DNA of 64,000 bases from an uncultured Clostridia bacterium (GTDB lineage Bacteria; Bacillota; Clostridia; Oscillospirales; Ruminococcaceae), in assembly GCA_947629335.1 (NCBI GenBank), contig CANRDI010000003.1, forward strand, positions 124,001-188,000, in the 5' to 3' direction. Under the pieces are notes generated by a model, which made no database searches, was not told where the DNA came from, and was given only the letters and a program-made list of their open reading frames with translations. A program made the translations under genes and the position numbers. Numbering within the stretch: position 1 is the stretch's first letter; every line of letters begins with the position of its first letter. Shown here in pieces: positions 1-64,000 of this stretch.

Positions 1-72
1 GGCGCTGTTTCCGACGTTTTTGCGATAATTGATTCTGATTATCTGAAACTGTTGGCTTCATTAAAATTATAA
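1..72 (+). CDS. C-terminal end of an unidentified protein
   Basis: An open frame runs from the first base to a TAA at 70-72 and encodes 23 residues ending in DYLKLLASLKL. The tail is amphipathic and looks like a C-terminal helix. It is followed by two hairpins, as expected at the end of a transcription unit. The family cannot be judged from so short a piece, and the frame could be fortuitous. Confidence 0.45.
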   Translation, partial: GAVSDVFAIIDSDYLKLLASLKL

Positions 73-123
73 AAAATATACAGTTCTCATAATTTCTGAT
101 ATTGTGGGAAAATTTTGAAATAA

Positions 124-157
124 AGCGTTTCCGCTCACAAACAGCGACCGAAACGCT
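124..157. terminator. Hairpin, possible bidirectional terminator
   Basis: An 8-bp perfect stem (agcgtttc/gaaacgct) is followed by gctttctt on the plus strand and by ttatttcaaaatttt on the minus strand. It lies between the end of the partial plus-strand gene and the end of the minus-strand symporter, so it could end either transcript. Confidence 0.45.
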
Positions 158-192
158 GCTTTCTTAAAGAAATTTTGAGGCTCGGACAGTCT

Positions 193-234
193 GCGGGGGA
201 ACGCTTATGGCGTTCCCCCGCGCTCACGTTTTTT
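193..234 (+). terminator. Strong GC-rich hairpin with downstream T-run
   Basis: A perfect 12-bp stem (gcgggggaacgc at 193-204 pairs with 210-221) has a 5-base loop. A T-run at 229-234 follows, separated by about 7 bases. The stem is very stable, but the spacing to the T-run is longer than in a classic intrinsic terminator, so it may instead be an intergenic palindrome. It lies downstream of the minus-strand symporter gene. Confidence 0.45.
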
Positions 235-318
235 AAAACCGTTGGGATAGATCTTCTGCGGACTTTATGAAAACTTTACCGCACAGCCGAAACCGTATTG
301 TTATCCTTAATTATCGGA

Positions 319-1872
319 CTATCCTTTAAGCTGTTTTAGGCAGTCTTCAAGCAGTTTCTCGTCTTTTTCAAGATTTTTGTTTTTGGTAAACGAGCTTACT
401 ACAGGAACAATTATAAGTCCAAAGATCATTGCTGCCGCTCCCGCATTTATAGGCGACGCCATATTGAGCGGAAGAGAAGCGGCTGCTTTTGCAGCGTCTG
501 GGAAAAATCCGAGACTGAATATAAACATATGCGTGACCGTTATACCGACACCCGAAATAAAGCTCGTCCAAACCGCCGCTTTCGTTATCTTCTTTGAGAA
601 CAATCCGTACAAAAACGGCGCTAAAAATGCTCCCGCAAGCGCACCCCACGATATAGACATAAGCGTGGTTATATAAGCGTTAGGATTGAGCGCGATAATT
701 ACCGAGATAAGTAAGAACACCGCTATAAGCACTCTCATAATAAGCACCTGTTTTTTATCTGTGAGCGGTTTTTTTATAAGAGGCTTTATCAGGTCAATAG
801 TAAGCGTCGAGCTTGAAGTAAGCACAAGCGACGAGAGCGTTGACATAGACGCCGAAAGAACAAGCACCACGACTATTCCTATCAGAAATTCGGGAAGCGC
901 GTCTTTCAGCATCTGCGGAACTATCGAATCAAACGCAAGCTTTCCGTTTACGCTTTCAACAAGTATCTCGCCGTCCGCTCCTGTTCCGTAAAGCCTTCCG
1001 AAGCCGCCCATAAAGTATGAGCCTCCCGCTACGACAAGCGCAAATATTGTCGAGATAATTGTTCCGCGCTTTATCGCCGCGTCGTCCTTTATCGCGTAGA
1101 ATTTCTGTATCATCTGCGGAAGTCCCCATGTTCCGAGCGAGGTAAGAATAACAACTCCGATAAGATTTATCGGGTCTGGACCGAAAACAGAATTTAACGA
1201 ATTTTCGGGAACGCCCTTGTCGGTTATCTGTCCAAGCCCATTTAGAGCCTCCGTAAGACCGCCCTTTCCGTTTATCACGCAAAGAACTACTGCGACAATT
1301 CCTATAAGCATTATAATTCCCTGAACGAAATCGTTTATCGCTGTCGCGGTATAGCCGCCGAGGATAACATATGCCGCCGTAAGCACCGCCATTCCTATAA
1401 GACACGCCTCATACGGTATCTCAAACGCCATATTGAACAGCCTCGAAAGTCCGTTATATACCGACGCCGTATACGGAATGAGAAACACGAAAACTATTAC
1501 CGCCGAAACGATCTTCAGCGCCTTTGAACTGTATCTTTTCTCGAAAAATTCAGGCATTGTCGAGGCATTTAATTGCTTTGACATAACGCGCGTTCTTCTG
1601 CCCATTATTATCCATGGAAGCATCGAACCTATCAAAGCGTTTCCAATGCCTATCCAAGCCGCCGAAACGCCGTAGCTCCAGCCAAACTGCCCCGCATAGC
1701 CTATGAAAACAACAGCCGAAAAGTAGCTCGTTCCATAAGCGAAAGCCGTAAACCATCCGCCGATATTTCTCCCGCCAAGCACAAACTCTGCGACCGACGA
1801 GGCTCTTTTTCGGCAGTAAAGTCCGATACCGACCATTATGGCAAGATAAACCGCTAAAATCACATAAGTCAT
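319..1872 (-). CDS. Sodium:solute symporter family protein
   Basis: This 517-residue, highly hydrophobic protein belongs to the SSS/SLC5 sodium:solute symporter family (PutP-like); about 13 membrane helices can be read by eye. The N-terminal helix is followed by the family hallmark around residues 25-60 (EFVLGGRNIGGW, then a Ser/Gly/Phe-rich second helix). It probably couples Na+ entry to uptake of an amino acid or other small organic solute; the substrate cannot be told from sequence. A longer frame begins 14 codons upstream, but the ATG at 1870-1872 has an AAAGGGA ribosome binding site and starts at the expected first helix (MTYVILAVYL). It is a single-gene unit with its own promoter. The family call is firm; the specificity is unknown. 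Confidence 0.9.
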   Translation of the reverse strand: MTYVILAVYLAIMVGIGLYCRKRASSVAEFVLGGRNIGGWFTAFAYGTSYFSAVVFIGYAGQFGWSYGVSAAWIGIGNALIGSMLPWIIMGRRTRVMSKQLNASTMPEFFEKRYSSKALKIVSAVIVFVFLIPYTASVYNGLSRLFNMAFEIPYEACLIGMAVLTAAYVILGGYTATAINDFVQGIIMLIGIVAVVLCVINGKGGLTEALNGLGQITDKGVPENSLNSVFGPDPINLIGVVILTSLGTWGLPQMIQKFYAIKDDAAIKRGTIISTIFALVVAGGSYFMGGFGRLYGTGADGEILVESVNGKLAFDSIVPQMLKDALPEFLIGIVVVLVLSASMSTLSSLVLTSSSTLTIDLIKPLIKKPLTDKKQVLIMRVLIAVFLLISVIIALNPNAYITTLMSISWGALAGAFLAPFLYGLFSKKITKAAVWTSFISGVGITVTHMFIFSLGFFPDAAKAAASLPLNMASPINAGAAAMIFGLIIVPVVSSFTKNKNLEKDEKLLEDCLKQLKG

Positions 1873-1941
1873 ATTTATCCCTTTCCGCTTTTGCTTTGAC
1901 GCATAAAAGCGCACAAGCGTTAAAGCACAATAACATGGCTT

Positions 1942-1970
1942 ATTATAGCATATTTTGAAGAATTTGTCAA
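1942..1970 (-). promoter_or_regulatory. Sigma-A type promoter for the symporter gene
   Basis: Reading the minus strand, TTGACA (1970-1965) and TATAAT (1947-1942) are separated by exactly 17 bases, a perfect consensus. The -10 box is about 70 bases upstream of the chosen ATG. Confidence 0.75.
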
Positions 1971-1995
1971 GTATTAAAAACGCAGTTACCTTTCG

Positions 1996-2078
1996 GGCTG
2001 TCTATAAAGCCCCATCTGAGTCGTCAGCGTTTTGCGCTGCGCATAATGCGGCATACAGGAGCTTTCTCAACAGCCTGA
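1996..2078. repeat. Dispersed repeat, family B copy 1
   Basis: The segment starting ggctgtctataaagcccc and ending cagcctgagtttt recurs, shortened, at 34075-34132, where the ends form a caggctg/cagcctg inverted repeat. A left-end fragment is at 3908-3921. The rest of the gap 2079-2300 is AT-rich with one small hairpin (2236-2253) and no convincing gene. Confidence 0.55.
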
Positions 2079-2304
2079 GTTTTGAGTTTTTATACAGTCT
2101 GTTGCTTTTTTCGGATGCAGTTGTTTTATACAGCTTTGGTTATTTTATTCGGACATTTGACAGCGTACTGTATATGGCAATATTTGCTGTAAAAAGGTTA
2201 TATTTCCCGCCGCAAATAAACATATCGGCAATTAAACCGTCTCCCAAGACGGTGCGCCTTTGACAATTGCCGTTATAAGCTGTCAGAAAAATTTCAAAAA
2301 GTTA

Positions 2305-2334
2305 TTGACATTCTACCTTAAAATGTGATACAAT
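2305..2334 (+). promoter_or_regulatory. Promoter for the radical SAM gene
   Basis: TTGACA (2305-2310) and TACAAT (2329-2334) are spaced by 18 bases, about 50 bases upstream of the start codon. Confidence 0.65.
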
Positions 2335-2386
2335 ATATAGTAATGTTAATTTGTGAATTTATTATCTGCTGTTCATGGAGGTTAAA

Positions 2387-3907
2387 ATGACACCGAAAAG
2401 AATGCTTCTTATTTACCCCGACTTTTTAGAGGAGGGAAAATATAACAAAACACGTCTGGGAAATTACAGCGAGGGTCTGGCGTCGATTTCCGCGGTACTT
2501 AAACAGGGCGGCTATGATGTTCAGCTTTATCACGAGCTTTATATGCCCGATAGGGAAGAGTTTATCTCAAAGGTAAAAGAGTTTAATCCCGACACTATCG
2601 GTTTTACTCTCAGAACTACCGCCGTTCCGTTCGTTACGGAAATGTGCGGGTGGCTTGACGACGAGCTGCCCGATATACCCGTTTCGGTCGGCGGCTACCA
2701 TGCTATTCTTGTTCCCGACGAGTGCATTAAAATACGCGGAGTTGATATGGTAACAGTCGGCGAGGGAGAATACCCCCTGCTCGAATATATGGACAGTCTG
2801 CGCGACGGCGTTACGAGAACCGATATTCAAAGTATGTACTTTAAGCTGGAAAACGGCGAGATTATAAAAAATCCCGTCCGTCCTCTCATTGAGGATCTGG
2901 ACGAGCTTCCGTTCCCCGATTTCGAGCTTTTCGATTATGACAACCTCGACCGCTCGAAAAACTATACGGCAATGGTCATGCTTTCCCGCGGCTGTTTGTT
3001 TGCCTGCACATACTGCGGAAACTCGCAGTTCAGAAATATCTATCCGAACAAGCTGAAATACTGCCGTTTCAGAAGTCCTAAAAAAGCAATTGAACTTCTT
3101 GAACTGCTTATCAAAAAGCACCCGTGGATAAAGTTCATAGAATTCCGCGACGCAATTTTTAATATGTATAAAGACTGGTTCTACGAGTTTATGCCGATGT
3201 ATATTGAGAAGATACATCTGCCGTTTAACTGTAATCTCCGCTTTGATATTCTTGACGAGGAAATGGTAAAAACTCTTAAAGAGGGCGGATGTTATATGAT
3301 AGACATCGGTCTTGAAAACGGAAACGAAGAGTTCCGAAAGAAATATCTCCACCGCAATATGAAAAATGACCATATGATAGAAGTATCAAAATGGTTCAGA
3401 AAATATAAGATAACCGCTTTGACATACAATATTGTAGGCTTGCCGTATGAAACGCTGGAGCTGTCGCTTGAAACGGTAAAGCTCAATGCAAAGCTCGATG
3501 TGGATAAGGTCATTCCGAACATTTTCTACCCATATCCCATGACAATTCTTGAACAAACAGCGCGCGACGGAGGATTTATTGACCCGACGGTTGACCCGAA
3601 CGACCCGGTACAGCTTCGTATGCCGCAGTATCCGAAGTACGATATTCTCTATATGGCGTACAATTTTAACAAGTTAGTAAAGAAATATAAGGCAATTTAC
3701 GAACTGCCAGAAGAAAAAGCGAAAATTGCGGAGGCTAAGCTCGACAAAAAGATAACCTCTCCGAACTATCCGAGAAAGTTTCTTTATAAAACCGCTAAGA
3801 TGAAGGACGACGCTTTTATTAAAGCAAAGAAAACTTTGAAGAAAGTATCGCCGAAGCTGTATATCTACCTTAAAAACAAAACAATGAAAGAAGTTAAGAC
3901 GGATTGA
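2387..3907 (+). CDS. B12-binding-domain radical SAM protein
   Basis: This 506-residue protein has an N-terminal Rossmann-like cobalamin-binding type domain (about 1-130) followed by a radical SAM barrel. The cluster motif is CLFACTYC, with cysteines at about 203, 207 and 210. It resembles the BchE/Mg-protoporphyrin monomethyl ester cyclase and elongator-like group. The classic DxHxxG B12 ligand motif is not visible, so cobalamin binding is uncertain. The C-terminal ~80 residues are very basic. An upstream in-frame ATG at 2375 exists, but GGAGG lies between the two and is correctly spaced only for the ATG at 2387. The gene is monocistronic with its own promoter, so context gives no substrate. 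It probably carries out a methylation or cyclisation in anaerobic metabolism. Confidence 0.85.
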   Translation: MTPKRMLLIYPDFLEEGKYNKTRLGNYSEGLASISAVLKQGGYDVQLYHELYMPDREEFISKVKEFNPDTIGFTLRTTAVPFVTEMCGWLDDELPDIPVSVGGYHAILVPDECIKIRGVDMVTVGEGEYPLLEYMDSLRDGVTRTDIQSMYFKLENGEIIKNPVRPLIEDLDELPFPDFELFDYDNLDRSKNYTAMVMLSRGCLFACTYCGNSQFRNIYPNKLKYCRFRSPKKAIELLELLIKKHPWIKFIEFRDAIFNMYKDWFYEFMPMYIEKIHLPFNCNLRFDILDEEMVKTLKEGGCYMIDIGLENGNEEFRKKYLHRNMKNDHMIEVSKWFRKYKITALTYNIVGLPYETLELSLETVKLNAKLDVDKVIPNIFYPYPMTILEQTARDGGFIDPTVDPNDPVQLRMPQYPKYDILYMAYNFNKLVKKYKAIYELPEEKAKIAEAKLDKKITSPNYPRKFLYKTAKMKDDAFIKAKKTLKKVSPKLYIYLKNKTMKEVKTD

Positions 3908-3941
3908 GGCTGTCGATAAAGTCTTTTATACAAGCTGCTTT

Positions 3942-4021
3942 GGGGGAAAACTTTTGAAAAAGTTTTCCCCCAAGCCCCTTTTCAAAACTTTTAAGTAACG
4001 TGCTTTACAGGAAATGCACTT
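3942..4021. repeat. Dispersed palindromic repeat, family A copy 1
   Basis: A long inverted repeat (gggggaaaactttt/aaaagttttccccc, 3942-3971) is followed by a conserved tail (caagccccttttcaaaactttt, then a taacgtgct-like segment and gaaatgcac). The same unit occurs at 9826, 9938 and 27293. Here it may also end the radical SAM transcript. A fragment of family B (ggctgtcgataaag) immediately precedes it at 3908-3921. Confidence 0.75.
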
Positions 4022-4104
4022 TTGCTTCAAAAGAACCATGGGTTTATTTATCGGGCAAGCGGGAATTTATTCTGCGTTAAATTCCATTTTTTGAGCAAAA
4101 ACCC

Positions 4105-4133
4105 TTGACAAAACAGACAAATAGTGCTATAAT
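4105..4133 (+). promoter_or_regulatory. Consensus promoter of the ABC transporter operon
   Basis: TTGACA (4105-4110) and TATAAT (4128-4133) with a 17-base spacer form a perfect sigma-A consensus. Confidence 0.8.
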
Positions 4134-4158
4134 TTCTAATGTATGCAACAAAAGGAAA

Positions 4159-4202
4159 TTCGGGCGCGTTTAGCTGCCCGAAAAAAGTGCTTTATTAAAG
4201 CA
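4159..4202 (+). promoter_or_regulatory. Two-hairpin leader before the ABC transporter
   Basis: The 5' leader holds a 7-bp hairpin (ttcgggc 4159-4165 with gcccgaa 4176-4182, followed by a run of A) and a second short hairpin (tgcttt/aaagca, 4188-4202) followed by TTTT and then the AAGGAGG ribosome binding site. This might be a small attenuator or an mRNA-stability element. No T-box or known riboswitch signature is visible. Confidence 0.4.
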
Positions 4203-4221
4203 TTTTAAGGAGGCAATTATT

Positions 4222-5190
4222 ATGAAAAAAAAGATTTTAAGCATTTTTCTTGCGCTTGCAATGGTCCTCGGTCTTTGCGGCTGCGATAACAGCGACACAC
4301 TGAAGATCGGCGTAATACAATACGCCGCGCATCCTTCGCTCGACAACTGTTATAACGGAATTAAGCAGGGACTTGAGGCAAGCTCGTATAACGGAAAATA
4401 TACCATTGATTTCCAGAACGGACAGGACAGCGGCGAAAACTGCGACCAGTATGCGAAGAATATGGTCGCAAACGGCTATGATATGATAATCGCCATTGCC
4501 ACGCCTGCGGCTGTTTCGGCATATGCTGCCGCTAAAGACAGCGACATTCCCGTTATTTTCTGCGCAGTTTCAGATCCTGTCGGAGCGGGACTTGCGACAA
4601 GTCTTGACGCGGGTCTTGAAACTTGCAACGGCACAGCGGATATCCTCAATCTTGCCGAACAGCTCAACCTCATTATGACTTTACAGCCCGATGTGAAGAA
4701 AATCGGCGTACTTTATACGACGACCGAGGCAAATTCTGTTTCCCACCTCAAGATATTCAAAGAGCTTTGTTCCGCAAAGGGAGTTGAGGTAGTGGAAAGC
4801 GGAGTTTCGGGTTCTGCGGATATTCCTCAGGCTGCCGCAGATCTTGCCTCAAAAGTTGACTGCATAAACAACTTTACCGACAACAACGTTGTAAACAGCC
4901 TTTCTGTAGTACTTGAAAAGGCAAACGCCGCAAATATCCCCGTCTACGGCTCCGAGGTAGAGCAGGTTAAAAACGGCTGTATCGCGTCTATGTCGATAGA
5001 CTATGTAGAACTTGGCAAAAAGACCGCCGAGCTTGCGGTACAGATACTTGACGGGAAAAAGTGTTCAGAGCTTCCTGTTACACAGGTGTCCGATGTTACG
5101 CCCGTGGTAAATACCGAAGTTCTGGCAAAGTTTAACATAACGCTTCCCGACGCATATAAGGACGCTGAACAGGTAACTACAAACAGCTGA
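4222..5190 (+). CDS. ABC transporter substrate-binding lipoprotein (TrpX/COG2984 type)
   Basis: This 322-residue periplasmic-binding-like protein has a type II signal peptide: charged MKKK, a hydrophobic core, and LCGC as lipobox at about residues 18-21. The mature part begins with LKIGVIQYAAHPSLDNC, typical of the ABC_sub_bind family (PF04392/COG2984), whose streptococcal members (TrpX) bind aromatic amino acids. It has two Rossmann lobes, with CAVSDPVGAG in the hinge-proximal loop. The lipid-anchored protein delivers ligand to the permease and ATPase encoded immediately downstream. Start ATG has AAGGAGG upstream. The ligand is unknown; amino acids such as tryptophan or tyrosine are the best guess from the family. 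Confidence 0.9.
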   Translation: MKKKILSIFLALAMVLGLCGCDNSDTLKIGVIQYAAHPSLDNCYNGIKQGLEASSYNGKYTIDFQNGQDSGENCDQYAKNMVANGYDMIIAIATPAAVSAYAAAKDSDIPVIFCAVSDPVGAGLATSLDAGLETCNGTADILNLAEQLNLIMTLQPDVKKIGVLYTTTEANSVSHLKIFKELCSAKGVEVVESGVSGSADIPQAAADLASKVDCINNFTDNNVVNSLSVVLEKANAANIPVYGSEVEQVKNGCIASMSIDYVELGKKTAELAVQILDGKKCSELPVTQVSDVTPVVNTEVLAKFNITLPDAYKDAEQVTTNS

Positions 5191-5233
5191 TGAGCTGTTT
5201 TAAGCAGATATGATTCCGAAAGGGTGTGCAGAT

Positions 5234-6202
5234 ATGACCGTATTCCTTAACATTGTTATAGGCATTTTCGAGGAGGGTCTGATGTACGCCCTTCTGGCTC
5301 TCGGAATGTATATTTCATACAGCGTTCTGGATTTCCCCGACTTGTCAGTTGACGGAACTTTTCCGCTCGGCGCGGTACTTACGGGCGTTCTGATATTAAA
5401 CGGAGTTGACCCGTGGCTTTGCCTTGTCATTTCGTTTGCAGCGGGAATGTTGGCGGGAATGCTTACGGGAATAATGAACGTAAAGCTCGGTATCATACCT
5501 CTGCTGTGCGGAATAATTATGTACACCGCCATGCTCTCCGTAAATCTCGTTCTGATAAAAACAGGAACGGACGGAATGGCGATTGCGTCATTCTTTACAA
5601 AGAACACTATTTTCAACAGCTCTTTGGCGGCGCTTATTCCTAAAAATATCGGCGGGTTTGCACTTAGAACGGTCATTATTTCGTTTCTTATAGTAATTGT
5701 ATGCAAGATATTGCTTGATTTGTATTTTAAAACGAAAAGCGGACTTTTGCTGCGTGCAACGGGCGATAATGAGAGATATACAACTATGCTCGGCAAAAAT
5801 CCCGGAACAGTAAAGATCTTCGGGCTTATGCTCGGAAACGGTTTTGCGGCGCTTGCAGGCTCGGTAATTGCACAAAACAAGGGAAGCGCCGACCAGCAAA
5901 TGGGAACGGGAATGGTCGTTTTGGGACTTGCGTCGGTAATAATCGGCATAAGCCTTTTCAAGCGCGTGCGCTTTATGGAAGGAACGACAATGGTCATTCT
6001 CGGAAGTCTTATCTACAAGGCTTCTTATCAAATAGTTCTTACGCTCGGTATTCCGACCGAATGGAACAACTTCGTAAAGGCGGCGATTTTCCTTATCGCG
6101 CTTGTACTCGGAGGGAAACAGGCGGGAGAGCTGTTTAAGAAATTGTTTAAGAAAAACAAAAAAAATTCCGACAGGGAGGGTAAAAATGCTCTCACTGAAT
6201 AA
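5234..6202 (+). CDS. ABC transporter permease (COG4120 type)
   Basis: This 322-residue protein has about eight to nine membrane helices and belongs to the BPD_transp_2 (branched-chain/ribose type) permease fold. The segment DFPDLSVDGTFPLGAV near residues 30-50 is characteristic of permeases paired with COG2984 binding proteins. It forms the channel of the importer with the preceding lipoprotein and the following ATPase. An upstream ATG at 5210 has no ribosome binding site, whereas ATG 5234 follows AAAGGGTG, so the shorter form is preferred. The 3' end overlaps the ATPase start by 17 bases, suggesting translational coupling. Confidence 0.9.
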   Translation: MTVFLNIVIGIFEEGLMYALLALGMYISYSVLDFPDLSVDGTFPLGAVLTGVLILNGVDPWLCLVISFAAGMLAGMLTGIMNVKLGIIPLLCGIIMYTAMLSVNLVLIKTGTDGMAIASFFTKNTIFNSSLAALIPKNIGGFALRTVIISFLIVIVCKILLDLYFKTKSGLLLRATGDNERYTTMLGKNPGTVKIFGLMLGNGFAALAGSVIAQNKGSADQQMGTGMVVLGLASVIIGISLFKRVRFMEGTTMVILGSLIYKASYQIVLTLGIPTEWNNFVKAAIFLIALVLGGKQAGELFKKLFKKNKKNSDREGKNALTE

Positions 6203-6959
6203 TATCCAAAAAGTGTTCAACGCAGGAACAGTAGATGAAAACAAACTGTTCACCGATTTTAATTTAACCGTAAACGACAGCGAGTTTGTGGCAATAGTAG
6301 GCTCAAACGGAAGCGGAAAGACGACGCTTTTGAATATGGTCTGCGGAACGAGCCGCCCCGATAGCGGGAGCATTATTTTTAACGGCAGGGACATCACTGC
6401 TCTGCCCGAATATAAACGCGCAAAACGCATAGGGAGAGTTTTGCAGGATCCGAAAATGGGAACTTGCGCGAGCCTGACCATTCTTGAAAATTTAGCTCTT
6501 GCGGACAATAAAAACAAAAGGTATGGGCTTTCCCGCGCTGTCAATAATAAACGCAGGGACTATTACAGAACGCTGCTTGAAACGTGCAATATGGGTCTTG
6601 AAAACCGCCTCGGAGTTCCCGCAGGTTCGCTTTCGGGCGGACAAAGACAGGCGCTCGCGCTGATAATTGCGACAATGACCGATATTGACCTGCTCATTTT
6701 GGACGAACATACGGCGGCTCTTGACCCGAAGTCCTCGGAAACGCTTATGGAAATAACGAGGCGCGTAGTTGAGGAAAAAAAGTATACTACTCTTATGGTA
6801 ACTCATAATCTGCGTTTCGCGGTGAATTATGGGACGCGTCTGCTTATGATGCACGAGGGAAACGCGGTTATGGATATTTCGGGCGAGGAAAAGAAAAAAC
6901 TTGTTGTAGATGATATACTCGGAAAGTTTAACGAGATAAGCATTGAGTGCGGAAATTAA
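6186..6959 (+). CDS. ABC transporter ATP-binding protein (COG1101 type)
   Basis: This 257-residue ABC ATPase energises the importer. Visible motifs are Walker A GSNGSGKTT (about residues 39-47), signature LSGGQRQALAL, Walker B LLILDEH and the H-loop in VTHNL. GGGAGG lies just upstream of ATG 6186, inside the end of the permease gene; the longer open frame starting further upstream has no ribosome binding site and is only the permease sequence in another frame. This family usually pairs with COG2984/COG4120 proteins, as here. A strong terminator follows. Confidence 0.92.
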   Translation: MLSLNNIQKVFNAGTVDENKLFTDFNLTVNDSEFVAIVGSNGSGKTTLLNMVCGTSRPDSGSIIFNGRDITALPEYKRAKRIGRVLQDPKMGTCASLTILENLALADNKNKRYGLSRAVNNKRRDYYRTLLETCNMGLENRLGVPAGSLSGGQRQALALIIATMTDIDLLILDEHTAALDPKSSETLMEITRRVVEEKKYTTLMVTHNLRFAVNYGTRLLMMHEGNAVMDISGEEKKKLVVDDILGKFNEISIECGN

Positions 6960-6963
6960 CTGT

Positions 6964-7003
6964 CGGTTGGTTTTAAAGGCTTCTTTAAAACCGACCGTTT
7001 TTT
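6964..7003 (+). terminator. Intrinsic terminator of the ABC operon
   Basis: A 14-bp stem with one G-T pair (6964-6977 with 6984-6997), a 6-base loop (ggcttc) and TTTTTT directly after the stem form a textbook rho-independent terminator, right after the ATPase stop codon. Confidence 0.88.
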
Positions 7004-7034
7004 AAGCGGAGCAATTAAACGGGTTGGAGAAATG

Positions 7035-8843
7035 ATGAACAAAAACGAGGTATTGCGTAAATTTTTCGGTCACAGCAGTTTTCGTGAGGGACAAGAACAA
7101 GTCGTGGACAATATACTTCTCGGCAAAGATTGTCTTTGCGTAATGCCGACGGGCGCGGGAAAATCCTTGTGCTATCAGGTGCCTGCGCTTATGATGAGAG
7201 GAACAGCTATAGTTATCTCGCCCCTTATTTCGCTTATGCAGTGTCAGGTAGAAGATCTACTTGAAATAGGCATAAGCGCGGCATACATAAACAGTTCTCT
7301 CGACAGCTCGGAGTATTTCAATATCTGCCGCCGCGCTGCCGCAGGAGAGCTTAAAATTATCTATGCCGCTCCGGAAAGGCTCGTAAACGAACATTTTATA
7401 AAGCTGTGCGGGAGTATCGAGATACCGCTTGTGGCTGTAGACGAGGCTCACTGTGTTTCACATTGGGGACAGGATTTTCGTCCGTCATACCTTAAAATCT
7501 CCGATTTTATTCGTTCTCTTAAAGTTCGCCCCGTTGTTGCGGCATTTACCGCGACGGCGACCGAAACGGTGAAAAAGGATATAGAGCGGCTTTTAGAGCT
7601 GCGCGAGCCGTTTTTGACAACTACGGGCTTCGACCGTCCGAACCTGTTTTATGAGGTAAGAAGACCTAAGTCAAAAGACGCCGAACTGCTCAGTATTTTA
7701 AAGGACGTTTCAGGAGCAATAGTCTATTGTTCAACAAGAAAGAACGTCGAAAATGTAGGTGAAATGCTTTGCCGAAACGGGATAAAAGCGGCGGTCTATC
7801 ATGCGGGGTTTTCCTCGGAAGAACGAAAAACCGCGCAGGAAGATTTCCTCCACGACCGAGCGGACGTAATGGTTGCGACAAATGCATTCGGAATGGGAAT
7901 TGATAAGAGCAACGTTTCGCTTGTAGTGCATTATAACGTCCCGAAAGATATCGAAAGTTATTATCAAGAGGCAGGCAGAGCCGGCAGGGACGGATCTCCC
8001 GCGCGCTGTATAATTCTTTTCAGCAAAAGCGATATAAGCATAGCAAAGTATATGATCGAACATTCCCACGAAGAGCGCGAGCTTTCCGATATAGAACGTA
8101 ACGAACTCAAAAGGCGGGATCATATACGGCTCAAAATGATGACGGATTATTGTGAAACAAAAAGTTGTCTGAGAGGGGAGATACTGAAATATTTCGGGGA
8201 AAAGACAGCGGGTTTCTGCGGGAACTGCGGAAATTGTGCAGGAAATTATGAAGTCGCCGACGTGACAGTCGAGGCGCAAAAAATATTGTCCTGCATTTTC
8301 CGCCTGAAACAGCGCGGAAAAGCCGAAAATACGGCTATGGTCTGCAATATACTTCTCGGCGCAGGTTCTGCGGCTGAAAACGGCTATGATACGCTTTCGA
8401 CATACGGGATAATGAAAGAAACATCTGTAAAAAGGATCTGCCTTATTGTTGAATATCTTGTAAAAGAGGGATATATAGAGCTTTGCGGAGACGAGCAGAT
8501 ATGCGTGCTGACCCCAAAAGCAGATGAGTTTATAAAGAACAAAGGCTCTGTATTGATGAAGTTCAAGAAAAAGACGCAGATAATTTTGAAGCCGCGCGAG
8601 CCTGAAAATAAAGAACTTTTTGAAAAGCTCAGAGAGCTTCGGAAAAAACAAGCCGCCATTCTCGGAGTTCCGCCGTATGTAGTTTTTTCGGACGCAACGC
8701 TAAGAGATATGTGCGTACTTCTGCCGAAAAATCACGAAGAATTTTTACAGGTTTCGGGCGTGGGAACAAGAAAAGCAGAACGGTATGGAGAAAAATTTCT
8801 TTCGGTCATAAACGAATATTCAAAAAATCTTCAGTCTTTATAA
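7035..8843 (+). CDS. recQ: RecQ family ATP-dependent DNA helicase
   Basis: This protein of about 602 residues has the full RecQ layout. The superfamily 2 helicase core has PTGAGKSLCYQVPA (motif I), DEAHCVSHWGQDFRP (motif II with aromatic loop), TATAT (motif III) and YYQEAGRAGRDG (motif VI). It is followed by the RQC zinc site (C-x-GNCGNC around residues 395-405) and a C-terminal HRDC domain (about 525-595). It unwinds forked and recombination intermediates 3'-5'. Two adjacent ATGs (7032 and 7035) are possible; 7035 is better spaced from GGAG at 7026. RecQ stands alone, between the ABC operon terminator and the tetR promoter. Confidence 0.95.
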   Translation: MNKNEVLRKFFGHSSFREGQEQVVDNILLGKDCLCVMPTGAGKSLCYQVPALMMRGTAIVISPLISLMQCQVEDLLEIGISAAYINSSLDSSEYFNICRRAAAGELKIIYAAPERLVNEHFIKLCGSIEIPLVAVDEAHCVSHWGQDFRPSYLKISDFIRSLKVRPVVAAFTATATETVKKDIERLLELREPFLTTTGFDRPNLFYEVRRPKSKDAELLSILKDVSGAIVYCSTRKNVENVGEMLCRNGIKAAVYHAGFSSEERKTAQEDFLHDRADVMVATNAFGMGIDKSNVSLVVHYNVPKDIESYYQEAGRAGRDGSPARCIILFSKSDISIAKYMIEHSHEERELSDIERNELKRRDHIRLKMMTDYCETKSCLRGEILKYFGEKTAGFCGNCGNCAGNYEVADVTVEAQKILSCIFRLKQRGKAENTAMVCNILLGAGSAAENGYDTLSTYGIMKETSVKRICLIVEYLVKEGYIELCGDEQICVLTPKADEFIKNKGSVLMKFKKKTQIILKPREPENKELFEKLRELRKKQAAILGVPPYVVFSDATLRDMCVLLPKNHEEFLQVSGVGTRKAERYGEKFLSVINEYSKNLQSL

Positions 8844-8893
8844 TATACATTATGGGCGTTTTTTGTGAATTATGACGAAATTTGCGAAAGTCC

Positions 8894-8922
8894 TTGACTA
8901 ATCAGGTAAAATATGATAAAAT
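8894..8922 (+). promoter_or_regulatory. Promoter of the tetR-type gene
   Basis: TTGACT (8894-8899) and TAAAAT (8917-8922) are separated by 17 bases. The region between here and the ATG at 9009 is AT-rich and could hold an autoregulatory operator, but no clear palindrome was picked out. Confidence 0.55.
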
Positions 8923-9008
8923 ATAATCAGTTTGTAGAAAAACTAAATTGTTTTATATTTAAACTGACCGGCTTTGTCAAATAAATTGAAAACGGACGGT
9001 GATCTATA

Positions 9009-9602
9009 ATGGCTTACAGCAAAGCAAGACGGGGAACGGACAAGAGAGTTGTCAGGACAAAGAGAGCTATAAGAACGGCTCTGTTTGAGATAATTGAAAC
9101 AAAGGATATTTCTTCTGTAACGGTAAGCGAGCTTGCGCGGAAAGCGGGCGTAAACAGACGTACATTTTATACGCATTATGTGAGCATAACCGAGATCGTA
9201 GACGAGATCGAAGAAGAGCTTGTAGAAGCGCTGAGAACTATTGTAATTAATTTTAACGAAAACAATTTCCAAGAAGTTATATACGACGTCTTTATAAAAC
9301 TTAACGACATTGTTACCGAGGATTTTGACTTTTATTTCAGACATTTGAAAATGGATATACAAGGGGCTTTTGTCGGGCGTATAAATGAAATAATAGACGA
9401 ACTTTCGGGAAAAATCGTAAAAAGCCTTACGGATATACCTTTTGAAAGGGCAAAACTTGCCGCGACATTTGCCGTGGGCGGATTTATAACAGCGTTTTTC
9501 GACTGGAAAAACAGGAAAACTTTATCTCTTGAAGAAACCGCAAAGATCGTCAGCGCGGCTTCGGAAGGATGCATAAAGGAGATATATACAAGCAGATTTT
9601 AA
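9009..9602 (+). CDS. TetR/AcrR family transcriptional regulator
   Basis: This 197-residue protein has an N-terminal TetR DNA-binding domain (about residues 12-60): the segment VSELARKAGVNRRTFYTHY is the recognition helix-turn-helix followed by the Phe-Tyr-x-His-Tyr signature. The C-terminal ligand/dimerisation domain is divergent, as usual. It probably represses a transporter or enzyme gene in response to a small molecule. The only gene in the same transcription unit is a 43-residue membrane microprotein 12 bases downstream, so that microprotein is the only local target candidate. Confidence 0.9.
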   Translation: MAYSKARRGTDKRVVRTKRAIRTALFEIIETKDISSVTVSELARKAGVNRRTFYTHYVSITEIVDEIEEELVEALRTIVINFNENNFQEVIYDVFIKLNDIVTEDFDFYFRHLKMDIQGAFVGRINEIIDELSGKIVKSLTDIPFERAKLAATFAVGGFITAFFDWKNRKTLSLEETAKIVSAASEGCIKEIYTSRF

Positions 9603-9614
9603 GGAGAAGTTTTT

Positions 9615-9746
9615 ATGGAAATTATGAATGATGCTGTAAATCAGATCCCAGCGACAGGATTTGACGGCGTAGGAGTTTTAATAGCAGTCGCGGCTGTCGC
9701 TCTTGCGATAGTTTTGGTGCTGGTGTTTACAAAGAAGAAAAAATAA
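9615..9746 (+). CDS. 43-residue membrane microprotein with IPATG sorting-like motif
   Basis: This short frame follows the TetR gene after AAGGAGAAG, a good ribosome binding site. It encodes ten polar residues, then IPATG at residues 11-15, a hydrophobic helix of about 22 residues (VLIAVAAVALAIVLVLVF) and a KKKK tail. That order (xPxTG, helix, positive tail) is the layout of a sortase cell-wall sorting signal, yet there is no signal peptide and almost no mature protein in front. It may be a real sortase substrate, a small membrane effector, or a remnant of a larger surface protein. It was found by hand and is too short for routine gene finders. Confidence 0.7.
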   Translation: MEIMNDAVNQIPATGFDGVGVLIAVAAVALAIVLVLVFTKKKK

Positions 9747-9825
9747 CAAGCGAAAATCCTTGATTTGACTTCTGTTAAGGAAAATTCGGCGTTTATAAAA
9801 CCACAAATAGGTTTTTATACAAGTT

Positions 9826-9869
9826 GGGGGAAAACTTTTAAAAAAGTTTTCCCCCAAACTCCTTTTAAC
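9826..9869. repeat. Dispersed palindromic repeat, family A copy 2 (shortened)
   Basis: The inverted repeat gggggaaaactttt...aaagttttccccc (9826-9855) is followed by a diverged piece of the tail (ctccttttaac). The left flank tttttatacaag matches the flank of copy 1 (tttatacaag at about 3924-3933), showing that the repeat unit extends to the left. It may also act as a terminator for the TetR unit. Confidence 0.7.
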
Positions 9870-9906
9870 AGTATACAGTTTATAGTGTAAAGTAAACAGC
9901 TGAGGT

Positions 9907-9927
9907 ATCGCCTGTGGCGATTTTTTT
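9907..9927 (+). terminator. Intrinsic terminator
   Basis: A 6-bp stem atcgcc/ggcgat with a 3-base loop (tgt) is followed by a run of seven T. It lies between two family A repeats and probably ends the TetR-microprotein transcript. Confidence 0.65.
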
Positions 9928-9937
9928 AATATTTATT

Positions 9938-10016
9938 GGGGGAAAACTTTTGAGAAAGTTTTCCCCCAACCCCTTTTCAAAACTTTTATGTAACATGCTG
10001 TAATGGAAATGCACTC
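9938..10016. repeat. Dispersed palindromic repeat, family A copy 3
   Basis: The inverted repeat and full tail match copies 1 and 4 closely, including the conserved ccccttttcaaaactttt and the taacatgctgtaatggaaatgcac-like end. It lies just beyond the 3' end of the minus-strand epimerase gene. Confidence 0.75.
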
Positions 10017-10029
10017 CTGCTCTCCATGC

Positions 10030-10887
10030 TTATACAGCCGCAACAGTATAAGTAAACGTCTTTTCTTCTCCCGCCTTCGCGGTAACAACTCCGAACTTCT
10101 CGCCAAAAACGCCCGAACAGTCGTCATAGTCCTGTGAACCGCACCACGGCTCAATGCAAAGGAACGGCGCGTTTTTCGCCTGCCACAGTCCGAGACCCGT
10201 AAAGTCGGGGAAATCTACGCGGATACCTTTGCGGTTTTTGTCAAGCAGCTTTACCGAGCGCGAAGCAGGATGTTCCATATGCAGAACGTCGTTCATAAAC
10301 ATATCGTGGTTTAGCGGCATAACTTTGCTGTTTTCAATAACTGTGCGGCGGTTGTTGTGTTCGTAAACTCCCGTTTTGGTGTTGTAGTTCGGGATATTCG
10401 CGGTTTCTTCCTTCTCGAATTCAAGAACGTAGTCCGTAAATTCTCCGGGACAAGCAAACGCAGGGTGCGCGCCGATACAGAACGGCATATCCTCCGCGCC
10501 GTTGTTTTTTACTTTCTGAGTGATCTCAATTCCGTCAGAGGTAAGCGTATAGATGATCGTAAACTTAAAGTCAAACGGATAAACAGACTTCGTTGTTTCA
10601 TTCGGAGTAAGCGACAAAGTGACCGAGCTTTCCGTCTGCGCCTCATTCGTCAGCAGGAAATCACGCGCGAAACCGTGTTTCGGGATACGGTATTCCTCGC
10701 CGCCGATAAGGGTCTTCTTATCCCTGAGCGTTCCTATCATGGGAAACAGCAGGGGAGAAGTATTCGCCCAATAAGTCGGGTCGGCGTTCCACATAAGCTC
10801 TTTGCCGTTTACGACGAGCGATTTCAGTTCCGCACCCTTTTGGTTGATCTTTGCCGAACAGTTGCCGTTTTTGAGAACAATTTCCAT
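10030..10887 (-). CDS. Aldose 1-epimerase family protein (LacX-like)
   Basis: This 285-residue beta-sandwich protein is of the galactose mutarotase superfamily, LacX subgroup. Diagnostic strings are KGAELKSLVVNGKELMW near the N-terminus, LLFPMIGTLRD around residues 50-60 and GAHPAFACP near the middle (the catalytic His is in HPAF). It interconverts sugar anomers or related hexose derivatives in the cytoplasm. The ATG at 10887 has AGGAGG upstream and is preferred over a start 12 codons further up. It has its own promoter, which overlaps the end of the preceding minus-strand gene. The sugar is unknown. Confidence 0.9.
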   Translation of the reverse strand: MEIVLKNGNCSAKINQKGAELKSLVVNGKELMWNADPTYWANTSPLLFPMIGTLRDKKTLIGGEEYRIPKHGFARDFLLTNEAQTESSVTLSLTPNETTKSVYPFDFKFTIIYTLTSDGIEITQKVKNNGAEDMPFCIGAHPAFACPGEFTDYVLEFEKEETANIPNYNTKTGVYEHNNRRTVIENSKVMPLNHDMFMNDVLHMEHPASRSVKLLDKNRKGIRVDFPDFTGLGLWQAKNAPFLCIEPWCGSQDYDDCSGVFGEKFGVVTAKAGEEKTFTYTVAAV

Positions 10888-10922
10888 ATAAACCTCCTGT
10901 ACAAAAATAAATTTACAACTCA

Positions 10923-10951
10923 ATTATACAACATTTTCCCAAAAAAATCAA
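10923..10951 (-). promoter_or_regulatory. Promoter of the LacX-like gene
   Basis: On the minus strand, TTGATT (10951-10946) and TATAAT (10928-10923) are spaced by 17 bases. The -35 box overlaps the stop codon of the upstream gene. Confidence 0.6.
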
Positions 10952-12213
10952 GTGAATTTCGGTCTTTTATCCGAATGTTTTTTCACCCATGCTCTTAAAA
11001 TGAGGATAAGGAATACAATTATTGCGATAAACAACATTAGCTTTATAATTATCGTGAAAATATCGTTTTCGCGGACAGAGAGCGCGTAGATCTGTCCTTT
11101 TGCGTCGCGGAAATACATTATGCCGCTGTTTGAAACGGCAATTTTCCCGTCTGTAAAGTCGATTATCTTTACTATCTCCGAAAGCGAAAGCTCGTCGTTG
11201 TTGTCTAAAACCGAATACAGATACCATTTTCCTTCGCTTTCGACGGGCGATACCACATATGCTCTTAACCCGCCGCCTGTTGTGACAACAGGCGTACAGC
11301 CGTTTTTAAGCTCCTCATATGTTTTGATTATCTCCATATTCAGCGCGTCAACAACATGAAAACCGTTTGTTGAGGAAATAAACAGCTTGTTTTCATATTC
11401 AACGGGTGCGCTCAGTTCTCCGCCTGCTTCGAGAGACATCAGAGAGCCTTCTTCGGCAGTTCCGTCGGCTTCAAGACGAACTTTACAGATAATTCCGTTT
11501 TCCGCGCTCATAAATATTGCGTACTTTCCCGCGAAAACGTAGTTTATCTTTTCGCCTATATCATTTTCGACATAAACATTTTCGTCATTTTGATGAACGA
11601 CAAGTTTTTCTCCCGCTCCGAATACGACAAAATCCCCGTACAATCCCGCCGAAGTAACTTTGTTTTCGGTTTTGTATTCCCAGACAATTTCGAGTTCTTT
11701 ATTAAGGTCTGCACAGATAAACGAATAACCATCATCGTTTTTCACACCGAAGTAAACAAGCCTGTCAATTGCCGCAACGTCGGTAATTATCTCTCCAAAT
11801 TGCTTTGAACATTTTACGCTCATATTTTCAAGGTTTACGGCATATAGCTTAGTCCTTGCGGGCTGTAGCAATACGTCGTTTATGACAACTCCGCGCGAGC
11901 TTTCCGATACTTTTTCATCAAGCTCCGCAGTCATTTCAGTTTCGCCCGTTTTTTCGCTTATCTTAAATACTTTGTTTCCCGTCGGCGAGAGCAAGAATTC
12001 CTTGTACGAAAGCGGAACGCCCGCCGTTTCCGCTTCTCCCGTAGAGAATTTAATTTCGACATAGTTTTTGTTGTATGGCGTTCCCGCCGCTGTTACTGCG
12101 TCTTCTCCCGCAAACCCCGCGCTTTCGGCAGATTTCGCACTTTCGGCGAAAACTCCGACGTTTAAATATGCCGTAAATAACAGCAAGATGATAAAACTTA
12201 CAAACTTTTTCAA
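10948..12213 (-). CDS. Secreted beta-propeller-like protein with C-terminal membrane anchor
   Basis: This 421-residue protein has an N-terminal signal peptide (about 1-23), a large extracytoplasmic region rich in short beta-strands resembling PQQ/WD-type propeller blades, a membrane helix near 383-403 (IIIKLMLFIAIIVFLILIL) and a short basic tail. The start is TTG, read as Met, overlapping the addA stop codon (TTGA); GGAGAGG lies 10 bases upstream, so expression is coupled to addA. The function is unknown. Another propeller-plus-helix protein is encoded at 60439-61635, but with the helix at the N-terminus. Confidence 0.7.
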   Translation of the reverse strand: MKKFVSFIILLLFTAYLNVGVFAESAKSAESAGFAGEDAVTAAGTPYNKNYVEIKFSTGEAETAGVPLSYKEFLLSPTGNKVFKISEKTGETEMTAELDEKVSESSRGVVINDVLLQPARTKLYAVNLENMSVKCSKQFGEIITDVAAIDRLVYFGVKNDDGYSFICADLNKELEIVWEYKTENKVTSAGLYGDFVVFGAGEKLVVHQNDENVYVENDIGEKINYVFAGKYAIFMSAENGIICKVRLEADGTAEEGSLMSLEAGGELSAPVEYENKLFISSTNGFHVVDALNMEIIKTYEELKNGCTPVVTTGGGLRAYVVSPVESEGKWYLYSVLDNNDELSLSEIVKIIDFTDGKIAVSNSGIMYFRDAKGQIYALSVRENDIFTIIIKLMLFIAIIVFLILILRAWVKKHSDKRPKFT

Positions 12214-15200
12214 ATCTTTACAGCCTCTCCGTTTGAAAAGGAATAGAGATAGATCTCCTTTACGGGCTTTCCGAAGAGTTTCGGAGCTACAGCCGCGTAA
12301 ATCCTGACCTGAAGCGAATAGTTTTCCTTTTCTTTTAATAAATTTTCCTTTGTGTCTGATTTATAGTCTACGATAACAATTCCGTCGTCCTCTTCAAAAA
12401 GCATATCTATCTGCCCTTGTATGGCGGTATTTTCTCCTAAATCGAAAATCCCTATATCATCTCCCGAAAGCTCCGCATAAAAAGAGAACTCCCGCTCAAC
12501 GCGCCTGCTTCTGAGCATTCTCTGTCCGAGCGTTCCCGAAAAGAATTCCGAAATTTTATCTTTGTTTACGAGATTTTCTTCTTCCTCAGTAATTTTCCCC
12601 ATTGCGCAAAGCTCTGATACTGCCTTTGAAACCGCCGCTTTCAAATCGTCCGCTGTGCAAAGCCTTTTTATGGCTATATGCTCCATTGTGTGGTGATAGG
12701 CGTTTCCGACGTCTGTTCCCTTTATGCCCGAACTTACTGCAAAAGAAGGCTTTGTCAGCACAAACGGCATAACGTCGTTTTTATGCGCAAGCTCCGTTAC
12801 GGAATATTTTGCGCGCTGTACGGTTTCTTCTTCATTTCGATACTTTTTACCGATAATTTCTTCAAGGCTTTTTTCCGTTAATTCTTCGCCGTTTATATTT
12901 TCGGACTGATTGTCTGCATTAACGTCAGACGCAGCCTCAGACGCGGTATTTATCTGTTCGGAAGAAGTTTCGCTGTTTAGGGGAATGTCGGTAATGATTT
13001 CCGCAGAATAATTTTTCTGGATAAGTTTTCTCCAGATCCATTTAAAAGGTATCGTTCCCTCGTAAAAATCATCTTCATAAAGCGGTACTTTTTCTTCTTT
13101 TGAGAATTTCCCGATCATAATAAGTTTATCCTGCGCTCTTGTCATAGCGACATATAAGAGCCTCAGTTCTTCGCCTATGGGCTTTTGACGGTTTACAATT
13201 TTTATAGCGTTATGTGCAAATGTATTTGCCTGATAACGTGCTTTTTGGTCTACGAAATTTATCGAAAAGAAATGGTCGTGATTTATGAGAAAGTTTCCCG
13301 AATAATCGCTGTTGTTAAACATTGTCTGAAGCTCTGCAAGTATAACGACAGGTATTTCGAGACCCTTGCTCACGTGAAACGTCATTATCCTTACGGAATT
13401 TTCTGCGTCTTCGGGTATGGACGCTTCTTCAATCTCGCCCCGTTTGTTTTCTTCTATCTGCCTTATAAATCTCAGAAAATCGCAGAGCGTTCCTCCGTCG
13501 CGCGCCACAAACTCTTCGGCGATCTTTTCAAAGCGGTGAAGATTTGCCTGACGCCTTTTGCTTTCGTCAAGAGCGCATACAACCGCATAAATATCCGTGT
13601 CAGCGCAGATCTTTCTTATCAGATCGACGATAGAGTTGTTGCTCATAAATCTGCGGAAGTTTGTTATATCATTTTGTGCAGCGAGAGCCTTCGGGTTTAT
13701 TTTTCGTAAAATGCCTTTTTCTGAAAGTGATTTTTCATATTCTTCGGCTTTTTGTTTAGCGCTTGACTGACCGTAATCCCCGCGTTCTCCGAAAGATGAA
13801 GAGCAGAATTTCAGACATTCGCAGAGCGCATAATTTTTAAGGCATTCCGATATGCCCTCGGTTTCATTTGAAAATTCATCGGGGAAACCCAAAGTTCCGA
13901 GCCTGAGCTTTGCCGCGTCGTCTGCTGTAAACCGATACAGCGGCGACATAAGAACATAAAGAAGTTCTTTGTCATTAAGCGGATTGTCGATAACTTTAAG
14001 ATAGTTTACGAGAAGCGCGGTTTCTTCCGATTCGAGAATGTTCTGCCCGTTCGGAGCGGCTGACGAAATTCCGAGTTCTGAAAGCGCTTTTCTGTAGTTT
14101 TCGATCTTTCCCTTGTTCCTTAAAAGAATTGCAAAATCGGAATAATTCGGTCTGCAAAGAACTCCGTTTTTTGTTATCTTGAAATTTTCGTCATGCATAA
14201 GCTCGTAGATCTTTTTCGCAGCAAAATGCTCCTGACCCGTTTCTTTTGAATTTACGGCATAAATTTCCGTGTCGTATATTGAATTGTCGTCGGCGTCGGG
14301 AAAATGCGCTCCGCATACAAGTTTTGTCTCATCATTATAGTCAACTCCGCCGTATTTTTCGGTCATAAGTCCGAAAAACGCGTCATTTACTGTGTTTATC
14401 ACAGACGGTCTGCTTCGGAAATTATTTGTAAGCGGAAGTTTTGTAAAACCCTGTTCTCCTTTGCAGAGCTTAGCCATTATTTCGGGATTTCCTCCGCGAA
14501 AGGCATAAATTGACTGTTTAATATCTCCAACAAAAAAACGCTGTTCTTTTCCGATAAGTCTGAATATTTCCGCCTGTACGTCGTTGCAGTCCTGAAATTC
14601 GTCAACAATAACGCACGAAAATCTTGATGAAATAAGCTCACGAAAATCCTCGTCGTTTTTCAGCCTGTCAAGCAAAAGCAGCTCGCAGTCCGAAAAGTCG
14701 ATATATCCTTGTTCGTGTTTTATTTTGTTGAAATGACCGCGATAAATTTTTAATAGTTTTTTAAAGGCAGTAATAACCGTTCTGTTATGAAAAAGGTTTT
14801 GTTCTTCTTCGGAGGCAGAAACGCTTAATTTTGCCAGCTCGTCAAATATTGTATCCGTACATTTTTTTGCTCCGGAAAAGCCTTTTTTAAACTCATTCTG
14901 CTTATCCGCTGTTCCGATATCGGGAACTCCGAGCTGGGCAAATTCCGATATTTTTTCGAGAGCTTCTATAGAAGGAGAGGCAGTAAATGTCCGCATAAGC
15001 TCTTCAAGAGAAGAAAGACTTTCGATATATTCGGACATTTTTTCGCAAATTGACGTCTTTTTTTCTTTATCGGATTTATCCTTTTTTGTTTTGCCGTCGG
15101 GGAGATTTTCGGCATATTTGCTGTATTCTGTAAAACAATTTTCGAGAATATCGTGATAAAAAAGAGCCTTATCATATTGCCCTTTTATAAATTCTGTAAA

Positions 15201-15872
15201 TATCGGGAGGTATTGCTCTTTAAGCGCATCAATGCTGCTATAACATTCCGCCGCTTTATCGAGCCAATTTTCGCTGTCCGCATAAGAACTCAGCGTTTCG
15301 GAAACCGAGATTATTCGTTCAAAAAGCTCGTTGTCGTTTTCAAAATTAAACGAATAGAAAAGCAAGTTCCTTTCATTTTCGGAAAACAACTCGCCGCTGT
15401 AGAAATCCTGTTTAGTGAGATTTATCGCATTCCATTGAAGTGCAGCAGTCTTGGTCTCGTCCGCAATGGTTATGTTTACGGGCAGATCGAACTTTTCGAT
15501 GTTGTCTTTTATTATCCCAAGGCAAAATGAGTTTATCGTAGAGATAGAAGCATTTCTGAGCCTTACAGCCTGTTCTGCCAGAAAATCTCGTTCCTTGCCG
15601 TTTTTGCTTTCCTCTATGCGCTTTGCGAGAGAAGAACTCAGCTTTTCACGAAGATGCTGAGTAGCGTTTACGGTAAATGTCATAATGGCGAGCGAATCCG
15701 CTCTTATAGGGTCTTCATAGTTTGAAATAAGCCGCAAGACCCGCTCGACAAGCATTGTCGTTTTACCTGTTCCTGCCGCAGCAGAAACGACGGTAGGATC
15801 GTTTATTCCTGCGCCGATAGCCTTTTTTTGCTCGACGGTCGGTTCGTTTGCGGCGGTTATGTTTTCACTCAT
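12210..15872 (-). CDS. addA: ATP-dependent helicase/nuclease subunit A (AddA)
   Basis: This 1220-residue protein is a UvrD-type superfamily 1 helicase with a C-terminal RecB-family nuclease. Walker A (AAGTGKTT) is at about residues 32-39; CVIVDEFQDCNDVQ is motif II; LRLLYVAMTRAQD is motif VI. The nuclease motif VDYKSDT lies near residue 1168. With AddB it resects double-strand breaks and acts at Chi-like sites, loading RecA. A frame extending 10 codons upstream lacks a ribosome binding site, while ATG 15872 follows GGAG. The gene is 40 bases downstream of addB in the same operon and overlaps the downstream propeller gene. Confidence 0.95.
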   Translation of the reverse strand: MSENITAANEPTVEQKKAIGAGINDPTVVSAAAGTGKTTMLVERVLRLISNYEDPIRADSLAIMTFTVNATQHLREKLSSSLAKRIEESKNGKERDFLAEQAVRLRNASISTINSFCLGIIKDNIEKFDLPVNITIADETKTAALQWNAINLTKQDFYSGELFSENERNLLFYSFNFENDNELFERIISVSETLSSYADSENWLDKAAECYSSIDALKEQYLPIFTEFIKGQYDKALFYHDILENCFTEYSKYAENLPDGKTKKDKSDKEKKTSICEKMSEYIESLSSLEELMRTFTASPSIEALEKISEFAQLGVPDIGTADKQNEFKKGFSGAKKCTDTIFDELAKLSVSASEEEQNLFHNRTVITAFKKLLKIYRGHFNKIKHEQGYIDFSDCELLLLDRLKNDEDFRELISSRFSCVIVDEFQDCNDVQAEIFRLIGKEQRFFVGDIKQSIYAFRGGNPEIMAKLCKGEQGFTKLPLTNNFRSRPSVINTVNDAFFGLMTEKYGGVDYNDETKLVCGAHFPDADDNSIYDTEIYAVNSKETGQEHFAAKKIYELMHDENFKITKNGVLCRPNYSDFAILLRNKGKIENYRKALSELGISSAAPNGQNILESEETALLVNYLKVIDNPLNDKELLYVLMSPLYRFTADDAAKLRLGTLGFPDEFSNETEGISECLKNYALCECLKFCSSSFGERGDYGQSSAKQKAEEYEKSLSEKGILRKINPKALAAQNDITNFRRFMSNNSIVDLIRKICADTDIYAVVCALDESKRRQANLHRFEKIAEEFVARDGGTLCDFLRFIRQIEENKRGEIEEASIPEDAENSVRIMTFHVSKGLEIPVVILAELQTMFNNSDYSGNFLINHDHFFSINFVDQKARYQANTFAHNAIKIVNRQKPIGEELRLLYVAMTRAQDKLIMIGKFSKEEKVPLYEDDFYEGTIPFKWIWRKLIQKNYSAEIITDIPLNSETSSEQINTASEAASDVNADNQSENINGEELTEKSLEEIIGKKYRNEEETVQRAKYSVTELAHKNDVMPFVLTKPSFAVSSGIKGTDVGNAYHHTMEHIAIKRLCTADDLKAAVSKAVSELCAMGKITEEEENLVNKDKISEFFSGTLGQRMLRSRRVEREFSFYAELSGDDIGIFDLGENTAIQGQIDMLFEEDDGIVIVDYKSDTKENLLKEKENYSLQVRIYAAVAPKLFGKPVKEIYLYSFSNGEAVKI

Positions 15873-15912
15873 ATTTTTCTCCGTTCTGTGTTTTGACGGC
15901 ATTTAAGCCCGA

Positions 15913-18900
15913 TCATTTCTGCCGTTCGGGATTTTTGCAAATTCCGTATAATTCGCAGAATTTACAGGGATCGTTTGAGCTTTTGCTCTGCTTTTCGGTT
16001 TGTTCGGAATTTGAGATTCCGTTTTCCCGAATATTTTTATCCTTATAAGCGAGCGGCGTAGCGCTTATATCTCCGCCGTAAATCTTTTCGAGCATTTTTG
16101 TGACCGTGGCTATACATTCGTCCGTAAGTTCTTTGAACTCTTCGTTTGTAACGGAATTTTCGCCGTTTAGCATAAAAGAACTGTTTATTTCATTTATGAT
16201 CTTCTGTTTTTGTTCTTCGTCAATGTCTTTAAAGACCTCGGCTATCTTTTCGGTAACGTTTTTCAGATTGTTTTCAATAAATTCATCATTTATGTAAAGA
16301 CCGTTCGGGTGATGATTCATTTCGAGCAGATGGAATGCTTCGAGCCTTGTTTTTGCAGCTCCCGCATTTTTTGAGGGAATATAGCTTATCTCTCCGGGAA
16401 GGACTTCAATGGTTTTATTTTCGGCATTCGCGCTGCAAAGAGCCGTAAGATACAGAAGCATTTGTATATTCTCGCCGTTTTTTGCGCTTTCCTTGTCAAA
16501 TGACTTTGCTTTTGATTTATAGTCGATAACTCTCAGATAAAGACGGGGCTTATTGTCCTTTTCGGCATACATAATATCGAGCCTGTCAAGTTTTCCTCCG
16601 ATAAGAACCTGAGTATTGTCGGAAAGCCTTAATGAAAGCGGCTTTGATAAAAGCTCGAAAGTGTTTTTTGAATTATCGCTGTGTTCGGGATTGCCGCTTT
16701 CGGTCATCAAGGAGTTTTCACTGTCGGGAAGATTTCCGTTAAATTCATTTGTATCAAGTGTAAATTCGCATTTGTTTTCATTTGAGATATTCAGCTCAAA
16801 AAACTGTGGACTGTAAGACCTTACGGAAAGCTCGGTCTGCATTGTTATCAGAAGGTCTGCGGCAGAAGAAGCAATGTTTCTGAACAGGAAAACCGTTCTT
16901 TTGTCGTCGTCATGATCTCCGTTTGTCTGAGTTTTCAGATATTCATACAGAATTTCTTCCGAAGCGTTAAGGAAATCATTTCGTCCGAGCTTAAAAAATT
17001 CGTCCATGTTGTCCTTATACTTCGTAAAGATATTCTGCATAACATAATGCAGCGCATTTCCGCGGTTTGAGGCGTTAAATTCGCGCTTTATTTTCTCGCG
17101 GATACCGAGTTCTTTTGTGCAGAAAAAAGAAAACGGGCATTGAATGAGCTTTTCGACCTGTGTAGCGCCGATAGACAACTTGTTTTTTCGATCTCCAAGC
17201 GAGAGTTTAAAAAGACTTTTCGAGGTGTTTTCCGAAATCTTGTGCGTATATGCGTTTTCTGTAGAGCGGCTTTCGCGTATCTCGTCGAGCTTTTGCACAA
17301 ATTCTTTATAGCCGTTCGCTTCAAGATAAGCCCGCATAGCGTCGGCGCTTTGCGAATTTTCTCCTGTGAGACTTGCGGCATAGCGCTGTTTTACGGCTCT
17401 TATCGAGCGGCAGTAAAAAGCGTCGCCGAGACTTTCGGCTTTTATCGTTTTTATATCGGGGAAAACACGTTTTATGTCGCCGAAAATTGTCGAGCGTGAA
17501 ATCTTGTTTCCCGAAGCGTCATATTCCGAACAGCTTATGCTCAGAAATTCAGTCGGCAGGCAAACCGCCCTGTACGCGCGGTATAGCGACAAGCTGTATT
17601 GTTCTTTAAGATCTTTGAGCGATTGTGCGCGAATATCGTCCGAGTCGGCATTTGCGCGAATAAGGTTTGTGACAAGCTCCGACTCATATTCCGAAAAGAT
17701 ACCCATTCCGTCCGAAGCAGCGGGAAGCTTTTCATATGACGCTCCGACAATGAATACAGCTTTAACGCCGTCCGCGCGGGTCCTGTCTATATCTCCGACA
17801 AGAACGCAGTCGCGGTATTGCGGCGGTTTTGCGAGGGTAGTATTTGTACAAATTTCGGCAAAGAGCCTGTAATATTCGTCGAGCGAGATATTTTCGCCCG
17901 AAAGTTCTGTTTCAAATACATCAAATATCTCTGCGAGAGAGTTCCATATCTGTTGGTTCAAGCGTACTGTATCGCTGTCGAAAACCGAATTATTGCCGCC
18001 GCGGCTGTAACAGCGCGAGATAAGCGTTCTTTCTATACCTACCTCGTTTGCCGCAAAATCATAGATCTCTCTTGTTATCACAGCGCCGTCTTTGTTCAAT
18101 ATCTTTTCCCGAAGCCGAAGTATCGGCTCTGCAACGGCTTTTCTGATGATTTCGGCGTTTATTCGGCTTAGGCTGTTCATATCTCCGAATGTAAATTCTT
18201 TTTTTATGTGCTTTGCAGACAAATTCCATTCAAAAATATAATTTTCAAAAACGTCAATATCTTTATCGGAAATAGGCGCTGTTCCGTCCGCGTCGGGTTT
18301 GCTGTAAAATCCTGTTTTAAGACAGCTCAGTATATTATCGACATTGAAATTTCTGAGGACATTCAAAAGCGATATAAAGAAATTTACGAGCGGCTGATAT
18401 AAAATAGGTTCGGGAATGTCAAGAAAAAACGGTATCTCATATTTTTCAAATGCGTCGCGGATATATTTCCCATAGCTTGCGTCCGCGCATAAAACAGCCG
18501 TTTCGCGGTATAAAAGTCCTTTGTCGAGGCAGAGCTGTTTTATTTTTGCGGCAGTATAATCCGCTTCTTCAAAAACATCGCGCGCACTCACCGTTTCGCA
18601 TGCTCCGTTCGGATAAATCTCGCTCTTTTCATTTCCGAAAATTTTTTCCGAAAGCTCTTCAAGAGGAGCGCAAAGGCGCTTTTTTAGGTCGTCTCTTTCG
18701 ACCACTGCTTGTATGTTTTCGTTTTCGGCATAAGAAATGATCCTGTCGCGCTGGGCGAAAATTCTTCCGAAAACGTTTTCCCTCGGAGCGTCTTTGGTGT
18801 CCGCGACAAATGCAAACACAACATTTTCCGCCTTTGCCGTCATTCTTCGGATAAATTCCATTTGGCTTCCCGTAAAGTCGTTGAAACAGTCCACAAATAC

Positions 18901-19518
18901 GAGCGTATCGTCAAAGAAATCATTGTCCGCGCGGGAAATGATTTCGGACGCTTTTTTGGTATAGTCCAGACTGTCGGCATATTTTGAGAGCAGGTTATCA
19001 TAGCTCTTGTAAATTTTCCCGACATCTTTCAGCTTTCCTATAAGCGAGTTCATACCGCGCGGCGCATTTTCGCATATGAAAAGACCGCTTTTCTCATCAA
19101 AATCGCCCGCAGTCAACCCCGCGGTTTTAAGAGCGCTTATCGTGTTCACCATTTTCTCGCAGAAACCTGTTTTGTCCGCTGCGCCTCTTAGCGACGAGAG
19201 CATATTTTTCTGTTCTCTTACAGCTTTGTTCATAACAACGCTTTTTACAACGTCGTCCGCCGCAGGCATATTTTCTCCCGCATATAAAAGAATATCGCGC
19301 GAGAGAGCGGAAAACGTCGTAACCTTTATTCTTGAAAGACCTGTCAAAAGCCCTTTTCTGTCAAGGTCGGAGTAGATAGTTTTTTCTGTTTCAAACTCAA
19401 ACTGATCCGGTACTATGAGAAATATTTTCTTTTCATTTTCTGAAAGCGCTTTACAGAGCGTTTCGCGCATTTTCCCCGAAACGTCCGAAGCGGCGCTTCC
19501 TTCAATTATCTTTATCAT
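15913..19518 (-). CDS. addB: ATP-dependent helicase/nuclease subunit B (AddB)
   Basis: This 1201-residue protein is the partner of AddA. The N-terminus carries the AddB signature IFLIVPDQFEFETEKTI (about residues 32-48). The C-terminal nuclease domain has IDYKSKAKSFD, and the iron-sulphur staple uses one Cys before it (in IQCPFSFFC) and CKFCELYGIC at the very end. The N-terminal P-loop is degenerate: where Bacillus AddB has GxxGSGKT this protein reads A-S-D-V-S-G-K-M (residues 10-17), so ATP binding at this site looks lost. Its ATG overlaps the stop of the upstream HAD fusion gene by three bases (ATGA), so the two are coupled. Confidence 0.93.
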   Translation of the reverse strand: MIKIIEGSAASDVSGKMRETLCKALSENEKKIFLIVPDQFEFETEKTIYSDLDRKGLLTGLSRIKVTTFSALSRDILLYAGENMPAADDVVKSVVMNKAVREQKNMLSSLRGAADKTGFCEKMVNTISALKTAGLTAGDFDEKSGLFICENAPRGMNSLIGKLKDVGKIYKSYDNLLSKYADSLDYTKKASEIISRADNDFFDDTLVFVDCFNDFTGSQMEFIRRMTAKAENVVFAFVADTKDAPRENVFGRIFAQRDRIISYAENENIQAVVERDDLKKRLCAPLEELSEKIFGNEKSEIYPNGACETVSARDVFEEADYTAAKIKQLCLDKGLLYRETAVLCADASYGKYIRDAFEKYEIPFFLDIPEPILYQPLVNFFISLLNVLRNFNVDNILSCLKTGFYSKPDADGTAPISDKDIDVFENYIFEWNLSAKHIKKEFTFGDMNSLSRINAEIIRKAVAEPILRLREKILNKDGAVITREIYDFAANEVGIERTLISRCYSRGGNNSVFDSDTVRLNQQIWNSLAEIFDVFETELSGENISLDEYYRLFAEICTNTTLAKPPQYRDCVLVGDIDRTRADGVKAVFIVGASYEKLPAASDGMGIFSEYESELVTNLIRANADSDDIRAQSLKDLKEQYSLSLYRAYRAVCLPTEFLSISCSEYDASGNKISRSTIFGDIKRVFPDIKTIKAESLGDAFYCRSIRAVKQRYAASLTGENSQSADAMRAYLEANGYKEFVQKLDEIRESRSTENAYTHKISENTSKSLFKLSLGDRKNKLSIGATQVEKLIQCPFSFFCTKELGIREKIKREFNASNRGNALHYVMQNIFTKYKDNMDEFFKLGRNDFLNASEEILYEYLKTQTNGDHDDDKRTVFLFRNIASSAADLLITMQTELSVRSYSPQFFELNISNENKCEFTLDTNEFNGNLPDSENSLMTESGNPEHSDNSKNTFELLSKPLSLRLSDNTQVLIGGKLDRLDIMYAEKDNKPRLYLRVIDYKSKAKSFDKESAKNGENIQMLLYLTALCSANAENKTIEVLPGEISYIPSKNAGAAKTRLEAFHLLEMNHHPNGLYINDEFIENNLKNVTEKIAEVFKDIDEEQKQKIINEINSSFMLNGENSVTNEEFKELTDECIATVTKMLEKIYGGDISATPLAYKDKNIRENGISNSEQTEKQSKSSNDPCKFCELYGICKNPERQK

Positions 19519-21083
19519 AAGTCCTCCAAAGAATAAAGGTTTTCGTACTTTCTTTTCCCGACCTGTTTTATTATTCCGACTGATCTGAGTACCTCAAGTC
19601 TTAGCGAGCTTTTCGCGTCTTTTGCAGTTTTAAGAAATTCCTTTTTTGTAAAGTTTTCTGAAAGTCCCTTTGGAACGAGCGTTTTATAGTCGGCTCTGCA
19701 TTTAAATACAATCTCGTCTTTTATCTCCATGGGAATTTTTTCTATAATACAATTTTTCCTCGCCGTTCTGCTTCTGAGATCGGGAATTATTTCTCCTTTG
19801 AAATATACTCTTTTTTCAATTTTCAGCTTTGCAATTATTACCGTAAGGTTTTCGTCATTTAAAAACCGCCTTATCGAATACATTTCTTCAAATGCCTTTA
19901 TCAGTGTTTTGCATTTTGCCGAAGGCGTTTCACCGATAATTTCTCCGCTTTGAGAGTTTATAAAAACAGTTTTCATTTCACATATAAGCGGATAAACAAC
20001 ATTTACTTTTGCCGCGGGGAGAAATGCCGAAAGTTTGTCCGCGAGCCGATAGAGATGTTTGGATTGTATTTCAAAAATGCCGTCTTCACAAACTGCGTCC
20101 GCAAAATAATTCCCGATCTTTATTTCCTGCTCGTCGGAAAATGGCGCATAATAGTTTTTCAGCGCCGAATGTATAAGTTTTTCGTTCTGCGTTCCGACAG
20201 AGCCGTGCGCTCCTTTTACACGGCAAAATGCCGCCTCTTTTGCATTTTCAAAGCGCTTATCCCTGCTTTCCGACGCATTTTCCCGGCTTTCAATAAAGCG
20301 CGCTGCGCCGTCGTTCTCGTTGCTTTGAACGACAATATCCGCGATGTTTTTAAGTTCTATGCAGGCATTTTCGACCGCAACTCCGATATCCGCTTTTTTC
20401 AGCATCTCCATATCGTTAAAATTGTCGCCAAAGCAGATAAGTTTCTGTGCATTTAAAAGTTTTTTAAGCTGTAGGACAGCCTTTTCCTTGCCCGCATTTT
20501 TGCTGTAAATTTCATACCAGACCATATTGTCGTAGTTGTCCGCCTGAACGTTATGTGAAAAGCCGTTTTCTTCACAGAAAACCGCATTGCATTTTTCGAT
20601 ATCGCTGACGTTGAAGAGAGTAAGATAAAACACATTTCCCTCGAAAAGTTCATTATAGTTTGAAACAGCCCTCAGCCGACGATCGTTTTTTCTTGAACAG
20701 ACATATTCCGACACGTCTTCAAGCCTGCTTTCAAGATAGGAAACACGCTCTTTTCCGTCTATGTATGAGTAGACTAACGGCGCGAAGCTGTTTTCCATGA
20801 TGAATTTTTCGGCAGTTTTAAGCGTTTTTTTTGTAAATACATTTTCAATGATATGCTTTCCTGTTTTCGGGTCAACCACAAAAACCCCGTTGAACGTAAC
20901 AGCGGGGACATTTAAAAAAAGCTCGTCAACAAGCGGACTTGCGCTCGAAAAAGAGCGCGCCGTGGCATAGGTGAACAGCGTGCCGCTTTTAAGAAGTCTG
21001 TTCAGCGTGTTCTGCGAATATATTGACAGAGATTTGTCATTTCTGAGCAATGTCCCGTCAAGATCCGTTACATAAAGCGTCAT
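19515..21083 (-). CDS. HAD-IIB phosphatase fused to a nuclease-like domain
   Basis: This 522-residue two-part protein begins with a Cof/HAD-IIB hydrolase at residues 1-260: DLDGT at 7-11 is motif I, the cap lies between, and GDNFND at 219-224 is motif IV. These enzymes dephosphorylate sugar phosphates or flavin precursors. Residues about 298-520 form a separate domain with an A-L-K-N-Y-Y-A-P motif, then E320, D329 and E338-I-Q340, which has the spacing of a PD-(D/E)XK-like fold with Q in the last catalytic position; the end is winged-helix-like. Stand-alone versions of this second domain are, from memory, common hypothetical proteins in Clostridia. The gene is coupled to addB. The HAD call is sure; the nuclease-like reading is inference. 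Confidence 0.75.
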   Translation of the reverse strand: MTLYVTDLDGTLLRNDKSLSIYSQNTLNRLLKSGTLFTYATARSFSSASPLVDELFLNVPAVTFNGVFVVDPKTGKHIIENVFTKKTLKTAEKFIMENSFAPLVYSYIDGKERVSYLESRLEDVSEYVCSRKNDRRLRAVSNYNELFEGNVFYLTLFNVSDIEKCNAVFCEENGFSHNVQADNYDNMVWYEIYSKNAGKEKAVLQLKKLLNAQKLICFGDNFNDMEMLKKADIGVAVENACIELKNIADIVVQSNENDGAARFIESRENASESRDKRFENAKEAAFCRVKGAHGSVGTQNEKLIHSALKNYYAPFSDEQEIKIGNYFADAVCEDGIFEIQSKHLYRLADKLSAFLPAAKVNVVYPLICEMKTVFINSQSGEIIGETPSAKCKTLIKAFEEMYSIRRFLNDENLTVIIAKLKIEKRVYFKGEIIPDLRSRTARKNCIIEKIPMEIKDEIVFKCRADYKTLVPKGLSENFTKKEFLKTAKDAKSSLRLEVLRSVGIIKQVGKRKYENLYSLEDL

Positions 21084-21103
21084 TGACCGTCACCGTTTAA
21101 AAC

Positions 21104-21886
21104 TCAATAATCCTTACACCCGTCAACCACAAACCTGTGGGAAAGCATATAATCTTTAAGCTCATACGCGCTCGGCATATACCGTCCCTCGCGCTGTATT
21201 GCTATACAACCGCAGGCGTTTGCTCTTACGACTGCCTCGCCGAGCGGAAGCTCGTCCGCTATCCCGCTTATAAGTCCTGCTGAAAAAGCGTCGCCCGCGC
21301 CCGTCGTGTCGATTACCTTATCTGCGCGGAAAGTCGGCGCAGTTCCACATTCAACGCGGCTCTTGTAAAATGCGCCCTGCTTGTCCAGAGTCACAACTAC
21401 TTTATGAGCGCCGAGCGAAAGATAGTGGTCAGCTATCTCTTTCGGATCGGTCATTTTACAGAGCGTCACAGCGTCTTCGAGCGAAGGCACGAAAACGGTC
21501 GACTTGCCTGCAATCTCGTTCAGCGCGTCGGCATTGTCCTCGCTGTTTCCCGGATCGAAAATTATAGGTATCTCGCATTTCTTGTACCGCTCAGAAAGCT
21601 CGTTTATAAGGTTCATTCCGAAATCATCCGAAACAAAATCTCCCGTTACGAAAGCTGCGCTGATTCCCGCGTCATTGAGCTTGTAATTGTCCGTAAAAAG
21701 ATTTTCACAGCTTATCCCGTTTTCCTCAAAGAACCTGTAAACGTCGTCTTGGTCGTCTTGTTTTATCTTTGCGAAAACCGACGCATAAAGTCCGAACTTT
21801 ACCAGTCCTGCCGCTACATAAGCCGCCGACCCGAATACTTTTCCGTCCTCGATGGAAATTGTACCAAACAGTAAAATTTTCCGCAT
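21104..21886 (-). CDS. PfkB/ribokinase family carbohydrate kinase
   Basis: This 260-residue kinase carries the C-terminal PfkB signature DTTGAGDAFSAGLI (about residues 198-211), with the catalytic Asp in GAGD, and a central IIFDPGNSED segment typical of the family. At about 260 residues it is on the short side for the family and has a shortened N-terminal lid. It phosphorylates a sugar or nucleoside with ATP in the cytoplasm; the substrate is unknown. A GTG three codons upstream is possible, but ATG 21886 has GGGTG at better spacing. It lies between the HisS-like and HAD genes in one minus-strand operon. Confidence 0.88.
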   Translation of the reverse strand: MRKILLFGTISIEDGKVFGSAAYVAAGLVKFGLYASVFAKIKQDDQDDVYRFFEENGISCENLFTDNYKLNDAGISAAFVTGDFVSDDFGMNLINELSERYKKCEIPIIFDPGNSEDNADALNEIAGKSTVFVPSLEDAVTLCKMTDPKEIADHYLSLGAHKVVVTLDKQGAFYKSRVECGTAPTFRADKVIDTTGAGDAFSAGLISGIADELPLGEAVVRANACGCIAIQREGRYMPSAYELKDYMLSHRFVVDGCKDY

Positions 21887-21904
21887 ATTTATCACCCGTG
21901 TTAT

Positions 21905-23116
21905 TTAAAAATTCCGAATGTTTCCGTCCTCATATGCAAATCCGACATACCCGTTGTTTTGAAGCCTGTCTAAAAACGCTTTCATTTTTTTCGGCTTTTT
22001 AAACAGCGCCGCGTCATATTCTCCGCGAAGCTCTTCCGCCTTTTTATAAGCGTCCGAGAAGCTGTTTTCATAAAGCACGGCAATTTTTTTCCTCGTTCCC
22101 GCTTTTTTCTTCATATCGCTCAGTATGCTGAAAATGCGCTCAAATCCTATTGAAAAGCCGCAGGCGGGAATATCCTCTCCCAAAAACTTTCCGATAAGTT
22201 TGTCATAGCGTCCGCCGCCCGCTATAGAACTGCCGAATTTCTCGCTTCTGACCTCAAATACTGTTCCCGTATAATAGCCTTGACCGCGCACAAGCGACGC
22301 GTCGTAAACGATTTTATATTTTCCGTCTGCAATTATTTCGCTTTGTTCAATTATTTTCGTCAGGCGCGCCGTTTCTTCCCCGCCTGCTATCTCTGTCATT
22401 TTTTGGATATCAAGCGGCAGTTTTGTGAGAATATCGGCGAATTTATCAACAGCCGCGCTGTCGAAACCTTTTTCACGAAGCTCGGCAATAACGCCCTCCG
22501 CGCCGATTTTGTCGAGCTTATCAAAACTTATGCAGACCGAAGCAAGGCCGTCTTCCGAAAATCCGCATTTCCTCAGCATTGAATTTAAAACTTGCCTGTC
22601 GTTTATCCTGACGGTAAATTCCCCGATTTCGAGAGCCTCAAGAGCTTTTGCCGTCACCGCGATAAGTTCGATCTCACATTCGGGTTCGGGGTCTCCGATA
22701 ACGTCGATATCGCACTGCATAAATTCGCGCAGTCTGCCTTTCTGCGGATTTTCCGCACGATAAACCTTGTCCGTTTGGACAGACTTAAACGGCAGAGTAA
22801 GGTTTTGTCTGTTTGCCGCGAAATATCTTGTCAGCGGCAGCGTCAAATCGTATCTCAGTCCTAAATCGCAAAGTTCGCCGTTTGTTTCAAGCGCTTTTGC
22901 GAGCTTTTCTCCGCGCTTCAGTATTTTAAAAATCAGGTTAAGGTTATCGCCTCCGTCGCTTTTGTCAAGATTTTCCGCGTCTTCTACCGCGGGGGTCATA
23001 ACTCTTGAAAAACCGTTTTTGCGGTAGACCTCGAATATTTTATTCTGCATCTCCTCACGAAGCTCCGCTTCTTTGGGCAGATAATCGCGCATACCTTTTA
23101 CACACTTTATCTTCAT
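21905..23116 (-). CDS. hisS: Histidyl-tRNA synthetase family protein (class II core)
   Basis: This 403-residue protein has a HisRS-type class II core: KGMRDYLPKEAELREEM at the start, RYDLTLPLTRY, motif 2 REFMQCDIDVIG, the histidine-binding LVRGQGYYTGTVFEV and motif 3 GGGRYDKLIG...FSIGFERI. In canonical HisRS the histidine-binding motif reads LVRGLDYYT; here L-D is replaced by Q-G while the catalytic Arg is retained. The C-terminal anticodon-binding domain is short (about 75 residues). It could be the housekeeping enzyme of a divergent clade, or a HisZ-like or other paralogue. It is the first gene of the operon leading to addBA and has a consensus promoter. Confidence 0.7.
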   Translation of the reverse strand: MKIKCVKGMRDYLPKEAELREEMQNKIFEVYRKNGFSRVMTPAVEDAENLDKSDGGDNLNLIFKILKRGEKLAKALETNGELCDLGLRYDLTLPLTRYFAANRQNLTLPFKSVQTDKVYRAENPQKGRLREFMQCDIDVIGDPEPECEIELIAVTAKALEALEIGEFTVRINDRQVLNSMLRKCGFSEDGLASVCISFDKLDKIGAEGVIAELREKGFDSAAVDKFADILTKLPLDIQKMTEIAGGEETARLTKIIEQSEIIADGKYKIVYDASLVRGQGYYTGTVFEVRSEKFGSSIAGGGRYDKLIGKFLGEDIPACGFSIGFERIFSILSDMKKKAGTRKKIAVLYENSFSDAYKKAEELRGEYDAALFKKPKKMKAFLDRLQNNGYVGFAYEDGNIRNF

Positions 23117-23151
23117 AAACTTTCTCCTTGTACAAATAAATTACTTATTTA

Positions 23152-23180
23152 ATTATACCATTTTGCGGAATTTTTGTCAA
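23152..23180 (-). promoter_or_regulatory. Promoter of the HisS-like/addBA operon
   Basis: On the minus strand, TTGACA (23180-23175) and TATAAT (23157-23152) with 17-base spacing form a perfect consensus, about 36 bases upstream of the ATG. Confidence 0.75.
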
Positions 23181-23327
23181 CAATTTTCCGTCCCTCAAAA
23201 AACTTTTTAAGACGGTATATGAGACATAAAAACAGTAAAAAATGATATGGGAAAATTGTTTATATTACTAATTGTAATAAAAATGTACAAATATTTAGAA
23301 AAACGGTTAATTATCTACAATTTGATA

Positions 23328-23355
23328 TTGACAATTATAAAAATTTTTGTATAAT
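23328..23355 (+). promoter_or_regulatory. Promoter of the marR-type gene, with AT-rich near-palindrome
   Basis: TTGACA (23328-23333) and TATAAT (23350-23355) have a 16-base spacer. The spacer contains a near-palindrome (tataaaaatttttgtata, 23336-23353) overlapping the -10 box, a plausible autorepressor operator. The rest of the divergent gap (23181-23327) is AT-rich without other features. Confidence 0.6.
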
Positions 23356-23415
23356 GATATAAAGAGATATGCAACTTTGACTGCGAAAGTTCAAAAACAG
23401 GGAGGGGGTATTTTT

Positions 23416-23874
23416 ATGAAAGCGTCCAATAATAATTTTATATCCCATAACGGAAGTAAATTTGTTGAGGATCTGAATGAGGTGAGCTATCTGTACGGAG
23501 AGCTTGTGTGCCGCGATATGGATAAGATAGGTATGCGCTATTCTTATCGTCATATACTTAAACCGCTTATGGAGAATAAAACGCTTACACAGCTTGAACT
23601 TGTAAAGCTGACGGGGCAGAAAGCTCCGACGGTGAGCATAACGCTCAGAAATATGGAAAACGACGGGATCGTCTGCCGCGAAAAGAACAGCACTGACCGC
23701 CGCGAGACCCATGTTTGTATTACAGATAAGGGCAAGAAGATGTATAAAAAGGTTCTCAGCTCTCTTGAAAAGGCAGATAAGACTATGCTTAACGGTATTT
23801 CCGAAAATGAGCTTGACGCATTGATAGACATTCTCGAAAAGCTGAAAAAAAATCTTTCTCAGGCTGTTAAATGA
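23416..23874 (+). CDS. MarR family transcriptional regulator
   Basis: This 152-residue winged-helix protein has the order N-terminal dimer helix, LTQLELVKLTGQKAPTVSIT as recognition helix-turn-helix (about residues 55-75), then the wing with NSTDRRETHVCITDKG, the classic D-x-R-x4-V/L-T-x-x-G MarR wing. ATG 23416 follows a very strong GGGAGGGGG site; an in-frame start 23 codons upstream would overlap the promoter and is rejected. It stands alone, divergent from the HisS-like operon and convergent with ilvBN, so the targets are unknown; autoregulation is likely. Confidence 0.92.
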   Translation: MKASNNNFISHNGSKFVEDLNEVSYLYGELVCRDMDKIGMRYSYRHILKPLMENKTLTQLELVKLTGQKAPTVSITLRNMENDGIVCREKNSTDRRETHVCITDKGKKMYKKVLSSLEKADKTMLNGISENELDALIDILEKLKKNLSQAVK

Positions 23875-24017
23875 TTATTTGTTATAATTGTTGAATGACT
23901 TTGCTGTAATGTTACAGACGGAAAATGTATAATTAAAAGCGTATGGTATACGGCAGACGGTAATTAAAAAAACGTCGGAAAATTCGGTTTTGGCGGGTTT
24001 CATAACTGAATAAAAAT

Positions 24018-24042
24018 GCGAGAGAATTTTTGGTTCTCTCGC
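24018..24042. terminator. Bidirectional terminator between marR and ilvN
   Basis: A 9-bp stem gcgagagaa/ttctctcgc has a 7-base loop. On the minus strand it is followed by ATTTTTATT, on the plus strand by TTATTGTT. It sits between two convergent genes and can serve both. Confidence 0.75.
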
Positions 24043-24076
24043 TTATTGTTATCAGATTGTAAGACATATAATCTGT

Positions 24077-24550
24077 TCAGTCGCGTTCAAGCGCCGTAAT
24101 TCCCGACCGAACCATTTTTATTATCCCGAACGGCTTCAAAAGGTCGATAAAACTGTCAAGTTTTACAGGCTCTCCCGTAAGTTCGAGCATTATGCTGTCC
24201 GCTCCGACATCTACGGGCTTCGCGCGGTAAAGATTTGCTATCTCGATTATTTTATGCCTGTCTTCCGTGGATCTTCCCGCGCGGATAAGAATATGCTCGC
24301 GCGTTACCGCGTCATTGAGGATTTTCACTTCGTGTACGTCGTAAAGCTTCATAAGCTGGTTTTTTATCTGCGTTATTATACGGAAATCTCCCTCGACAAC
24401 TATCGTCAGCCTTGAAATATCCGGTTCTTCTGTTTCCGCAGCATTAAGGCTCTTTATATTGAAGCAGCGGCGGCTGAACAGTCCCGCGACCCTTAAAAGA
24501 ACGCCGTTATTATTGTTTACTTTTACCGAAAGCACATATTCCTGTTCCAT
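24077..24550 (-). CDS. ilvN: Acetolactate synthase small (regulatory) subunit
   Basis: This 157-residue protein has an N-terminal ACT domain (YVLSVKVNNNNGVLLRVAGLFSRRCFNIKSL) and a C-terminal ALS_ss_C domain ending in GITALERD. It binds valine and controls the large subunit in branched-chain amino acid synthesis. The chosen ATG has GGAGG upstream, inside the last codons of ilvB, and starts one base after the ilvB stop. The 12-codon longer frame is rejected. Confidence 0.95.
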   Translation of the reverse strand: MEQEYVLSVKVNNNNGVLLRVAGLFSRRCFNIKSLNAAETEEPDISRLTIVVEGDFRIITQIKNQLMKLYDVHEVKILNDAVTREHILIRAGRSTEDRHKIIEIANLYRAKPVDVGADSIMLELTGEPVKLDSFIDLLKPFGIIKMVRSGITALERD

Positions 24551-24551
24551 A

Positions 24552-26237
24552 TTACGCCTCCAAATCGATTTCTGTGATCGGGTCAACGACCGGCTTTCCT
24601 GCGGGTATCATCGGCAGAACATTTATGTCCTTGTCGATTTTTACCTCGATCATAACGGGCGCGGTCTCAGATATTTCAAGCGCTTGTTTCAGCACAGGCT
24701 CGATGTCCTCGTTCTTTGCAATCACAAACGCCTTTATCCCGAACGCCTCTCCGAGCTTTACATAGTCGATATGGCGGTTGTCGAGCGTCGTTTGTGAGAA
24801 ATGCTTTTCATAGAACAATCTTTGCCATTGCCTTACCATTCCTAAAACATTGTTGTTTATAACTATCTCAATTATCGGTATCTTATGCGCGTATGCAGTG
24901 ATAAGCTCGTTTAAATTCATCGCAAAACTTCCGTCGCCCGCAATATTAACGACCGTTTTTTCGGGGCAGCCTACCTTCGCTCCAATTGCCGCGCCAAGTC
25001 CGTAGCCCATTGTTCCGAGACCTCCCGATGATATGAAACTTCTCGGTTTTGTAAACGAATAATACTGCGCCGCCCACATCTGGTTCTGACCGACTTCCGT
25101 CGCAATTACGGCTTCGCCTTTCGTAAGCTCGTCCAGTTTTCTTATGACAGCTTCGGGAGTTACGGGAAATTCCGCCGTTCCTTTTTGTATAGGCTCGCCA
25201 TAGTCTTTTGCGATTATTTCATCTGTCCATTTGTTTTTCTTTTGCTCAATTTTTTCGCAAAGCTGTCCGAGTATCTTCTTTACGTCTCCTTTTATCGTTG
25301 CGTAGACCTCGACATTCTTGTTGAATTCTGCGGGGTCGATGTCGATATGGATTATCCTTGCGTTCTTTCCGAAAACAGCAGGGTCGCCGATAACCCTGTC
25401 GGAAAATCTCGTTCCTATTCCAATAAACAGGTCGCAATCGTTCAAAGCCGCCGCCGCTTTTACTGTTCCATGCATACCGAGCATTCCGATATAGCGTCTG
25501 CTGCGCTGGTCAAAAGCACCCTGACCCATGAGCGAACAGGAAACGGGCGCGTCGCAAAGCTCCGCAAGTTTTGCGAGTTCTGCTTCCGCTTCCGCCGAAA
25601 CAACGCCTCCGCCCGCGTAAATATACGGTTTTTGAGAATTTCTGATAAGCTCGGCTGCTTTTTCGATATCCGCTTCGCTTGCCGCAGGGGTCTCATCGGG
25701 AATGGTTTTTCCGAGCGGAGTATATTCCGTTTTAGCTGCGGTAATATCCTTCGGAATGTCTATAAGCACAGGTCCTTTTCTTCCGCTGCCAGCGATCTTG
25801 AATGCAAGGTGTATTGTTTTAGCAAGGTCTTTTACGTCTTTTACGATAAAGTTGTGCTTGGTTATCGGCATGGTTATTCCTGTTGTATCAACTTCCTGAA
25901 AGCTGTCCAGTCCTAAAAGTCCGCACGAAACGTTACCCGTTATCGCCACAAGCGGGATACTGTCCATATATGCTGTAGCGATACCCGTAGTAAGGTTTGT
26001 AGCGCCGGGTCCCGATGTCGCAATAACGACGCCTGTTTTTCCCGTAGCTCTCGAATAGCCGTCCGCCGCGTGACATGCGCCCTGTTCATGAGAAGTGATT
26101 ATATGGCGCATTTTATCGCTGTATTTGTAAATGCTGTCGTAAATATTCAGCACCGCTCCTCCGGGGTAACCGAAAACAGTATCCGCTCCCTCGTCAAGCA
26201 GGCATTCGACAATTATGTCCGCACCCGTTAAGATCAT
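24552..26237 (-). CDS. ilvB: Acetolactate synthase large (catalytic) subunit
   Basis: This 561-residue thiamine diphosphate enzyme condenses pyruvate (or pyruvate and 2-ketobutyrate) into acetolactate or acetohydroxybutyrate, the first committed step to valine, leucine and isoleucine. The catalytic Glu is in TSHEQGACHAADGY (about residue 50), the FAD/central domain lies mid-protein, and the ThDP site is GDGSFAMNLNEL plus INNN. ATG has GGAGAGGG upstream. It forms a two-gene operon with ilvN behind a consensus promoter. No T-box or leader peptide is apparent, so end-product control may be only via IlvN. Confidence 0.96.
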   Translation of the reverse strand: MILTGADIIVECLLDEGADTVFGYPGGAVLNIYDSIYKYSDKMRHIITSHEQGACHAADGYSRATGKTGVVIATSGPGATNLTTGIATAYMDSIPLVAITGNVSCGLLGLDSFQEVDTTGITMPITKHNFIVKDVKDLAKTIHLAFKIAGSGRKGPVLIDIPKDITAAKTEYTPLGKTIPDETPAASEADIEKAAELIRNSQKPYIYAGGGVVSAEAEAELAKLAELCDAPVSCSLMGQGAFDQRSRRYIGMLGMHGTVKAAAALNDCDLFIGIGTRFSDRVIGDPAVFGKNARIIHIDIDPAEFNKNVEVYATIKGDVKKILGQLCEKIEQKKNKWTDEIIAKDYGEPIQKGTAEFPVTPEAVIRKLDELTKGEAVIATEVGQNQMWAAQYYSFTKPRSFISSGGLGTMGYGLGAAIGAKVGCPEKTVVNIAGDGSFAMNLNELITAYAHKIPIIEIVINNNVLGMVRQWQRLFYEKHFSQTTLDNRHIDYVKLGEAFGIKAFVIAKNEDIEPVLKQALEISETAPVMIEVKIDKDINVLPMIPAGKPVVDPITEIDLEA

Positions 26238-26292
26238 AAAACTATCCCTCTCCTTTTTAAACCTTATATTATGATTAAATTATACAAATTTT

Positions 26293-26321
26293 ATTATAGC
26301 ATATTTTAAGTTTAAAGTCAA
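26293..26321 (-). promoter_or_regulatory. Promoter of ilvBN
   Basis: On the minus strand, TTGACT (26321-26316) and TATAAT (26298-26293) have a 17-base spacer, about 55 bases upstream of the ilvB ATG. Confidence 0.7.
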
Positions 26322-26436
26322 CTTTATTTTTATTTATCAGCAGTTTTATTTTTTTGACTTTGATTTGGCAAAAATTTTTGTGCAATTTAGATATATAAAA
26401 AACGACAATTTGCGAACAATATTTACGGGTGATTTT

Positions 26437-26778
26437 ATGAAAAAATTTTTTAAAGGAGCAGTATGCGGATTTCTGAACGGCTTTTTCGGGTCAGGCGGGG
26501 GAGTGGTAGCCGTGCCGATACTTGAGAAAGAGGGCTGTGATACAAACGAAGCGCACGCAACGTCTGTCGCGCTTATATTTGTGCTGAGTCTTGTGACTGC
26601 GGCATTTTACGGCTTTTCGGGCAATCTTGATTTCAAATCCGCTTGGGATTACATTCCTTTCGGTATTGCGGGGGCGCTGTGCGGGGCGTTTTTCCTGAAA
26701 AAGATACAAGCCGCGTGGCTTAAACGAATTTTTGGCGGGATAGTGACAGCCGCCGCTGTGAGGATATTGTTTGTATGA
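26437..26778 (+). CDS. TauE/SafE-type transporter, N-terminal half protein
   Basis: This 113-residue protein has about four membrane helices and the N-terminal TauE/SafE (TSUP) hallmark GFLNGFFGSGGGVVAVPIL. Full TauE/SafE exporters are around 250 residues and built of two such halves; this one contains only the first. The ATG has GGGTGA upstream; the frame extends 24 codons further but without a ribosome binding site. Its stop overlaps the start of the next gene (ATGA), which encodes the second half, so both subunits are probably made in equal amounts and pair in the membrane. Probable role: export of small organic or sulphur anions. Confidence 0.85.
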   Translation: MKKFFKGAVCGFLNGFFGSGGGVVAVPILEKEGCDTNEAHATSVALIFVLSLVTAAFYGFSGNLDFKSAWDYIPFGIAGALCGAFFLKKIQAAWLKRIFGGIVTAAAVRILFV

Positions 26779-27170
26779 ATTTTTTTGGACAGGCTGTTGC
26801 GGGGTTTTTGACGGGAGTTTTAGCGTCAATGGGTTTAGGCGGCGGGTTTGTGCTGGTCGTTTGGCTGACGCTGTTTATGAATGTTGACCAGCGCGCCGCT
26901 CAGGGAATAAACGTGTTATTTTTTCTTCCTATAGCATTTACCGCGCTTATAATGCACCTTAAAAACTCTCTTGTCAACAAAGAGCTTGTAAAGCAAATGC
27001 TGTTCGGCGGCGTAGTCGGCGCGGCAATAGGAACATTCGGCGCGCAGATAGTTGCAAACGAGCTTTTGCGAAAACTGTTTGCGGGATTTCTTATCGCGTT
27101 CGGACTGCATGAAATGTTTTCCGCAGGAACGGCGGAGCGTGACGACAGCAAAAAACCTCAGCATGGATAA
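26775..27170 (+). CDS. TauE/SafE-type transporter, C-terminal half protein
   Basis: This 131-residue protein has about four membrane helices and begins with the repeated family signature GFLTGVLASMGLGGGFVLV. It is the homologous second half of a TauE/SafE transporter whose first half is encoded just upstream with a 4-base overlap. The ribosome binding site is weak, so translation is probably coupled. The tail after the last helix is short and polar. A terminator follows directly. Confidence 0.85.
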   Translation: MNFFGQAVAGFLTGVLASMGLGGGFVLVVWLTLFMNVDQRAAQGINVLFFLPIAFTALIMHLKNSLVNKELVKQMLFGGVVGAAIGTFGAQIVANELLRKLFAGFLIAFGLHEMFSAGTAERDDSKKPQHG

Positions 27171-27171
27171 T

Positions 27172-27203
27172 AAAACCCGCATCTGAAATGCGGAGGGTTT
27201 TTT
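27172..27203 (+). terminator. Intrinsic terminator after the split TauE genes
   Basis: A hairpin (core ccgcat/atgcgg, with flanking aaaaccc able to pair with gggtttt) ends in TTTTTT, directly after the stop codon. Confidence 0.75.
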
Positions 27204-27292
27204 AGATGTAAGAGGTAAGAAAAAAGTCGAAAACGCTTCCACTCTCCGACCGCCGCGCAAGCAGCGGCACGAAAGTTTTTTGAATTTTTTTG

Positions 27293-27372
27293 GGGGGAAA
27301 ACTTTTGAAAAAGTTTTCCCCCAAGCCCCTTTTCAAAACTTTTATGTAACGTGCTGTAAGTGAAATGCACAT
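27293..27372. repeat. Dispersed palindromic repeat, family A copy 4
   Basis: This is a full-length copy: the gggggaaaactttt/aaaagttttccccc inverted repeat (27293-27322), the ccccttttcaaaactttt tail and the end taacgtgctgtaagtgaaatgcac. Except for a few bases it matches copies 1 and 3. Confidence 0.78.
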
Positions 27373-27400
27373 TTGCTGAATGTTACACATAATAAAAGCA

Positions 27401-27477
27401 AGAGGTTAAAGTCCAAAACTCTAACCTCTAATTTCTAATAGCGTTTTCCGCCGAAGGCGGATAATGCGCTAACCTCT
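27401..27477. repeat. Nested hairpins and direct repeat at the end of the ABC-F operon
   Basis: Stem agaggtta (27401-27408) with taacctct (27422-27429) is followed by a second palindrome: tagcg/cgcta arms (27439-27443 and 27467-27471) around tccgcc-gaa-ggcgga (27447-27461). The string taacctct occurs again at 27470-27477, where it overlaps the stop codon of the minus-strand gene. The tccgcc/ggcgga core recurs at 38856-38870. It could be the terminator of the minus-strand operon. Confidence 0.5.
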
Positions 27478-27792
27478 AAAAAAGTATATATACATTTTCT
27501 GCACCGAGTTTTCGAGAAAATAATAGTGCTTTATATACGGCACAAGCAGTATAAGAAATAACGCCGAGAGTATCAGCATACCTATCATCTTTGTTGAAAG
27601 ATAAACCGAAAGCGAAATTAGAAAAAATACCCCGAACGACATCGTAACTATCAGATGTATAAGGCGCTCGTGCTGATAAAACTGAATTCTCTGCAAGAGC
27701 TGAACTTTAAACTCTGCAAATTCTTCGGGAGTATGCTCGACAGAATAAAACTGCTCCAAAAGCGCAAGATATTCTTTAATTTGTTTCGTCAT
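27469..27792 (-). CDS. Small two-helix membrane protein downstream of ABC-F
   Basis: This 107-residue protein has an N-terminal polar, helical region of about 45 residues and two hydrophobic segments (about 48-66 and 70-88). No family was recognised. Its ATG lies 17 bases inside the end of the ABC-F gene with GGAGGG 8 bases upstream, so it is translated from the same message. Context suggests a partner of, or at least co-expression with, the ribosome-associated ATPase, but there is no direct evidence of function. Confidence 0.7.
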   Translation of the reverse strand: MTKQIKEYLALLEQFYSVEHTPEEFAEFKVQLLQRIQFYQHERLIHLIVTMSFGVFFLISLSVYLSTKMIGMLILSALFLILLVPYIKHYYFLENSVQKMYIYFFRG

Positions 27793-29686
27793 TTTCAAAA
27801 CCCTCCAGTTGTTCCGAGGCTGTTTCCCATTCTTTCATTACATTTTCCTGCTCCGACTGCAAATCGCTTATCTGAGTATAAATAGACATCGTTTGTTCAT
27901 AATCTTCGGTTTCATTGAGCATATTTGTTTTTTCGGAAATGATCTCGTCGATCTCTTCTATTCTTTTTTCAAGCCGTGAAATTTTAGACGAGAGCTTTCG
28001 GCGTTCGCTTTCACGTTCTTTTTTCTGCTTATAGCCGAGCGCGTTTTCGGATCTTTTTGGCTTTTCTTCACGAAGTTCAAGCGTTTCGCGCTTGTGTTCG
28101 AGATAATAGTCATAGTTTCCCGCATAGTTCTCCGCGCCGCTTTCCGAGAGCTTGTAAACGCGGTCTGCGAGCTTGTTTATCAGATATCGGTCGTGTGAAA
28201 TTATAAACAGCGTTCCGTCGTAATTCATAAGCGCGTTTTCGAGCGCTTCACACGAGTTTATGTCCAGATGATTTGTAGGCTCGTCCAGCATCAGAAAATT
28301 TGCTCCCGAAAGCATAAGTTTCAAAAGCGCAATTCTTGCGCGTTCTCCTCCCGAAAGAGAGCTTATTTTCTTGAAAACGTCGTCGCCCTTGAACAGAAAA
28401 GACGCGAGCGCTGTTCTGACCGCGGTTTCGGTCATTGTAGGATATTCGTCGTGTATCTCGTCTATGGCGGTTTTTTCCTCGTGCAGTCCGCGCTGTGCCT
28501 GGTCAAAATAACCGAATTTTACTCTTGCGCCGAATTTGAAAGTTCCCTTGTCCTGAATATATTCTCCCGTCAGTATGCGGAAAAGCGAAGTCTTACCACA
28601 GCCGTTCGCGCCGATAAGAAAAACTCTTTCTCCCTTTTTTACGTCCAGATCCACATTTTTGAAAAGCGTCTTTTCGTCAAACGAAAGCGAGAGATCCTTT
28701 GCTTCAAGAACGTCGTTTCCGCATCCGTCGTCGCAGTGAAATGCGAATTTTATGGTTTCGGGAGCTTCTTCGGGCTTTTCGAGTGTTTTTTCTATACGGT
28801 CTATCTGCTTTTGTTTTGAGGCGATAGTAACGTAATTGTGCGCTTGGTTCCAGCGCTTTTGCTGTTCAATTATTCCCTCTACGCGGTCTATTTCCTTTAT
28901 CGCCGCATTGTATTCTTTCCTGCGGCGTTCGACGTCCTCTTTTTTCAGTTCAAGAAAACGCGTATAGTTTCCCTTATAATCTCGTATTTTGCAGTTTTCA
29001 AGTTCAATGGTTCGGTTCGTTACTTTATCGAGGAAAAATCTGTCATGTGATATGACAATATACGCGCCTCTGTATTCAAGCAGAAACTTTTCAAGCCATT
29101 CGACCGACTGAATGTCGAGATGGTTTGTCGGCTCGTCAAGCAGCAGCAAGTCGGCGTTCGACAGCAAAAGTTTCGCAAGCTGCAACTTTGAGAGCTGTCC
29201 TCCGCTCAATACTTCGGTTTTCAGCGACAAGTCGCTTTCAGAAAATCCCAGACCCATAAGCGCTGCGGAAGTTCTGCTTTTGTAGATAAGTCCGCCGTTT
29301 CGCTCAAATTCTTCCGAAATTTTTGTACAGCGTTCGATAATTTCGTCGCTGTGATCTCCGAAGTCGATCCTGTCGTGGAGCTGAGCAAGCTCCAACTCCA
29401 TATCCGAAAGTTCTTCAAAGACCGTCAGCGCCTCGTCATAAAGCGTTTTGTCGGTGTTTTTAAAAGCAAATTGCTCCATATATCCGATTTTCGCTCCCGA
29501 AGCGCAGGTTATCCTTCCCTTATCTGCGGAAAGTTTTCCTGTTATCAGTTTTAAAAGCGTGGTTTTTCCGCTTCCGTTCACGCCGATAAAACCTATTTTA
29601 TCGTTTTCTCCGACCTCGAAATTTACGCCCGAAAAGAGCGTTCTGTCCGCAAACGAGATCTCAACGTCGTTCAGTCCCAATAACAT
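27776..29686 (-). CDS. ABC-F family ATPase (Uup/YdiF-like)
   Basis: This 636-residue soluble protein has two ABC domains and no membrane helices. The first Walker A is GVNGSGKTT (about 35-43) with signature LSGGQLSKLQLAKLLL; the second is GANGCGKTS with LSGGERARIALLKLML. Between them is the ABC-F linker (P-site tRNA interaction motif) of charged helices. A C-terminal coiled coil (about 540-630, KISRLEKRIEEIDEIISEK) resembles Uup/YdiF. ABC-F proteins act on ribosomes, relieving stalls or, in some, giving antibiotic resistance; the chromosomal context and coiled coil point to a housekeeping type. The ATG has GGTGG upstream; a 10-codon longer frame is rejected. Confidence 0.93.
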   Translation of the reverse strand: MLLGLNDVEISFADRTLFSGVNFEVGENDKIGFIGVNGSGKTTLLKLITGKLSADKGRITCASGAKIGYMEQFAFKNTDKTLYDEALTVFEELSDMELELAQLHDRIDFGDHSDEIIERCTKISEEFERNGGLIYKSRTSAALMGLGFSESDLSLKTEVLSGGQLSKLQLAKLLLSNADLLLLDEPTNHLDIQSVEWLEKFLLEYRGAYIVISHDRFFLDKVTNRTIELENCKIRDYKGNYTRFLELKKEDVERRRKEYNAAIKEIDRVEGIIEQQKRWNQAHNYVTIASKQKQIDRIEKTLEKPEEAPETIKFAFHCDDGCGNDVLEAKDLSLSFDEKTLFKNVDLDVKKGERVFLIGANGCGKTSLFRILTGEYIQDKGTFKFGARVKFGYFDQAQRGLHEEKTAIDEIHDEYPTMTETAVRTALASFLFKGDDVFKKISSLSGGERARIALLKLMLSGANFLMLDEPTNHLDINSCEALENALMNYDGTLFIISHDRYLINKLADRVYKLSESGAENYAGNYDYYLEHKRETLELREEKPKRSENALGYKQKKERESERRKLSSKISRLEKRIEEIDEIISEKTNMLNETEDYEQTMSIYTQISDLQSEQENVMKEWETASEQLEGFENDETN

Positions 29687-29706
29687 AATTGTCCACCTGC
29701 TCAAAT

Positions 29707-29738
29707 AAAAGCACACGCCTTAAACGGTATGTGCTTTT
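29707..29738 (-). terminator. Terminator after the PrsA-like gene
   Basis: The stem aaaagcaca/tgtgctttt has a 14-base loop and is followed on the minus strand by TTTTATTTG. It lies between the end of the lipoprotein gene and the start of the ABC-F gene. Confidence 0.6.
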
Positions 29739-29776
29739 GTGATGTTCGGTTTGATGCTGATTTTTACGGGTATTTA

Positions 29777-31081
29777 TCAGTTGGTTTTGAAGAGCTTTTC
29801 GGGCGAGTATTTTGTATCTACAAGATAAGAGTTCTTCTCAACGCTGTAATTCTGCGAGTAAAGATCGAGATAGCCTTCAAATTCGTCGCCTTTCATATCT
29901 GTAAGAACCGCCTCGCGGGAATCATCCTGCCATTCGGTGTTTTTGGTAATGTCGTTTACTACAACAACATACACGCATTTATCCGTTTCGCTCGGAAAAA
30001 TAATGGCAAATTCAAATTCTTCCGCGTTCTTTATATATTCATAAAGGTTTTCGTCAAAATCAGCGTCGTTCTCGTCTTTGCTTAAAATGCTGTAGGTATC
30101 TTTTTCCTCGGCTTTTTCGACAGTGACTTTATCTGTTTCTTCTTTAACGTATTCTTCCAGAGTTTTTCCTTCTACAGGTTCTTTGTTATATGCGTCGGTT
30201 GCCTCTGCTTCGGCGATCTCCTTTTGTATTGCAAGCTCGCATTCATATTTTACATCTACAAAGCTCTTTCCTTCTCTGAGCATATCGACATAATTCTGAG
30301 CCATTACCTGTAGTTCTTCAATTCTCTTTGAATCGGTCGTTGATTTTCCGTACTTGTCGTTATACGGTATCTCTAAAAGCTGAGCTGAAACATAATGTTC
30401 TTTTAGATAGGCGGTGAAATCGGCGTCCGAAACAGCTTGTTCTCCGCCTTTGTCATACTTTGCCATAAACAGCTTTGACTTAAGGCTGTTCACCTCGTAG
30501 AGCATTTTCATAGTTTCGCGGGAAATGCCGTTTCTTTCATAATATTCGCCGAGGTTGTTAAAGCCGTAGTATATCTGATAGATAGCGTTGTCTGTATCCC
30601 ACATCTCGGTTATAACGTCGTTTATCTCCTGACGATCCTCGTCCGAAAGAGTTATATTTTTCTCTTCTGCAATACGCTGTATAGCTACAAACTGTCTTAC
30701 AAGACGGAGCGTTTCATTTTTTACCCAGTCCGAAGATGATTTATTTTCGATAGACTGAGTAAAGAAATCCATTGATGAGCTTGATGATGACGACGCAGAT
30801 GACGAAACTGACGACGAAGACGATGAAGAAACGTACGACGAAGACGATGAAGAAACGGACGACGAGCTTGACGAACCCGAAGAGCTGCTTGCGTTATAGA
30901 TTTCGTTGAGCTTGTCGCAGGCTGTTGCATAAGCCGCCTGCTGATAATAAAGGTAAACGCCGTTTTTGATATCCATTCCGTCTACTTTCATAATATATCC
31001 GTTATCGGCGCAGCCGCAGAGCGAGACCGCGAGGACGCCCGCCATAATTCCCGGAATGATTTTTTTGAAACCGTATTTCAT
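29777..31081 (-). CDS. Ser-rich lipoprotein resembling PrsA/SurA foldases
   Basis: This 434-residue protein has a lipoprotein signal (hydrophobic helix, then LCGC with the acylated Cys at about residue 24). Residues about 64-105 are almost only serine with interspersed Val, Tyr, Ala and Gly, a flexible low-complexity tether. The helical regions before and after it resemble the SurA-N/PPIC foldase chaperone layout (DRQEINDVITEMWD; AKYDKGGEQAVSDADFTAYLKEHY), but a clear parvulin catalytic domain is not obvious. It probably assists folding of secreted proteins outside the membrane. It is followed by a terminator, and 55 bases separate it from the upstream membrane-protein gene. Confidence 0.7.
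   Translation of the reverse strand: MKYGFKKIIPGIMAGVLAVSLCGCADNGYIMKVDGMDIKNGVYLYYQQAAYATACDKLNEIYNASSSSGSSSSSSVSSSSSSYVSSSSSSSVSSSASSSSSSSMDFFTQSIENKSSSDWVKNETLRLVRQFVAIQRIAEEKNITLSDEDRQEINDVITEMWDTDNAIYQIYYGFNNLGEYYERNGISRETMKMLYEVNSLKSKLFMAKYDKGGEQAVSDADFTAYLKEHYVSAQLLEIPYNDKYGKSTTDSKRIEELQVMAQNYVDMLREGKSFVDVKYECELAIQKEIAEAEATDAYNKEPVEGKTLEEYVKEETDKVTVEKAEEKDTYSILSKDENDADFDENLYEYIKNAEEFEFAIIFPSETDKCVYVVVVNDITKNTEWQDDSREAVLTDMKGDEFEGYLDLYSQNYSVEKNSYLVDTKYSPEKLFKTN
30810..30857. repeat. 24-bp tandem duplication in the Ser-tract
   Basis: Two directly adjacent 24-base units (30810-30833 and 30834-30857) differ by a single base and encode eight residues each of the Ser-rich tether on the minus strand. 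The surrounding tract is made of similar gac/gat/gaa triplets. Repeat-length change here would not shift the frame. Confidence 0.8.
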
Positions 31082-31136
31082 AAGTTGTATTCCTCCTATA
31101 ATTTTAAAATGAATTATCTATTTTACTTGTCCGTTT

Positions 31137-31997
31137 TCAGCCTATAACTTCATCAGAAGCAAACTGTACTGAGACAAGCGTGTTTTTTCCGTCATAACGG
31201 CTTATGATATACTTCATGGTCTTTTCAGCTTCGGCTTCAATTCCCAAATGTTCGGAAAGGAAACGTCCCGACGGAGAATAATAGTCTACCGTAAGCGTAT
31301 AGATCCCGCCCGACTTTGACATCTGAGTGATGACAGGGACATAGTTCAGATAGCGCAGATCTTTTATACAGCTGTAAACATGGTTATTTGAATCGTAAGA
31401 AAAGCTCATATCCTGACTTCCGACCGTTCTGTGAACAATGCCCGAAGATGTTCCGAATATCTCCTTGCATGAATACTCAACGTCATATTCGGGAATAAGA
31501 AATTCGCCCGTTTCGGAGAGCTTATATGAGGAGGTATCGTGATTAAGCAGTATATTCCAGATAGAACAGTTTATTTTTGCGGTATTGGAAAGCTCGTTTT
31601 CGTTTTCAAACGGCGCCGTATCGTTTGTTACGACAGGCAGCAAAAAACGCGTATATTCGTCTTTTAACGTATTTGAGTTTATCGTTTCGGATATTTTCCC
31701 TACCGCAAATAAAACCACTGAAACAACGCCGACCACCGCCATTATTATCATAAAAATCGCAAAAACGAAGTAAGATCGGTGTTTCTTTTTCGGCAGACTT
31801 GCCGCTGAATTGCCGTCGGTCTCTTCTGCGGCATTTTGGCTCTGTATGGAAATATTTTCGTTTTCCATACCGCTGCGGCTAATGTCGGCGTCTAAGCCTG
31901 AGATATCGAGGCTGTTTTCCTTGTCAAGCTCGTTCAAAAGCTCATTCAGGACATTTTCGCGGTTTGTATTATTCTGTTTTCTGTTGTTTTTTGACAT
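31137..31997 (-). CDS. Single-pass membrane protein of unknown function
   Basis: This 286-residue protein has a polar, Asn/Glu-rich cytoplasmic N-terminus (about 1-74), a basic stop (PKKKHRS), one membrane helix (about 76-100) and an extracytoplasmic beta-rich domain to the end. No family was recognised. It starts three bases before the end of proA and so belongs to the proBA transcript, with the PrsA-like lipoprotein downstream. Possibly a cell-envelope protein; the function is unknown. Confidence 0.75.
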   Translation of the reverse strand: MSKNNRKQNNTNRENVLNELLNELDKENSLDISGLDADISRSGMENENISIQSQNAAEETDGNSAASLPKKKHRSYFVFAIFMIIMAVVGVVSVVLFAVGKISETINSNTLKDEYTRFLLPVVTNDTAPFENENELSNTAKINCSIWNILLNHDTSSYKLSETGEFLIPEYDVEYSCKEIFGTSSGIVHRTVGSQDMSFSYDSNNHVYSCIKDLRYLNYVPVITQMSKSGGIYTLTVDYYSPSGRFLSEHLGIEAEAEKTMKYIISRYDGKNTLVSVQFASDEVIG

Positions 31998-32000
31998 AAA

Positions 32001-33245
32001 CTAACCTCTGACTTGTCCGTTTCCGTTTATCAGGTATTTGTATGAAGTAAGTTCTTTTAGACCCATAGGTCCGCGCGCGTGGAGCTTTTGTGTGGAAATT
32101 CCTATCTCTGCGCCAAGCCCGAACTCAAATCCGTCCGTAAATCTTGTTGAAACATTTACATAAACCGCCGCCGCGTCGATTTCCCGCTGAAATTTCTCGG
32201 CATTTTCGAGCGATTTGGTCACAATACATTCGCTGTGACCCGTACCGAATTTGTTTATATGGGCGATTGCCTCATCGACATTTTTAACTACCTTTGACGA
32301 GAGTTTAAGGTCTAAAAATTCCGTCGCATAATCATTGTCGTCGGCAATTTTCTCGACATTGACGCACTTAGCCGTCTGCTCGTCTCCGATTATCTTAACT
32401 TTTCCTTTCCACAGCTCGTCAAGTTTTTTAAAGAATGCTTCTGCAATGCTTTCGTGAACTAAAATGCTCTCAATGGCGTTGCAGACCGAGGGACGCTGGG
32501 TCTTGGCGTTGTTTACAATGTTCACCGCCATATCAAGATCCGCGCTTTCGTCAACATAAACATGACAGTTGCCCTCGCCTGTCTGGATAACGGGAATTGT
32601 CGCCTTTTCAATGACCGTGTGTATAAGCCTTCCGCCGCCGCGCGGTATCAGCAGATCAACATACTTGTTCAGCCGCATAAGTTTTTCGGCGGTCTCGTGC
32701 GTAGTGTCCTCGACAAGCTGTACGCAGTTTTCATATTCGCCGAACTTTGAAAGAGTGTTTCTCATAATGTTTACAAGCGCCTTATTTGAGTTTATCGCGT
32801 CAGAACCGCCGCGCAGTATTACCGCGCTTCCCGCTTTAAAGCAAAGCGCCATTGCGTCTACGGTTACGTTAGGTCTGCTCTCGAAAATAATTCCTATAAC
32901 GCCGATCGGCACGCGCTTTTTAACGAGCCTAATCCCGTTTTTCAGCTCCCCGCCGCCTATGACCTCGCCGATAGGGTCGTCAAGGGAAACAACTTTTTCC
33001 ACTCCCTCTACCATTGCGTCTATGCGCTTTTCGGTGAGAGTGAGCCTGTCGAGCAGCGATTCGCTCATTCCGTTTTTCTTCGCGTTTTCAATGTCGAGAT
33101 TGTTTGCGGCAATAATCGCCTCTTTGTTTTCGCTAAGATCTTTGGCTATTTGCGAAAGAACGTCGTTTTTAAGCCCCGCGCTCATTTTTGTAAGCAGCGG
33201 CGCAGCATTTTTCGCGTTCTGTCCGAGTATTTCGATGTATTCCAT
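32001..33245 (-). CDS. proA: Gamma-glutamyl phosphate reductase
   Basis: This 414-residue NADPH-dependent enzyme reduces gamma-glutamyl phosphate to glutamate semialdehyde in proline synthesis. It has the aldehyde-dehydrogenase-like fold: catalytic Cys in QRPSVCNAIESILVH, the dinucleotide-binding IFESRPNVTVDA region, and LGAEIGISTQKLHARGPMGL near the C-terminus, all ProA hallmarks. The frame continues 40 codons upstream into proB but the ATG at 33243-33245, just after the proB stop, is correct. It is co-transcribed with proB. Confidence 0.97.
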   Translation of the reverse strand: MEYIEILGQNAKNAAPLLTKMSAGLKNDVLSQIAKDLSENKEAIIAANNLDIENAKKNGMSESLLDRLTLTEKRIDAMVEGVEKVVSLDDPIGEVIGGGELKNGIRLVKKRVPIGVIGIIFESRPNVTVDAMALCFKAGSAVILRGGSDAINSNKALVNIMRNTLSKFGEYENCVQLVEDTTHETAEKLMRLNKYVDLLIPRGGGRLIHTVIEKATIPVIQTGEGNCHVYVDESADLDMAVNIVNNAKTQRPSVCNAIESILVHESIAEAFFKKLDELWKGKVKIIGDEQTAKCVNVEKIADDNDYATEFLDLKLSSKVVKNVDEAIAHINKFGTGHSECIVTKSLENAEKFQREIDAAAVYVNVSTRFTDGFEFGLGAEIGISTQKLHARGPMGLKELTSYKYLINGNGQVRG

Positions 33246-33246
33246 A

Positions 33247-34041
33247 TCAGCGTTCCTGTCCTTTAAAGAATGTACATTTAGCGTCGTCGTTCTCAAAAAG
33301 TCTGTAAATAAGTTTTGGGTCTTTGTTTCCGATGATAACCGTGTCAATTCCCGCTTCTGTTGCAATTTGCGCGGCTTCGATTTTTGTGAGCATACCGCCC
33401 GAACCCAAAATGCCTCCCGAACCTTGAGCCATAGAGATTATTTCCGGCGTTATTCTGTCCACTTCGGGGATGAGCTTTGAAGTCGGGAGCGACGGGTCGT
33501 CGTCATAAAGCCCGTCAACGTCCGTCAGTATGACCAGCAGATCAGCCTTTACGAGAGTTGCCACAATAGCCGACAGCGTATCGTTTTCGTCAAAATCGAG
33601 CTGTTTTATCGACACAACGTCGTTTGCATTTATAATAGGAATAACGTTCAGCTCAAAAAGTTTGTTAAAGGTATTTATAACGTTTGTGCGGCGGGTCTCG
33701 TTGCTGATTACATCGCGCGTCAGCAGGAGCTGCGCTACGTTATGGTTAAATCTCTCGAAGTTTTCCGAGTAGAATTTCATAAGCTCGCTCTGACCTATCG
33801 CCGCGCAAGCCTGTTTTGAAGGGGTGTCCTTCGGCTTTTGAAGAAAGCCGCCTTTTGCCGCCCCGACAGCTTGTGCGCCGCTCGTGACAAAGATTATTTC
33901 CTTTCCCGAATTTTTCAGGTCAGCCAAAACTTCTATAAGTTCGCGGCTTTTTCTTATGTTAAGCATTCCCGTTTCGGGATAAGCGAGGGTACTGCTTCCT
34001 ATCTTAATGACTACTCTTTTCTTGTCCGCAAAGCAAGGCAT
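33247..34041 (-). CDS. proB: Glutamate 5-kinase, short form without PUA domain
   Basis: This 264-residue kinase phosphorylates glutamate, the first and usually feedback-inhibited step of proline synthesis. Amino acid kinase motifs are VVIKIGSSTL at the N-terminus, FVTSGAQAVGAA, INANDVVS, ILTDVDGLYDDDP and GSGGMLTKIEAA. Many bacterial ProB proteins carry a C-terminal RNA-fold PUA domain (about 370 residues in total); this one ends after the kinase domain. A GAGG site lies 12 bases upstream of the ATG, rather far. It is the first gene of the unit proB-proA-membrane protein-PrsA-like. Confidence 0.96.
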   Translation of the reverse strand: MPCFADKKRVVIKIGSSTLAYPETGMLNIRKSRELIEVLADLKNSGKEIIFVTSGAQAVGAAKGGFLQKPKDTPSKQACAAIGQSELMKFYSENFERFNHNVAQLLLTRDVISNETRRTNVINTFNKLFELNVIPIINANDVVSIKQLDFDENDTLSAIVATLVKADLLVILTDVDGLYDDDPSLPTSKLIPEVDRITPEIISMAQGSGGILGSGGMLTKIEAAQIATEAGIDTVIIGNKDPKLIYRLFENDDAKCTFFKGQER

Positions 34042-34074
34042 ATAATGTCAATACCTCATTTCTCAACTTTGTAG

Positions 34075-34132
34075 CAGGCTGTCGATAAAGCCCAATCTGC
34101 GTCGTCAGCGGCAATGCAGCAGCCTGAGTTTT
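34075..34132. repeat. Dispersed repeat, family B copy 2
   Basis: The element is bounded by the inverted repeats caggctg (34075-34081) and cagcctg (34120-34126) and shares ctgtcgataaagccc, atctg, gtcgtcagcg and cagcctgagttttg with the copy at 1996-2078, which has about 25 additional internal bases. It lies in the 5' untranslated region of proB. Confidence 0.6.
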
Positions 34133-34156
34133 GATTTATAATATTACACAATATTT

Positions 34157-34185
34157 ATTATAACAAAATCTGTCTGAAATTTCAA
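34157..34185 (-). promoter_or_regulatory. Promoter of the proBA operon
   Basis: On the minus strand, TTGAAA (34185-34180) and TATAAT (34162-34157) have a 17-base spacer. The predicted 5' leader is about 110 bases long and includes the family B palindrome. Confidence 0.6.
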
Positions 34186-34278
34186 CATATTCCGAAAAAT
34201 TATCATCAATTTTTTATCTAAAAGATAAAAACGTGAACAAACCCGATAAAAATTTATGGAAAATACATAAAAAAGTAC

Positions 34279-34307
34279 TTGAATATTAAAGTAAAATATG
34301 TTATAAT
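34279..34307 (+). promoter_or_regulatory. Promoter of the membrane-protein/AcpS-like pair
   Basis: TTGAAT (34279-34284) and TATAAT (34302-34307) have a 17-base spacer, about 33 bases before the ATG. Confidence 0.65.
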
Positions 34308-34339
34308 AATTTTGTTAATCAGTTACGGGAGAGAATTTA

Positions 34340-34858
34340 ATGGATAATATCTGCGAACAGCTTGTTGTAAAGGCAAGAACGGTCTCGGACAGAATAAAGG
34401 CTGTGCTTATCATAGTAGGCTTGGCGGTAGTTTCGGCGGGGCTGTTGTTTCTGGCTTTGGCGACAGGGTTTCTGGCGTTTTTGCTGATTGCGGGCGCTGC
34501 GGTGGTTGGGGGCGTTTACCTGCTGAGCGGTCTGGACGTTGAGTATGAGTATATCATTACAAACAACGAGCTTGATATTGACAAGATCATCGGCAGGAGA
34601 AAAAGAAAACGTATGATTACCGTTGACCTTTCCTGTACGGAAGATTTTTGTGTGTATCCTTTAAAATCCGAGCCGGAGGTCGACGCTACGGTACACGCTT
34701 CTACGGGGCTTGAAAAAGACGCGAGGTATCTGTATGTAAACCATAAAGATTACGGAAAGGTTGGCGTAATCTTTAATCCGAACAAAAAAATAAGGGAGGC
34801 AATCGTGCGCGAGTTTCCGAGCCCTCTCCGCGCGAAATTGGAAGAAGATGTCAAGTAA
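34340..34858 (+). CDS. Two-helix membrane protein with cytoplasmic domain
   Basis: This 172-residue protein has two membrane helices (about 20-40 and 42-62) followed by a soluble domain that opens with LDVEYEYIITNNELDIDKIIGRRKRKRM. That layout is seen in widely distributed clostridial hypothetical proteins (from memory, DUF6106-like); no biochemical function is known to me. The gene overlaps the start of the AcpS-like gene by 11 bases, so the two are translated together. Confidence 0.75.
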   Translation: MDNICEQLVVKARTVSDRIKAVLIIVGLAVVSAGLLFLALATGFLAFLLIAGAAVVGGVYLLSGLDVEYEYIITNNELDIDKIIGRRKRKRMITVDLSCTEDFCVYPLKSEPEVDATVHASTGLEKDARYLYVNHKDYGKVGVIFNPNKKIREAIVREFPSPLRAKLEEDVK

Positions 34859-35225
34859 TATTTTTATACGGACAGGAACCGCAATAATTGAAATAGACAG
34901 AATTGTAAAAAGTCAGAAAAACAAGAGGTTTCTCTCCGACTATTTTTCGCCCGACGAGATAAGATTTTTTGTACAGCATAAGCTCAATCCGAAACTTATT
35001 GCCGAGAACTATTGTGTAAAGATAGCGCTGGCTAAAGCAATCGGTACGGGAATGAGGCTTATCTATGCAAAGGATATTTCCGTGCTTCGTGACAGGCTCG
35101 GCTCGCCGATCATTATTTTGGACGGAAGAGCGAAGATGCTTGAACAGCGCGAGGGGTATGTGGTGAACATATCGGTTTCGAGCTGTAAGGAATATGCGAC
35201 GGCGAGCGTTGTCATAAATAAATAA
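34848..35225 (+). CDS. AcpS-like protein lacking the usual metal ligands
   Basis: This 125-residue protein has the length and order of motifs of holo-[acyl-carrier-protein] synthase: G-T-A-I-I-E-I-D-R-I near the start, RFLSDYFSPDEIRFF, NYCVKIALAKAIGTG in the middle and VNISVSSCKEYATASVV at the end. In active AcpS the first motif reads G-x-D-I-x-E-I and the middle one has KEAxxKA; here the Asp is Ala and the Glu is Ile, so both Mg ligands are missing. CoA or carrier-protein binding without catalysis is possible. It is translationally coupled to an upstream membrane protein. The family call is likely; the loss of activity is inferred. Confidence 0.65.
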   Translation: MSSNIFIRTGTAIIEIDRIVKSQKNKRFLSDYFSPDEIRFFVQHKLNPKLIAENYCVKIALAKAIGTGMRLIYAKDISVLRDRLGSPIIILDGRAKMLEQREGYVVNISVSSCKEYATASVVINK

Positions 35226-35318
35226 TCGGATGTTTGACCGATAAAACGTGACGGAAACTTAAAGCCGGGTTGTTGTAAATCCATAAAAACGGTACATGGT
35301 GTGTCAAGGTCTTATATA

Positions 35319-35354
35319 AAACTTTTCTGAGATGATAAGTACATAGAAAAGTTT
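35319..35354 (+). promoter_or_regulatory. Hairpin leader before the GTPase-nuclease gene
   Basis: A perfect 10-bp stem (aaacttttct with agaaaagttt) with a 16-base loop lies inside a longer imperfect inverted repeat (ggtgtgtcaa near 35298 with ttgatacacc near 35374). A smaller hairpin follows (tctgtc/gacaga, 35388-35406). The gap 35226-35430 has no gene. Known ribosome protection genes are controlled by leader attenuation, so this may be regulatory. Confidence 0.4.
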
Positions 35355-35430
35355 GGTAAACGACATTGATACACCTTTCGTTGTTTGTCTGTCGGGAGCT
35401 GACAGATTAAAAACTATAGGGGGCGGTGTT

Positions 35431-37944
35431 TTGGCAAAGCGATTGGCGGTGAGTATGGCGGCGCATATAGACGCGGGAAAGACCACTTTGTCCGAAGCGC
35501 TTTTATATTATGCGGGCGAAATACGAAAACAGGGCAGAGTAGACAAAGGCGACGCCTTTCTCGACAACGTTTCTCAGGAGCGCTCGCGCGGCATTACGAT
35601 CTATTCAAAACAGGCGCTTCTGCGTCTTGGCGGAGCGGAATTTACGCTTATCGACACTCCCGGACACGCCGATTTCGCGGCTGACGCGGAGAGAGCGTTT
35701 GCGGTATCAGACTGCGCGGTGCTTGTAATAAGCGGCGTTGACGGCGTTCAAAGCAGAACGCGGACTATTCTGCGTATGCTTGAAAGAGCGGAACTGCCGT
35801 TGTTCACATTTGTAAACAAAATGGACATTACGCATAAGACGAAAGCGGAGCTTATTGAAGAACTGACGGCGCTTGACAGGCGTTTTGCGGATTTTTCGGA
35901 AAATATTGCCGAAACTGCCGCGGAATTTGACGAGGAGTGCATGAACAGCCTTTTGGAAAGCGGAAGAGTTCCCGATGAAACAATATCCAAAGCAATAAAA
36001 CGGCGCGGGATATTTCCCGTCGTGTTCGGTTCGGCACTGAAAAACGAGGGCATTGAGAAATTTGCGGAGCTGCTCGGAAAATTTGCCGAACCGAAGGAGT
36101 ATTATGAAGATTTTGCCGCGCAGGTGTTCAAGATAATTGCCGACAAGAACGGCGCTCGTGAAACGCTGATAAAGGTAAACGGCGGCGAACTTCGTGTGAG
36201 ACAGGAGCTGAACGGCGAGAAAATAAGCCGCTTGGGGATATATAACGGCGCGAAATATACACCCGTTGAAGCCGCCGTTCAGGGTCAGCTCTGCGCTGCT
36301 GCGGGACTTACAAAAACCTATGCGGGACAGTGTTTGGGTTCTCAAGATCCCGCAAAAGAGCCTTTGATACATGCTGCGCTTTGCTATAAGGTGATGTTTG
36401 ACGAGAGGATAAATGTTTCGGAAGCATATTCAAAGCTGAAGATACTCGAACAGGAAGACCCCCAGCTTCGTTTTTCGCTTATCCGCGGTGAAATTCATGC
36501 GGAAGTAGTGGGCGAGATACAGCTTGAAATACTTAAAGATGTAATAAAAGACCGCTTCGGGCTTTATGCCGAGTTCGGCGAGGGCAGGATATCCTATATG
36601 GAAACAATTGCAGAAAGCGTTGAGGGCGTAGGTCATTTCGAGCCTTTGAGGCATTATGCCGAGGTACATTTGCTGTTAGAGCCGCTTCCGAGGGGGAGCG
36701 GGGTAGTTTTGGCGTGCGACTGCCGTAATCTTGACGAAAACTACCAACGTCTTATCATGTCTCATCTTAAAGAAAAGCGGCACATCGGCGTTCTCACAGG
36801 TCCTCCGATAACCGACGTAAAAATAACGCTTAAATCGGGTAAAGCTCATTTAAAACATACCGAGGGCGGAGATTTCCGCGAAGCGACCTACCGCGCGGTA
36901 CGTCAGGGATTGGCGTCGGCAAACTCAGTGCTTTTAGAACCGTTTTACGAGTTCTCGCTCGAAATTCCCGAAGAATTTGTCGGTCGTGCAATGACTGACC
37001 TTGAGAGAATGAAAGCGGAATTTTCCTCGCCGCAGATAGTCGGCAAAGCGGCGCTTATAGAGGGAATATGTCCTGTCTCGGAAATGCAGAGCTATCAGAC
37101 GGAAGTTATAGCATATACACGCGGCGAGGGCAGGATATCATGCGGTATAAAAGGATATTTTCCCTGCCACAACGCCGAGGCTGTCATAAAACAGATAGGT
37201 TATGATTTTAACGCAGATGTTGAAAACTCAGCCGACAGCGTTTTTTGCGTTCACGGCGCAGGACATCTTGTAAAGTGGAATGAGGTTTACGAACATATGC
37301 ACCTCGAAAGCATTTTCGCCAAACCCCGCTCCGTCACGGAAAACGAGGTGAACTCGTACAAAGCCCGCGCGGCGACCGACAAAGAGCTTATGGAAATTTT
37401 CGAGCGGACTTACGGAAAGATAAGAAACAGAACGAATACAAACGAGCGCATAGCGATGCGGCGCGACAAGCTGACAGAAAACGCAGATTACAGCCGAAAA
37501 AAGCCTCAGGGCGAGGAATATCTGCTTGTAGACGGGTATAATATCATTTTTGCATGGGACGAGCTAAAAAAAATAGCTGCCGAAAATCTCGACAGCGCAC
37601 GCGTAAAACTTATAAACATTATGTGCAATTATCAGGCGTTTCGCCGCTGCAATCTGATACTTGTTTTCGACGCTTATCGGGTAAAAAGCGACAGGGAGGT
37701 AGAAACGATAGGCGGGATAAACGTTGTTTATACGAAAGAAGCGGAAACTGCCGACGCGTTTATTGAAAAGACCGCGCATAAACTCGGACGAGAAAACCGC
37801 GTAAGAGTAGCGACAAACGACGGTCTTGAACAGCTTATTATAATCGGAAGCGGCGCGCAGCGCGTTTCCTCGGAAATATTCAGGCTTGAGGTAGACGAGG
37901 TTGAGCGGAATATAAGAGAAATCCTTGAAAAAATAAATAAGTAG
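35431..37944 (+). CDS. TetM/EF-G-like GTPase fused to a YacP/Rae1 NYN endoribonuclease domain
   Basis: This 837-residue fusion begins with a TetM/EF-G type translational GTPase: AHIDAGKTT at residues 11-19, switch II IDTPGHADF, NKMD for guanine recognition, then EF-G-like domains II-V to about residue 650. Residues about 690-837 are a complete YacP (Rae1) domain: LLVDGYNIIFAW, LILVFDAY, TKEAETADAFIEK and VATNDGLEQ retain the acidic NYN residues. In Bacillus, Rae1 is a stand-alone ribosome-bound endoribonuclease that cuts mRNA in the A-site, exactly where TetM and EF-G bind. The TetM domain IV loop that displaces tetracycline (SPVSTPADF-like) is replaced by HTEGGDF, so resistance is doubtful. 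Start is TTG 35431 after AGGGGG; a longer TTG frame (35353) lacks a ribosome binding site. trmO follows 8 bases downstream. Confidence 0.88.
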   Translation: MAKRLAVSMAAHIDAGKTTLSEALLYYAGEIRKQGRVDKGDAFLDNVSQERSRGITIYSKQALLRLGGAEFTLIDTPGHADFAADAERAFAVSDCAVLVISGVDGVQSRTRTILRMLERAELPLFTFVNKMDITHKTKAELIEELTALDRRFADFSENIAETAAEFDEECMNSLLESGRVPDETISKAIKRRGIFPVVFGSALKNEGIEKFAELLGKFAEPKEYYEDFAAQVFKIIADKNGARETLIKVNGGELRVRQELNGEKISRLGIYNGAKYTPVEAAVQGQLCAAAGLTKTYAGQCLGSQDPAKEPLIHAALCYKVMFDERINVSEAYSKLKILEQEDPQLRFSLIRGEIHAEVVGEIQLEILKDVIKDRFGLYAEFGEGRISYMETIAESVEGVGHFEPLRHYAEVHLLLEPLPRGSGVVLACDCRNLDENYQRLIMSHLKEKRHIGVLTGPPITDVKITLKSGKAHLKHTEGGDFREATYRAVRQGLASANSVLLEPFYEFSLEIPEEFVGRAMTDLERMKAEFSSPQIVGKAALIEGICPVSEMQSYQTEVIAYTRGEGRISCGIKGYFPCHNAEAVIKQIGYDFNADVENSADSVFCVHGAGHLVKWNEVYEHMHLESIFAKPRSVTENEVNSYKARAATDKELMEIFERTYGKIRNRTNTNERIAMRRDKLTENADYSRKKPQGEEYLLVDGYNIIFAWDELKKIAAENLDSARVKLINIMCNYQAFRRCNLILVFDAYRVKSDREVETIGGINVVYTKEAETADAFIEKTAHKLGRENRVRVATNDGLEQLIIIGSGAQRVSSEIFRLEVDEVERNIREILEKINK

Positions 37945-37952
37945 GAGCCGGA

Positions 37953-38648
37953 ATGAATATAGAACCGATCGCGCATATTGAAAACGATTTTTCGGAAAAA
38001 TTCGGCATACCGCGGCAAAGCGGGATATGTGAACTTTTTTCGACAATAATTTTTGAGCAGCCATACCGCGACAAAAACGCGCTTCGCGGACTTGAAGAGT
38101 TTACGCATATCTGGCTTATCTGGGGATTTTCCGAGGCAGTATGCGAGGGATTTTCCCCGACGGTACGTCCACCGAGGCTTGGCGGGAATGTGAGAAAAGG
38201 CGTATTTGCAACGCGTTCGCCGTTCAGACCTAATTCATTAGGATTGAGCGCGGTTAAGATCGAGGATATAAAGGACGATTGCAGGATAATTGTCAGCGGG
38301 GCGGATCTTATGAGCGGAACGCCTATATATGACATAAAGCCTTATCTCAGTTATGCGGACAGTATACCGGGCGCGTCGAACGGCTGGGCGGAGGAATTTG
38401 TCGGGAAAACGCTTTCGGTGGAGTTTCCGAAGGAACTTCTTGGGAAAATTCCCGAAGAAAAGCGCAGAGGGCTTTTGCAGACGCTTGCACAAGACCCGCG
38501 CCCTCAGTATCAGGACAACCCCGAAAGAATTTATACAATGACATTCGCTGGGTATCAGGTAAGTTTCAGAGTGAAAGAGAATGTCGTTACGGTAACAGGG
38601 GTCTTTGACAGCGGCTCGGAGGAAACGGAGAAGATGAACAGCATTTGA
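37953..38648 (+). CDS. trmO: tRNA (N6-threonylcarbamoyladenosine(37)-N6)-methyltransferase TrmO
   Basis: This 231-residue protein of the TsaA/TrmO (UPF0066) family adds a methyl group to t6A at position 37 of threonine tRNAs using SAM. Visible hallmarks are FTHIWLIWGFSE, GGNVRKGVFATRSPFRPNSLGLSAV and DIKPYLSYADSI, with a C-terminal extension typical of bacterial TrmO. It lies 8 bases after the GTPase-nuclease gene with AGGAG upstream, so a translation-related gene is co-expressed with a ribosome-acting fusion protein. Confidence 0.93.
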   Translation: MNIEPIAHIENDFSEKFGIPRQSGICELFSTIIFEQPYRDKNALRGLEEFTHIWLIWGFSEAVCEGFSPTVRPPRLGGNVRKGVFATRSPFRPNSLGLSAVKIEDIKDDCRIIVSGADLMSGTPIYDIKPYLSYADSIPGASNGWAEEFVGKTLSVEFPKELLGKIPEEKRRGLLQTLAQDPRPQYQDNPERIYTMTFAGYQVSFRVKENVVTVTGVFDSGSEETEKMNSI

Positions 38649-38678
38649 CTTTTGATAATTCCTGCCTGCTGTAGAGCG

Positions 38679-38712
38679 AGCTGCCTTTGTTGTTCTGCGG
38701 CAGCTTTTGTTT
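38679..38712 (+). terminator. Terminator after trmO
   Basis: The stem agctgcc (38679-38685) with ggcagct (38699-38705) is followed by TTTGTTTTATTTTTT. Confidence 0.7.
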
Positions 38713-38758
38713 TATTTTTTTACGGTAAAATTTTGTGCATTTTTACTTGAAAACCATG

Positions 38759-38787
38759 TTGACTGATAATAATTTTTGTGATATAAT
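38759..38787 (+). promoter_or_regulatory. Promoter of the tubulin-like/transglutaminase pair
   Basis: TTGACT (38759-38764) and TATAAT (38782-38787) have a 17-base spacer; the start site would be near 38794, giving a leader of about 255 bases. Confidence 0.65.
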
Positions 38788-38793
38788 GATTAT

Positions 38794-39049
38794 TATGATA
38801 TAGTAAAAGCTTTGATAGAGCGGTAATAAGGATTCCAAAGGAGCTTGCAGTGTTATCCGCCGCAGGCGGATAACACGCCTTTAGGCGGGGGTGCGGGGGC
38901 AGAGCCCCCGCAATAAACCGAAACAGAGATTTCAAAACAAACCGCAGAAAAAGCTCTGATAGAGCGTTAAAAAGCTCTCCAAAGGAGCATTTTATCCGCA
39001 GTATTTCGTTCACAGACCGCTTCAGATAGGACATTTCGGGGGTATCTTT
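38794..39049 (+). promoter_or_regulatory. Long structured 5' leader with repeated blocks
   Basis: The leader holds two copies of a roughly 40-base block (38805-38844 and 38948-38988), each reading aaagct-t/c-tgatagagcg near its start and tccaaaggagc at its end. Between them are a perfect 12-bp hairpin (38850-38861 with 38865-38876, loop gca) and an 8-bp GC-only hairpin (gcgggggc/gcccccgc, 38893-38911). No coding frame of note is present. It resembles no riboswitch class I recognise; it may be a regulatory or non-coding RNA, or intergenic repeats accumulated in the leader. Confidence 0.45.
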
Positions 39050-41323
39050 ATGGATATTGAAAAACAGATAGAATGGCTTAAACCCGACAGGATTTTAAAG
39101 CTGTACGACGGCGAAAAAAATATGCTCGGAATGACGCGGCTTTTTATTGTCGGCATAGGAAAAAACGGCATAGATTGCCTTATGAGAGCAAAGGATATTG
39201 CCGAAAACCGTTTCAGTGCCGAAACAGACAGGATACGCTATTTCGCTTTCGGATTCGGCGAGGATACGGAAAACGCGCAGTTCCGCGGTTCTGAGCTTTC
39301 CGAAAGAGAACGCGTGTCGGTATCTGCCGAAGACGCGATCTTCAAATATCTCGATAATCCCGATCTGCTGTCGCCGTTTGCGCTCGAATGGTTCGATATG
39401 AACCTTAAAAATTATTCGCAGAACACCCCGTCATACGGGCTTTGGAAGCGCCAGTGCGGAAGGGTCGCGCTGTTCCATTATATTGACGAGATAATTTCAA
39501 AGCTCACTATGGTGATAAACGACTTTTCAAAGTCCGATTCTCCCCTTGAAATAATTCTGACGGGAAATATGGGCGATATGCTCTTTTCGGGAACGATCGT
39601 CGATTTGGGATATATCCTTAAAGAAATGTTTTCGGGACTTGGTACATATCAGGTAAAGGTAAACGCGCTTATGTTCGCGGGTGATACCGCGCAGCTTTTT
39701 GAAACGGACGCGCGTAATCTTGCAAATTATTATGCCTATACGATATTGACCAAAAACGATATCGACAAGTTTCAGTGCAAGAAAACCCCTTTCTCCCAGA
39801 AATATACGAACAGTTTTGAGATAAAGTCCGACAAGCCCCCGTTCAACGCATGCTTCATAGCAAGCGGAGAGGACAGCTACGAGCTTACGCTCAGAAAAGC
39901 TGCCGAAAAAATCATATCTGCGGCGGAGTTTATTTATAAGAAAGACGACAATGCCGACAGGGCTATGTCCTTTAATCTGCTTGACCAGGGCGGAAACCAT
40001 TCGTTCAGTTATCTTGCATATGACATAAAAGGCGTCGAGATACCGCTCGGAGAGATCGTTTCATATCTTTCCGTAAGGTTTTTCGTTAAGCTCAGTGAAA
40101 ATCTCAGACGAAATTTTGTAGACGATCTCCGCCTTTCCGTTTATGCGGGCAAGGTGTCTCCCGAAGCGACATTTCTTGCGTCAAGAGCGGGAACTGTCCC
40201 CAGACTTGAGTTTAATGAAACGCTTAATCCCCTTTTTAGCATAAATTCCCTCAAAAAGGGCGGAGAAGCGTCAAAGCGTTATGTTATCGAAAGAATAGAT
40301 GAAATAGCTCGGCTCACGGAAAAAGGCGCGGAAATGGCGCTCGACGATATTGCCGCGGAAATAGAAAACGCTTGTTTGAATGCTCTTACGGATATTGAAC
40401 AGGGACCGTTCTGTGCGGAGGAAATCATGAGAAAATGCCTGAAATCGCTTGCAAACGAGATTAAAAAGGCAAAAGAACTTCAAGAGGACAGCGAGGGGAA
40501 CGTCACACGTCGGGAAAAACTTATGCAGTCCGACTATCGCAAGTTCAAATCTACTCCGGGATTTATGGCAGGCACAGCAAAAAGATATTACATTCAGACG
40601 CTTACGGATTATGCGGAGTGTCTTAAAATTCATAAAACCGTCGGAACGATGCTGAATTTTTATATGCGGCTTCAGGACAGACTTACGGTTTTCAAAAATG
40701 AAAAACTTGATCCGAAAGTTGAGATATTCGCTCTCGAACAGAAGGATTTTATGGAAAAACTTAATACTGACGGCGAAGAAGGATGCGTTACGAGTGCGTT
40801 CAGGATAAACTCTCCGGAAATGATAGAAAAGCTCGACAAACTTATAAGCGAGATACCGGAAACGACAAAAAATCTTGCATTTAAGAAAATGCGGCTTGAA
40901 ACGGACGACGATCCGAAAACGCTTCCGAGGGAGATAATAAACCTTGCGGCAAAATGTTTCGGGAGATTTCTGCTTATGGGATTTAACGATTTCTGCGAGT
41001 TCTTTTGCTCGGACAATTCGCTTATGAAATCCATACAGCATTGTTTTGATACGGCAGAGATAAAAACCCCCGCAGACGGCGAAACGCTTACCCGCGCTAT
41101 CTGCCCGCAAAATGTACAGCAGGGCGACATTGCCCCGATAAAGGCTTCGCATAAAGGAGCAAACTATACCTGGAACGGCTCGCCGATGTTTAACGCGGTC
41201 ATAGTTGTACAGACCAAAAACGGCGTACAGCTTAACAAGTTCAAGGATTATAACCAGTGGGAAAATATGCGCTATGCTTTTGTGAACGACGGTCTTAAAA
41301 AGCAGGGTATAAAGATTTTTTAG
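39050..41323 (+). CDS. Large protein resembling the bacterial tubulin-like (Tubulin_2) family
   Basis: This 757-residue protein has no membrane helix. It opens with RLFIVGIGKNGIDCLMRAKDI (about 30-50), reminiscent of the glycine-rich LFIGLGGTGxxxLLRLK start of Tubulin_2 proteins, and continues with FDMNLKNY...YGLWKRQCGRVALF, where such proteins have G-A-G-x-x-R-x-x-G-R-L-x-L-F. The glycine loop is degenerate. The second half is helical and charged. The next gene encodes a transglutaminase-type membrane protein 25 bases downstream. From memory, similar pairs occur in Clostridia next to von Willebrand or transglutaminase proteins. Function unknown; a scaffold or filament-like role is only a guess. 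The ATG has GGGGGT upstream. Confidence 0.55.
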   Translation: MDIEKQIEWLKPDRILKLYDGEKNMLGMTRLFIVGIGKNGIDCLMRAKDIAENRFSAETDRIRYFAFGFGEDTENAQFRGSELSERERVSVSAEDAIFKYLDNPDLLSPFALEWFDMNLKNYSQNTPSYGLWKRQCGRVALFHYIDEIISKLTMVINDFSKSDSPLEIILTGNMGDMLFSGTIVDLGYILKEMFSGLGTYQVKVNALMFAGDTAQLFETDARNLANYYAYTILTKNDIDKFQCKKTPFSQKYTNSFEIKSDKPPFNACFIASGEDSYELTLRKAAEKIISAAEFIYKKDDNADRAMSFNLLDQGGNHSFSYLAYDIKGVEIPLGEIVSYLSVRFFVKLSENLRRNFVDDLRLSVYAGKVSPEATFLASRAGTVPRLEFNETLNPLFSINSLKKGGEASKRYVIERIDEIARLTEKGAEMALDDIAAEIENACLNALTDIEQGPFCAEEIMRKCLKSLANEIKKAKELQEDSEGNVTRREKLMQSDYRKFKSTPGFMAGTAKRYYIQTLTDYAECLKIHKTVGTMLNFYMRLQDRLTVFKNEKLDPKVEIFALEQKDFMEKLNTDGEEGCVTSAFRINSPEMIEKLDKLISEIPETTKNLAFKKMRLETDDDPKTLPREIINLAAKCFGRFLLMGFNDFCEFFCSDNSLMKSIQHCFDTAEIKTPADGETLTRAICPQNVQQGDIAPIKASHKGANYTWNGSPMFNAVIVVQTKNGVQLNKFKDYNQWENMRYAFVNDGLKKQGIKIF

Positions 41324-41348
41324 ATATTTCGAGGTAAAATTTCAGCAG

Positions 41349-43985
41349 ATGTCCGTTAAAAAGAAATCAGACTTCATTCTTGTATTTGACAGATATTTTT
41401 CAAAACAACCCGACGTCGCCGCGTCAATAATTAAAAGAACAGTTTACGGCTGTGCAGAATGCGTATGTATGATGTTCTGCCTGCTCGGAATATATAATAT
41501 TCCCGTAAATCCTTTTTTGACGGCGCTTTGCTGTGTTGCGGCGACAGCGTTTTTCTGCGTGCTGTTCGGGTTTGTGAGAAAACGTTTGGCTGTACCGGCG
41601 ATTTTTACGATAGGCGTTGTGGTAGTCAGAGTAAATATCGACGCCGTATGGGAAAAATTCCAGTTCTTTGTGGACGCGGTTTTCAGGGGGCTTGACGGCT
41701 CTGTTTTCGAAATGAAAAGGTATATGTGGCATCCTGAACTGACCGAGACCGACCCGAACATGATAATGCCTACAATTGTCGGCATTTCGCTCATTATGTC
41801 CGTCATTTGCGCGGGCGCAATGTTCAGAAAGCCTGCGGGAACTGCTCCGCTTGTTACGTTTACGATACTTATAGCGCCGATGATAGCCGCGCAAAAACTT
41901 TCGTTCAACCTGTGGCTTATACCGACCGCAGCGCTTTTGATAGGAGGATTTGCCGCGTCAAAAGCGTTTTCGGGAGGAATTATAACGCGCGGAGGAACTT
42001 ACGGCGGCTGTAAGAACAGGCTGAGCTTTGAAGAACAGTCTTTCGGCGCGAACTCTGCAAATGTTCCCGCGATACAATTTGCAAAAACAAATTTCGTGCA
42101 TTACTCAAAATATTTTTCCGCTGCGGTAAGCGCCGCCGCGATTCTTGTTGTGACGGGAATTATAGGCTCGGTCATAATGCAGGGAAAATTAGGTATAGAT
42201 TACAGCGGAATATATGATTTCTTTTCAAGTTTCGGCAAAAAGACCGTGAGTTATACTCCCGATGGCGGTACGGACGAAAATGAAGAAAACGTTCCGTTTT
42301 CCGAGGCTTTTTCCCAGTCGCTGGGCGTTAGTTCTTCCATAAGCGGCGACCGCGATATAATTCGGGTCATAAACACAGGCGATACGGCTTATCTTCGCGG
42401 AGATATAGGCACGGATTTCGACGGCAAAATGTGGAGATCGCTTACGGAGAACGAAAACATAGAGGAAAATCGATTTTGCTTTTCGGAAATGAGTACGTTT
42501 TTAAAACTGAGGTGGTCGGAGGACGAGCGCTTTGCGAACGAAGTTATTCCCGAAAATTGGTATTTTTATAACAGAAGCGAAATAAGGGTCGATTATATTG
42601 CCGAAACAGATGTGGTATTTCTGCCGTCAAATCTGAGCAGTTATCCTGAGTACTTTAAGAAAAATTACGAGCTTTACGGCGATTATGTCGTAAGGAAAGA
42701 CGCCGATAATAATAGCTCGCTTCTTTTAACGGCTGATGTCCCTTCTGTAAATTATTCGGGAGCATTTTCAGAAGAAAAAACTCAGATATTTGAAAGTCTG
42801 AATAGAATTGTAAACTGTTTTAACTATAACAGATGGTGCATTGACTATCTGAGAGGACAGAATGTCTATGATGAATATAAGGATTATATAGACAAGACAT
42901 ATATAAGCGTCCCCGAAAATATGATAAATGACATAACGGATTTCCTTTATAAAACGGGACTTTACCGTTCCGACATAAAACACGCGGATGATGTCGAACA
43001 GTACAAACTGTGTATAGAAATAACCGATTATCTTAAAAAGAACTATACCTATGCTTTAGGAGTTGATAACGGAGAAGATAATCCCGTTATGACATTTCTG
43101 AAGGAAACAAAGAGCGGACACTGTGCGCTGTATGCAAGCGCAATGACGCTTATGCTGAGGTCAATGGGTATCCCCGCGAGATATTGTACGGGGTTTGTCG
43201 CGCCTCATTCCGAACTTGACGAAGGAATGACGGTACTGAAAGCGAAAAATCTCCACGCATGGTGCGAGGTATATTTTAATAACATAGGCTGGATAACTTT
43301 TGACCCGACAAGCAACGCCGTAGCAGGCACAGCCGTCGGTACGCCCGAAAACTCGTCGGATAATTCGTCTGAAACCGAAAGCTCCGAAGCCCACAGCGCT
43401 CAAACCGAGGACAGCGAAACAGAAAGCCGCACGGACAGCGAAACTGAAAGAGAAGAAAGCTCGGAATTTTCCGACGAAAGCTCAAACGAAGATGAAACGC
43501 ATTATCCCGAAGAAAGCGGCGGGGATATTGAACAGGAAAATAACATAACAAACGTTTGGCCGTTTGTTTTCGCGGGATTTGCAGCAGCAGTAGCAGCCGC
43601 CGCGGCAATAACGGCGCTGTACAAGTTCCGAAAGCTCGATAAAGCGGCGAAGAATGCGCTCGAAAACGCAAAGATATACGGAAAATGCGAAGAGATATAC
43701 GCGAAGATCATTGCGGTATTGGAGCTTTGCGGATACAGGCAGAACACAGGAGAACAGCCCGACAGCTTTTTTGCGCGCGCTGACAGGCATTTCAGGACAA
43801 AGCTGTCAAAGCACAGCAGAACGCTTTTGAAAATTGCGTTTGCAAAGGGCGGATTTAGCGAAGCTGAACTTTGCGAGTCGGTAGAGCTTTTGAAAGATCT
43901 TTTTGCCGCAGCCGATTCACAGCTTGTCGCGGTCGGGCGCGTCAAACTGAGGAGAATTGTGATAAACGACATTAAGACGTCGTAA
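41349..43985 (+). CDS. Transglutaminase-like membrane protein
   Basis: This 878-residue protein has about seven membrane helices in the first 290 residues, an extracytoplasmic transglutaminase core (residues about 560-660), an acidic Ser/Glu-rich linker (about 665-720), another membrane helix (about 735-757) and a cytoplasmic DUF4129-like tail. The catalytic triad is visible: Cys in TKSGHCALYASAMTLMLRSMGIPAR, His in LHAWCEVYF and Asp in ITFDPT. This architecture (TgpA-like) is widespread; the members act on envelope proteins, but substrates are mostly unknown. The gene follows the tubulin-like gene closely, and they probably work together. The weak hairpin near 44063-44090 may end the unit; otherwise 43986-44149 holds nothing recognisable. 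Confidence 0.88.
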   Translation: MSVKKKSDFILVFDRYFSKQPDVAASIIKRTVYGCAECVCMMFCLLGIYNIPVNPFLTALCCVAATAFFCVLFGFVRKRLAVPAIFTIGVVVVRVNIDAVWEKFQFFVDAVFRGLDGSVFEMKRYMWHPELTETDPNMIMPTIVGISLIMSVICAGAMFRKPAGTAPLVTFTILIAPMIAAQKLSFNLWLIPTAALLIGGFAASKAFSGGIITRGGTYGGCKNRLSFEEQSFGANSANVPAIQFAKTNFVHYSKYFSAAVSAAAILVVTGIIGSVIMQGKLGIDYSGIYDFFSSFGKKTVSYTPDGGTDENEENVPFSEAFSQSLGVSSSISGDRDIIRVINTGDTAYLRGDIGTDFDGKMWRSLTENENIEENRFCFSEMSTFLKLRWSEDERFANEVIPENWYFYNRSEIRVDYIAETDVVFLPSNLSSYPEYFKKNYELYGDYVVRKDADNNSSLLLTADVPSVNYSGAFSEEKTQIFESLNRIVNCFNYNRWCIDYLRGQNVYDEYKDYIDKTYISVPENMINDITDFLYKTGLYRSDIKHADDVEQYKLCIEITDYLKKNYTYALGVDNGEDNPVMTFLKETKSGHCALYASAMTLMLRSMGIPARYCTGFVAPHSELDEGMTVLKAKNLHAWCEVYFNNIGWITFDPTSNAVAGTAVGTPENSSDNSSETESSEAHSAQTEDSETESRTDSETEREESSEFSDESSNEDETHYPEESGGDIEQENNITNVWPFVFAGFAAAVAAAAAITALYKFRKLDKAAKNALENAKIYGKCEEIYAKIIAVLELCGYRQNTGEQPDSFFARADRHFRTKLSKHSRTLLKIAFAKGGFSEAELCESVELLKDLFAAADSQLVAVGRVKLRRIVINDIKTS

Positions 43986-44149
43986 GCCGAGATGATATTT
44001 GGTCTCCGCTAAGATAAAAATAAGCTGACTGCCGTTTTATAGTCCATTCACCGAAAAACAGCCGTCGGGCTTTGGCGGGTTTTCATATTGCCGAAAAAAC
44101 GTTTCAGTTAAATTCGCTGAAAAATGTTGTACTTTTTTTAAAAAAGGTG

Positions 44150-44178
44150 TTGATTTTCAATAATAAACGTGTTATAAT
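44150..44178 (+). promoter_or_regulatory. Promoter of the DHH phosphoesterase gene
   Basis: TTGATT (44150-44155) and TATAAT (44173-44178) have a 17-base spacer. The leader to the ATG at 44324 is about 140 bases, with no clear structure beyond short hairpins. Confidence 0.65.
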
Positions 44179-44323
44179 AAAATTAGGATTGTAAAATGCT
44201 TCTGATGACGCGCTGTTCTTGCTTTTTGGCAGGAATGAACGCGGGTAAAAACCCTACTGCGGCTTTTGCTTTTCATTTGTGCCGTTTTATCCAAAGATTA
44301 CATATAGAAAGAGGTTGCTTCCC

Positions 44324-45256
44324 ATGGCTATGAGATTGATAACACGTTCGGATTTTGATGGACTTGCGTGCGGAGCTTTGCTTTTGAGCGCAGGCATCGT
44401 CGATAGCTGGACTTTTGCTCACCCAAAGGATCTTCAGGATGGTCTTGTGCCTGTGACAGAAAACGACTGTCTGGCAAATGTTCCTTTTGTAGAAGGCTGT
44501 GGGCTGTGGTTTGACCACCATTCGAGCGAAGAAGAACGTATCCGCTATAAGGGAAAATATAAGGGAGAGAGCCGTATCACTCCGAGCTGTGCGCGCATAA
44601 TTTACGAATATTACGGCGGGAAAGAGCGTTTTCCGAATTTTGACGACCTTATGGAAGCTGTAGACAAGGTTGACAGCGGAAATCTTACAAGAGATGAGAT
44701 ACTTAATCCTCAGGGCTGGATACTTATAGGTTTTCTTATGGATCCGAGAACGGGCTTGGGACGTTTCAGAAACTTTACGATAAGCAATTATCAGCTAATG
44801 GAAAAACTCTTGAGATGCTGCGCTTATATGAGCACGAAAGAGATTCTCGAAATGCCCGATATACAAGAGCGCATAAAGCTCTATAACGAGCAAACGGAAC
44901 TGTTCAAGGAAATGGTCTACGCCCATACAAGAACGGAGGGCGACGTTATAATAAGCGACCTCCGCGGAGTAAATCCGATATATACCGGAAACCGTTTTCT
45001 GATATACTCTCTTTATCCGGAGCAGAACATAAGCTGCTGGATAGTAGACGGAAAGGGCGGAAAGGGATGTTCCTGCGCAGTGGGGTATTCGATACTTACG
45101 AGAACATCGCATGTCAATGTCGGAAGGCTTATGCTGAAATACGGCGGAGGCGGTCATATGGCTGTCGGAACGTGCCAGTTCAGCGACGAGGACGCGCCGA
45201 CGAAAGTTCCTCAGCTGATAGACGAGCTGGTGAATTATGAAAAGCTGTATAAATAA
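44324..45256 (+). CDS. DHH/DHHA1 family phosphoesterase
   Basis: This 310-residue protein has an N-terminal DHH domain (RSDFDGLACGALL for the first metal motif; WFDHHSSEEE for the DHH motif) and a C-terminal DHHA1 domain ending in YGGGGHMAVGTCQF. Relatives are nanoRNases, pyrophosphatases/exopolyphosphatases or cyclic dinucleotide phosphodiesterases. The absence of PAS, GGDEF and membrane parts excludes GdpP. ATG 44324 follows AGAGG; the frame extends 15 codons further without a ribosome binding site, and a second ATG lies two codons downstream. It is transcribed alone. Confidence 0.88.
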   Translation: MAMRLITRSDFDGLACGALLLSAGIVDSWTFAHPKDLQDGLVPVTENDCLANVPFVEGCGLWFDHHSSEEERIRYKGKYKGESRITPSCARIIYEYYGGKERFPNFDDLMEAVDKVDSGNLTRDEILNPQGWILIGFLMDPRTGLGRFRNFTISNYQLMEKLLRCCAYMSTKEILEMPDIQERIKLYNEQTELFKEMVYAHTRTEGDVIISDLRGVNPIYTGNRFLIYSLYPEQNISCWIVDGKGGKGCSCAVGYSILTRTSHVNVGRLMLKYGGGGHMAVGTCQFSDEDAPTKVPQLIDELVNYEKLYK

Positions 45257-45364
45257 CAGCTTTTTGCGGTATGCTGATAAAGCACAACGGGCAGAGAACG
45301 GTTTTTGTGCGAACAGAATAGCAGACAGCTCCGTTTTATTGAAAAACATTTTATAATACATAAA

Positions 45365-45389
45365 AGAGCCGCAGGTTTTCTGCGGCTCT
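45365..45389. terminator. Perfect hairpin downstream of the DHH gene
   Basis: A 10-bp perfect stem agagccgcag/ctgcggctct has a 5-base loop (gtttt). The T-rich side is on the minus strand (TTTTATGTATT), so it looks oriented for a minus-strand transcript, although no minus-strand gene lies to its right. It probably still ends the plus-strand transcript. The stretch 45390-45595 has no recognisable gene. Confidence 0.55.
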
Positions 45390-45595
45390 AAACCTTCGGT
45401 AAACATATTTCAGAGCCGATAAGTAAAAAGTACAAATATCATGAAAATGGTATAAGGTTTTAATTTATAAAGCACTCGTGACTGTACAGCAGGAAACGCC
45501 GATAGTCCTTATTATGCGTTTCTTCGCCAGCTATGCACTGCTGCTCAAACGTTTTTTTTGACATAACATTATCCCACACCCGCGCGTTGTCCGAG

Positions 45596-45689
45596 GGGTT
45601 GCGCCGTGCTGCTCGCTGCGCTGCGCAGCTGTTCACTGCGCTTGCGCTCCGCTCACAATTTTCGCTGCGCGAAAATTACGGCGCAACCC
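45596..45689. repeat. Large palindromic element with nested hairpins
   Basis: Perfect 12-bp terminal inverted repeats gggttgcgccgt (45596-45607) and acggcgcaaccc (45678-45689) enclose about 70 bases. The inside holds a perfect 9-bp hairpin (aattttcgc/gcgaaaatt, 45657-45677) stacked directly on the outer stem and further short GC palindromes built from gctgcgc units. The predicted fold is a branched cloverleaf. It has no coding potential. It could be a miniature transposable element or a structured RNA. Confidence 0.6.
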
Positions 45690-45772
45690 TTCTCTGCTGA
45701 GAGACGGTCAGCTGAATGGCAAGTGCAGAAACGCTGTTTTATCCGACTTCTGCTTTCCGATAGCTAAACGGC

Positions 45773-45801
45773 TTGACAAAAGATGAGTTATGTGATAAAA
45801 T
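45773..45801 (+). promoter_or_regulatory. Promoter of the membrane protein/HD-domain pair
   Basis: TTGACA (45773-45778) and TAAAAT (45796-45801) have a 17-base spacer, about 18 bases upstream of the ATG. Confidence 0.65.
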
Positions 45802-45818
45802 AAGATGAGGTTGATGTT

Positions 45819-46259
45819 ATGGAATACCTTATTGTAATAGCTCTGCTTGCAATCATTTTCCTTTGTATCGGGTTCAGCCCCGGAGATGTTATATTTATGC
45901 TCGTTGCTCTTTTGTGCGTCGGTATTCTCTTAGTCGGCTTGTTTTTCGTGTTCTCGCTTGTAGTTTTGCTGACTTCGCGCCCGATAAGAGCGACATTTGT
46001 CAGAATGAACGACGAGGGGCGTTATCCGTGCGCTGTTTACAAAACGGATAATGCCGAGATAAAAAACATCTTTCCCTGTGAAATGGTTTTGAAAGATAAA
46101 CTGTATGTTCCCGAAAAGGAAGTAAAGATACGCAGATGTACTTTTATAAAAGCGGCACTCGATAAAAACGCCGTAATGACTATAATTTTCGGAAGTATTG
46201 TATTTATACCGCTTTCTGCCGCGGTCATATTTGCGGTAAAATATTTTTTCGGTATTTAA
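45819..46259 (+). CDS. Small membrane protein of unknown function
   Basis: This 146-residue protein has two hydrophobic segments at the N-terminus (about 3-20 and 24-52), a polar loop with two Cys (YPCAVYK and FPCEMVL) and a C-terminal helix (about 122-144). No family was recognised. GATGAGG lies upstream of the ATG, and the HD-domain gene follows after 9 bases in the same unit. Confidence 0.7.
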   Translation: MEYLIVIALLAIIFLCIGFSPGDVIFMLVALLCVGILLVGLFFVFSLVVLLTSRPIRATFVRMNDEGRYPCAVYKTDNAEIKNIFPCEMVLKDKLYVPEKEVKIRRCTFIKAALDKNAVMTIIFGSIVFIPLSAAVIFAVKYFFGI

Positions 46260-46268
46260 GGTGAATTT

Positions 46269-46961
46269 ATGAGCAATATAACATACGAATATATAAAAAC
46301 GAACAAAGATGTACAGACTTATATAAATTACGCCGACGCGGCGCTTATGTCCATAGGCTATACAGAACATTCAAATGCCCATGTCGAGCGCGCGGCAGCA
46401 AAAGCATATATGATATTGAATACGCTCGGCTATGACGAGCGCACCTGCGAGTTGGCGCAGATAGCTGCATATATGCATGACATAGGAAACGTCGTAAACC
46501 GCGTAGGTCATGCGCAGATCGGCGCAGTTATGGCATTCAGGCTTTTAGACAGGCTCGGAATGCCTGCGGACGAGATAGCAAGAGTTGTCTCGGCAATAGG
46601 AAATCACGACGAGGGCGCGGCTTCTCCCGTAACTCCTATAGCCGCGGCGCTTATTATTGCCGATAAATCCGACGTAAGGCGTTCGAGAGTGCGCGGGGCA
46701 AACGGCGAAAAATTTGTTCCAAGCAGTGAAAATCTCGCAAGGGATATCCATGACCGTGTGAATTATGCAGTCGAAAGTTCCGAGCTGAGCTTTTCAGACG
46801 ACAAAAAAAGCATTATATTGAGCCTCGGAATTGATCTTTCGATAAGCTCGGTCATGGAGTATTTCGAGATATTTATCTCGCGTATGAATGTTTGCAGGAC
46901 TGCCGCTAAATCTCTCGGCGTAAATTTTGAAGTTATGGTGAACAATTCAAGAATTTTGTAA
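46269..46961 (+). CDS. HD domain-containing phosphohydrolase
   Basis: This 230-residue protein has a metal-binding HD domain: the first His in EHSNAHVERAAA, AAYMHDIGNVV as the HD pair, then GHAQIGAVMAFRLL and NHDEG, followed by IIADKSDVRRSR. The fold is that of HDc phosphatases/phosphodiesterases acting on nucleotides or similar compounds. The substrate is unknown. It is co-transcribed with a small membrane protein. Confidence 0.9.
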   Translation: MSNITYEYIKTNKDVQTYINYADAALMSIGYTEHSNAHVERAAAKAYMILNTLGYDERTCELAQIAAYMHDIGNVVNRVGHAQIGAVMAFRLLDRLGMPADEIARVVSAIGNHDEGAASPVTPIAAALIIADKSDVRRSRVRGANGEKFVPSSENLARDIHDRVNYAVESSELSFSDDKKSIILSLGIDLSISSVMEYFEIFISRMNVCRTAAKSLGVNFEVMVNNSRIL

Positions 46962-47028
46962 AAAAATCACAAATTTTATTGGAGCTTTTTGTGAGAATTT
47001 AATAATTTCAAAAAAATTTAAAATCCTC

Positions 47029-47057
47029 TTGCAATTCGCGCAAATTTATAGTACAAT
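47029..47057 (+). promoter_or_regulatory. Promoter of the purine operon
   Basis: TTGCAA (47029-47034) and TACAAT (47052-47057) have a 17-base spacer. The predicted leader to purE is about 180 bases. Confidence 0.55.
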
Positions 47058-47106
47058 ATATATGGATTTATTCCGTAATTTTTCCGTTATAAGGGAGTTT
47101 TTGGAA

Positions 47107-47175
47107 ATGAGCTTTGTTGTGCGTGTTAAAAATATCGGCTCTATGTTGTTATGGAATAAGTGCATAAAAAATTAA
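47107..47175 (+). CDS. Putative 22-residue leader peptide upstream of purE
   Basis: This short frame with GGGAG 10 bases upstream of its ATG encodes 22 residues (starting MSFVVRVKNIGSM and ending WNKCIKN). Its stop codon lies six bases before the terminator-like hairpin in front of purE. Position and size are those of a leader peptide in transcription attenuation. It has no obvious run of one codon. It may instead be chance; the frame is too short for statistical support. Confidence 0.4.
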   Translation: MSFVVRVKNIGSMLLWNKCIKN

Positions 47176-47180
47176 AAAGA

Positions 47181-47217
47181 AGCCGTATTTTTTAAAGTAA
47201 AATACGGCTGTTTTATT
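47181..47217 (+). terminator. Attenuator-like terminator in front of purE
   Basis: An 11-bp perfect stem agccgtatttt/aaaatacggct with a 7-base loop is followed by GTTTTATTTGATTTTTTT. It lies between the promoter and purE, so it would have to be bypassed for operon expression, or it ends a short separate transcript. Confidence 0.7.
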
Positions 47218-47244
47218 TGATTTTTTTGAAAGGAATTTTTTGTT

Positions 47245-47769
47245 ATGTCATTGAAAAAAGTTGCGGTGATTATGGGGAGCGACAGCGATCTGCCTGTCGT
47301 GAAAAAAGCTCTTTCCGAGCTTAAACACTATAATGTGGAGTTTGAATGTCATGTTATGTCGGCACACAGAACGCCGGGGCTTGCGTGCGATTTTGCGGCA
47401 AACGCAAAGAAAAACGGCTTCGGAGTAATTATCTGTGCAGCGGGTATGGCTGCTCACCTCGCGGGTATCATTGCGGCGCACACGACCTTGCCCGTTATCG
47501 GAATACCGTGCAGTTCTAAAAATTTCGACGGAATGGACGCGCTTTTAGCGACAGTCCAGATGCCGTCGGGAGTTCCTGTGGCAACGGTTGCGGTAGACGG
47601 CGCGAAAAATGCCGCAATACTTGCTGTTCAGATATTGGCGCTGAGTGATGACGAGCTTTCGGACAAGCTGTCTAAAAGTAAGCGCGAAATGGCTGAAGAA
47701 ATTTCGGCAAAGGACGCAAAACTTCAAAAGGAGCTTGAAACGGACGCTTTCAGCACGCTCAGTTTCTGA
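47245..47769 (+). CDS. purE: N5-carboxyaminoimidazole ribonucleotide mutase (class I PurE)
   Basis: This 174-residue protein converts N5-CAIR to CAIR in purine synthesis. Characteristic strings are [24 protein letters not shown] (AIR binding), [16 protein letters not shown] and [30 protein letters not shown]. The length and SDSD motif fit bacterial class I PurE. AAAGGA lies upstream. It is the first gene of the purine operon; no purK is seen in the window. Confidence 0.96.
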
Positions 47770-47853
47770 CGGTTCGGTTTTGGACGGATGATATAATTTG
47801 GTAAAAAATTGCAGGGCAATGCAAATAATATTATACATAAAGGAGATATTACT

Positions 47854-48570
47854 ATGGAGTACACAAAAGGACAACAGCTTTATGAGGGAAAGGCAAAGAA
47901 AGTCTTTGCCACAAACGACCCCGACTACGTTATCGTTGACTACAAAGACGACGCGACTGCATTCAACGGTGAGAAAAAGGGTACTATCGCAGGAAAGGGT
48001 GTTATCAACAACAAGATGACGAACTATATGTTCGGAATGCTTGAAAAAGAGGGCGTCCCTACCCACCTTGTGAAAGAACTTTCCGACAGAGAAACGCTCG
48101 TAAAGAAAGTAGAGATAGTGCCTCTTGAGGTCATTGTAAGAAACGTTGCGGCGGGGAGCTTTTCAAAAAAGCTCGGAATTGCCGAGGGAACTCCCTTAAA
48201 ATGCCCGACGCTCGAATTCAGCTATAAGAACGACGAGCTGGGCGACCCGTTTATAAACGATTATTACGCGCTCGGTCTGGGGCTTGCGACAAGGGAAGAG
48301 CTTGATACTATCGCAAAATATGCGTTTAAGGTAAACGAATTTATGCTTAAATTCTTTAAGTCGGTAAATGTTGACCTTATCGATTTTAAGATTGAGTTCG
48401 GACGTTTCCACGGGCAGATACTTCTTGCGGACGAAATTTCTCCAGATACCTGCCGCTTCTGGGACAGCACGACCCACGAAAAGCTCGATAAAGACCGTTT
48501 CCGCCGCGATATGGGCGGCGTCGAGGACGCTTATAACGAGATGATGAAGAGAATTATGTCCACAAAGTAA
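47854..48570 (+). CDS. purC: SAICAR synthase
   Basis: This 238-residue enzyme joins CAIR and aspartate using ATP. It has [12 protein letters not shown] (ATP-binding start), [41 protein letters not shown] and [14 protein letters not shown], all PurC hallmarks. ATG 47854 has AAGGAGAT upstream; the frame continues 15 codons upstream without a ribosome binding site. It lies 84 bases after purE. Confidence 0.96.
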
Positions 48571-48598
48571 TTTAAAACGGGAGCATAAAGGAGAGCTT

Positions 48599-50026
48599 AT
48601 GGGCGGATTTTTTGGAGCAGCTGTTTCGGGCAGCTGCGTAGACGACGTTTTTTTCGGAACCGACTATCACTCGCACCTTGGCACAAGGCGCGGGGGAATG
48701 GCGGTATATTCCCCCGAAAAGGGATTTCAGAGAAATATCCACAGCATCGAAAACTCGCCTTTTCGTACAAAGTTTGAAGAGGACATAGAAGGCATGAAAG
48801 GCTCGTTCGGTATAGGCTGTATAAGCGATACCGACCCACAGCCGATATTGCTGCGTTCAAGTCTCGGAAGCTATGCAGTTTGCAACGTCGGAATTATCAA
48901 CAACGCGGACGAGCTGTGCGCCGAATTTCTGAGCCAAAGCCGCGCAAGTTTTGAAACAATGACGAGCGGAAAACTCAACTCTTCGGCGCTTATAGGAGCG
49001 CTTATCGCACAGAAGGACAGTATCGCCGAGGGAATAAAATATGCACAGGAAAAAATTTCGGGAACGATATCGCTTTTGGTGCTGACAGAAACAGGGATAA
49101 TCGCCGCAAGGGATAAGTACGGAAGACTGCCGATTATTGTCGGAAGGCGCGACGACGGCTATTGCTTCTCGTCGGAGAGCTTCGCGTTTCAGAAATTGGG
49201 ATATGAGACTTGTAAGGAGCTTGCTCCGGGAGAGATTGTAAAAATAACGCCGAAAAGCCTCGAAGTTTTAAGCGCGGGAAATCCCGAAAACCTTCATATT
49301 TGCGCGTTTATGTGGACATATTACGGCTATCCCAATTCCGTCTATGAAAATATAAACGTCGAGGCTATGCGCACGAGAAACGGTGAAATCATGGCGCAGT
49401 TCGATATCGACCACGGAACGCTGCCCGATGTCGATTACGTCTGCGGAGTTCCCGATTCGGGAATACCCCACGCTATAGGCTATGCAAACCGCAGCGGTAT
49501 ACCGTTTGCACGCCCGTTTATAAAATACACTCCTACTTGGCCGAGAAGTTTTATGCCGCAGAGCCAGGCTATGAGAAACAAGGTTGCGAAAATGAAGCTT
49601 ATCCCCGTACATGAGCTTATCGAGGGGAAAAAGCTCTTGTTTGTAGACGACAGCATCGTAAGAGGCACTCAGCTTCGGGAAACGGTCGAGTTCCTTTACG
49701 CGAACGGCGCGAAAGAAGTCCATATGAGAAGCGCCTGCCCGCCGATAATGTACGGCTGTAAATATCTTAACTTTTCAAGAAGCACGAGCGAGCTTGACCT
49801 TATCGCACGCAGGATAATTGACGAGTTTGAGGGGGCAGAGGGAGTAAAGTACATAATGGAATATTCAAGCCCCGAAACCGAGCGCGGAAGAAAGCTCAGA
49901 GCCGAGATATGCAGAAGATTGAAGCTGACGTCGCTTGAATTTCAGTCATTAGAGGGAGAAATAAAGGCGATAGGTTTGCCTGAGGATAAAATTTGCACAT
50001 ATTGCTGGTCAGGCAAAAGCATATAA
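48599..50026 (+). CDS. Amidophosphoribosyltransferase paralogue without N-terminal Cys
   Basis: This 475-residue PurF homologue starts MGGFFGAAV where active PurF has a Cys made N-terminal by processing. The glutaminase-site HNGN is also replaced (GIINNAD), so glutamine-dependent ammonia release is unlikely. The phosphoribosyltransferase half is intact, with PDSGIPHAIGYA and the PRPP loop LLFVDDSIVRGTQ. Cys in ICAFMWTYYGYP, CPPIMYGCKY and ICTYCW match the iron-sulphur ligands of Bacillus-type PurF. ATG has AAAGGAG, fixing the start. It is followed 150 bases later by true purF. It may be a regulatory subunit or an ammonia-dependent enzyme. From memory, the same paralogue is widespread in Clostridia. 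Confidence 0.85.
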   Translation: MGGFFGAAVSGSCVDDVFFGTDYHSHLGTRRGGMAVYSPEKGFQRNIHSIENSPFRTKFEEDIEGMKGSFGIGCISDTDPQPILLRSSLGSYAVCNVGIINNADELCAEFLSQSRASFETMTSGKLNSSALIGALIAQKDSIAEGIKYAQEKISGTISLLVLTETGIIAARDKYGRLPIIVGRRDDGYCFSSESFAFQKLGYETCKELAPGEIVKITPKSLEVLSAGNPENLHICAFMWTYYGYPNSVYENINVEAMRTRNGEIMAQFDIDHGTLPDVDYVCGVPDSGIPHAIGYANRSGIPFARPFIKYTPTWPRSFMPQSQAMRNKVAKMKLIPVHELIEGKKLLFVDDSIVRGTQLRETVEFLYANGAKEVHMRSACPPIMYGCKYLNFSRSTSELDLIARRIIDEFEGAEGVKYIMEYSSPETERGRKLRAEICRRLKLTSLEFQSLEGEIKAIGLPEDKICTYCWSGKSI

Positions 50027-50176
50027 TTCAGAAAAATGGTGCGCCGACGGGCGGCGATACGAGTCGGCAATTAACGCCGTATGAGTATTCGCCGACCTGT
50101 CGGCTGACCGAAAACATATAATTGCACAGAAAAATATATAACATAAAAAGCGGGAACGATAAAAGAAGGGTTGAAA

Positions 50177-51601
50177 ATGTTCAATAACATTCACGAAGAA
50201 TGTGGAGTTTTCGGCGTTTATTCAAACGCCCTCGCAAATGTTGCGCATATTACATATTTCGGGCTTTATGCGCTTCAGCACAGAGGACAGGAAAGCTGCG
50301 GGATAGTAGTGAACGAGCGCGGAGTGTTTAAGACGCATAAGGGTCTGGGACTTGTGAACGAGGTATTCAGCGAGCGGGAATTAAACGAGTTTGAGGAAGG
50401 CAGGATAGCCGTTGGACACGTCCGCTATTCAACGACGGGAAACGTAAATACCGCGAACTGCCAGCCTCTTACGGTAAGGCACGTCAAAGGCTCTCTTGCC
50501 ATAGCGCACAACGGAAATCTTGTAAACGCTCTTGAATTAAGGCGAGAGTATGAGCTTCGCGGCGCGATATTTCACACCACAAGCGACACCGAGGTAATTT
50601 CATACGCGATCACGCGCGAGAGGCTCGAATGCGGGTCGATACAAGAGGCAGTCGAGCGCGCAATGCACAAGATAAGGGGCGCGTATTCGCTTGTGATAAT
50701 GTCGCCTAAAAAACTGATTGCGGCGCGCGACCCGAACGGTTTTCGTCCGCTTTCTATCGGAGTATTGCCGAATGACGGCGGCTATGTCGTAGCAAGCGAG
50801 ACGTGTGCATTTGACAGCATCGGCGCTAAATTTCTGCGAGATGTTGAGGCGGGAGAAATCGTTGTTATTGACGAAAACGGAATCGACAGCATAAAGACCC
50901 ATTGTGAAGGGAAAAACTCAATGTGCGTGTTCGAGTTCATTTATTTTGCGCGTCCCGATTCGGTCATTGAGGGCGCGAGCGTCCATAGAGCAAGGCTCAG
51001 AGCAGGAAATTATCTTGCGCTCGAACACCCCGTACAGGCGGACGTTGTGATAGGCTGCCCCGACAGCGGACTTGACGCGGCGCTCGGATTTTCTCAGACC
51101 TCAGGCATACCATACGGAGTAGGTTTCATAAAAAACCGCTATATCGGCAGAACATTTATCCAGCCGACGCAGGGCATGAGAGAAAATTCCGTAAAGATAA
51201 AGCTGAATGTTATACGCGAAACGGTCGAGGGAAAACGTGTTGTATTAGTTGACGACAGCATTGTCAGAGGAACGACTTCGGCAAAGGTCGTAAAACTTTT
51301 AAGAAACGCGGGCGCAAAGGAAATCCATATGAGGATAAGCTCCCCGCCGTTTATAAGCGAGTGCTATTTCGGCACGGACATTGACAGCAAGGAAAACCTT
51401 ATCGCAAACAAGCATTCGGTCGAGGAGATCGCAAAGATAATCGGCGCGGACAGTCTGGGTTTTTTAAGCACGGAGAATGTCGTAAAACTTGCGGAAAACG
51501 CAAAATGCGGCTTCTGCACGGGCTGTTTTACGGGAAAATATCCAATAGATGTTCCGAGCGAGATACCGAAAGACAAGTTTGAAACGAAGTTTCAGGAATG
51601 A
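50177..51601 (+). CDS. purF: Amidophosphoribosyltransferase
   Basis: This 474-residue enzyme makes phosphoribosylamine from PRPP and glutamine, the first committed purine step. A short propeptide precedes the nucleophile Cys9 (HEECGVFGVY). LQHRGQESCGI, the Arg loop GHVRYSTTG and AHNGNLVN complete the glutaminase. The PRPP site is VVLVDDSIVRGTT, and the iron-sulphur Cys are in MCVFEFIYF, SECYFG and CGFCTGCF. ATG 50177 is preferred to a TTG two codons earlier because of GGG spacing. The 150-base gap before it contains gccgac/gtcggc inverted repeats. Confidence 0.97.
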   Translation: MFNNIHEECGVFGVYSNALANVAHITYFGLYALQHRGQESCGIVVNERGVFKTHKGLGLVNEVFSERELNEFEEGRIAVGHVRYSTTGNVNTANCQPLTVRHVKGSLAIAHNGNLVNALELRREYELRGAIFHTTSDTEVISYAITRERLECGSIQEAVERAMHKIRGAYSLVIMSPKKLIAARDPNGFRPLSIGVLPNDGGYVVASETCAFDSIGAKFLRDVEAGEIVVIDENGIDSIKTHCEGKNSMCVFEFIYFARPDSVIEGASVHRARLRAGNYLALEHPVQADVVIGCPDSGLDAALGFSQTSGIPYGVGFIKNRYIGRTFIQPTQGMRENSVKIKLNVIRETVEGKRVVLVDDSIVRGTTSAKVVKLLRNAGAKEIHMRISSPPFISECYFGTDIDSKENLIANKHSVEEIAKIIGADSLGFLSTENVVKLAENAKCGFCTGCFTGKYPIDVPSEIPKDKFETKFQE

Positions 51602-51633
51602 TAAAAGGTCTAAACTATTAAAGGAGTAAAAAG

Positions 51634-52671
51634 ATGAACAGTTACAGCGAAAGCTACAAAGCGGCAGGCGTAGACGTTACGGCGGGATATGAGAGCGTAA
51701 GACTGATAAAAGATGATGTAAAACGCACGGAGATACCCGGCTGTATTTCGGGAATAGGCGGCTTCGGCGGTCTTTTTCAGCTCGACGTAAGCGGAATTGC
51801 CGAACCCGTTCTCGTTTCGGGAACAGACGGCGTTGGCACAAAGCTAAAGATCGCTATGCTCTTGAATAAGCATGACACGATAGGAATTGACTGTGTGGCT
51901 ATGTGCGTAAACGACATTATCTGCTGCGGAGCAAAGCCGCTGTATTTCCTCGATTATATCGCTATCGGAAAGAATATTCCCGAAAAAGTCGCGTCAATTG
52001 TAAAAGGCGTTGCGGACGGCTGCGTTATGGCAGGCTGCGCGCTGGTAGGCGGCGAAACTGCCGAACACCCCGGAATGATGGCTGAGGACGAGTATGACAT
52101 TGCGGGATATTCAACGGGAGTTGTCGATAAGTCGAAAATAATCGACAACACAAAGATAAAAGCGGGCGACGCGATAATCGGCATTGCCTCAAGCGGCGTT
52201 CATTCAAACGGCTTTTCGCTTGTGAGAAAGGTGTTCAACATAAACGAGCAGAAGGTCAAGACGCTTGTCCCCGAACTCGGAATGTCGCTCGGCGAGGCGC
52301 TTTTAACTCCTACAAAAATTTATGTAAAGCCCGTTCTCGACCTCATCTCAAAGGTAGATGTAAAGGGAATTTCGCACATTACGGGCGGCGGATTTTACGA
52401 GAACATTCCGCGTATGCTCCCCGAAGGAATTTCCGCGAAGATAAATATGGGAAGCTGGGAAATTCCGACAATTTTCAGCCTTATCCAAAAAGAAGGCAAT
52501 ATCAGCGAACACGATATGTACAACACCTTTAATATGGGCATAGGAATGGCGATAGTTGTCGCGGACAAGGACAAAGAAAAGGCAGTAGAGCTGCTTAAAG
52601 AAAACGGCGAGGATGCGCGCGTTATCGGAAGCACGGTTGAAGGGACTGTCGGAGTTCTTTTCGGATATTGA
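51634..52671 (+). CDS. purM: Phosphoribosylformylglycinamidine cyclo-ligase (AIR synthetase)
   Basis: This 345-residue enzyme closes the imidazole ring. Hallmarks are [64 protein letters not shown] and [14 protein letters not shown], and [12 protein letters not shown] near the C-terminus. AAAGGAG lies upstream. The stop codon falls in the first unit of a 10-base tandem repeat. Confidence 0.97.
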
Positions 52672-52705
52672 CGGGTGTTGACGAGTATTGACAGGTGTTA
52701 ATAAG
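52666..52705 (+). repeat. Four-unit 10-bp tandem repeat at the purM stop
   Basis: Four consecutive 10-base units (tattgacggg, tgttgacgag, tattgacagg, tgttaataag) begin in the last codons of purM and end just before the next ribosome binding site. Units 1-3 each carry a TGA, and the 10-base period puts a stop in all three frames. Confidence 0.75.
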
Positions 52706-52718
52706 TGAGGAATAAAGA

Positions 52719-53249
52719 ATGGGATTTTTTGACATTTTTAAGAGAACTGAACTTGATCCCTCCGAGATCACAATAGATATAGGCGAGAACTGCATTACGG
52801 TAAACAATATGGCGGTTAATATTCCGACGCACATAACCGCGCTTGAAAAGATTTTCGGCAAGTCCCGCAAGGTCGTATACCCAAAAGAAGAGAACAACGC
52901 AAGTGAAAGAATAAACTATGCGTGGGATAAGTTGGGGCTGTGCTGTTATACAAACGGCGGCAAGGTGGTGTTCTGCTTTGAGATAAGGCTGAACAAGGGC
53001 GACAATTGCCCGAAGCATTATCCGACCAATTTTTTCAAGGGCAAGGTGACAATTAAAGGTATCCCTTGGCTTTCGGCAGTTAAAGCAGCTCCCCCGACGC
53101 CTATCGCGCCCGGTGAACCTGAGTTTTTCCGCGAGGTAACGCTTGGGAGTTATAATGCGCTCGCGGAATACGTTGATTTTACGCAGGACGAAAATTCACG
53201 CACGGAAAAGGATTTTACATCAATTTCGGTCCAGCTCAGAGATGATTAA
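52719..53249 (+). CDS. Small protein of an unknown tandem family, copy 1
   Basis: This 176-residue cytoplasmic protein has an N-terminal MGFFDIFKR leader and core NCITVNNMAVNIPTHITALEK...INYAWDKLGLCCYTNGGKVVFCFEI. The next gene encodes a paralogue with the same pattern (IPTHISVLEKMLGKPRRVAYPK; VNYAWDRLGVYC), and the two overlap by 8 bases. No enzyme motif is visible. The family looks like those encoded near polymorphic-toxin immunity genes, but I cannot verify it. It sits between purM and purN with GAGG upstream. Confidence 0.75.
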   Translation: MGFFDIFKRTELDPSEITIDIGENCITVNNMAVNIPTHITALEKIFGKSRKVVYPKEENNASERINYAWDKLGLCCYTNGGKVVFCFEIRLNKGDNCPKHYPTNFFKGKVTIKGIPWLSAVKAAPPTPIAPGEPEFFREVTLGSYNALAEYVDFTQDENSRTEKDFTSISVQLRDD

Positions 53250-53754
53250 GAAAAAGGTTTCTCCTGCGGCGCTTGAAATTGCGCTTTGCGAAAACAACAT
53301 GGTTATAAACGGCGCGTCGGCAGATATTCCCACGCACATAAGCGTGCTTGAAAAAATGCTCGGAAAGCCGCGCAGGGTGGCATATCCGAAAGACAGCCGA
53401 AAAAAAGACCCGCTGTATCTGAGAACGGTAAATTATGCATGGGACAGGCTCGGCGTTTATTGCCTGACCAAAAACGGCTCAGTCGTACATACTTTCGGGA
53501 TACTGATGAGCGATGGCGAGCTTTATTCCCGGCATTTTCCGAGAGAGTTTTTCTGCGGAAGTCTTACTATCTGCGAAATGCCGTGGGAACAGGCGTTTAA
53601 AACGCTCCCGTATTACGGAAAACAAAACTCTGTCTTTAAGAGGTTAGAGGTCGGATATTATACGGTATGCGGCGGTTATATCGAGAAAAATTCCCCCGAA
53701 AAGGGATACATGTTAGTTGAGGTTCAGCTAAAGGAATTGAGGTGTGAGCTATGA
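53242..53754 (+). CDS. Small protein of an unknown tandem family, copy 2
   Basis: This 170-residue paralogue of the preceding gene shares N-N-M-x-I/V-N, IPTHI, LEK, GK-x-R-x-V-x-YPK, NYAWD-x-LG and the following Y/C-rich strand. ATG 53242 overlaps the upstream stop and is preceded by CTCAGAG; a much longer upstream frame is merely the neighbour's sequence. The stop overlaps the purN start by 4 bases, so it is firmly within the purine operon. Function unknown. Confidence 0.75.
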   Translation: MIKKKVSPAALEIALCENNMVINGASADIPTHISVLEKMLGKPRRVAYPKDSRKKDPLYLRTVNYAWDRLGVYCLTKNGSVVHTFGILMSDGELYSRHFPREFFCGSLTICEMPWEQAFKTLPYYGKQNSVFKRLEVGYYTVCGGYIEKNSPEKGYMLVEVQLKELRCEL

Positions 53755-54377
53755 AAAACATTGTGGTCATGGTGTCGGGCGGAGGCACGAATTTACAGGC
53801 GCTTATAGACGCTCAGGAACGCGGCGATATAAAAAACGGAAAGATTGTCGAGGTCATTTCCTCAAAACCCGACGTTTATGCGATAGAGCGCGCCAACAAA
53901 GCGGGCATCGATACATTTGTTATCCCGCGGAAAAACTATCCCGACAGAAAATCATACAGCCTTGCTTTACTTGACGAGCTGAGCCGTTTGAATGCGGATC
54001 TTATCGTGCTTGCGGGATTTATGGTCATTTTAGACGAGTGCGTTACGCGGTCATATCCGTATAAGATAATAAACGTCCATCCCGCGCTTATTCCGAGCTT
54101 TTGCGGAGAGGGATTTTACGGACTGAAAGTTCACGAGGCGGCTCTCGCTTACGGAGTTAAGGTTTCGGGAGCAACGGTTCATTTCGTAAACGAAAAAGCC
54201 GACGCAGGCGCAATAATCCTACAGGGCGCAGTTGCCGTTGAAAATGACGACACCCCCGAAACTCTCCAGCGCAGGATAATGGAAAATGTCGAGTGGAAAC
54301 TGCTTCCTAAAGCTGTCTCGCTGTTCTGCGAGGACAGGATAACCATTCGTGACGGAAAGGCTTATGTAGATGTGTGA
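53751..54377 (+). CDS. purN: Phosphoribosylglycinamide formyltransferase
   Basis: This 208-residue enzyme transfers formyl from 10-formyl-THF to GAR. Motifs are VSGGGTNLQALIDA (phosphate binding), LAGFMVILDECV, INVHPALIPSF (catalytic N-H...), GATVHFVNEKADAGAIILQ with the catalytic Asp. It overlaps the upstream gene by 4 bases and the next by 8. Confidence 0.96.
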   Translation: MKNIVVMVSGGGTNLQALIDAQERGDIKNGKIVEVISSKPDVYAIERANKAGIDTFVIPRKNYPDRKSYSLALLDELSRLNADLIVLAGFMVILDECVTRSYPYKIINVHPALIPSFCGEGFYGLKVHEAALAYGVKVSGATVHFVNEKADAGAIILQGAVAVENDDTPETLQRRIMENVEWKLLPKAVSLFCEDRITIRDGKAYVDV

Positions 54378-54642
54378 GCGCTGTTCTGAGCTTAAACTTG
54401 TAAGCTGTTTTCGTTCGCCGGGGGAGTATATGCAGACGGTTGAATATATAAAGCAGCTTATCGCGGGCGGCGGTTTTACGCTTGTTTCGGGGAATTGCCC
54501 GCTTGACGAAGTAAAAAAAGCCAATGGAAAGTTTGCAGACGATATAATTTATCATCTCATTTGCTGCAATAAATGCGGGCAGGTGTTTTCCTGCTGCGTC
54601 AATACTTATCGCGGCGGGGGAAGTTTTTCAAAAGGAAGATAA
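54370..54642 (+). CDS. Small Cys-rich protein overlapping purN
   Basis: This 90-residue protein has two Cys near the start (MCERC) and a knuckle-like CCNKCGQVFSCC at about 69-80, which suggests a zinc-binding ribbon; it ends NTYRGGGSFSKGR. Its ATG overlaps the purN stop by 8 bases, so it depends on purN translation. The central part VEYIKQLIAGGGFTLVSGNCPLDEV looks like a conserved small domain whose name I cannot give. Context suggests it belongs to the accessory genes inserted in the operon. Confidence 0.65.
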   Translation: MCERCSELKLVSCFRSPGEYMQTVEYIKQLIAGGGFTLVSGNCPLDEVKKANGKFADDIIYHLICCNKCGQVFSCCVNTYRGGGSFSKGR

Positions 54643-54646
54643 CGGT

Positions 54647-55162
54647 ATGAGCGACTATTCATTTCGCGTAAGCGAAAAATACTTCAACAGGCTTGAAGGC
54701 GTTTTAAATTCAAAACTTTTCGGCGGGAATATCCCGTTTGAGGCGAAAAACTGCGACGAGAGCTATGCAAAGCGCTGCGCGGAATTTTTTGAGAAGCTGT
54801 CGATCGAAAACGACGCATTTTTCGAGCTTATTGACGGCGGAATGGACTATGTGCTTGATCTTATCGAAGAACGCGGGGAAGAGTTTGACCTCGGCGGGGA
54901 TATGGACGAAGAGTTCACGCCGGAGCGTTTTGTTGAAATAACAGTGCCTGATGTTGTCGTTTTTGAGCGGCACGAGCTGCTTACAAACGAGGACAGTCCC
55001 ATAGCGTTCAGTATGAAAATGCATTTGAGAGCTGTTCCCGACGAAACATTCGAGCTTGCTATGCAGGAAGACAAGGCAATTTACGCGGGTGAATACCGAG
55101 GCGTTTCTCCGTGGAACGAAAAGCTGCTGAAGAAAAAGTGGAATTATGTCGGGCGGGATTAA
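54647..55162 (+). CDS. Acidic cytoplasmic protein of unknown function
   Basis: This 171-residue acidic protein has no membrane helix or signal. It has a DLGGDMDEEFTPERF acidic patch, then VPDVVVFERHELL and a C-terminal EYRGVSPWNEKLLKKKWNYV. The sequence type (small, acidic, alpha/beta) is like immunity or SMI1-style accessory proteins, but no family is recognised with confidence. AGGAAG lies upstream. It sits four bases after the Cys-rich gene. Confidence 0.65.
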   Translation: MSDYSFRVSEKYFNRLEGVLNSKLFGGNIPFEAKNCDESYAKRCAEFFEKLSIENDAFFELIDGGMDYVLDLIEERGEEFDLGGDMDEEFTPERFVEITVPDVVVFERHELLTNEDSPIAFSMKMHLRAVPDETFELAMQEDKAIYAGEYRGVSPWNEKLLKKKWNYVGRD

Positions 55163-55191
55163 TAAGCCGCGCGGAAAATCGGGTGGCAAAG

Positions 55192-55929
55192 ATGAACGAA
55201 GAAAAATTTACGGGAAAATCGGAAATTTATGACAAATTTCGTCCGTCTTATCCCGACAGCCTTGTAGACAGGCTTTACGAAACGACAAACGCGCAAAAGG
55301 TCGCGGACGTCGGCGCGGGCACGGGTATATTCACCAAATGCCTTAAGCGGAGATTTTCCGATATAACCGCGGTTGAACCAAACCCCGATATGTTTGCAAA
55401 ACTTTCGGAAAACGCGCCGTTTGCAAGGGCGGTAAACGCGGCGGCGGAAGATACGGGACTTTCGGAAAACAGCTTTGGGCTTGTAACCGCGGCACAGGCG
55501 TTTCACTGGTTTGACAGCGCGAAATTTAAAGCCGAATGTATGCGGATATTGACCCAAAACGGAAGCCTTGCTGTTATCTGGAACACCCACGGCGACAGCG
55601 CGTTTCGCTCTGAGCGCGACAGGATATTCAAAAAATACTGCGGTATGAGCAACAGCGCGAGAATAACTTCCAGCAAGGAAACGAACTGCGGAGAATTTCT
55701 CAAAAATGCTTATTTTTCCGCTGTTGAATGTTTCCAAACGGACAATCCGATGATTATGGACGAGGAGAGGTTTATCGGATATTCGCTTTCCCATTCATAC
55801 TCGCTTAAAGGTGACGAACCCGAATATGACAGCTTTGTCGGGGAACTACGCGAGGCATTTTATAAATTCAGCAAAAACGGTATTGTTTTAATGCCGCAGT
55901 ATACAGAGTGTTTTCTCGGAAAATTTTAG
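55192..55929 (+). CDS. Class I SAM-dependent methyltransferase
   Basis: This 245-residue protein has a Methyltransf_11-type Rossmann fold: VADVGAGTGIFTKCL (motif I, about 40-54), AVEPNPDM (motif II), then AAAEDTGLSENSFGLVTAAQAFHWF. ATG 55192 follows GGGTGG; the longer frame overlaps the previous gene and is rejected. The substrate is unknown. It lies between accessory genes and the PurO-type gene within the operon. Confidence 0.88.
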   Translation: MNEEKFTGKSEIYDKFRPSYPDSLVDRLYETTNAQKVADVGAGTGIFTKCLKRRFSDITAVEPNPDMFAKLSENAPFARAVNAAAEDTGLSENSFGLVTAAQAFHWFDSAKFKAECMRILTQNGSLAVIWNTHGDSAFRSERDRIFKKYCGMSNSARITSSKETNCGEFLKNAYFSAVECFQTDNPMIMDEERFIGYSLSHSYSLKGDEPEYDSFVGELREAFYKFSKNGIVLMPQYTECFLGKF

Positions 55930-55945
55930 CTTTACGGAGGTAAAA

Positions 55946-56662
55946 ATGGAAATCACAACAATTGAAAAGGAACTTAATTCTCTGGCTTATCACGGGCGCG
56001 GGATAATCATAGGCAGGGCGGGAAATAACGCCGTTATCGCGTACTTTATTATGGGGCGCAGCGAAAACAGCCGCAACCGCATTTTCGTTGAGGACGGCGA
56101 CGGAATACGCACAAAGGCTTTTGACGAAAGCAAAATGACCGACCCGCACCTTATAATCTATGCACCCGTACGCGTCTTAGGAAACAAAACTATTGTCACA
56201 AACGGCGACCAGACCGACACGATCTTTGACGGAATGGATAAACAGCTTACGTTTGAACAATCGCTGAGAACGCGCGAGTTTGAGGACGACAAGCCAAACT
56301 ACACGCCGAGAATTTCGGGAATTGTCCACATTGAAAACGGGTCGATGAACTATGCGATGTCGATACTGAAAAGCGCGGACGGCGACCCCGATTCCTGCCG
56401 CAGATACACATTTGCATACTCAAACCCGAAAAGCGGCACGGGAAGTTTTATACATACCTACGCGGGGGACGAACAAAACGGCAGACTTCCGAGCTTTGAG
56501 GGAGAGCCGAAAACGCTTGAAATTCCCGAACTGAGCCTTGACGAGTTTACAAATTTAGTCTGGAACAACCTTAATGCCGACAATAAAGTGTCGCTTTTCA
56601 CACGTTATATTGACATAAAAACAGGAAAATTTGAAAGCAGAATAGTAAACAAAAACAAGTGA
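55946..56662 (+). CDS. purO: IMP cyclohydrolase, PurO type
   Basis: This 238-residue protein matches the archaeal-type IMP cyclohydrolase family (PF07826): YHGRGIIIGRAGNNAVIAYFIMGRSENSRNRIF at the N-terminus, then APVRV, VTNGDQTDTI and RYTFAYSNPK. It closes FAICAR to IMP, the final purine step. Most bacteria do this with the N-terminal half of the bifunctional PurH; here that half is missing from the downstream transformylase, so the two separate genes together replace PurH. GGAGG lies upstream. Confidence 0.85.
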   Translation: MEITTIEKELNSLAYHGRGIIIGRAGNNAVIAYFIMGRSENSRNRIFVEDGDGIRTKAFDESKMTDPHLIIYAPVRVLGNKTIVTNGDQTDTIFDGMDKQLTFEQSLRTREFEDDKPNYTPRISGIVHIENGSMNYAMSILKSADGDPDSCRRYTFAYSNPKSGTGSFIHTYAGDEQNGRLPSFEGEPKTLEIPELSLDEFTNLVWNNLNADNKVSLFTRYIDIKTGKFESRIVNKNK

Positions 56663-56669
56663 GGTAATT

Positions 56670-57185
56670 ATGAGCGAATTTAAATATCACCCGTATCCCG
56701 TTTCAACAGGCGCATTTATGCACGATAAAACCGTTCAGTGCTATTGCTGTAAAGAACAGACGGGCATTTACTACACAGGTCCGTTCTATTCGAAGGAAAA
56801 CGTCGATTATCTCTGCCCGAATTGCATTTCGAGCGGCTTTGCGGCGGAGGTCTTTGACGGCGTATTCCAGGACGAAGCCAGCACGGATAAGGTTTCCGAC
56901 CCCGCAAAGCTTGACGAGCTGATACACAGAACGCCCGGCTATCACGGTTATCAGCAGGAATACTGGCTTGCGTGCTGCGACGATTTCTGCGCGTTCAGAG
57001 GGTGTGTCGATTGGGAAATACTCGAAGAGCTCGGCATAACAAAAGAAGTCGAGGAAACCTACCGAAACGACATTTGTATGCTCTCGTTTGAGCAGGCAAA
57101 AGAGATGCTTCAAAACGGCGGGGAAGGTTATCTTTTCAGCTGCCTGCACTGCGGAAAGTATTATCTGTACATCGAAGTTGACTGA
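56670..57185 (+). CDS. CbrC/UPF0167 family protein
   Basis: This 171-residue protein is of the CbrC family (UPF0167, E. coli YieJ; linked there to colicin E2 tolerance). Hallmarks are FKYHPYPVSTGAF, CYCCKEQTGIYYTGPFYS, LCPNCISSGFAAEVFDGVF, GYQQEYWLACCDDFCAFRG and a final FSCLHCGKYYLYIEVD. Several Cys pairs suggest zinc binding. The role is unknown but linked to toxin tolerance. It lies 7 bases after purO. Confidence 0.88.
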   Translation: MSEFKYHPYPVSTGAFMHDKTVQCYCCKEQTGIYYTGPFYSKENVDYLCPNCISSGFAAEVFDGVFQDEASTDKVSDPAKLDELIHRTPGYHGYQQEYWLACCDDFCAFRGCVDWEILEELGITKEVEETYRNDICMLSFEQAKEMLQNGGEGYLFSCLHCGKYYLYIEVD

Positions 57186-57193
57186 GGTGTTTT

Positions 57194-57688
57194 ATGGAGC
57201 TTATCTGCAAGGCAAGCGCGAAATATGCGCCGATGACGAACGAGATATGCGAACCGCTTTTTGAGTTGTTAAGGAACAGAAACGCGCTCGAAAAGGAAAT
57301 TTTCGAGCGTAATGAACAGCTTAACATTGAAAGGGAAAAGGTAGGTATTTCAAAAAATATCGTAGCGCCGGGCTGGGACGAACTTATCAAGGAATACCGC
57401 AAGAGAATGTACGAGCTGTTAAAGGACAACTGCACCGAGAAGCTGCTTTCGCGCGGTTACGCCATATTTTTCGGCAAGCCTCAGGAATTCGGCTATATAG
57501 ACGACGAATGCACCGCGGAATTTAAAATGCGGTATGCGGATAAGGCGAGTATTGAAACGCATTATACTAAAGTTACGGTCAAGCAAAAGCATAAATTCGT
57601 GATGAGGCTTGTTGACGGGAAATGGCTTATTGACGAGTTGTATTACGGTTTTGAAAATGAAAAAAGTTGGTATATCCAAAGCTTTTAA
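57194..57688 (+). CDS. RhsIA/NTF2-type immunity-like protein, copy 1
   Basis: This 164-residue protein has a helical N-terminus and an NTF2-like C-terminal half: TAEFKMRYADKASIETHY, KHKFVMRLVDGKWLIDELYYGFENEKSWYIQSF. That pattern (xKHxFVL-x-DG-x-W-x-ID-x-x-x-YGF-x-x-E-x-x-W) is, as I recall, typical of RhsIA-family immunity proteins that neutralise Rhs toxins. There is no Rhs or other toxin gene nearby. A close paralogue follows directly. It may protect against toxins of competitors (orphan immunity). Confidence 0.7.
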   Translation: MELICKASAKYAPMTNEICEPLFELLRNRNALEKEIFERNEQLNIEREKVGISKNIVAPGWDELIKEYRKRMYELLKDNCTEKLLSRGYAIFFGKPQEFGYIDDECTAEFKMRYADKASIETHYTKVTVKQKHKFVMRLVDGKWLIDELYYGFENEKSWYIQSF

Positions 57689-57697
57689 GGAGGACAA

Positions 57698-58192
57698 ATG
57701 GAACTTGTATGCAAGGCAAGCGCAAAATATGTGCCGCTTATGAATGATGTCTGCGAACCGCTTTTCGAGCTGTTAAGACAACAGTCTGCGCTTGAAAAGG
57801 AGATGTTTGAGCGCGACAAGCAGCTTGACATCGAGAAGGAAAAGGCAGGAATTCCCTCATATCAGACCGCTCCGGGCTGGAATGAGCTAATGGCAGAGTA
57901 CAAAGAAAGACTTCGCGCACTGTTAGAAAAATACTGCACGGAAAATCAGCTGTCGCGCGGTTTCAGCATAAGTTACGGCGAGCCGCAGACATTCGGCTAT
58001 GTAAACGGCGATTGCCTGGCGGAATTTAAAATGCGAAATGCTGACAAGGCAAATGTCGAGTTTCATTATGAAATGGGAGGACTTAAACGAAAGCATAAAT
58101 TCATGATGAGGCTTGTTGACGGGAAATGGCTTATCGATGAGTTGTATTACGGGTTTGAAGGCAAAAGCAACTGGCATATCCGCAATTTTTAA
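57698..58192 (+). CDS. RhsIA/NTF2-type immunity-like protein, copy 2
   Basis: This 164-residue tandem paralogue of the preceding gene has the same length; the two share long blocks at both ends (CKASAKY, CEPLFELLR, EFKMR-x-ADKA, MRLVDGKWLIDELYYGFE) while the middle has diverged. Such duplication with middle divergence is what immunity genes show when they adapt to different toxins. AAGGAGG lies upstream, and the AICAR transformylase gene follows after 10 bases. Confidence 0.7.
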   Translation: MELVCKASAKYVPLMNDVCEPLFELLRQQSALEKEMFERDKQLDIEKEKAGIPSYQTAPGWNELMAEYKERLRALLEKYCTENQLSRGFSISYGEPQTFGYVNGDCLAEFKMRNADKANVEFHYEMGGLKRKHKFMMRLVDGKWLIDELYYGFEGKSNWHIRNF

Positions 58193-58202
58193 GGAGGACA
58201 AT

Positions 58203-59381
58203 ATGAACGAACTTGAGCTTAAATACGGCTGTAACCCCAATCAAAAGCCGTCAAGAATTTTTATGGAAAACGGCAAAGACCTGCCGATTGAAGTACTTAA
58301 CGGCAGACCGGGCTATATCAACTTTATGGACGCCTTTAACGGCTGGCAGCTTGTAAAGGAGCTTAAAGCGGCAACGGGAATGCCCGCCGCGACCTCTTTC
58401 AAGCACGTTTCGCCCGCGGGCGCAGCGATAGGGCTTCCGCTTTCGGAAACTCTTGCTAAAATTTATTGGGTGGACGATTTAGGCGAGCTTTCGCCGCTGG
58501 CGTGCGCGTATGCAAGGGCAAGAGGCGCGGACAGAATGTCAAGCTACGGCGATTTTATCTCATTGTCCGATGTCTGCGACGCTTCTACTGCAAGAATTAT
58601 CGCGCGCGAGGTTTCGGACGGAGTAATTGCTCCGGGATACGATAAGGACGCTCTCGAAATCCTGAAATCCAAGAGAAAGGGAACGTACAACATAATCAAG
58701 ATAGATCCCGATTATGTTCCCGAAAAAATTGAGCGCAAGCAGGTTTTCGGAGTTACTTTCGAGCAGGGAAGAAATGAGCTTGTGATAAACGACGAGCTGT
58801 TTGCAAATATTCCGACAAAGAACAAAAATATCCCGAAAGCGGCGCGCGACGACCTTGCGCTTGCGCTTATCACTCTTAAATATACGCAGTCAAACTCTGT
58901 CGCTTATGCTTCTGGCGGACAGGCGATAGGCATAGGCGCGGGACAGCAGTCGAGAATACACTGCACGCGACTTGCGGGAACAAAGGCGGACAACTGGTAT
59001 TTAAGGCAGTCCCCTATGGTAATGGACTTGCAGTTTGTGGACGACATTCGCCGCGCCGACCGCGACAACGCCATTGACCTCTATATCGGCGAGGAATATA
59101 TGGACGTTCTTGCCGAGGGAGCATGGCAGAAAATATTCAAGGTAAAGCCCGAAGTGTTTACGCGCGAGAAAAAGCGCGAGTGGCTCGATACAATGAAAGG
59201 AACTTCTCTCGGTTCTGACGCGTTTTTCCCGTTCGGCGACAACATCGAGCGCGCTCACAAGAGCGGAGTTGAGTTTATAGCGCAGCCGGGCGGCTCTATC
59301 CGTGACGACAACGTTATCGAAACCTGCGATAAATACGGTATTGCTATGGCGTTTACGGGAATACGCCTGTTTCATCATTGA
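58203..59381 (+). CDS. Stand-alone AICAR formyltransferase (PurH C-terminal domain type)
   Basis: This 392-residue protein corresponds to the transformylase part of PurH (AICARFT_IMPCHas): LKYGCNPNQKPSRI, VLNGRPGYINFMDAFNGWQLVKEL, ATSFKHVSPAGAA, YTQSNSVAYASGGQAIGIGAGQQSRIHCTRLAG and ending QPGGSIRDDNVIETCDKYGIAMAFTGIRLFHH. The catalytic K-H pair (SFKH) is present. The N-terminal IMP cyclohydrolase domain is absent; that reaction is assigned to the PurO-type gene upstream. ATG 58203 has AGGAGG. Last purine gene before the terminator. Confidence 0.93.
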   Translation: MNELELKYGCNPNQKPSRIFMENGKDLPIEVLNGRPGYINFMDAFNGWQLVKELKAATGMPAATSFKHVSPAGAAIGLPLSETLAKIYWVDDLGELSPLACAYARARGADRMSSYGDFISLSDVCDASTARIIAREVSDGVIAPGYDKDALEILKSKRKGTYNIIKIDPDYVPEKIERKQVFGVTFEQGRNELVINDELFANIPTKNKNIPKAARDDLALALITLKYTQSNSVAYASGGQAIGIGAGQQSRIHCTRLAGTKADNWYLRQSPMVMDLQFVDDIRRADRDNAIDLYIGEEYMDVLAEGAWQKIFKVKPEVFTREKKREWLDTMKGTSLGSDAFFPFGDNIERAHKSGVEFIAQPGGSIRDDNVIETCDKYGIAMAFTGIRLFHH

Positions 59382-59395
59382 GTTTATGCTCGTTC

Positions 59396-59424
59396 AAAAG
59401 CGGCGGAGCGTTTCGCCGCTTTTT
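59396..59424 (+). terminator. Terminator of the purine operon
   Basis: A 10-bp stem aaaagcggcg/cgccgctttt with an 8-base loop ends in TTTT. It lies 15 bases after the transformylase stop and 20 bases before the truA start, so some read-through into truA is possible. Confidence 0.8.
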
Positions 59425-59443
59425 AAAGTAAAAGGAGCTTAAA

Positions 59444-60187
59444 ATGCGGAATCTGAAGGTGTTTATTTCCTATAACGGCGCGGAATATCACGGTTTTCAG
59501 CGTCAAGGAAACGCGCTTACCGTTCAGGAGGCTGTTGAAAACGCCATAGGAAAACTTCTTAAAATCAAGCCGCCTGTCATATTCGGCTGTTCGAGAACGG
59601 ATGCGGGCGTTCATGCGAGGCGTTTTTGTTTTAACGTAAAGTTAGACAGCAACATTCCGTGCGTCGGCTTTATAAAAGGAATGAACACTGTTCTGCCTGA
59701 TAATATCGCAGTATTGTCCTGTGAGGACGCTGACGACGATTTTCACGCGCGTTTCTGCACAAAAGCCAAGGAATATGTCTATCTTATAAACAATAAGCCT
59801 GAACGGGATGTTTTCATGCAAAAGCTCGTATATCATTATCCTTTTCCTCTTGACATTGAAAAGATGAGAGAAGCGGCTGAACTTTTTATCGGAGAACATG
59901 ATTTCGCGGCATTCTGCCGCTCGGAGGGCAAAGCGCGCGTCAGCTCGACCGTAAGAACGATATATTCTCTCTCCGTTTCGGAAAGTACGGGAATTGTGGA
60001 AATAAAAATAAAAGGCAGCGGATTTTTATACAATATGGTGAGAATTGTCGCAGGAACACTCGTTTATATAAGCGAGGGAAAACGTTCGTTCAAAGATGTT
60101 GAAAACGCGCTCATTACGGGAAACCGCGAGCTTGCAGGAATAACTCTCCCGCCTGAGGGACTGTATCTTAACGAGGTTTATTATTAG
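59444..60187 (+). CDS. truA: tRNA pseudouridine(38-40) synthase TruA
   Basis: This 247-residue pseudouridine synthase modifies the anticodon arm of many tRNAs. Catalytic Asp is in CSRTDAGVHARRFCF; other marks are YNGAEYHGFQRQ at the start, FCTKAKEYVYLI and GSGFLYNMVRIVAGTL. AAAGGAG lies upstream. The gene has no obvious promoter of its own other than read-through from the purine operon. Confidence 0.95.
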   Translation: MRNLKVFISYNGAEYHGFQRQGNALTVQEAVENAIGKLLKIKPPVIFGCSRTDAGVHARRFCFNVKLDSNIPCVGFIKGMNTVLPDNIAVLSCEDADDDFHARFCTKAKEYVYLINNKPERDVFMQKLVYHYPFPLDIEKMREAAELFIGEHDFAAFCRSEGKARVSSTVRTIYSLSVSESTGIVEIKIKGSGFLYNMVRIVAGTLVYISEGKRSFKDVENALITGNRELAGITLPPEGLYLNEVYY

Positions 60188-60190
60188 CAC

Positions 60191-60220
60191 TTGACTTATG
60201 GGGTATTTTTGTGGTACAAT
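60191..60220 (+). promoter_or_regulatory. Promoter downstream of truA
   Basis: TTGACT (60191-60196) and TACAAT (60215-60220) have an 18-base spacer. The leader to the first long gene is about 210 bases and contains a short membrane-peptide frame. Confidence 0.6.
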
Positions 60221-60302
60221 AAAAGGTGAGTAATTTACAGTAAAATTTTGCTGTAAATTTATGTCAAATTTTAACTTTGTATTTAATTGAAGAAAGTACG
60301 TT

Positions 60303-60386
60303 ATGAAAAAAGTTGCTTTGATTTTGTGTATAATATTTACAGTTTTAACATTTTTAGGTGCGGGATATGTTATTTATAATGTTTGA
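60303..60386 (+). CDS. 27-residue hydrophobic peptide
   Basis: This short frame begins MKKVALILCIIFTVLTFLG and ends GYVIYNV. It consists of a basic start and one membrane helix, like a signal peptide or a small membrane peptide. The ribosome binding site is weak (GAAGAAAG). It may be a genuine small protein or the remnant of a lost secreted protein. Found by hand; low certainty. Confidence 0.4.
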   Translation: MKKVALILCIIFTVLTFLGAGYVIYNV

Positions 60387-60438
60387 AGGGTAAATGCGGG
60401 GTATGCTGTTGTGCCGATGACATTTGCTCTTGCAAGCA

Positions 60439-61635
60439 ATGTCTTTTACAGAAGCAGAAATTCCCGCTGACGCAGGCTTTTGGGGAAAAGGCGGTGATTT
60501 TACGGATAATAAGGTTGACCTGCAAAAGGTCGTAAAGAAGAAGAAACAAAGAAAACTGATATTTAAAATGGCAGTTTTTCTGCTGATAGTTCTGATAATT
60601 GTTTTGGTAGTAATAAACTGGAAAAGCATAATTGCTCCTTTCCGCGACGCGGCGCTTCACGTTGGAGAGGGCGGATTTCCCGTGGAGCTTCCGGGAAGCG
60701 CGTCTTATGTAATGGACAGCCTCGGAACGAACTTTTACCTTCTTACGGATACCTATGTATATACGTTCAATGCCGACGGAGCGCAGATTGTCGGGATCCA
60801 GCACGGCTTCCGCGATCCGAGCGTCACTTCCGGAGAAAAGCGTCTTCTTGTCTTTGACAAAAACGGAAAGGGATTTAAGGTCTATTCAAGAAGCGCGGAG
60901 GTGTATTCAAAGACGCTTGACGACTCGATAGTTTATGCAAAGATGGGTAAAAACGACCATTCGGCTGTAGTAACGACTTCAACGCGTTATTCAAACTATC
61001 TGTGCGTTTTTAACGACGACGGAAAACAGGTCTTTCGCTATGCATCGCCAACCGAAAAAATAATGCAGGTATGCTTCTCGGACGACGAAAATTTAGTTTA
61101 TTTCTCGGTCATCGGAGAAAAGGACGGCGAGCTTGAAAGCAGCATTCTCTGCTTTGACATAAATAAAGAGCAGGACGCTTTGTGGCGGGTAAAGCTGGGA
61201 AATATGCTTACATATTCTCTTGAATATTGTACGGACGGGATATATTGCGTGACAGAACAGGGCGCGTTCTTGCTCAACGCGTCGAGCGGGCAAATAACCG
61301 CACAGAACAGCTTTTCTCAGAGCGTTATAGGAATAAGCAATTCGGGCGGCGCGAGGGTCGTTTCCTTTCGTGACACCGCATTTAACGGTCAAACATTTGT
61401 CTATTATAATAACAGCCTTTCGGCGGTAAATTCAAGATCGTTTTCAAATGTTTCAGCATTTGACTTTTCCGAAGATATCCTGTATATCCTCTTGGGAAAC
61501 AAGCTCTATGCCTATTCGGACGCCTTGAAAACGGAAAAGGTATATGAACTTTACGGCGATTATTCCGACATTGAAATAATAGGAAATTACGCTTATCTTT
61601 TAGGATATAACACAGTACAGAGAATAGAACTTTAA
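60439..61635 (+). CDS. Membrane-anchored beta-propeller-like protein (DUF5711 type)
   Basis: This 398-residue protein has a polar, Lys-rich cytoplasmic N-terminus (ending VVKKKKQRKLIFK), one membrane helix (about 43-62) and a large extracytoplasmic region made of short repeated beta-blades, as in DUF5711-family proteins of Clostridia. The function is not known. The start is uncertain, as no good ribosome binding site precedes the ATG at 60439; a TTG start at 60424 is an alternative. The CvpA-type gene follows after 19 bases. Confidence 0.75.
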   Translation: MSFTEAEIPADAGFWGKGGDFTDNKVDLQKVVKKKKQRKLIFKMAVFLLIVLIIVLVVINWKSIIAPFRDAALHVGEGGFPVELPGSASYVMDSLGTNFYLLTDTYVYTFNADGAQIVGIQHGFRDPSVTSGEKRLLVFDKNGKGFKVYSRSAEVYSKTLDDSIVYAKMGKNDHSAVVTTSTRYSNYLCVFNDDGKQVFRYASPTEKIMQVCFSDDENLVYFSVIGEKDGELESSILCFDINKEQDALWRVKLGNMLTYSLEYCTDGIYCVTEQGAFLLNASSGQITAQNSFSQSVIGISNSGGARVVSFRDTAFNGQTFVYYNNSLSAVNSRSFSNVSAFDFSEDILYILLGNKLYAYSDALKTEKVYELYGDYSDIEIIGNYAYLLGYNTVQRIEL

Positions 61636-61654
61636 CATAAAAGGGAGAACAGAG

Positions 61655-62686
61655 ATGGGACAGGATTTTGCGTTTATATTTGACATAATTGTAATAGCGC
61701 TTTTGGCGGGACTTACTTTTGCGGGAGCAAAAAAAGGCTTTGCAAAGGTCGTTTTGGAGATGGCGGCGACGGTTTTGGCGCTGTTTCTTGCCGTAAATCT
61801 GAGCGAGCCTGTCGCAAAGCAGATATTCGTAGGCTTTGTAAAAGAACCTGTCGAAAATTTTTTCGATGAGAATACCGAAAAATTCGAGGAGTTTCTGAAT
61901 GTTGATTTTTTTGCCTCAGAAGAGCTTGATTTTGAAAAAGTTAAGTTAAACGGCGAATATGCGCAAAATCTTGAGCCGAACTATGCGGGTACAAATTCAG
62001 CAGTTATGGATCTTACGAATATGACGATAGATTTGTCCGAAACGGGACTTGAAGAGATAGACCTGACATTTTTCGGCATTGAAAAAGACGCGGATTTGAC
62101 GGATGTGTCCGTAAGAACGGTCGAATTTTCCAAGGACGACATAAATAAATACGGCATAGGAAAGCTCGTCGCGGCACAGTATATCGCCTCCTGTTCTGTA
62201 AAAAGCGGAGCAGCCGAGCCTTTGGGGGATATGATAAACGAGCTTTCAAAATATCTTCCGTCCGAATTTATAAACGGTACGTCGGGAGTTACGGTTTCGG
62301 CGATACGCGGTATGATACTGGCAATGTTTGACACAAGATCGAGCGTCAGGACTGCCGTTCTTGAAGGAATAATCGAGCCCTACTGCATAATAGCAATAAG
62401 AACGGTGACGTTTATAATTATTTTCATTCTCGCATTGGTTATACTTAATATCGTGATAAAACTTGCGGGGCTTTTGAACAAAGTCCCGATACTCGGAAAG
62501 GCAAACGAGTTTTTAGGCGGCGTCGCGGGTCTTTGCGAGGGTGCGGCGATTGTTTTGATAATCTGCATTATTACGAGATTTATAGTGTCGATGTGCAGCG
62601 ACGACGTAATACTTTTCAACAATGCGGCGATCGAAAGCACTTTTTTGTTCAAGCATATTTATAATATGGATCTTATCAGTTTCTGA
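61655..62686 (+). CDS. CvpA family membrane protein
   Basis: This 343-residue protein has the CvpA N-terminal pair of helices (FDIIVIALLAGLTFAGAKKGFAKVVLEMAATVLALFLAVNLS), a large extracytoplasmic insert (about 65-245) and a C-terminal pair of helices. Classic CvpA is about 160 residues; this clostridial form is enlarged by the insert. CvpA proteins are linked to colicin V production and, more generally, envelope homeostasis. AGGGAG lies upstream. It is in one unit with the propeller protein and the Clp ATPase. Confidence 0.82.
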   Translation: MGQDFAFIFDIIVIALLAGLTFAGAKKGFAKVVLEMAATVLALFLAVNLSEPVAKQIFVGFVKEPVENFFDENTEKFEEFLNVDFFASEELDFEKVKLNGEYAQNLEPNYAGTNSAVMDLTNMTIDLSETGLEEIDLTFFGIEKDADLTDVSVRTVEFSKDDINKYGIGKLVAAQYIASCSVKSGAAEPLGDMINELSKYLPSEFINGTSGVTVSAIRGMILAMFDTRSSVRTAVLEGIIEPYCIIAIRTVTFIIIFILALVILNIVIKLAGLLNKVPILGKANEFLGGVAGLCEGAAIVLIICIITRFIVSMCSDDVILFNNAAIESTFLFKHIYNMDLISF

Positions 62687-62706
62687 CAAAGGCAAGGTGA
62701 TTATTT

Positions 62707-64000
62707 ATGATGATGTGTTCACGCTGTAAAAAACGCCCCGCGGTTATGTTCATTTCTACCATGAGCGGCGGCGAGAGAAAGGACGAGGGCTTATGCCTTC
62801 AGTGTGCGAGCGAGCTTAACCTCCCGCAGATGAAAGAATTTCTCGAAAAATGGGGAATAAGCGAAGACGACGTAAAAGACGCTCTCGATTCTGCATTTGA
62901 CGAAAACGGTCAGCTCAAACCGGATACGTTTTCACAGCTTTTTGAAATGAAAGATGAAAACGCAGATGAAACCGACGAACTTACGGACGAAATGTCCGAC
63001 GAACGCGAAGAATCGGACGACGATCTCTTTGAGCGCGGCGGTGCGGGAACAATGCCGAACTTTCTGAAAAACCTTTTCGGCGGTTCGGACAACTCGAAAA
63101 AAGAAGATACCGAGGACGAAAAGAAGTCGAAAAAGAAACAGGAAAAGCCCGACAAAAAGCGCAAATGCCTTGAAACATTCTGCACAAACCTTACCCGCAG
63201 AGCAAAAGAGGGAAAGATTGACAGAATTGTCGGACGTGAAAACGAGATATACCGCGTTTTACAAATACTTTCGCGCAGGACAAAGAACAATCCCTGTCTT
63301 ATCGGCGAGCCGGGCGTCGGAAAGACTGCCATTGCCGAAGGGATAGCGCAAAAACTTGCGAGCGGCGATGTTCCGTTCAGACTTCAGGGAAAAGAGCTGT
63401 ATCTGCTCGACCTGACGGCGCTTGTTGCGGGAACTCAGTTTCGAGGGCAGTTTGAAAGCCGTGTAAAGAACCTTATAGACGAGGTGAAAAATGCAGGCAA
63501 CGTAATGCTGTTTGTAGATGAAGTTCATAATCTCGTCGGAACAGGCGGCGACAGCGAAGGCTCGATGAATGCCGCGAACATCTTTAAACCCGCGCTATCA
63601 AGAGGAGAACTGCAAGTAATAGGAGCAACGACGTTTTCCGAATATCGTAAGCATATCGAAAAGGACAGCGCCCTCGAACGCCGTTTCCAGCCCGTAACAG
63701 TAAACGAGCCGACAATTGACGAAACTATCGAGCTTTTAGGCGGCATAAAACAGTATTATGAAGAACATCACAAAGTCCATGTTTCGGACGAAATAGCAAA
63801 AATGTGCGCGCTATTGTCCGAACGCTATATAAACGACAGATTTCTTCCCGACAAAGCGATAGACCTGCTTGACGAAAGCTGTGCCTGCGCTTCGCTCGGA
63901 AATGCAAGCATAACCGAATATGAAAAGCTGAAAAAACAGCTCAAAGAACAGAAAATCGAAGAAAGCAAACTTGCCGATAAAAGCAATATCGACTATGAAC
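62707..64000 (+). CDS. Zinc-finger Clp ATPase (ClpC-like), partial
   Basis: The frame is open to the window end (431 codons seen). The N-terminus has CSRC...CLQC (about 4-39), a treble-clef/zinc-ribbon as in McsA-like proteins, followed by an acidic and then basic linker (about 75-145) and the Clp AAA+ domain 1: [18 protein letters not shown], Walker A GEPGVGKT (about 201-208), Walker [12 protein letters not shown] and [16 protein letters not shown]. The usual Clp-N repeats are missing. This domain order occurs in clostridial ATP-dependent Clp protease ATP-binding subunits. It probably unfolds proteins for ClpP, with substrate choice through the zinc finger. The start could be any of three consecutive ATGs; AAGGTGA favours 62707. 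Confidence 0.9.

Follow-up and report, generated by a model that had tools for sequence, protein, structure and literature searches.

The window analysed here, a stretch of 64,000 nucleotides, comes from a gut-type bacterium and holds a gene in which a translational GTPase resembling TetM is joined to a nuclease domain resembling Rae1, and the question that it raises is what such a protein does. Its architecture has been in print since 2015, when Tet proteins carrying a YacP-like NYN domain were described in ten Clostridiales species and a resistance mechanism or an rRNA RNase ability was suggested for them (Atkinson 2015, BMC Genomics 16:78, PMC4342817). The window protein has the same architecture and likewise comes from the Clostridia; the passages of that paper on these proteins do not treat distribution, Rae1 exclusion, tail loss or unfused sister proteins. 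No functional study of a GTPase-NYN fusion was found in the literature searched, in agreement with the first-pass annotation, although the fusion itself had already been published.

New here are the distribution of frame lengths, the rare co-occurrence with Rae1, the invariant aspartates in 103 fusions, the sequence HTEGGDF as the mark of a GTPase subfamily, and the loss of an EKxRR-type tail from most fusions. The paper on Rae1 reportedly dates from 2017, that is, after Atkinson 2015. The explanation that we favour, with belief and doubt about evenly balanced, is that the fusion is a ribosome-directed endoribonuclease that replaces stand-alone Rae1, its GTPase substituting for the Rae1 tail.

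The fusion gene, its domains and its neighbours

A domain search confirmed that a TetM/EF-G-type GTPase is followed by a YacP/Rae1 NYN domain in one protein, as had been claimed from the sequence (Table 1). GTP_EFTU, EFG_IV, EFG_C and NYN_YacP were all found above their gathering cut-offs in the longest possible frame (35353-37944, 863 aa), NYN_YacP with 158.6 bits against a cut-off of 24.6, and B. subtilis YacP/Rae1 (5mq8, 5mq9) matched residues 697-835 at about 1e-24. The TTG codon at 35431, which is preceded by AGGGGGCGG and yields 837 aa, agrees with the aligned N-termini of 19 relatives. Since 103 distinct fusions could be aligned, the one from the window and those of 102 other loci, the fusion is not an assembly artefact.

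Table 1 Features of the fusion gene and of its downstream neighbour in the window. Pfam values are E-values; those for the fusion were obtained with the 863-aa frame. Residues are numbered along the 837-aa protein, and the limits of the NYN domain are approximate.
Feature	Position	Strand	Basis
Probable ribosome-binding site (AGGGGGCGG) and TTG start codon (35431-35433)	35418..35433	+	sequence reading
Complete fusion gene, 837 aa and stop	35431..37944	+	
G domain GTP_EFTU, residues 5-218	35443..36084	+	Pfam 2.3e-47
EF-G/TetM domain IV, residues 385-498	36583..36924	+	Pfam EFG_IV 1.3e-15
Domain IV tip loop, H476-TEGGD-F482	36856..36876	+	alignment; sits where TetM has SPVSTPADF (Pro509)
EF-G domain V, residues 500-582	36928..37176	+	Pfam EFG_C 1.5e-17
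C-terminal extension, residues 581-628, GY..CHN...GYD...SVFC.HGAG..VKW..V..MH	37171..37314	+	
Variable linker, residues 629-690	37315..37500	+	
NYN_YacP (Rae1-like) nuclease domain, residues 698-836	37522..37938	+	Pfam 1.9e-46; 5mq8/5mq9
TrmO (tRNA N6-methyltransferase) gene	37953..38648	+	TrmO_N 2e-41 (Pfam)

The G domain carries the motifs AHIDAGKT (G1, residues 11-18), RGIT (53-56), DTPGH (75-79) and NKMD (129-132). Domains II and III lie below Pfam detection in the window protein and were detected in unfused relatives, III in L191 and II in L206. Among the stretches compared in the 103 fusions, domain IV is the most conserved (mean majority frequency 0.80 for residues 385-500). The C-terminal extension is shared with unfused relatives and absent from the Tet(M), Tet(O) and Tet(S) rows compared. 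Between the equivalents of H624 and L698 the linker spans 64-148 residues (median 80) with a mean conservation of 0.26, and within it one stretch, residues 650-662 (DKELMEIFERTYG), is conserved, with E652 present in 95 and I656 in 94 of the 103 fusions. The length and variability of the linker were counted against the explanation that we favour.

The TrmO gene begins 8 bases past the fusion stop, and the two genes are probably co-transcribed. This adjoining tRNA methyltransferase gene, and a proposal made earlier for NYN domains of the YacP type to which PMC4342817 refers, would suit an NYN domain that cuts rRNA or tRNA and not mRNA, perhaps during rRNA maturation or GTPase-guided disposal of ribosomes. 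We regard such a role as very unlikely, given that TrmO lies downstream of the fusion in just 4 of 103 loci and that PMC6613710 describes the close relative Rae1 as an endoribonuclease of the ribosomal A site. Clustering of 1060 neighbouring proteins from the 103 loci revealed no conserved operon partner; the largest groups, named by our own reading, were response regulators (24 loci) and ABC ATPases (18 loci). That no gene partner across these loci backs any pathway counts against the favoured explanation as well.

Distribution of fused and stand-alone nucleases

The fusion is the single NYN_YacP match in its own genome. Within its order, 60 of 197 genomes have such a match, one each, and 57 of these 60 matches are part of open frames no shorter than 833 aa. 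In the class sample, exactly one match was found in 244 of the 249 genomes having any; among the 150 matches listed, frames of at least 800 aa occur in 77 genomes and frames of at most 269 aa in 63, and one genome, G713, has both. The fusion is common in its bacterial class and is the sole copy of a Rae1 nuclease in many of the sampled Clostridia, and fused and stand-alone forms rarely co-occur, to the point of near mutual exclusion. The stand-alone gene of G713 (L204) was seen beside mrnC and rlmB, named from reading translations, which is also the context of the Rae1/YacP gene in B. subtilis and which we take to be not strictly defining. In the genome of the window, the NYN gene is not adjacent to mrnC and rlmB, rlmB lying about 137 kb away on the same contig.

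Unfused relatives of the GTPase were found in 8 of 37 genomes having stand-alone Rae1 only, and in 3 of 37 genomes lacking any NYN_YacP match (20 each from sets of 190 and 142, three of them shared). A dependence of the GTPase on Rae1 is unsupported, since the unfused form occurs in the latter genomes. Because unfused forms live without NYN_YacP or beside Rae1, the GTPase has an independent role, which counts against the favoured explanation. The same occurrence both with and without Rae1 would fit two functions in one polypeptide that are mechanistically uncoupled, Rae1 acting as usual and the GTPase being an EF-G-like helper, and so would the long, poorly conserved linker and genome G626, where an unfused GTPase is found together with a stand-alone NYN domain that groups with the fused ones, perhaps through a later split of the fusion. 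We nevertheless consider uncoupled functions unlikely: the fusion persists among proteins that are only 42-61% identical to that of the window and yet keep the two active sites, erosion of the Rae1 tail is mainly confined to fusions, and the linker contains the conserved stretch described above.

The GTPase subfamily and possible protection against drugs

As had been claimed, the tip loop of domain IV differs from that of TetM: in the alignment HTEGGDF replaces SPVSTPADF, leaving no counterpart of Pro509, which in TetM is located in the tetracycline site (PMC8161019). Each of positions 476-482 is kept in at least 94 of the 103 fusions. Since the HTxGGDF tip also occurs in unfused relatives, it marks a GTPase subfamily set apart from TetM-type proteins, and for the same reason the loop change cannot be cited in favour of the nuclease idea. 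Tet(M), Tet(O) and Tet(S) share about 26-29% identity over residues 3-578 with the window protein and, as regards the G domain and domains IV and V that Pfam detects in it, the EF-G-like order; they differ in domain IV tip, C-terminal extension and clade. The unfused HTxGGDF-tip GTPases, about 640-730 aa long, have the same type of tip and extension and 42-45% identity over approximately residues 3-629, and differ in having no NYN domain; examples are the Ligilactobacillus salivarius plasmid protein WP_255820668.1 and those of G335, G572, G529, G590 and G424.

In the GTPase tree, fused and unfused proteins are separate from RPPs (Tet(M)/(O)/(S)) and EF-G with a support of 100, subject to long-branch warnings. 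A branch with a support of 83 set the fusions apart in one GTPase tree, from which a motif filter had excluded 15 fusions with DSGK for DAGK as well as L130 and L191, and from which five GTPase frames that were partial or unrelated had been removed; in two further GTPase trees one fused clade was not rejected (p-AU 0.796 and 0.701). In the NYN tree, which excludes the short stand-alone matches L021, L056 and L062 as well as identical cores, 106 fused domains and 2 exceptions split from 45 stand-alone ones with a support of 97. When the unfused L191 was included, a free search placed it among the fused proteins with weak support, and constraining the fused ones together gave a better likelihood than that free search. 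A single fusion origin is thus neither rejected nor proven by the trees, and the NYN domain may have been lost later in some lineages.

According to the suggestion of Atkinson 2015, the main role of the protein would be protection from tetracycline or from a different A-site drug, and the nuclease would be accessory to it. The best NCBIfam model for the window protein is indeed tet_protect (NF012153), yet its 356.2 bits stay far below the curated cut-off of 775. One unfused relative carries the annotation TetM/TetW/TetO/TetS-family protein, the three genomes with an unfused GTPase and no NYN_YacP match fit such a role, and a chromosomal B. toyonensis protein (Btoyo_0322), TetM-like by description, conferred real resistance, its knockout lowering an MIC from 16 to 1 ug/ml (PMC5209696). 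The missing counterpart of Pro509 and the position of the subfamily apart from the Tet(M)/(O)/(S) rows argue against it, as does a separate RPP-like protein of 643 aa in 2 of 40 fusion genomes (E limit 1e-60). Mobile carriage found little support: a match spanning at least 80% of the protein was present in 2 of 1209 plasmid records, one of them a 518-kb Monoglobus replicon, and one scan of 49 viral-contig loci gave no NYN match. Nor was there any sign of a drug-responsive leader, a hairpin with a T-run lying upstream of 27 of 72 codirectional and 3 of 19 divergent fused genes, compared with 47 of 159 codirectional and 18 of 79 divergent other genes at the same loci, which is no excess before divergent genes (the counts omit ten loci whose flanks were short, and a further two yielded no gene upstream). 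Drug protection by the fusion is possible; as its main role we consider it rather unlikely. That a resistance label would mislead, as the first-pass annotation held, is unproven, although the window protein scores below the curated RPP cut-off.

Active sites, the Rae1 tail and a proposed route to the ribosome

The NYN residues D701, D747, D775 and D797, which we take to be the catalytic aspartates, are each present in 103 of 103 fusions; the acidic residues are kept, as had been stated from the one sequence, and no loss was seen in these homologues. In the GTPase active site, K17, D75, K130 and D132 are found in all 103 fusions and H79 in 102, these proteins having been selected for matching both parts, so that they cannot show how often long frames are fusions. 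Both active sites are under strong constraint.

The YacP domain had been called complete, which holds for its catalytic part and not for the C-terminal tail of Rae1. Its match runs over profile positions 1-142 of 166; the window protein therefore lacks the C-terminal end of the profile, and such truncation is typical of the order (profile ends at 135-161 in 57 long frames). B. subtilis Rae1 (5mq8, 5mq9), a stand-alone protein of 170 residues plus additions in the crystallised chain, aligns with the NYN domain over 139 query residues (7-145) with the aspartates kept, and ends in an EKxRR tail that the window protein does not have. Beyond the last catalytic Asp, 64-68 residues follow in stand-alone Rae1 (49 of 50 rows measured), 36-87 in fusions (101 of 103 measured) and 40 in the window protein, where positions 162 and 165 are unoccupied; the motif was not found in L154 and L155 (fused) and L026 (stand-alone), and L086 was left out. 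An EKxRR-type end is present in 47 of 49 stand-alone against 9 of 103 fused proteins, and at 70% identity in 32 of 34 against 9 of 90; L072 is stand-alone in the tail-length count and is not in the end-pattern, position or 70%-identity counts. The 49 stand-alone rows are the best-scoring matches, a choice that favours full-length domains, and 20 lower-scoring ones, added as a check on this bias, have 63-71 residues (19 measured) and the end pattern in 14 cases.

These counts show that the Rae1 tail has been eroded mainly in fusions, and it may serve ribosome docking. B. subtilis R166 falls within the tail region, and R166P is listed among the mutations taken as loss of function (PMC6613710). 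Against the favoured explanation, the pattern is less universal than the best-scoring rows imply, being missing from 6 of the 20 lower-scoring proteins; R166 stays below 85% among the 49 stand-alone rows; half of the fusions (51 of 101) have a tail of at least 60 residues; and many fused rows of the class sample match the profile up to position 162-166.

In the mechanism that we favour, the TetM/EF-G-like GTPase would bind at the factor and A sites of a ribosome whose A site is empty or blocked, and the Rae1-type NYN domain, tethered by the long flexible linker to the C-terminal extension, would cut the mRNA in the A-site codon or close to it. The tmRNA, which is present in the genome, would rescue the ribosome after the cut. 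The fusion would stand in for stand-alone Rae1 in the lineages that carry it, the GTPase having replaced the EKxRR-type tail as the route to the ribosome. Ribosome binding, the ribosome state recognised, the mRNA substrate and a hand-over controlled by GTP are what we infer from sequence. Domain IV of EF-G and TetM itself fills the A site, so the claim that the GTPase brings the nuclease exactly there was too strong. Docking of the GTPase and Rae1-like docking therefore could not be simultaneous, which counts against the mechanism, and the NYN domain would have to work by hand-over on its linker of 64-148 residues. The C-terminal extension of TetM contacts A1492/A1493 at the decoding centre, and the tether would therefore sit there.

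Eukaryotic no-go decay, in which the GTPase Hbs1 works with Dom34 and the endonuclease is Cue2/NONU-1, is alike in logic only, in that stalled ribosomes are acted on by a translational GTPase together with an endonuclease that cuts mRNA in the A site; there the two are separate, unrelated proteins. More tentatively, the fusion might be a one-protein bacterial no-go decay, in which the GTPase would find a blocked A site, open it, hydrolyse GTP and hand the codon to its own nuclease, with stand-alone Rae1 replaced in much of the Clostridia and its ribosome-targeting tail dispensable.

If the favoured mechanism is true, a GTPase would run mRNA decay at stalled ribosomes in fusion-bearing bacteria, and some genes of gut genomes now labelled as tetracycline resistance would actually serve in mRNA quality control. 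The loss of the EKxRR-type tail offers a direct test of how Rae1 gets to the ribosome.

Architecture and distribution of the fusion

A GTPase of the EF-G/TetM type and an NYN domain of the YacP/Rae1 type share a single frame, as found by profile search and sequence match; this confirms the architecture proposed in the first-pass annotation, whose coordinates, tip loop and acidic residues were correct (frame and domain searches) and whose interpretation is partly supported. The YacP domain, described there as complete, is whole in its catalytic part but lacks the Rae1 C-terminal tail, the Pfam NYN_YacP match stopping at position 142 of the 166-position profile. The architecture is not new, since a Tet-type GTPase joined to a NYN domain is described in Atkinson 2015 (PMC4342817); as had been supposed, no functional study of such a fusion was found in open-access full text, among the matches listed. 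New here is the evidence for a replacement of stand-alone Rae1 by the fusion and for a loss of the Rae1 tail; the mechanism given below is a proposal. The AcpS-like protein encoded upstream scores 61.7 bits with acpS (TIGR00516), barely above the cut-off of 59.8.

Features of the window and of other genomes discussed in the text
Feature	Record	Position	Strand	Remarks
Divergent AcpS-like phosphopantetheinyl transferase	window	34848-35225	+	ACPS 5.9e-8; upstream of fusion, 205-base gap
Fusion gene	window	35431-37944	+	intact frame, 837 residues; TTG start behind AGGGGGCGG
Conserved linker stretch, residues 650-662	window	37378-37416		within fusion gene
Tubulin_2 (tubulin-like) domain protein, 757 aa	window	39050-41323	+	1.9e-16; downstream of TrmO
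Stand-alone NYN of genome G626	L203	5787-6308		groups with fused domains
Unfused GTPase of genome G626	L206	5987-7936		
RPP-like protein, 643 aa, genome G440	C1	195758-197584		31% identity
RPP-like protein, 643 aa, genome G536	C1	192011-193837		31% identity

The fusion is the single NYN_YacP match of its own genome (profile search). Within its order, 60 of 197 sampled genomes carry a match, exactly one each, and 57 of the 60 lie within open frames of at least 833 aa, the remaining three in frames of 465, 478 and 160 aa. The class sample gave matches in 249 of 391 genomes (exactly one in 244 of these) and the phylum sample in 208 of 398, two genomes carrying two. Among the 150 class matches listed, which do not include the second matches of G522, G584 and G625, 78 (from 77 genomes) lie in frames of at least 800 aa, 63 in frames of at most 269 aa and 9 between; a single genome, G713, has both frame kinds, and the two long frames of G519 are two fused copies. 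Frame length serves as a proxy for fusion in these counts: all 19 loci picked by frame length alone were one frame with both parts, matched by the fusion protein, and every one of the 39 class genomes checked that have such frames showed a match to the GTPase part in a long frame.

The nearest named relative is an Oscillospiraceae MAG (61-62% identity), and the best 80 named relatives include, by record title, Oscillospiraceae, Lachnospiraceae, Holdemania, Massilimicrobiota, Fusibacter and Anaerovorax. One fusion locus (L141), from a MAG titled Thermoflexaceae and filed as Chloroflexota by the tree tool, was placed among Lachnospiraceae fusions; its filing is probably a naming matter.

The GTPase subfamily and the origin of the fusion

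Unfused GTPases of 40-45% identity were detected in 8 of 37 genomes with stand-alone Rae1 only (40 were searched, three of which carry the fusion), seven matching approximately residues 2-614 in one piece and that of G632 in two. Unfused relatives in this identity range also occur in 3 of 37 genomes without any NYN_YacP match and on a Ligilactobacillus salivarius plasmid. A branch with support 100 divides fused plus unfused proteins from EF-G, Tet(M)/(O)/(S) and an otr(A) relative, but the tree tool flagged long branches; the GTPase belongs to a subfamily of its own. The altered tip loop HTEGGDF is present as claimed, but it marks the subfamily and not the fusion, because the unfused relatives read share the HTxGGDF tip, together with a long C-terminal extension. 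No unfused member was found beside the fusion in 40 fusion genomes (39 of the 77 among the class matches listed, plus its own; E 1e-60). Two fusion genomes, G440 and G536, encode an extra RPP-like protein.

The main alternative is that the fusion protects against drugs, a suggestion already published, and a chromosomal TetM-like protein of B. toyonensis, which may or may not belong to the HTxGGDF subfamily, is described as protective (PMC5209696). Against this, TetM Pro509 is missing, there is no attenuator excess, fusions are rare on mobile records, and scores with NCBIfam tet_protect are low (356 bits for the window's fusion against a cut-off of 775; 378 and 408 for two unfused relatives, 398 for another fusion); none of these points is conclusive.

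In the first GTPase tree, which left out 16 fusions and locus L191, the fused proteins formed one side of a branch (87 vs 19) with support 83, under the starred level. When more unfused proteins were added, the free search placed a few among the fused, and a single fused clade was not rejected in these larger trees (p-AU 0.796 and 0.701). In the NYN tree a branch (97) parted 45 of the 47 stand-alone domains from 106 fused ones plus two exceptions: L086 has an unjoined GTPase frame in the same locus, and L072 stands alone in genome G626, which encodes an unfused HTxGGDF GTPase at another place and in which a former fusion may have split later.

Conserved active sites and proposed action in the A site

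The acidic residues were retained in homologues, as predicted: D701, D747, D775 and D797 are invariant in an alignment of 103 distinct fusions, as are K17, D75, K130 and D132 of the GTPase, with H79 in 102. Among the stretches compared, domain IV is the most conserved (0.80, mean majority frequency) and the linker the least (0.26), apart from a conserved stretch with E652, I656 and T660, before which the unfused GTPases that were read stop. Two fusions of one family (loci L044 and L048) have YTDGTAL and YTDEIAL at the tip instead of HTEGGDF and retain the NYN aspartates and GTP-binding motifs.

If the TetM C-terminal extension contacts A1492/A1493, the tether would begin at the decoding centre. 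According to PMC6613710, Rae1 is an endoribonuclease of the ribosomal A site, and stalling may favour its access. Factors of the TetM type bind the A site, and Pro509 of TetM sits in the tetracycline site (PMC8161019). Domain IV of the fusion's GTPase would fill the A site, and the nuclease would therefore act only before or after it, reaching the site by hand-over on a linker of 64-148 residues. Ribosomes left on cut mRNA would be rescued by tmRNA, which is present in the genome. That the two halves act independently, or that the NYN domain cuts rRNA or tRNA, is a less likely alternative.

The Rae1 C-terminal tail

Beyond the last catalytic Asp, stand-alone Rae1 extends for 64-68 residues (49 of 50 best-scoring rows measurable) and the fusions for 36-87 (101 of 103 measurable: 34 under 50, 16 at 50-59 and 51 at 60 or more), the window's fusion for 40. 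An EKxRR-type end (hydrophobic-x-x-hydrophobic-K/R-K/R/H within the last 20 residues) occurs in 47/49 stand-alone vs 9/103 fused proteins, and in 32/34 vs 9/90 after thinning to 70% identity. Twenty lower-scoring stand-alone proteins, with tails of 63-71 residues in the 19 measured, have the pattern in 14, which weakens its universality; the likelihood of the explanations is unchanged, because the length difference and the pooled contrast (61/69 vs 9/103) persist. E162 is retained in 46/49 vs 25/103 and R165 in 44/49 vs 14/103, the fused columns being uncertain because fusion tails are divergent; R166 falls under the 85% limit of listing in the stand-alone alignment. By our numbering, B. subtilis R166 lies within the EKxRR-type motif, and R166P is listed among efp suppressors, which are taken to be loss-of-function mutations (PMC6613710).

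Profile matches end at position 135-161 in the 57 long frames of the order and reach 162-166 in many fusions elsewhere in the class; some lineages have therefore lost the tail and others only its basic end, with length kept. On the tree, the short-tail state calls for at least 13 changes within the fusions, which fits relaxed constraint. We infer that the tail helps Rae1 to reach the ribosome, and that in the fusions the GTPase took over that role.
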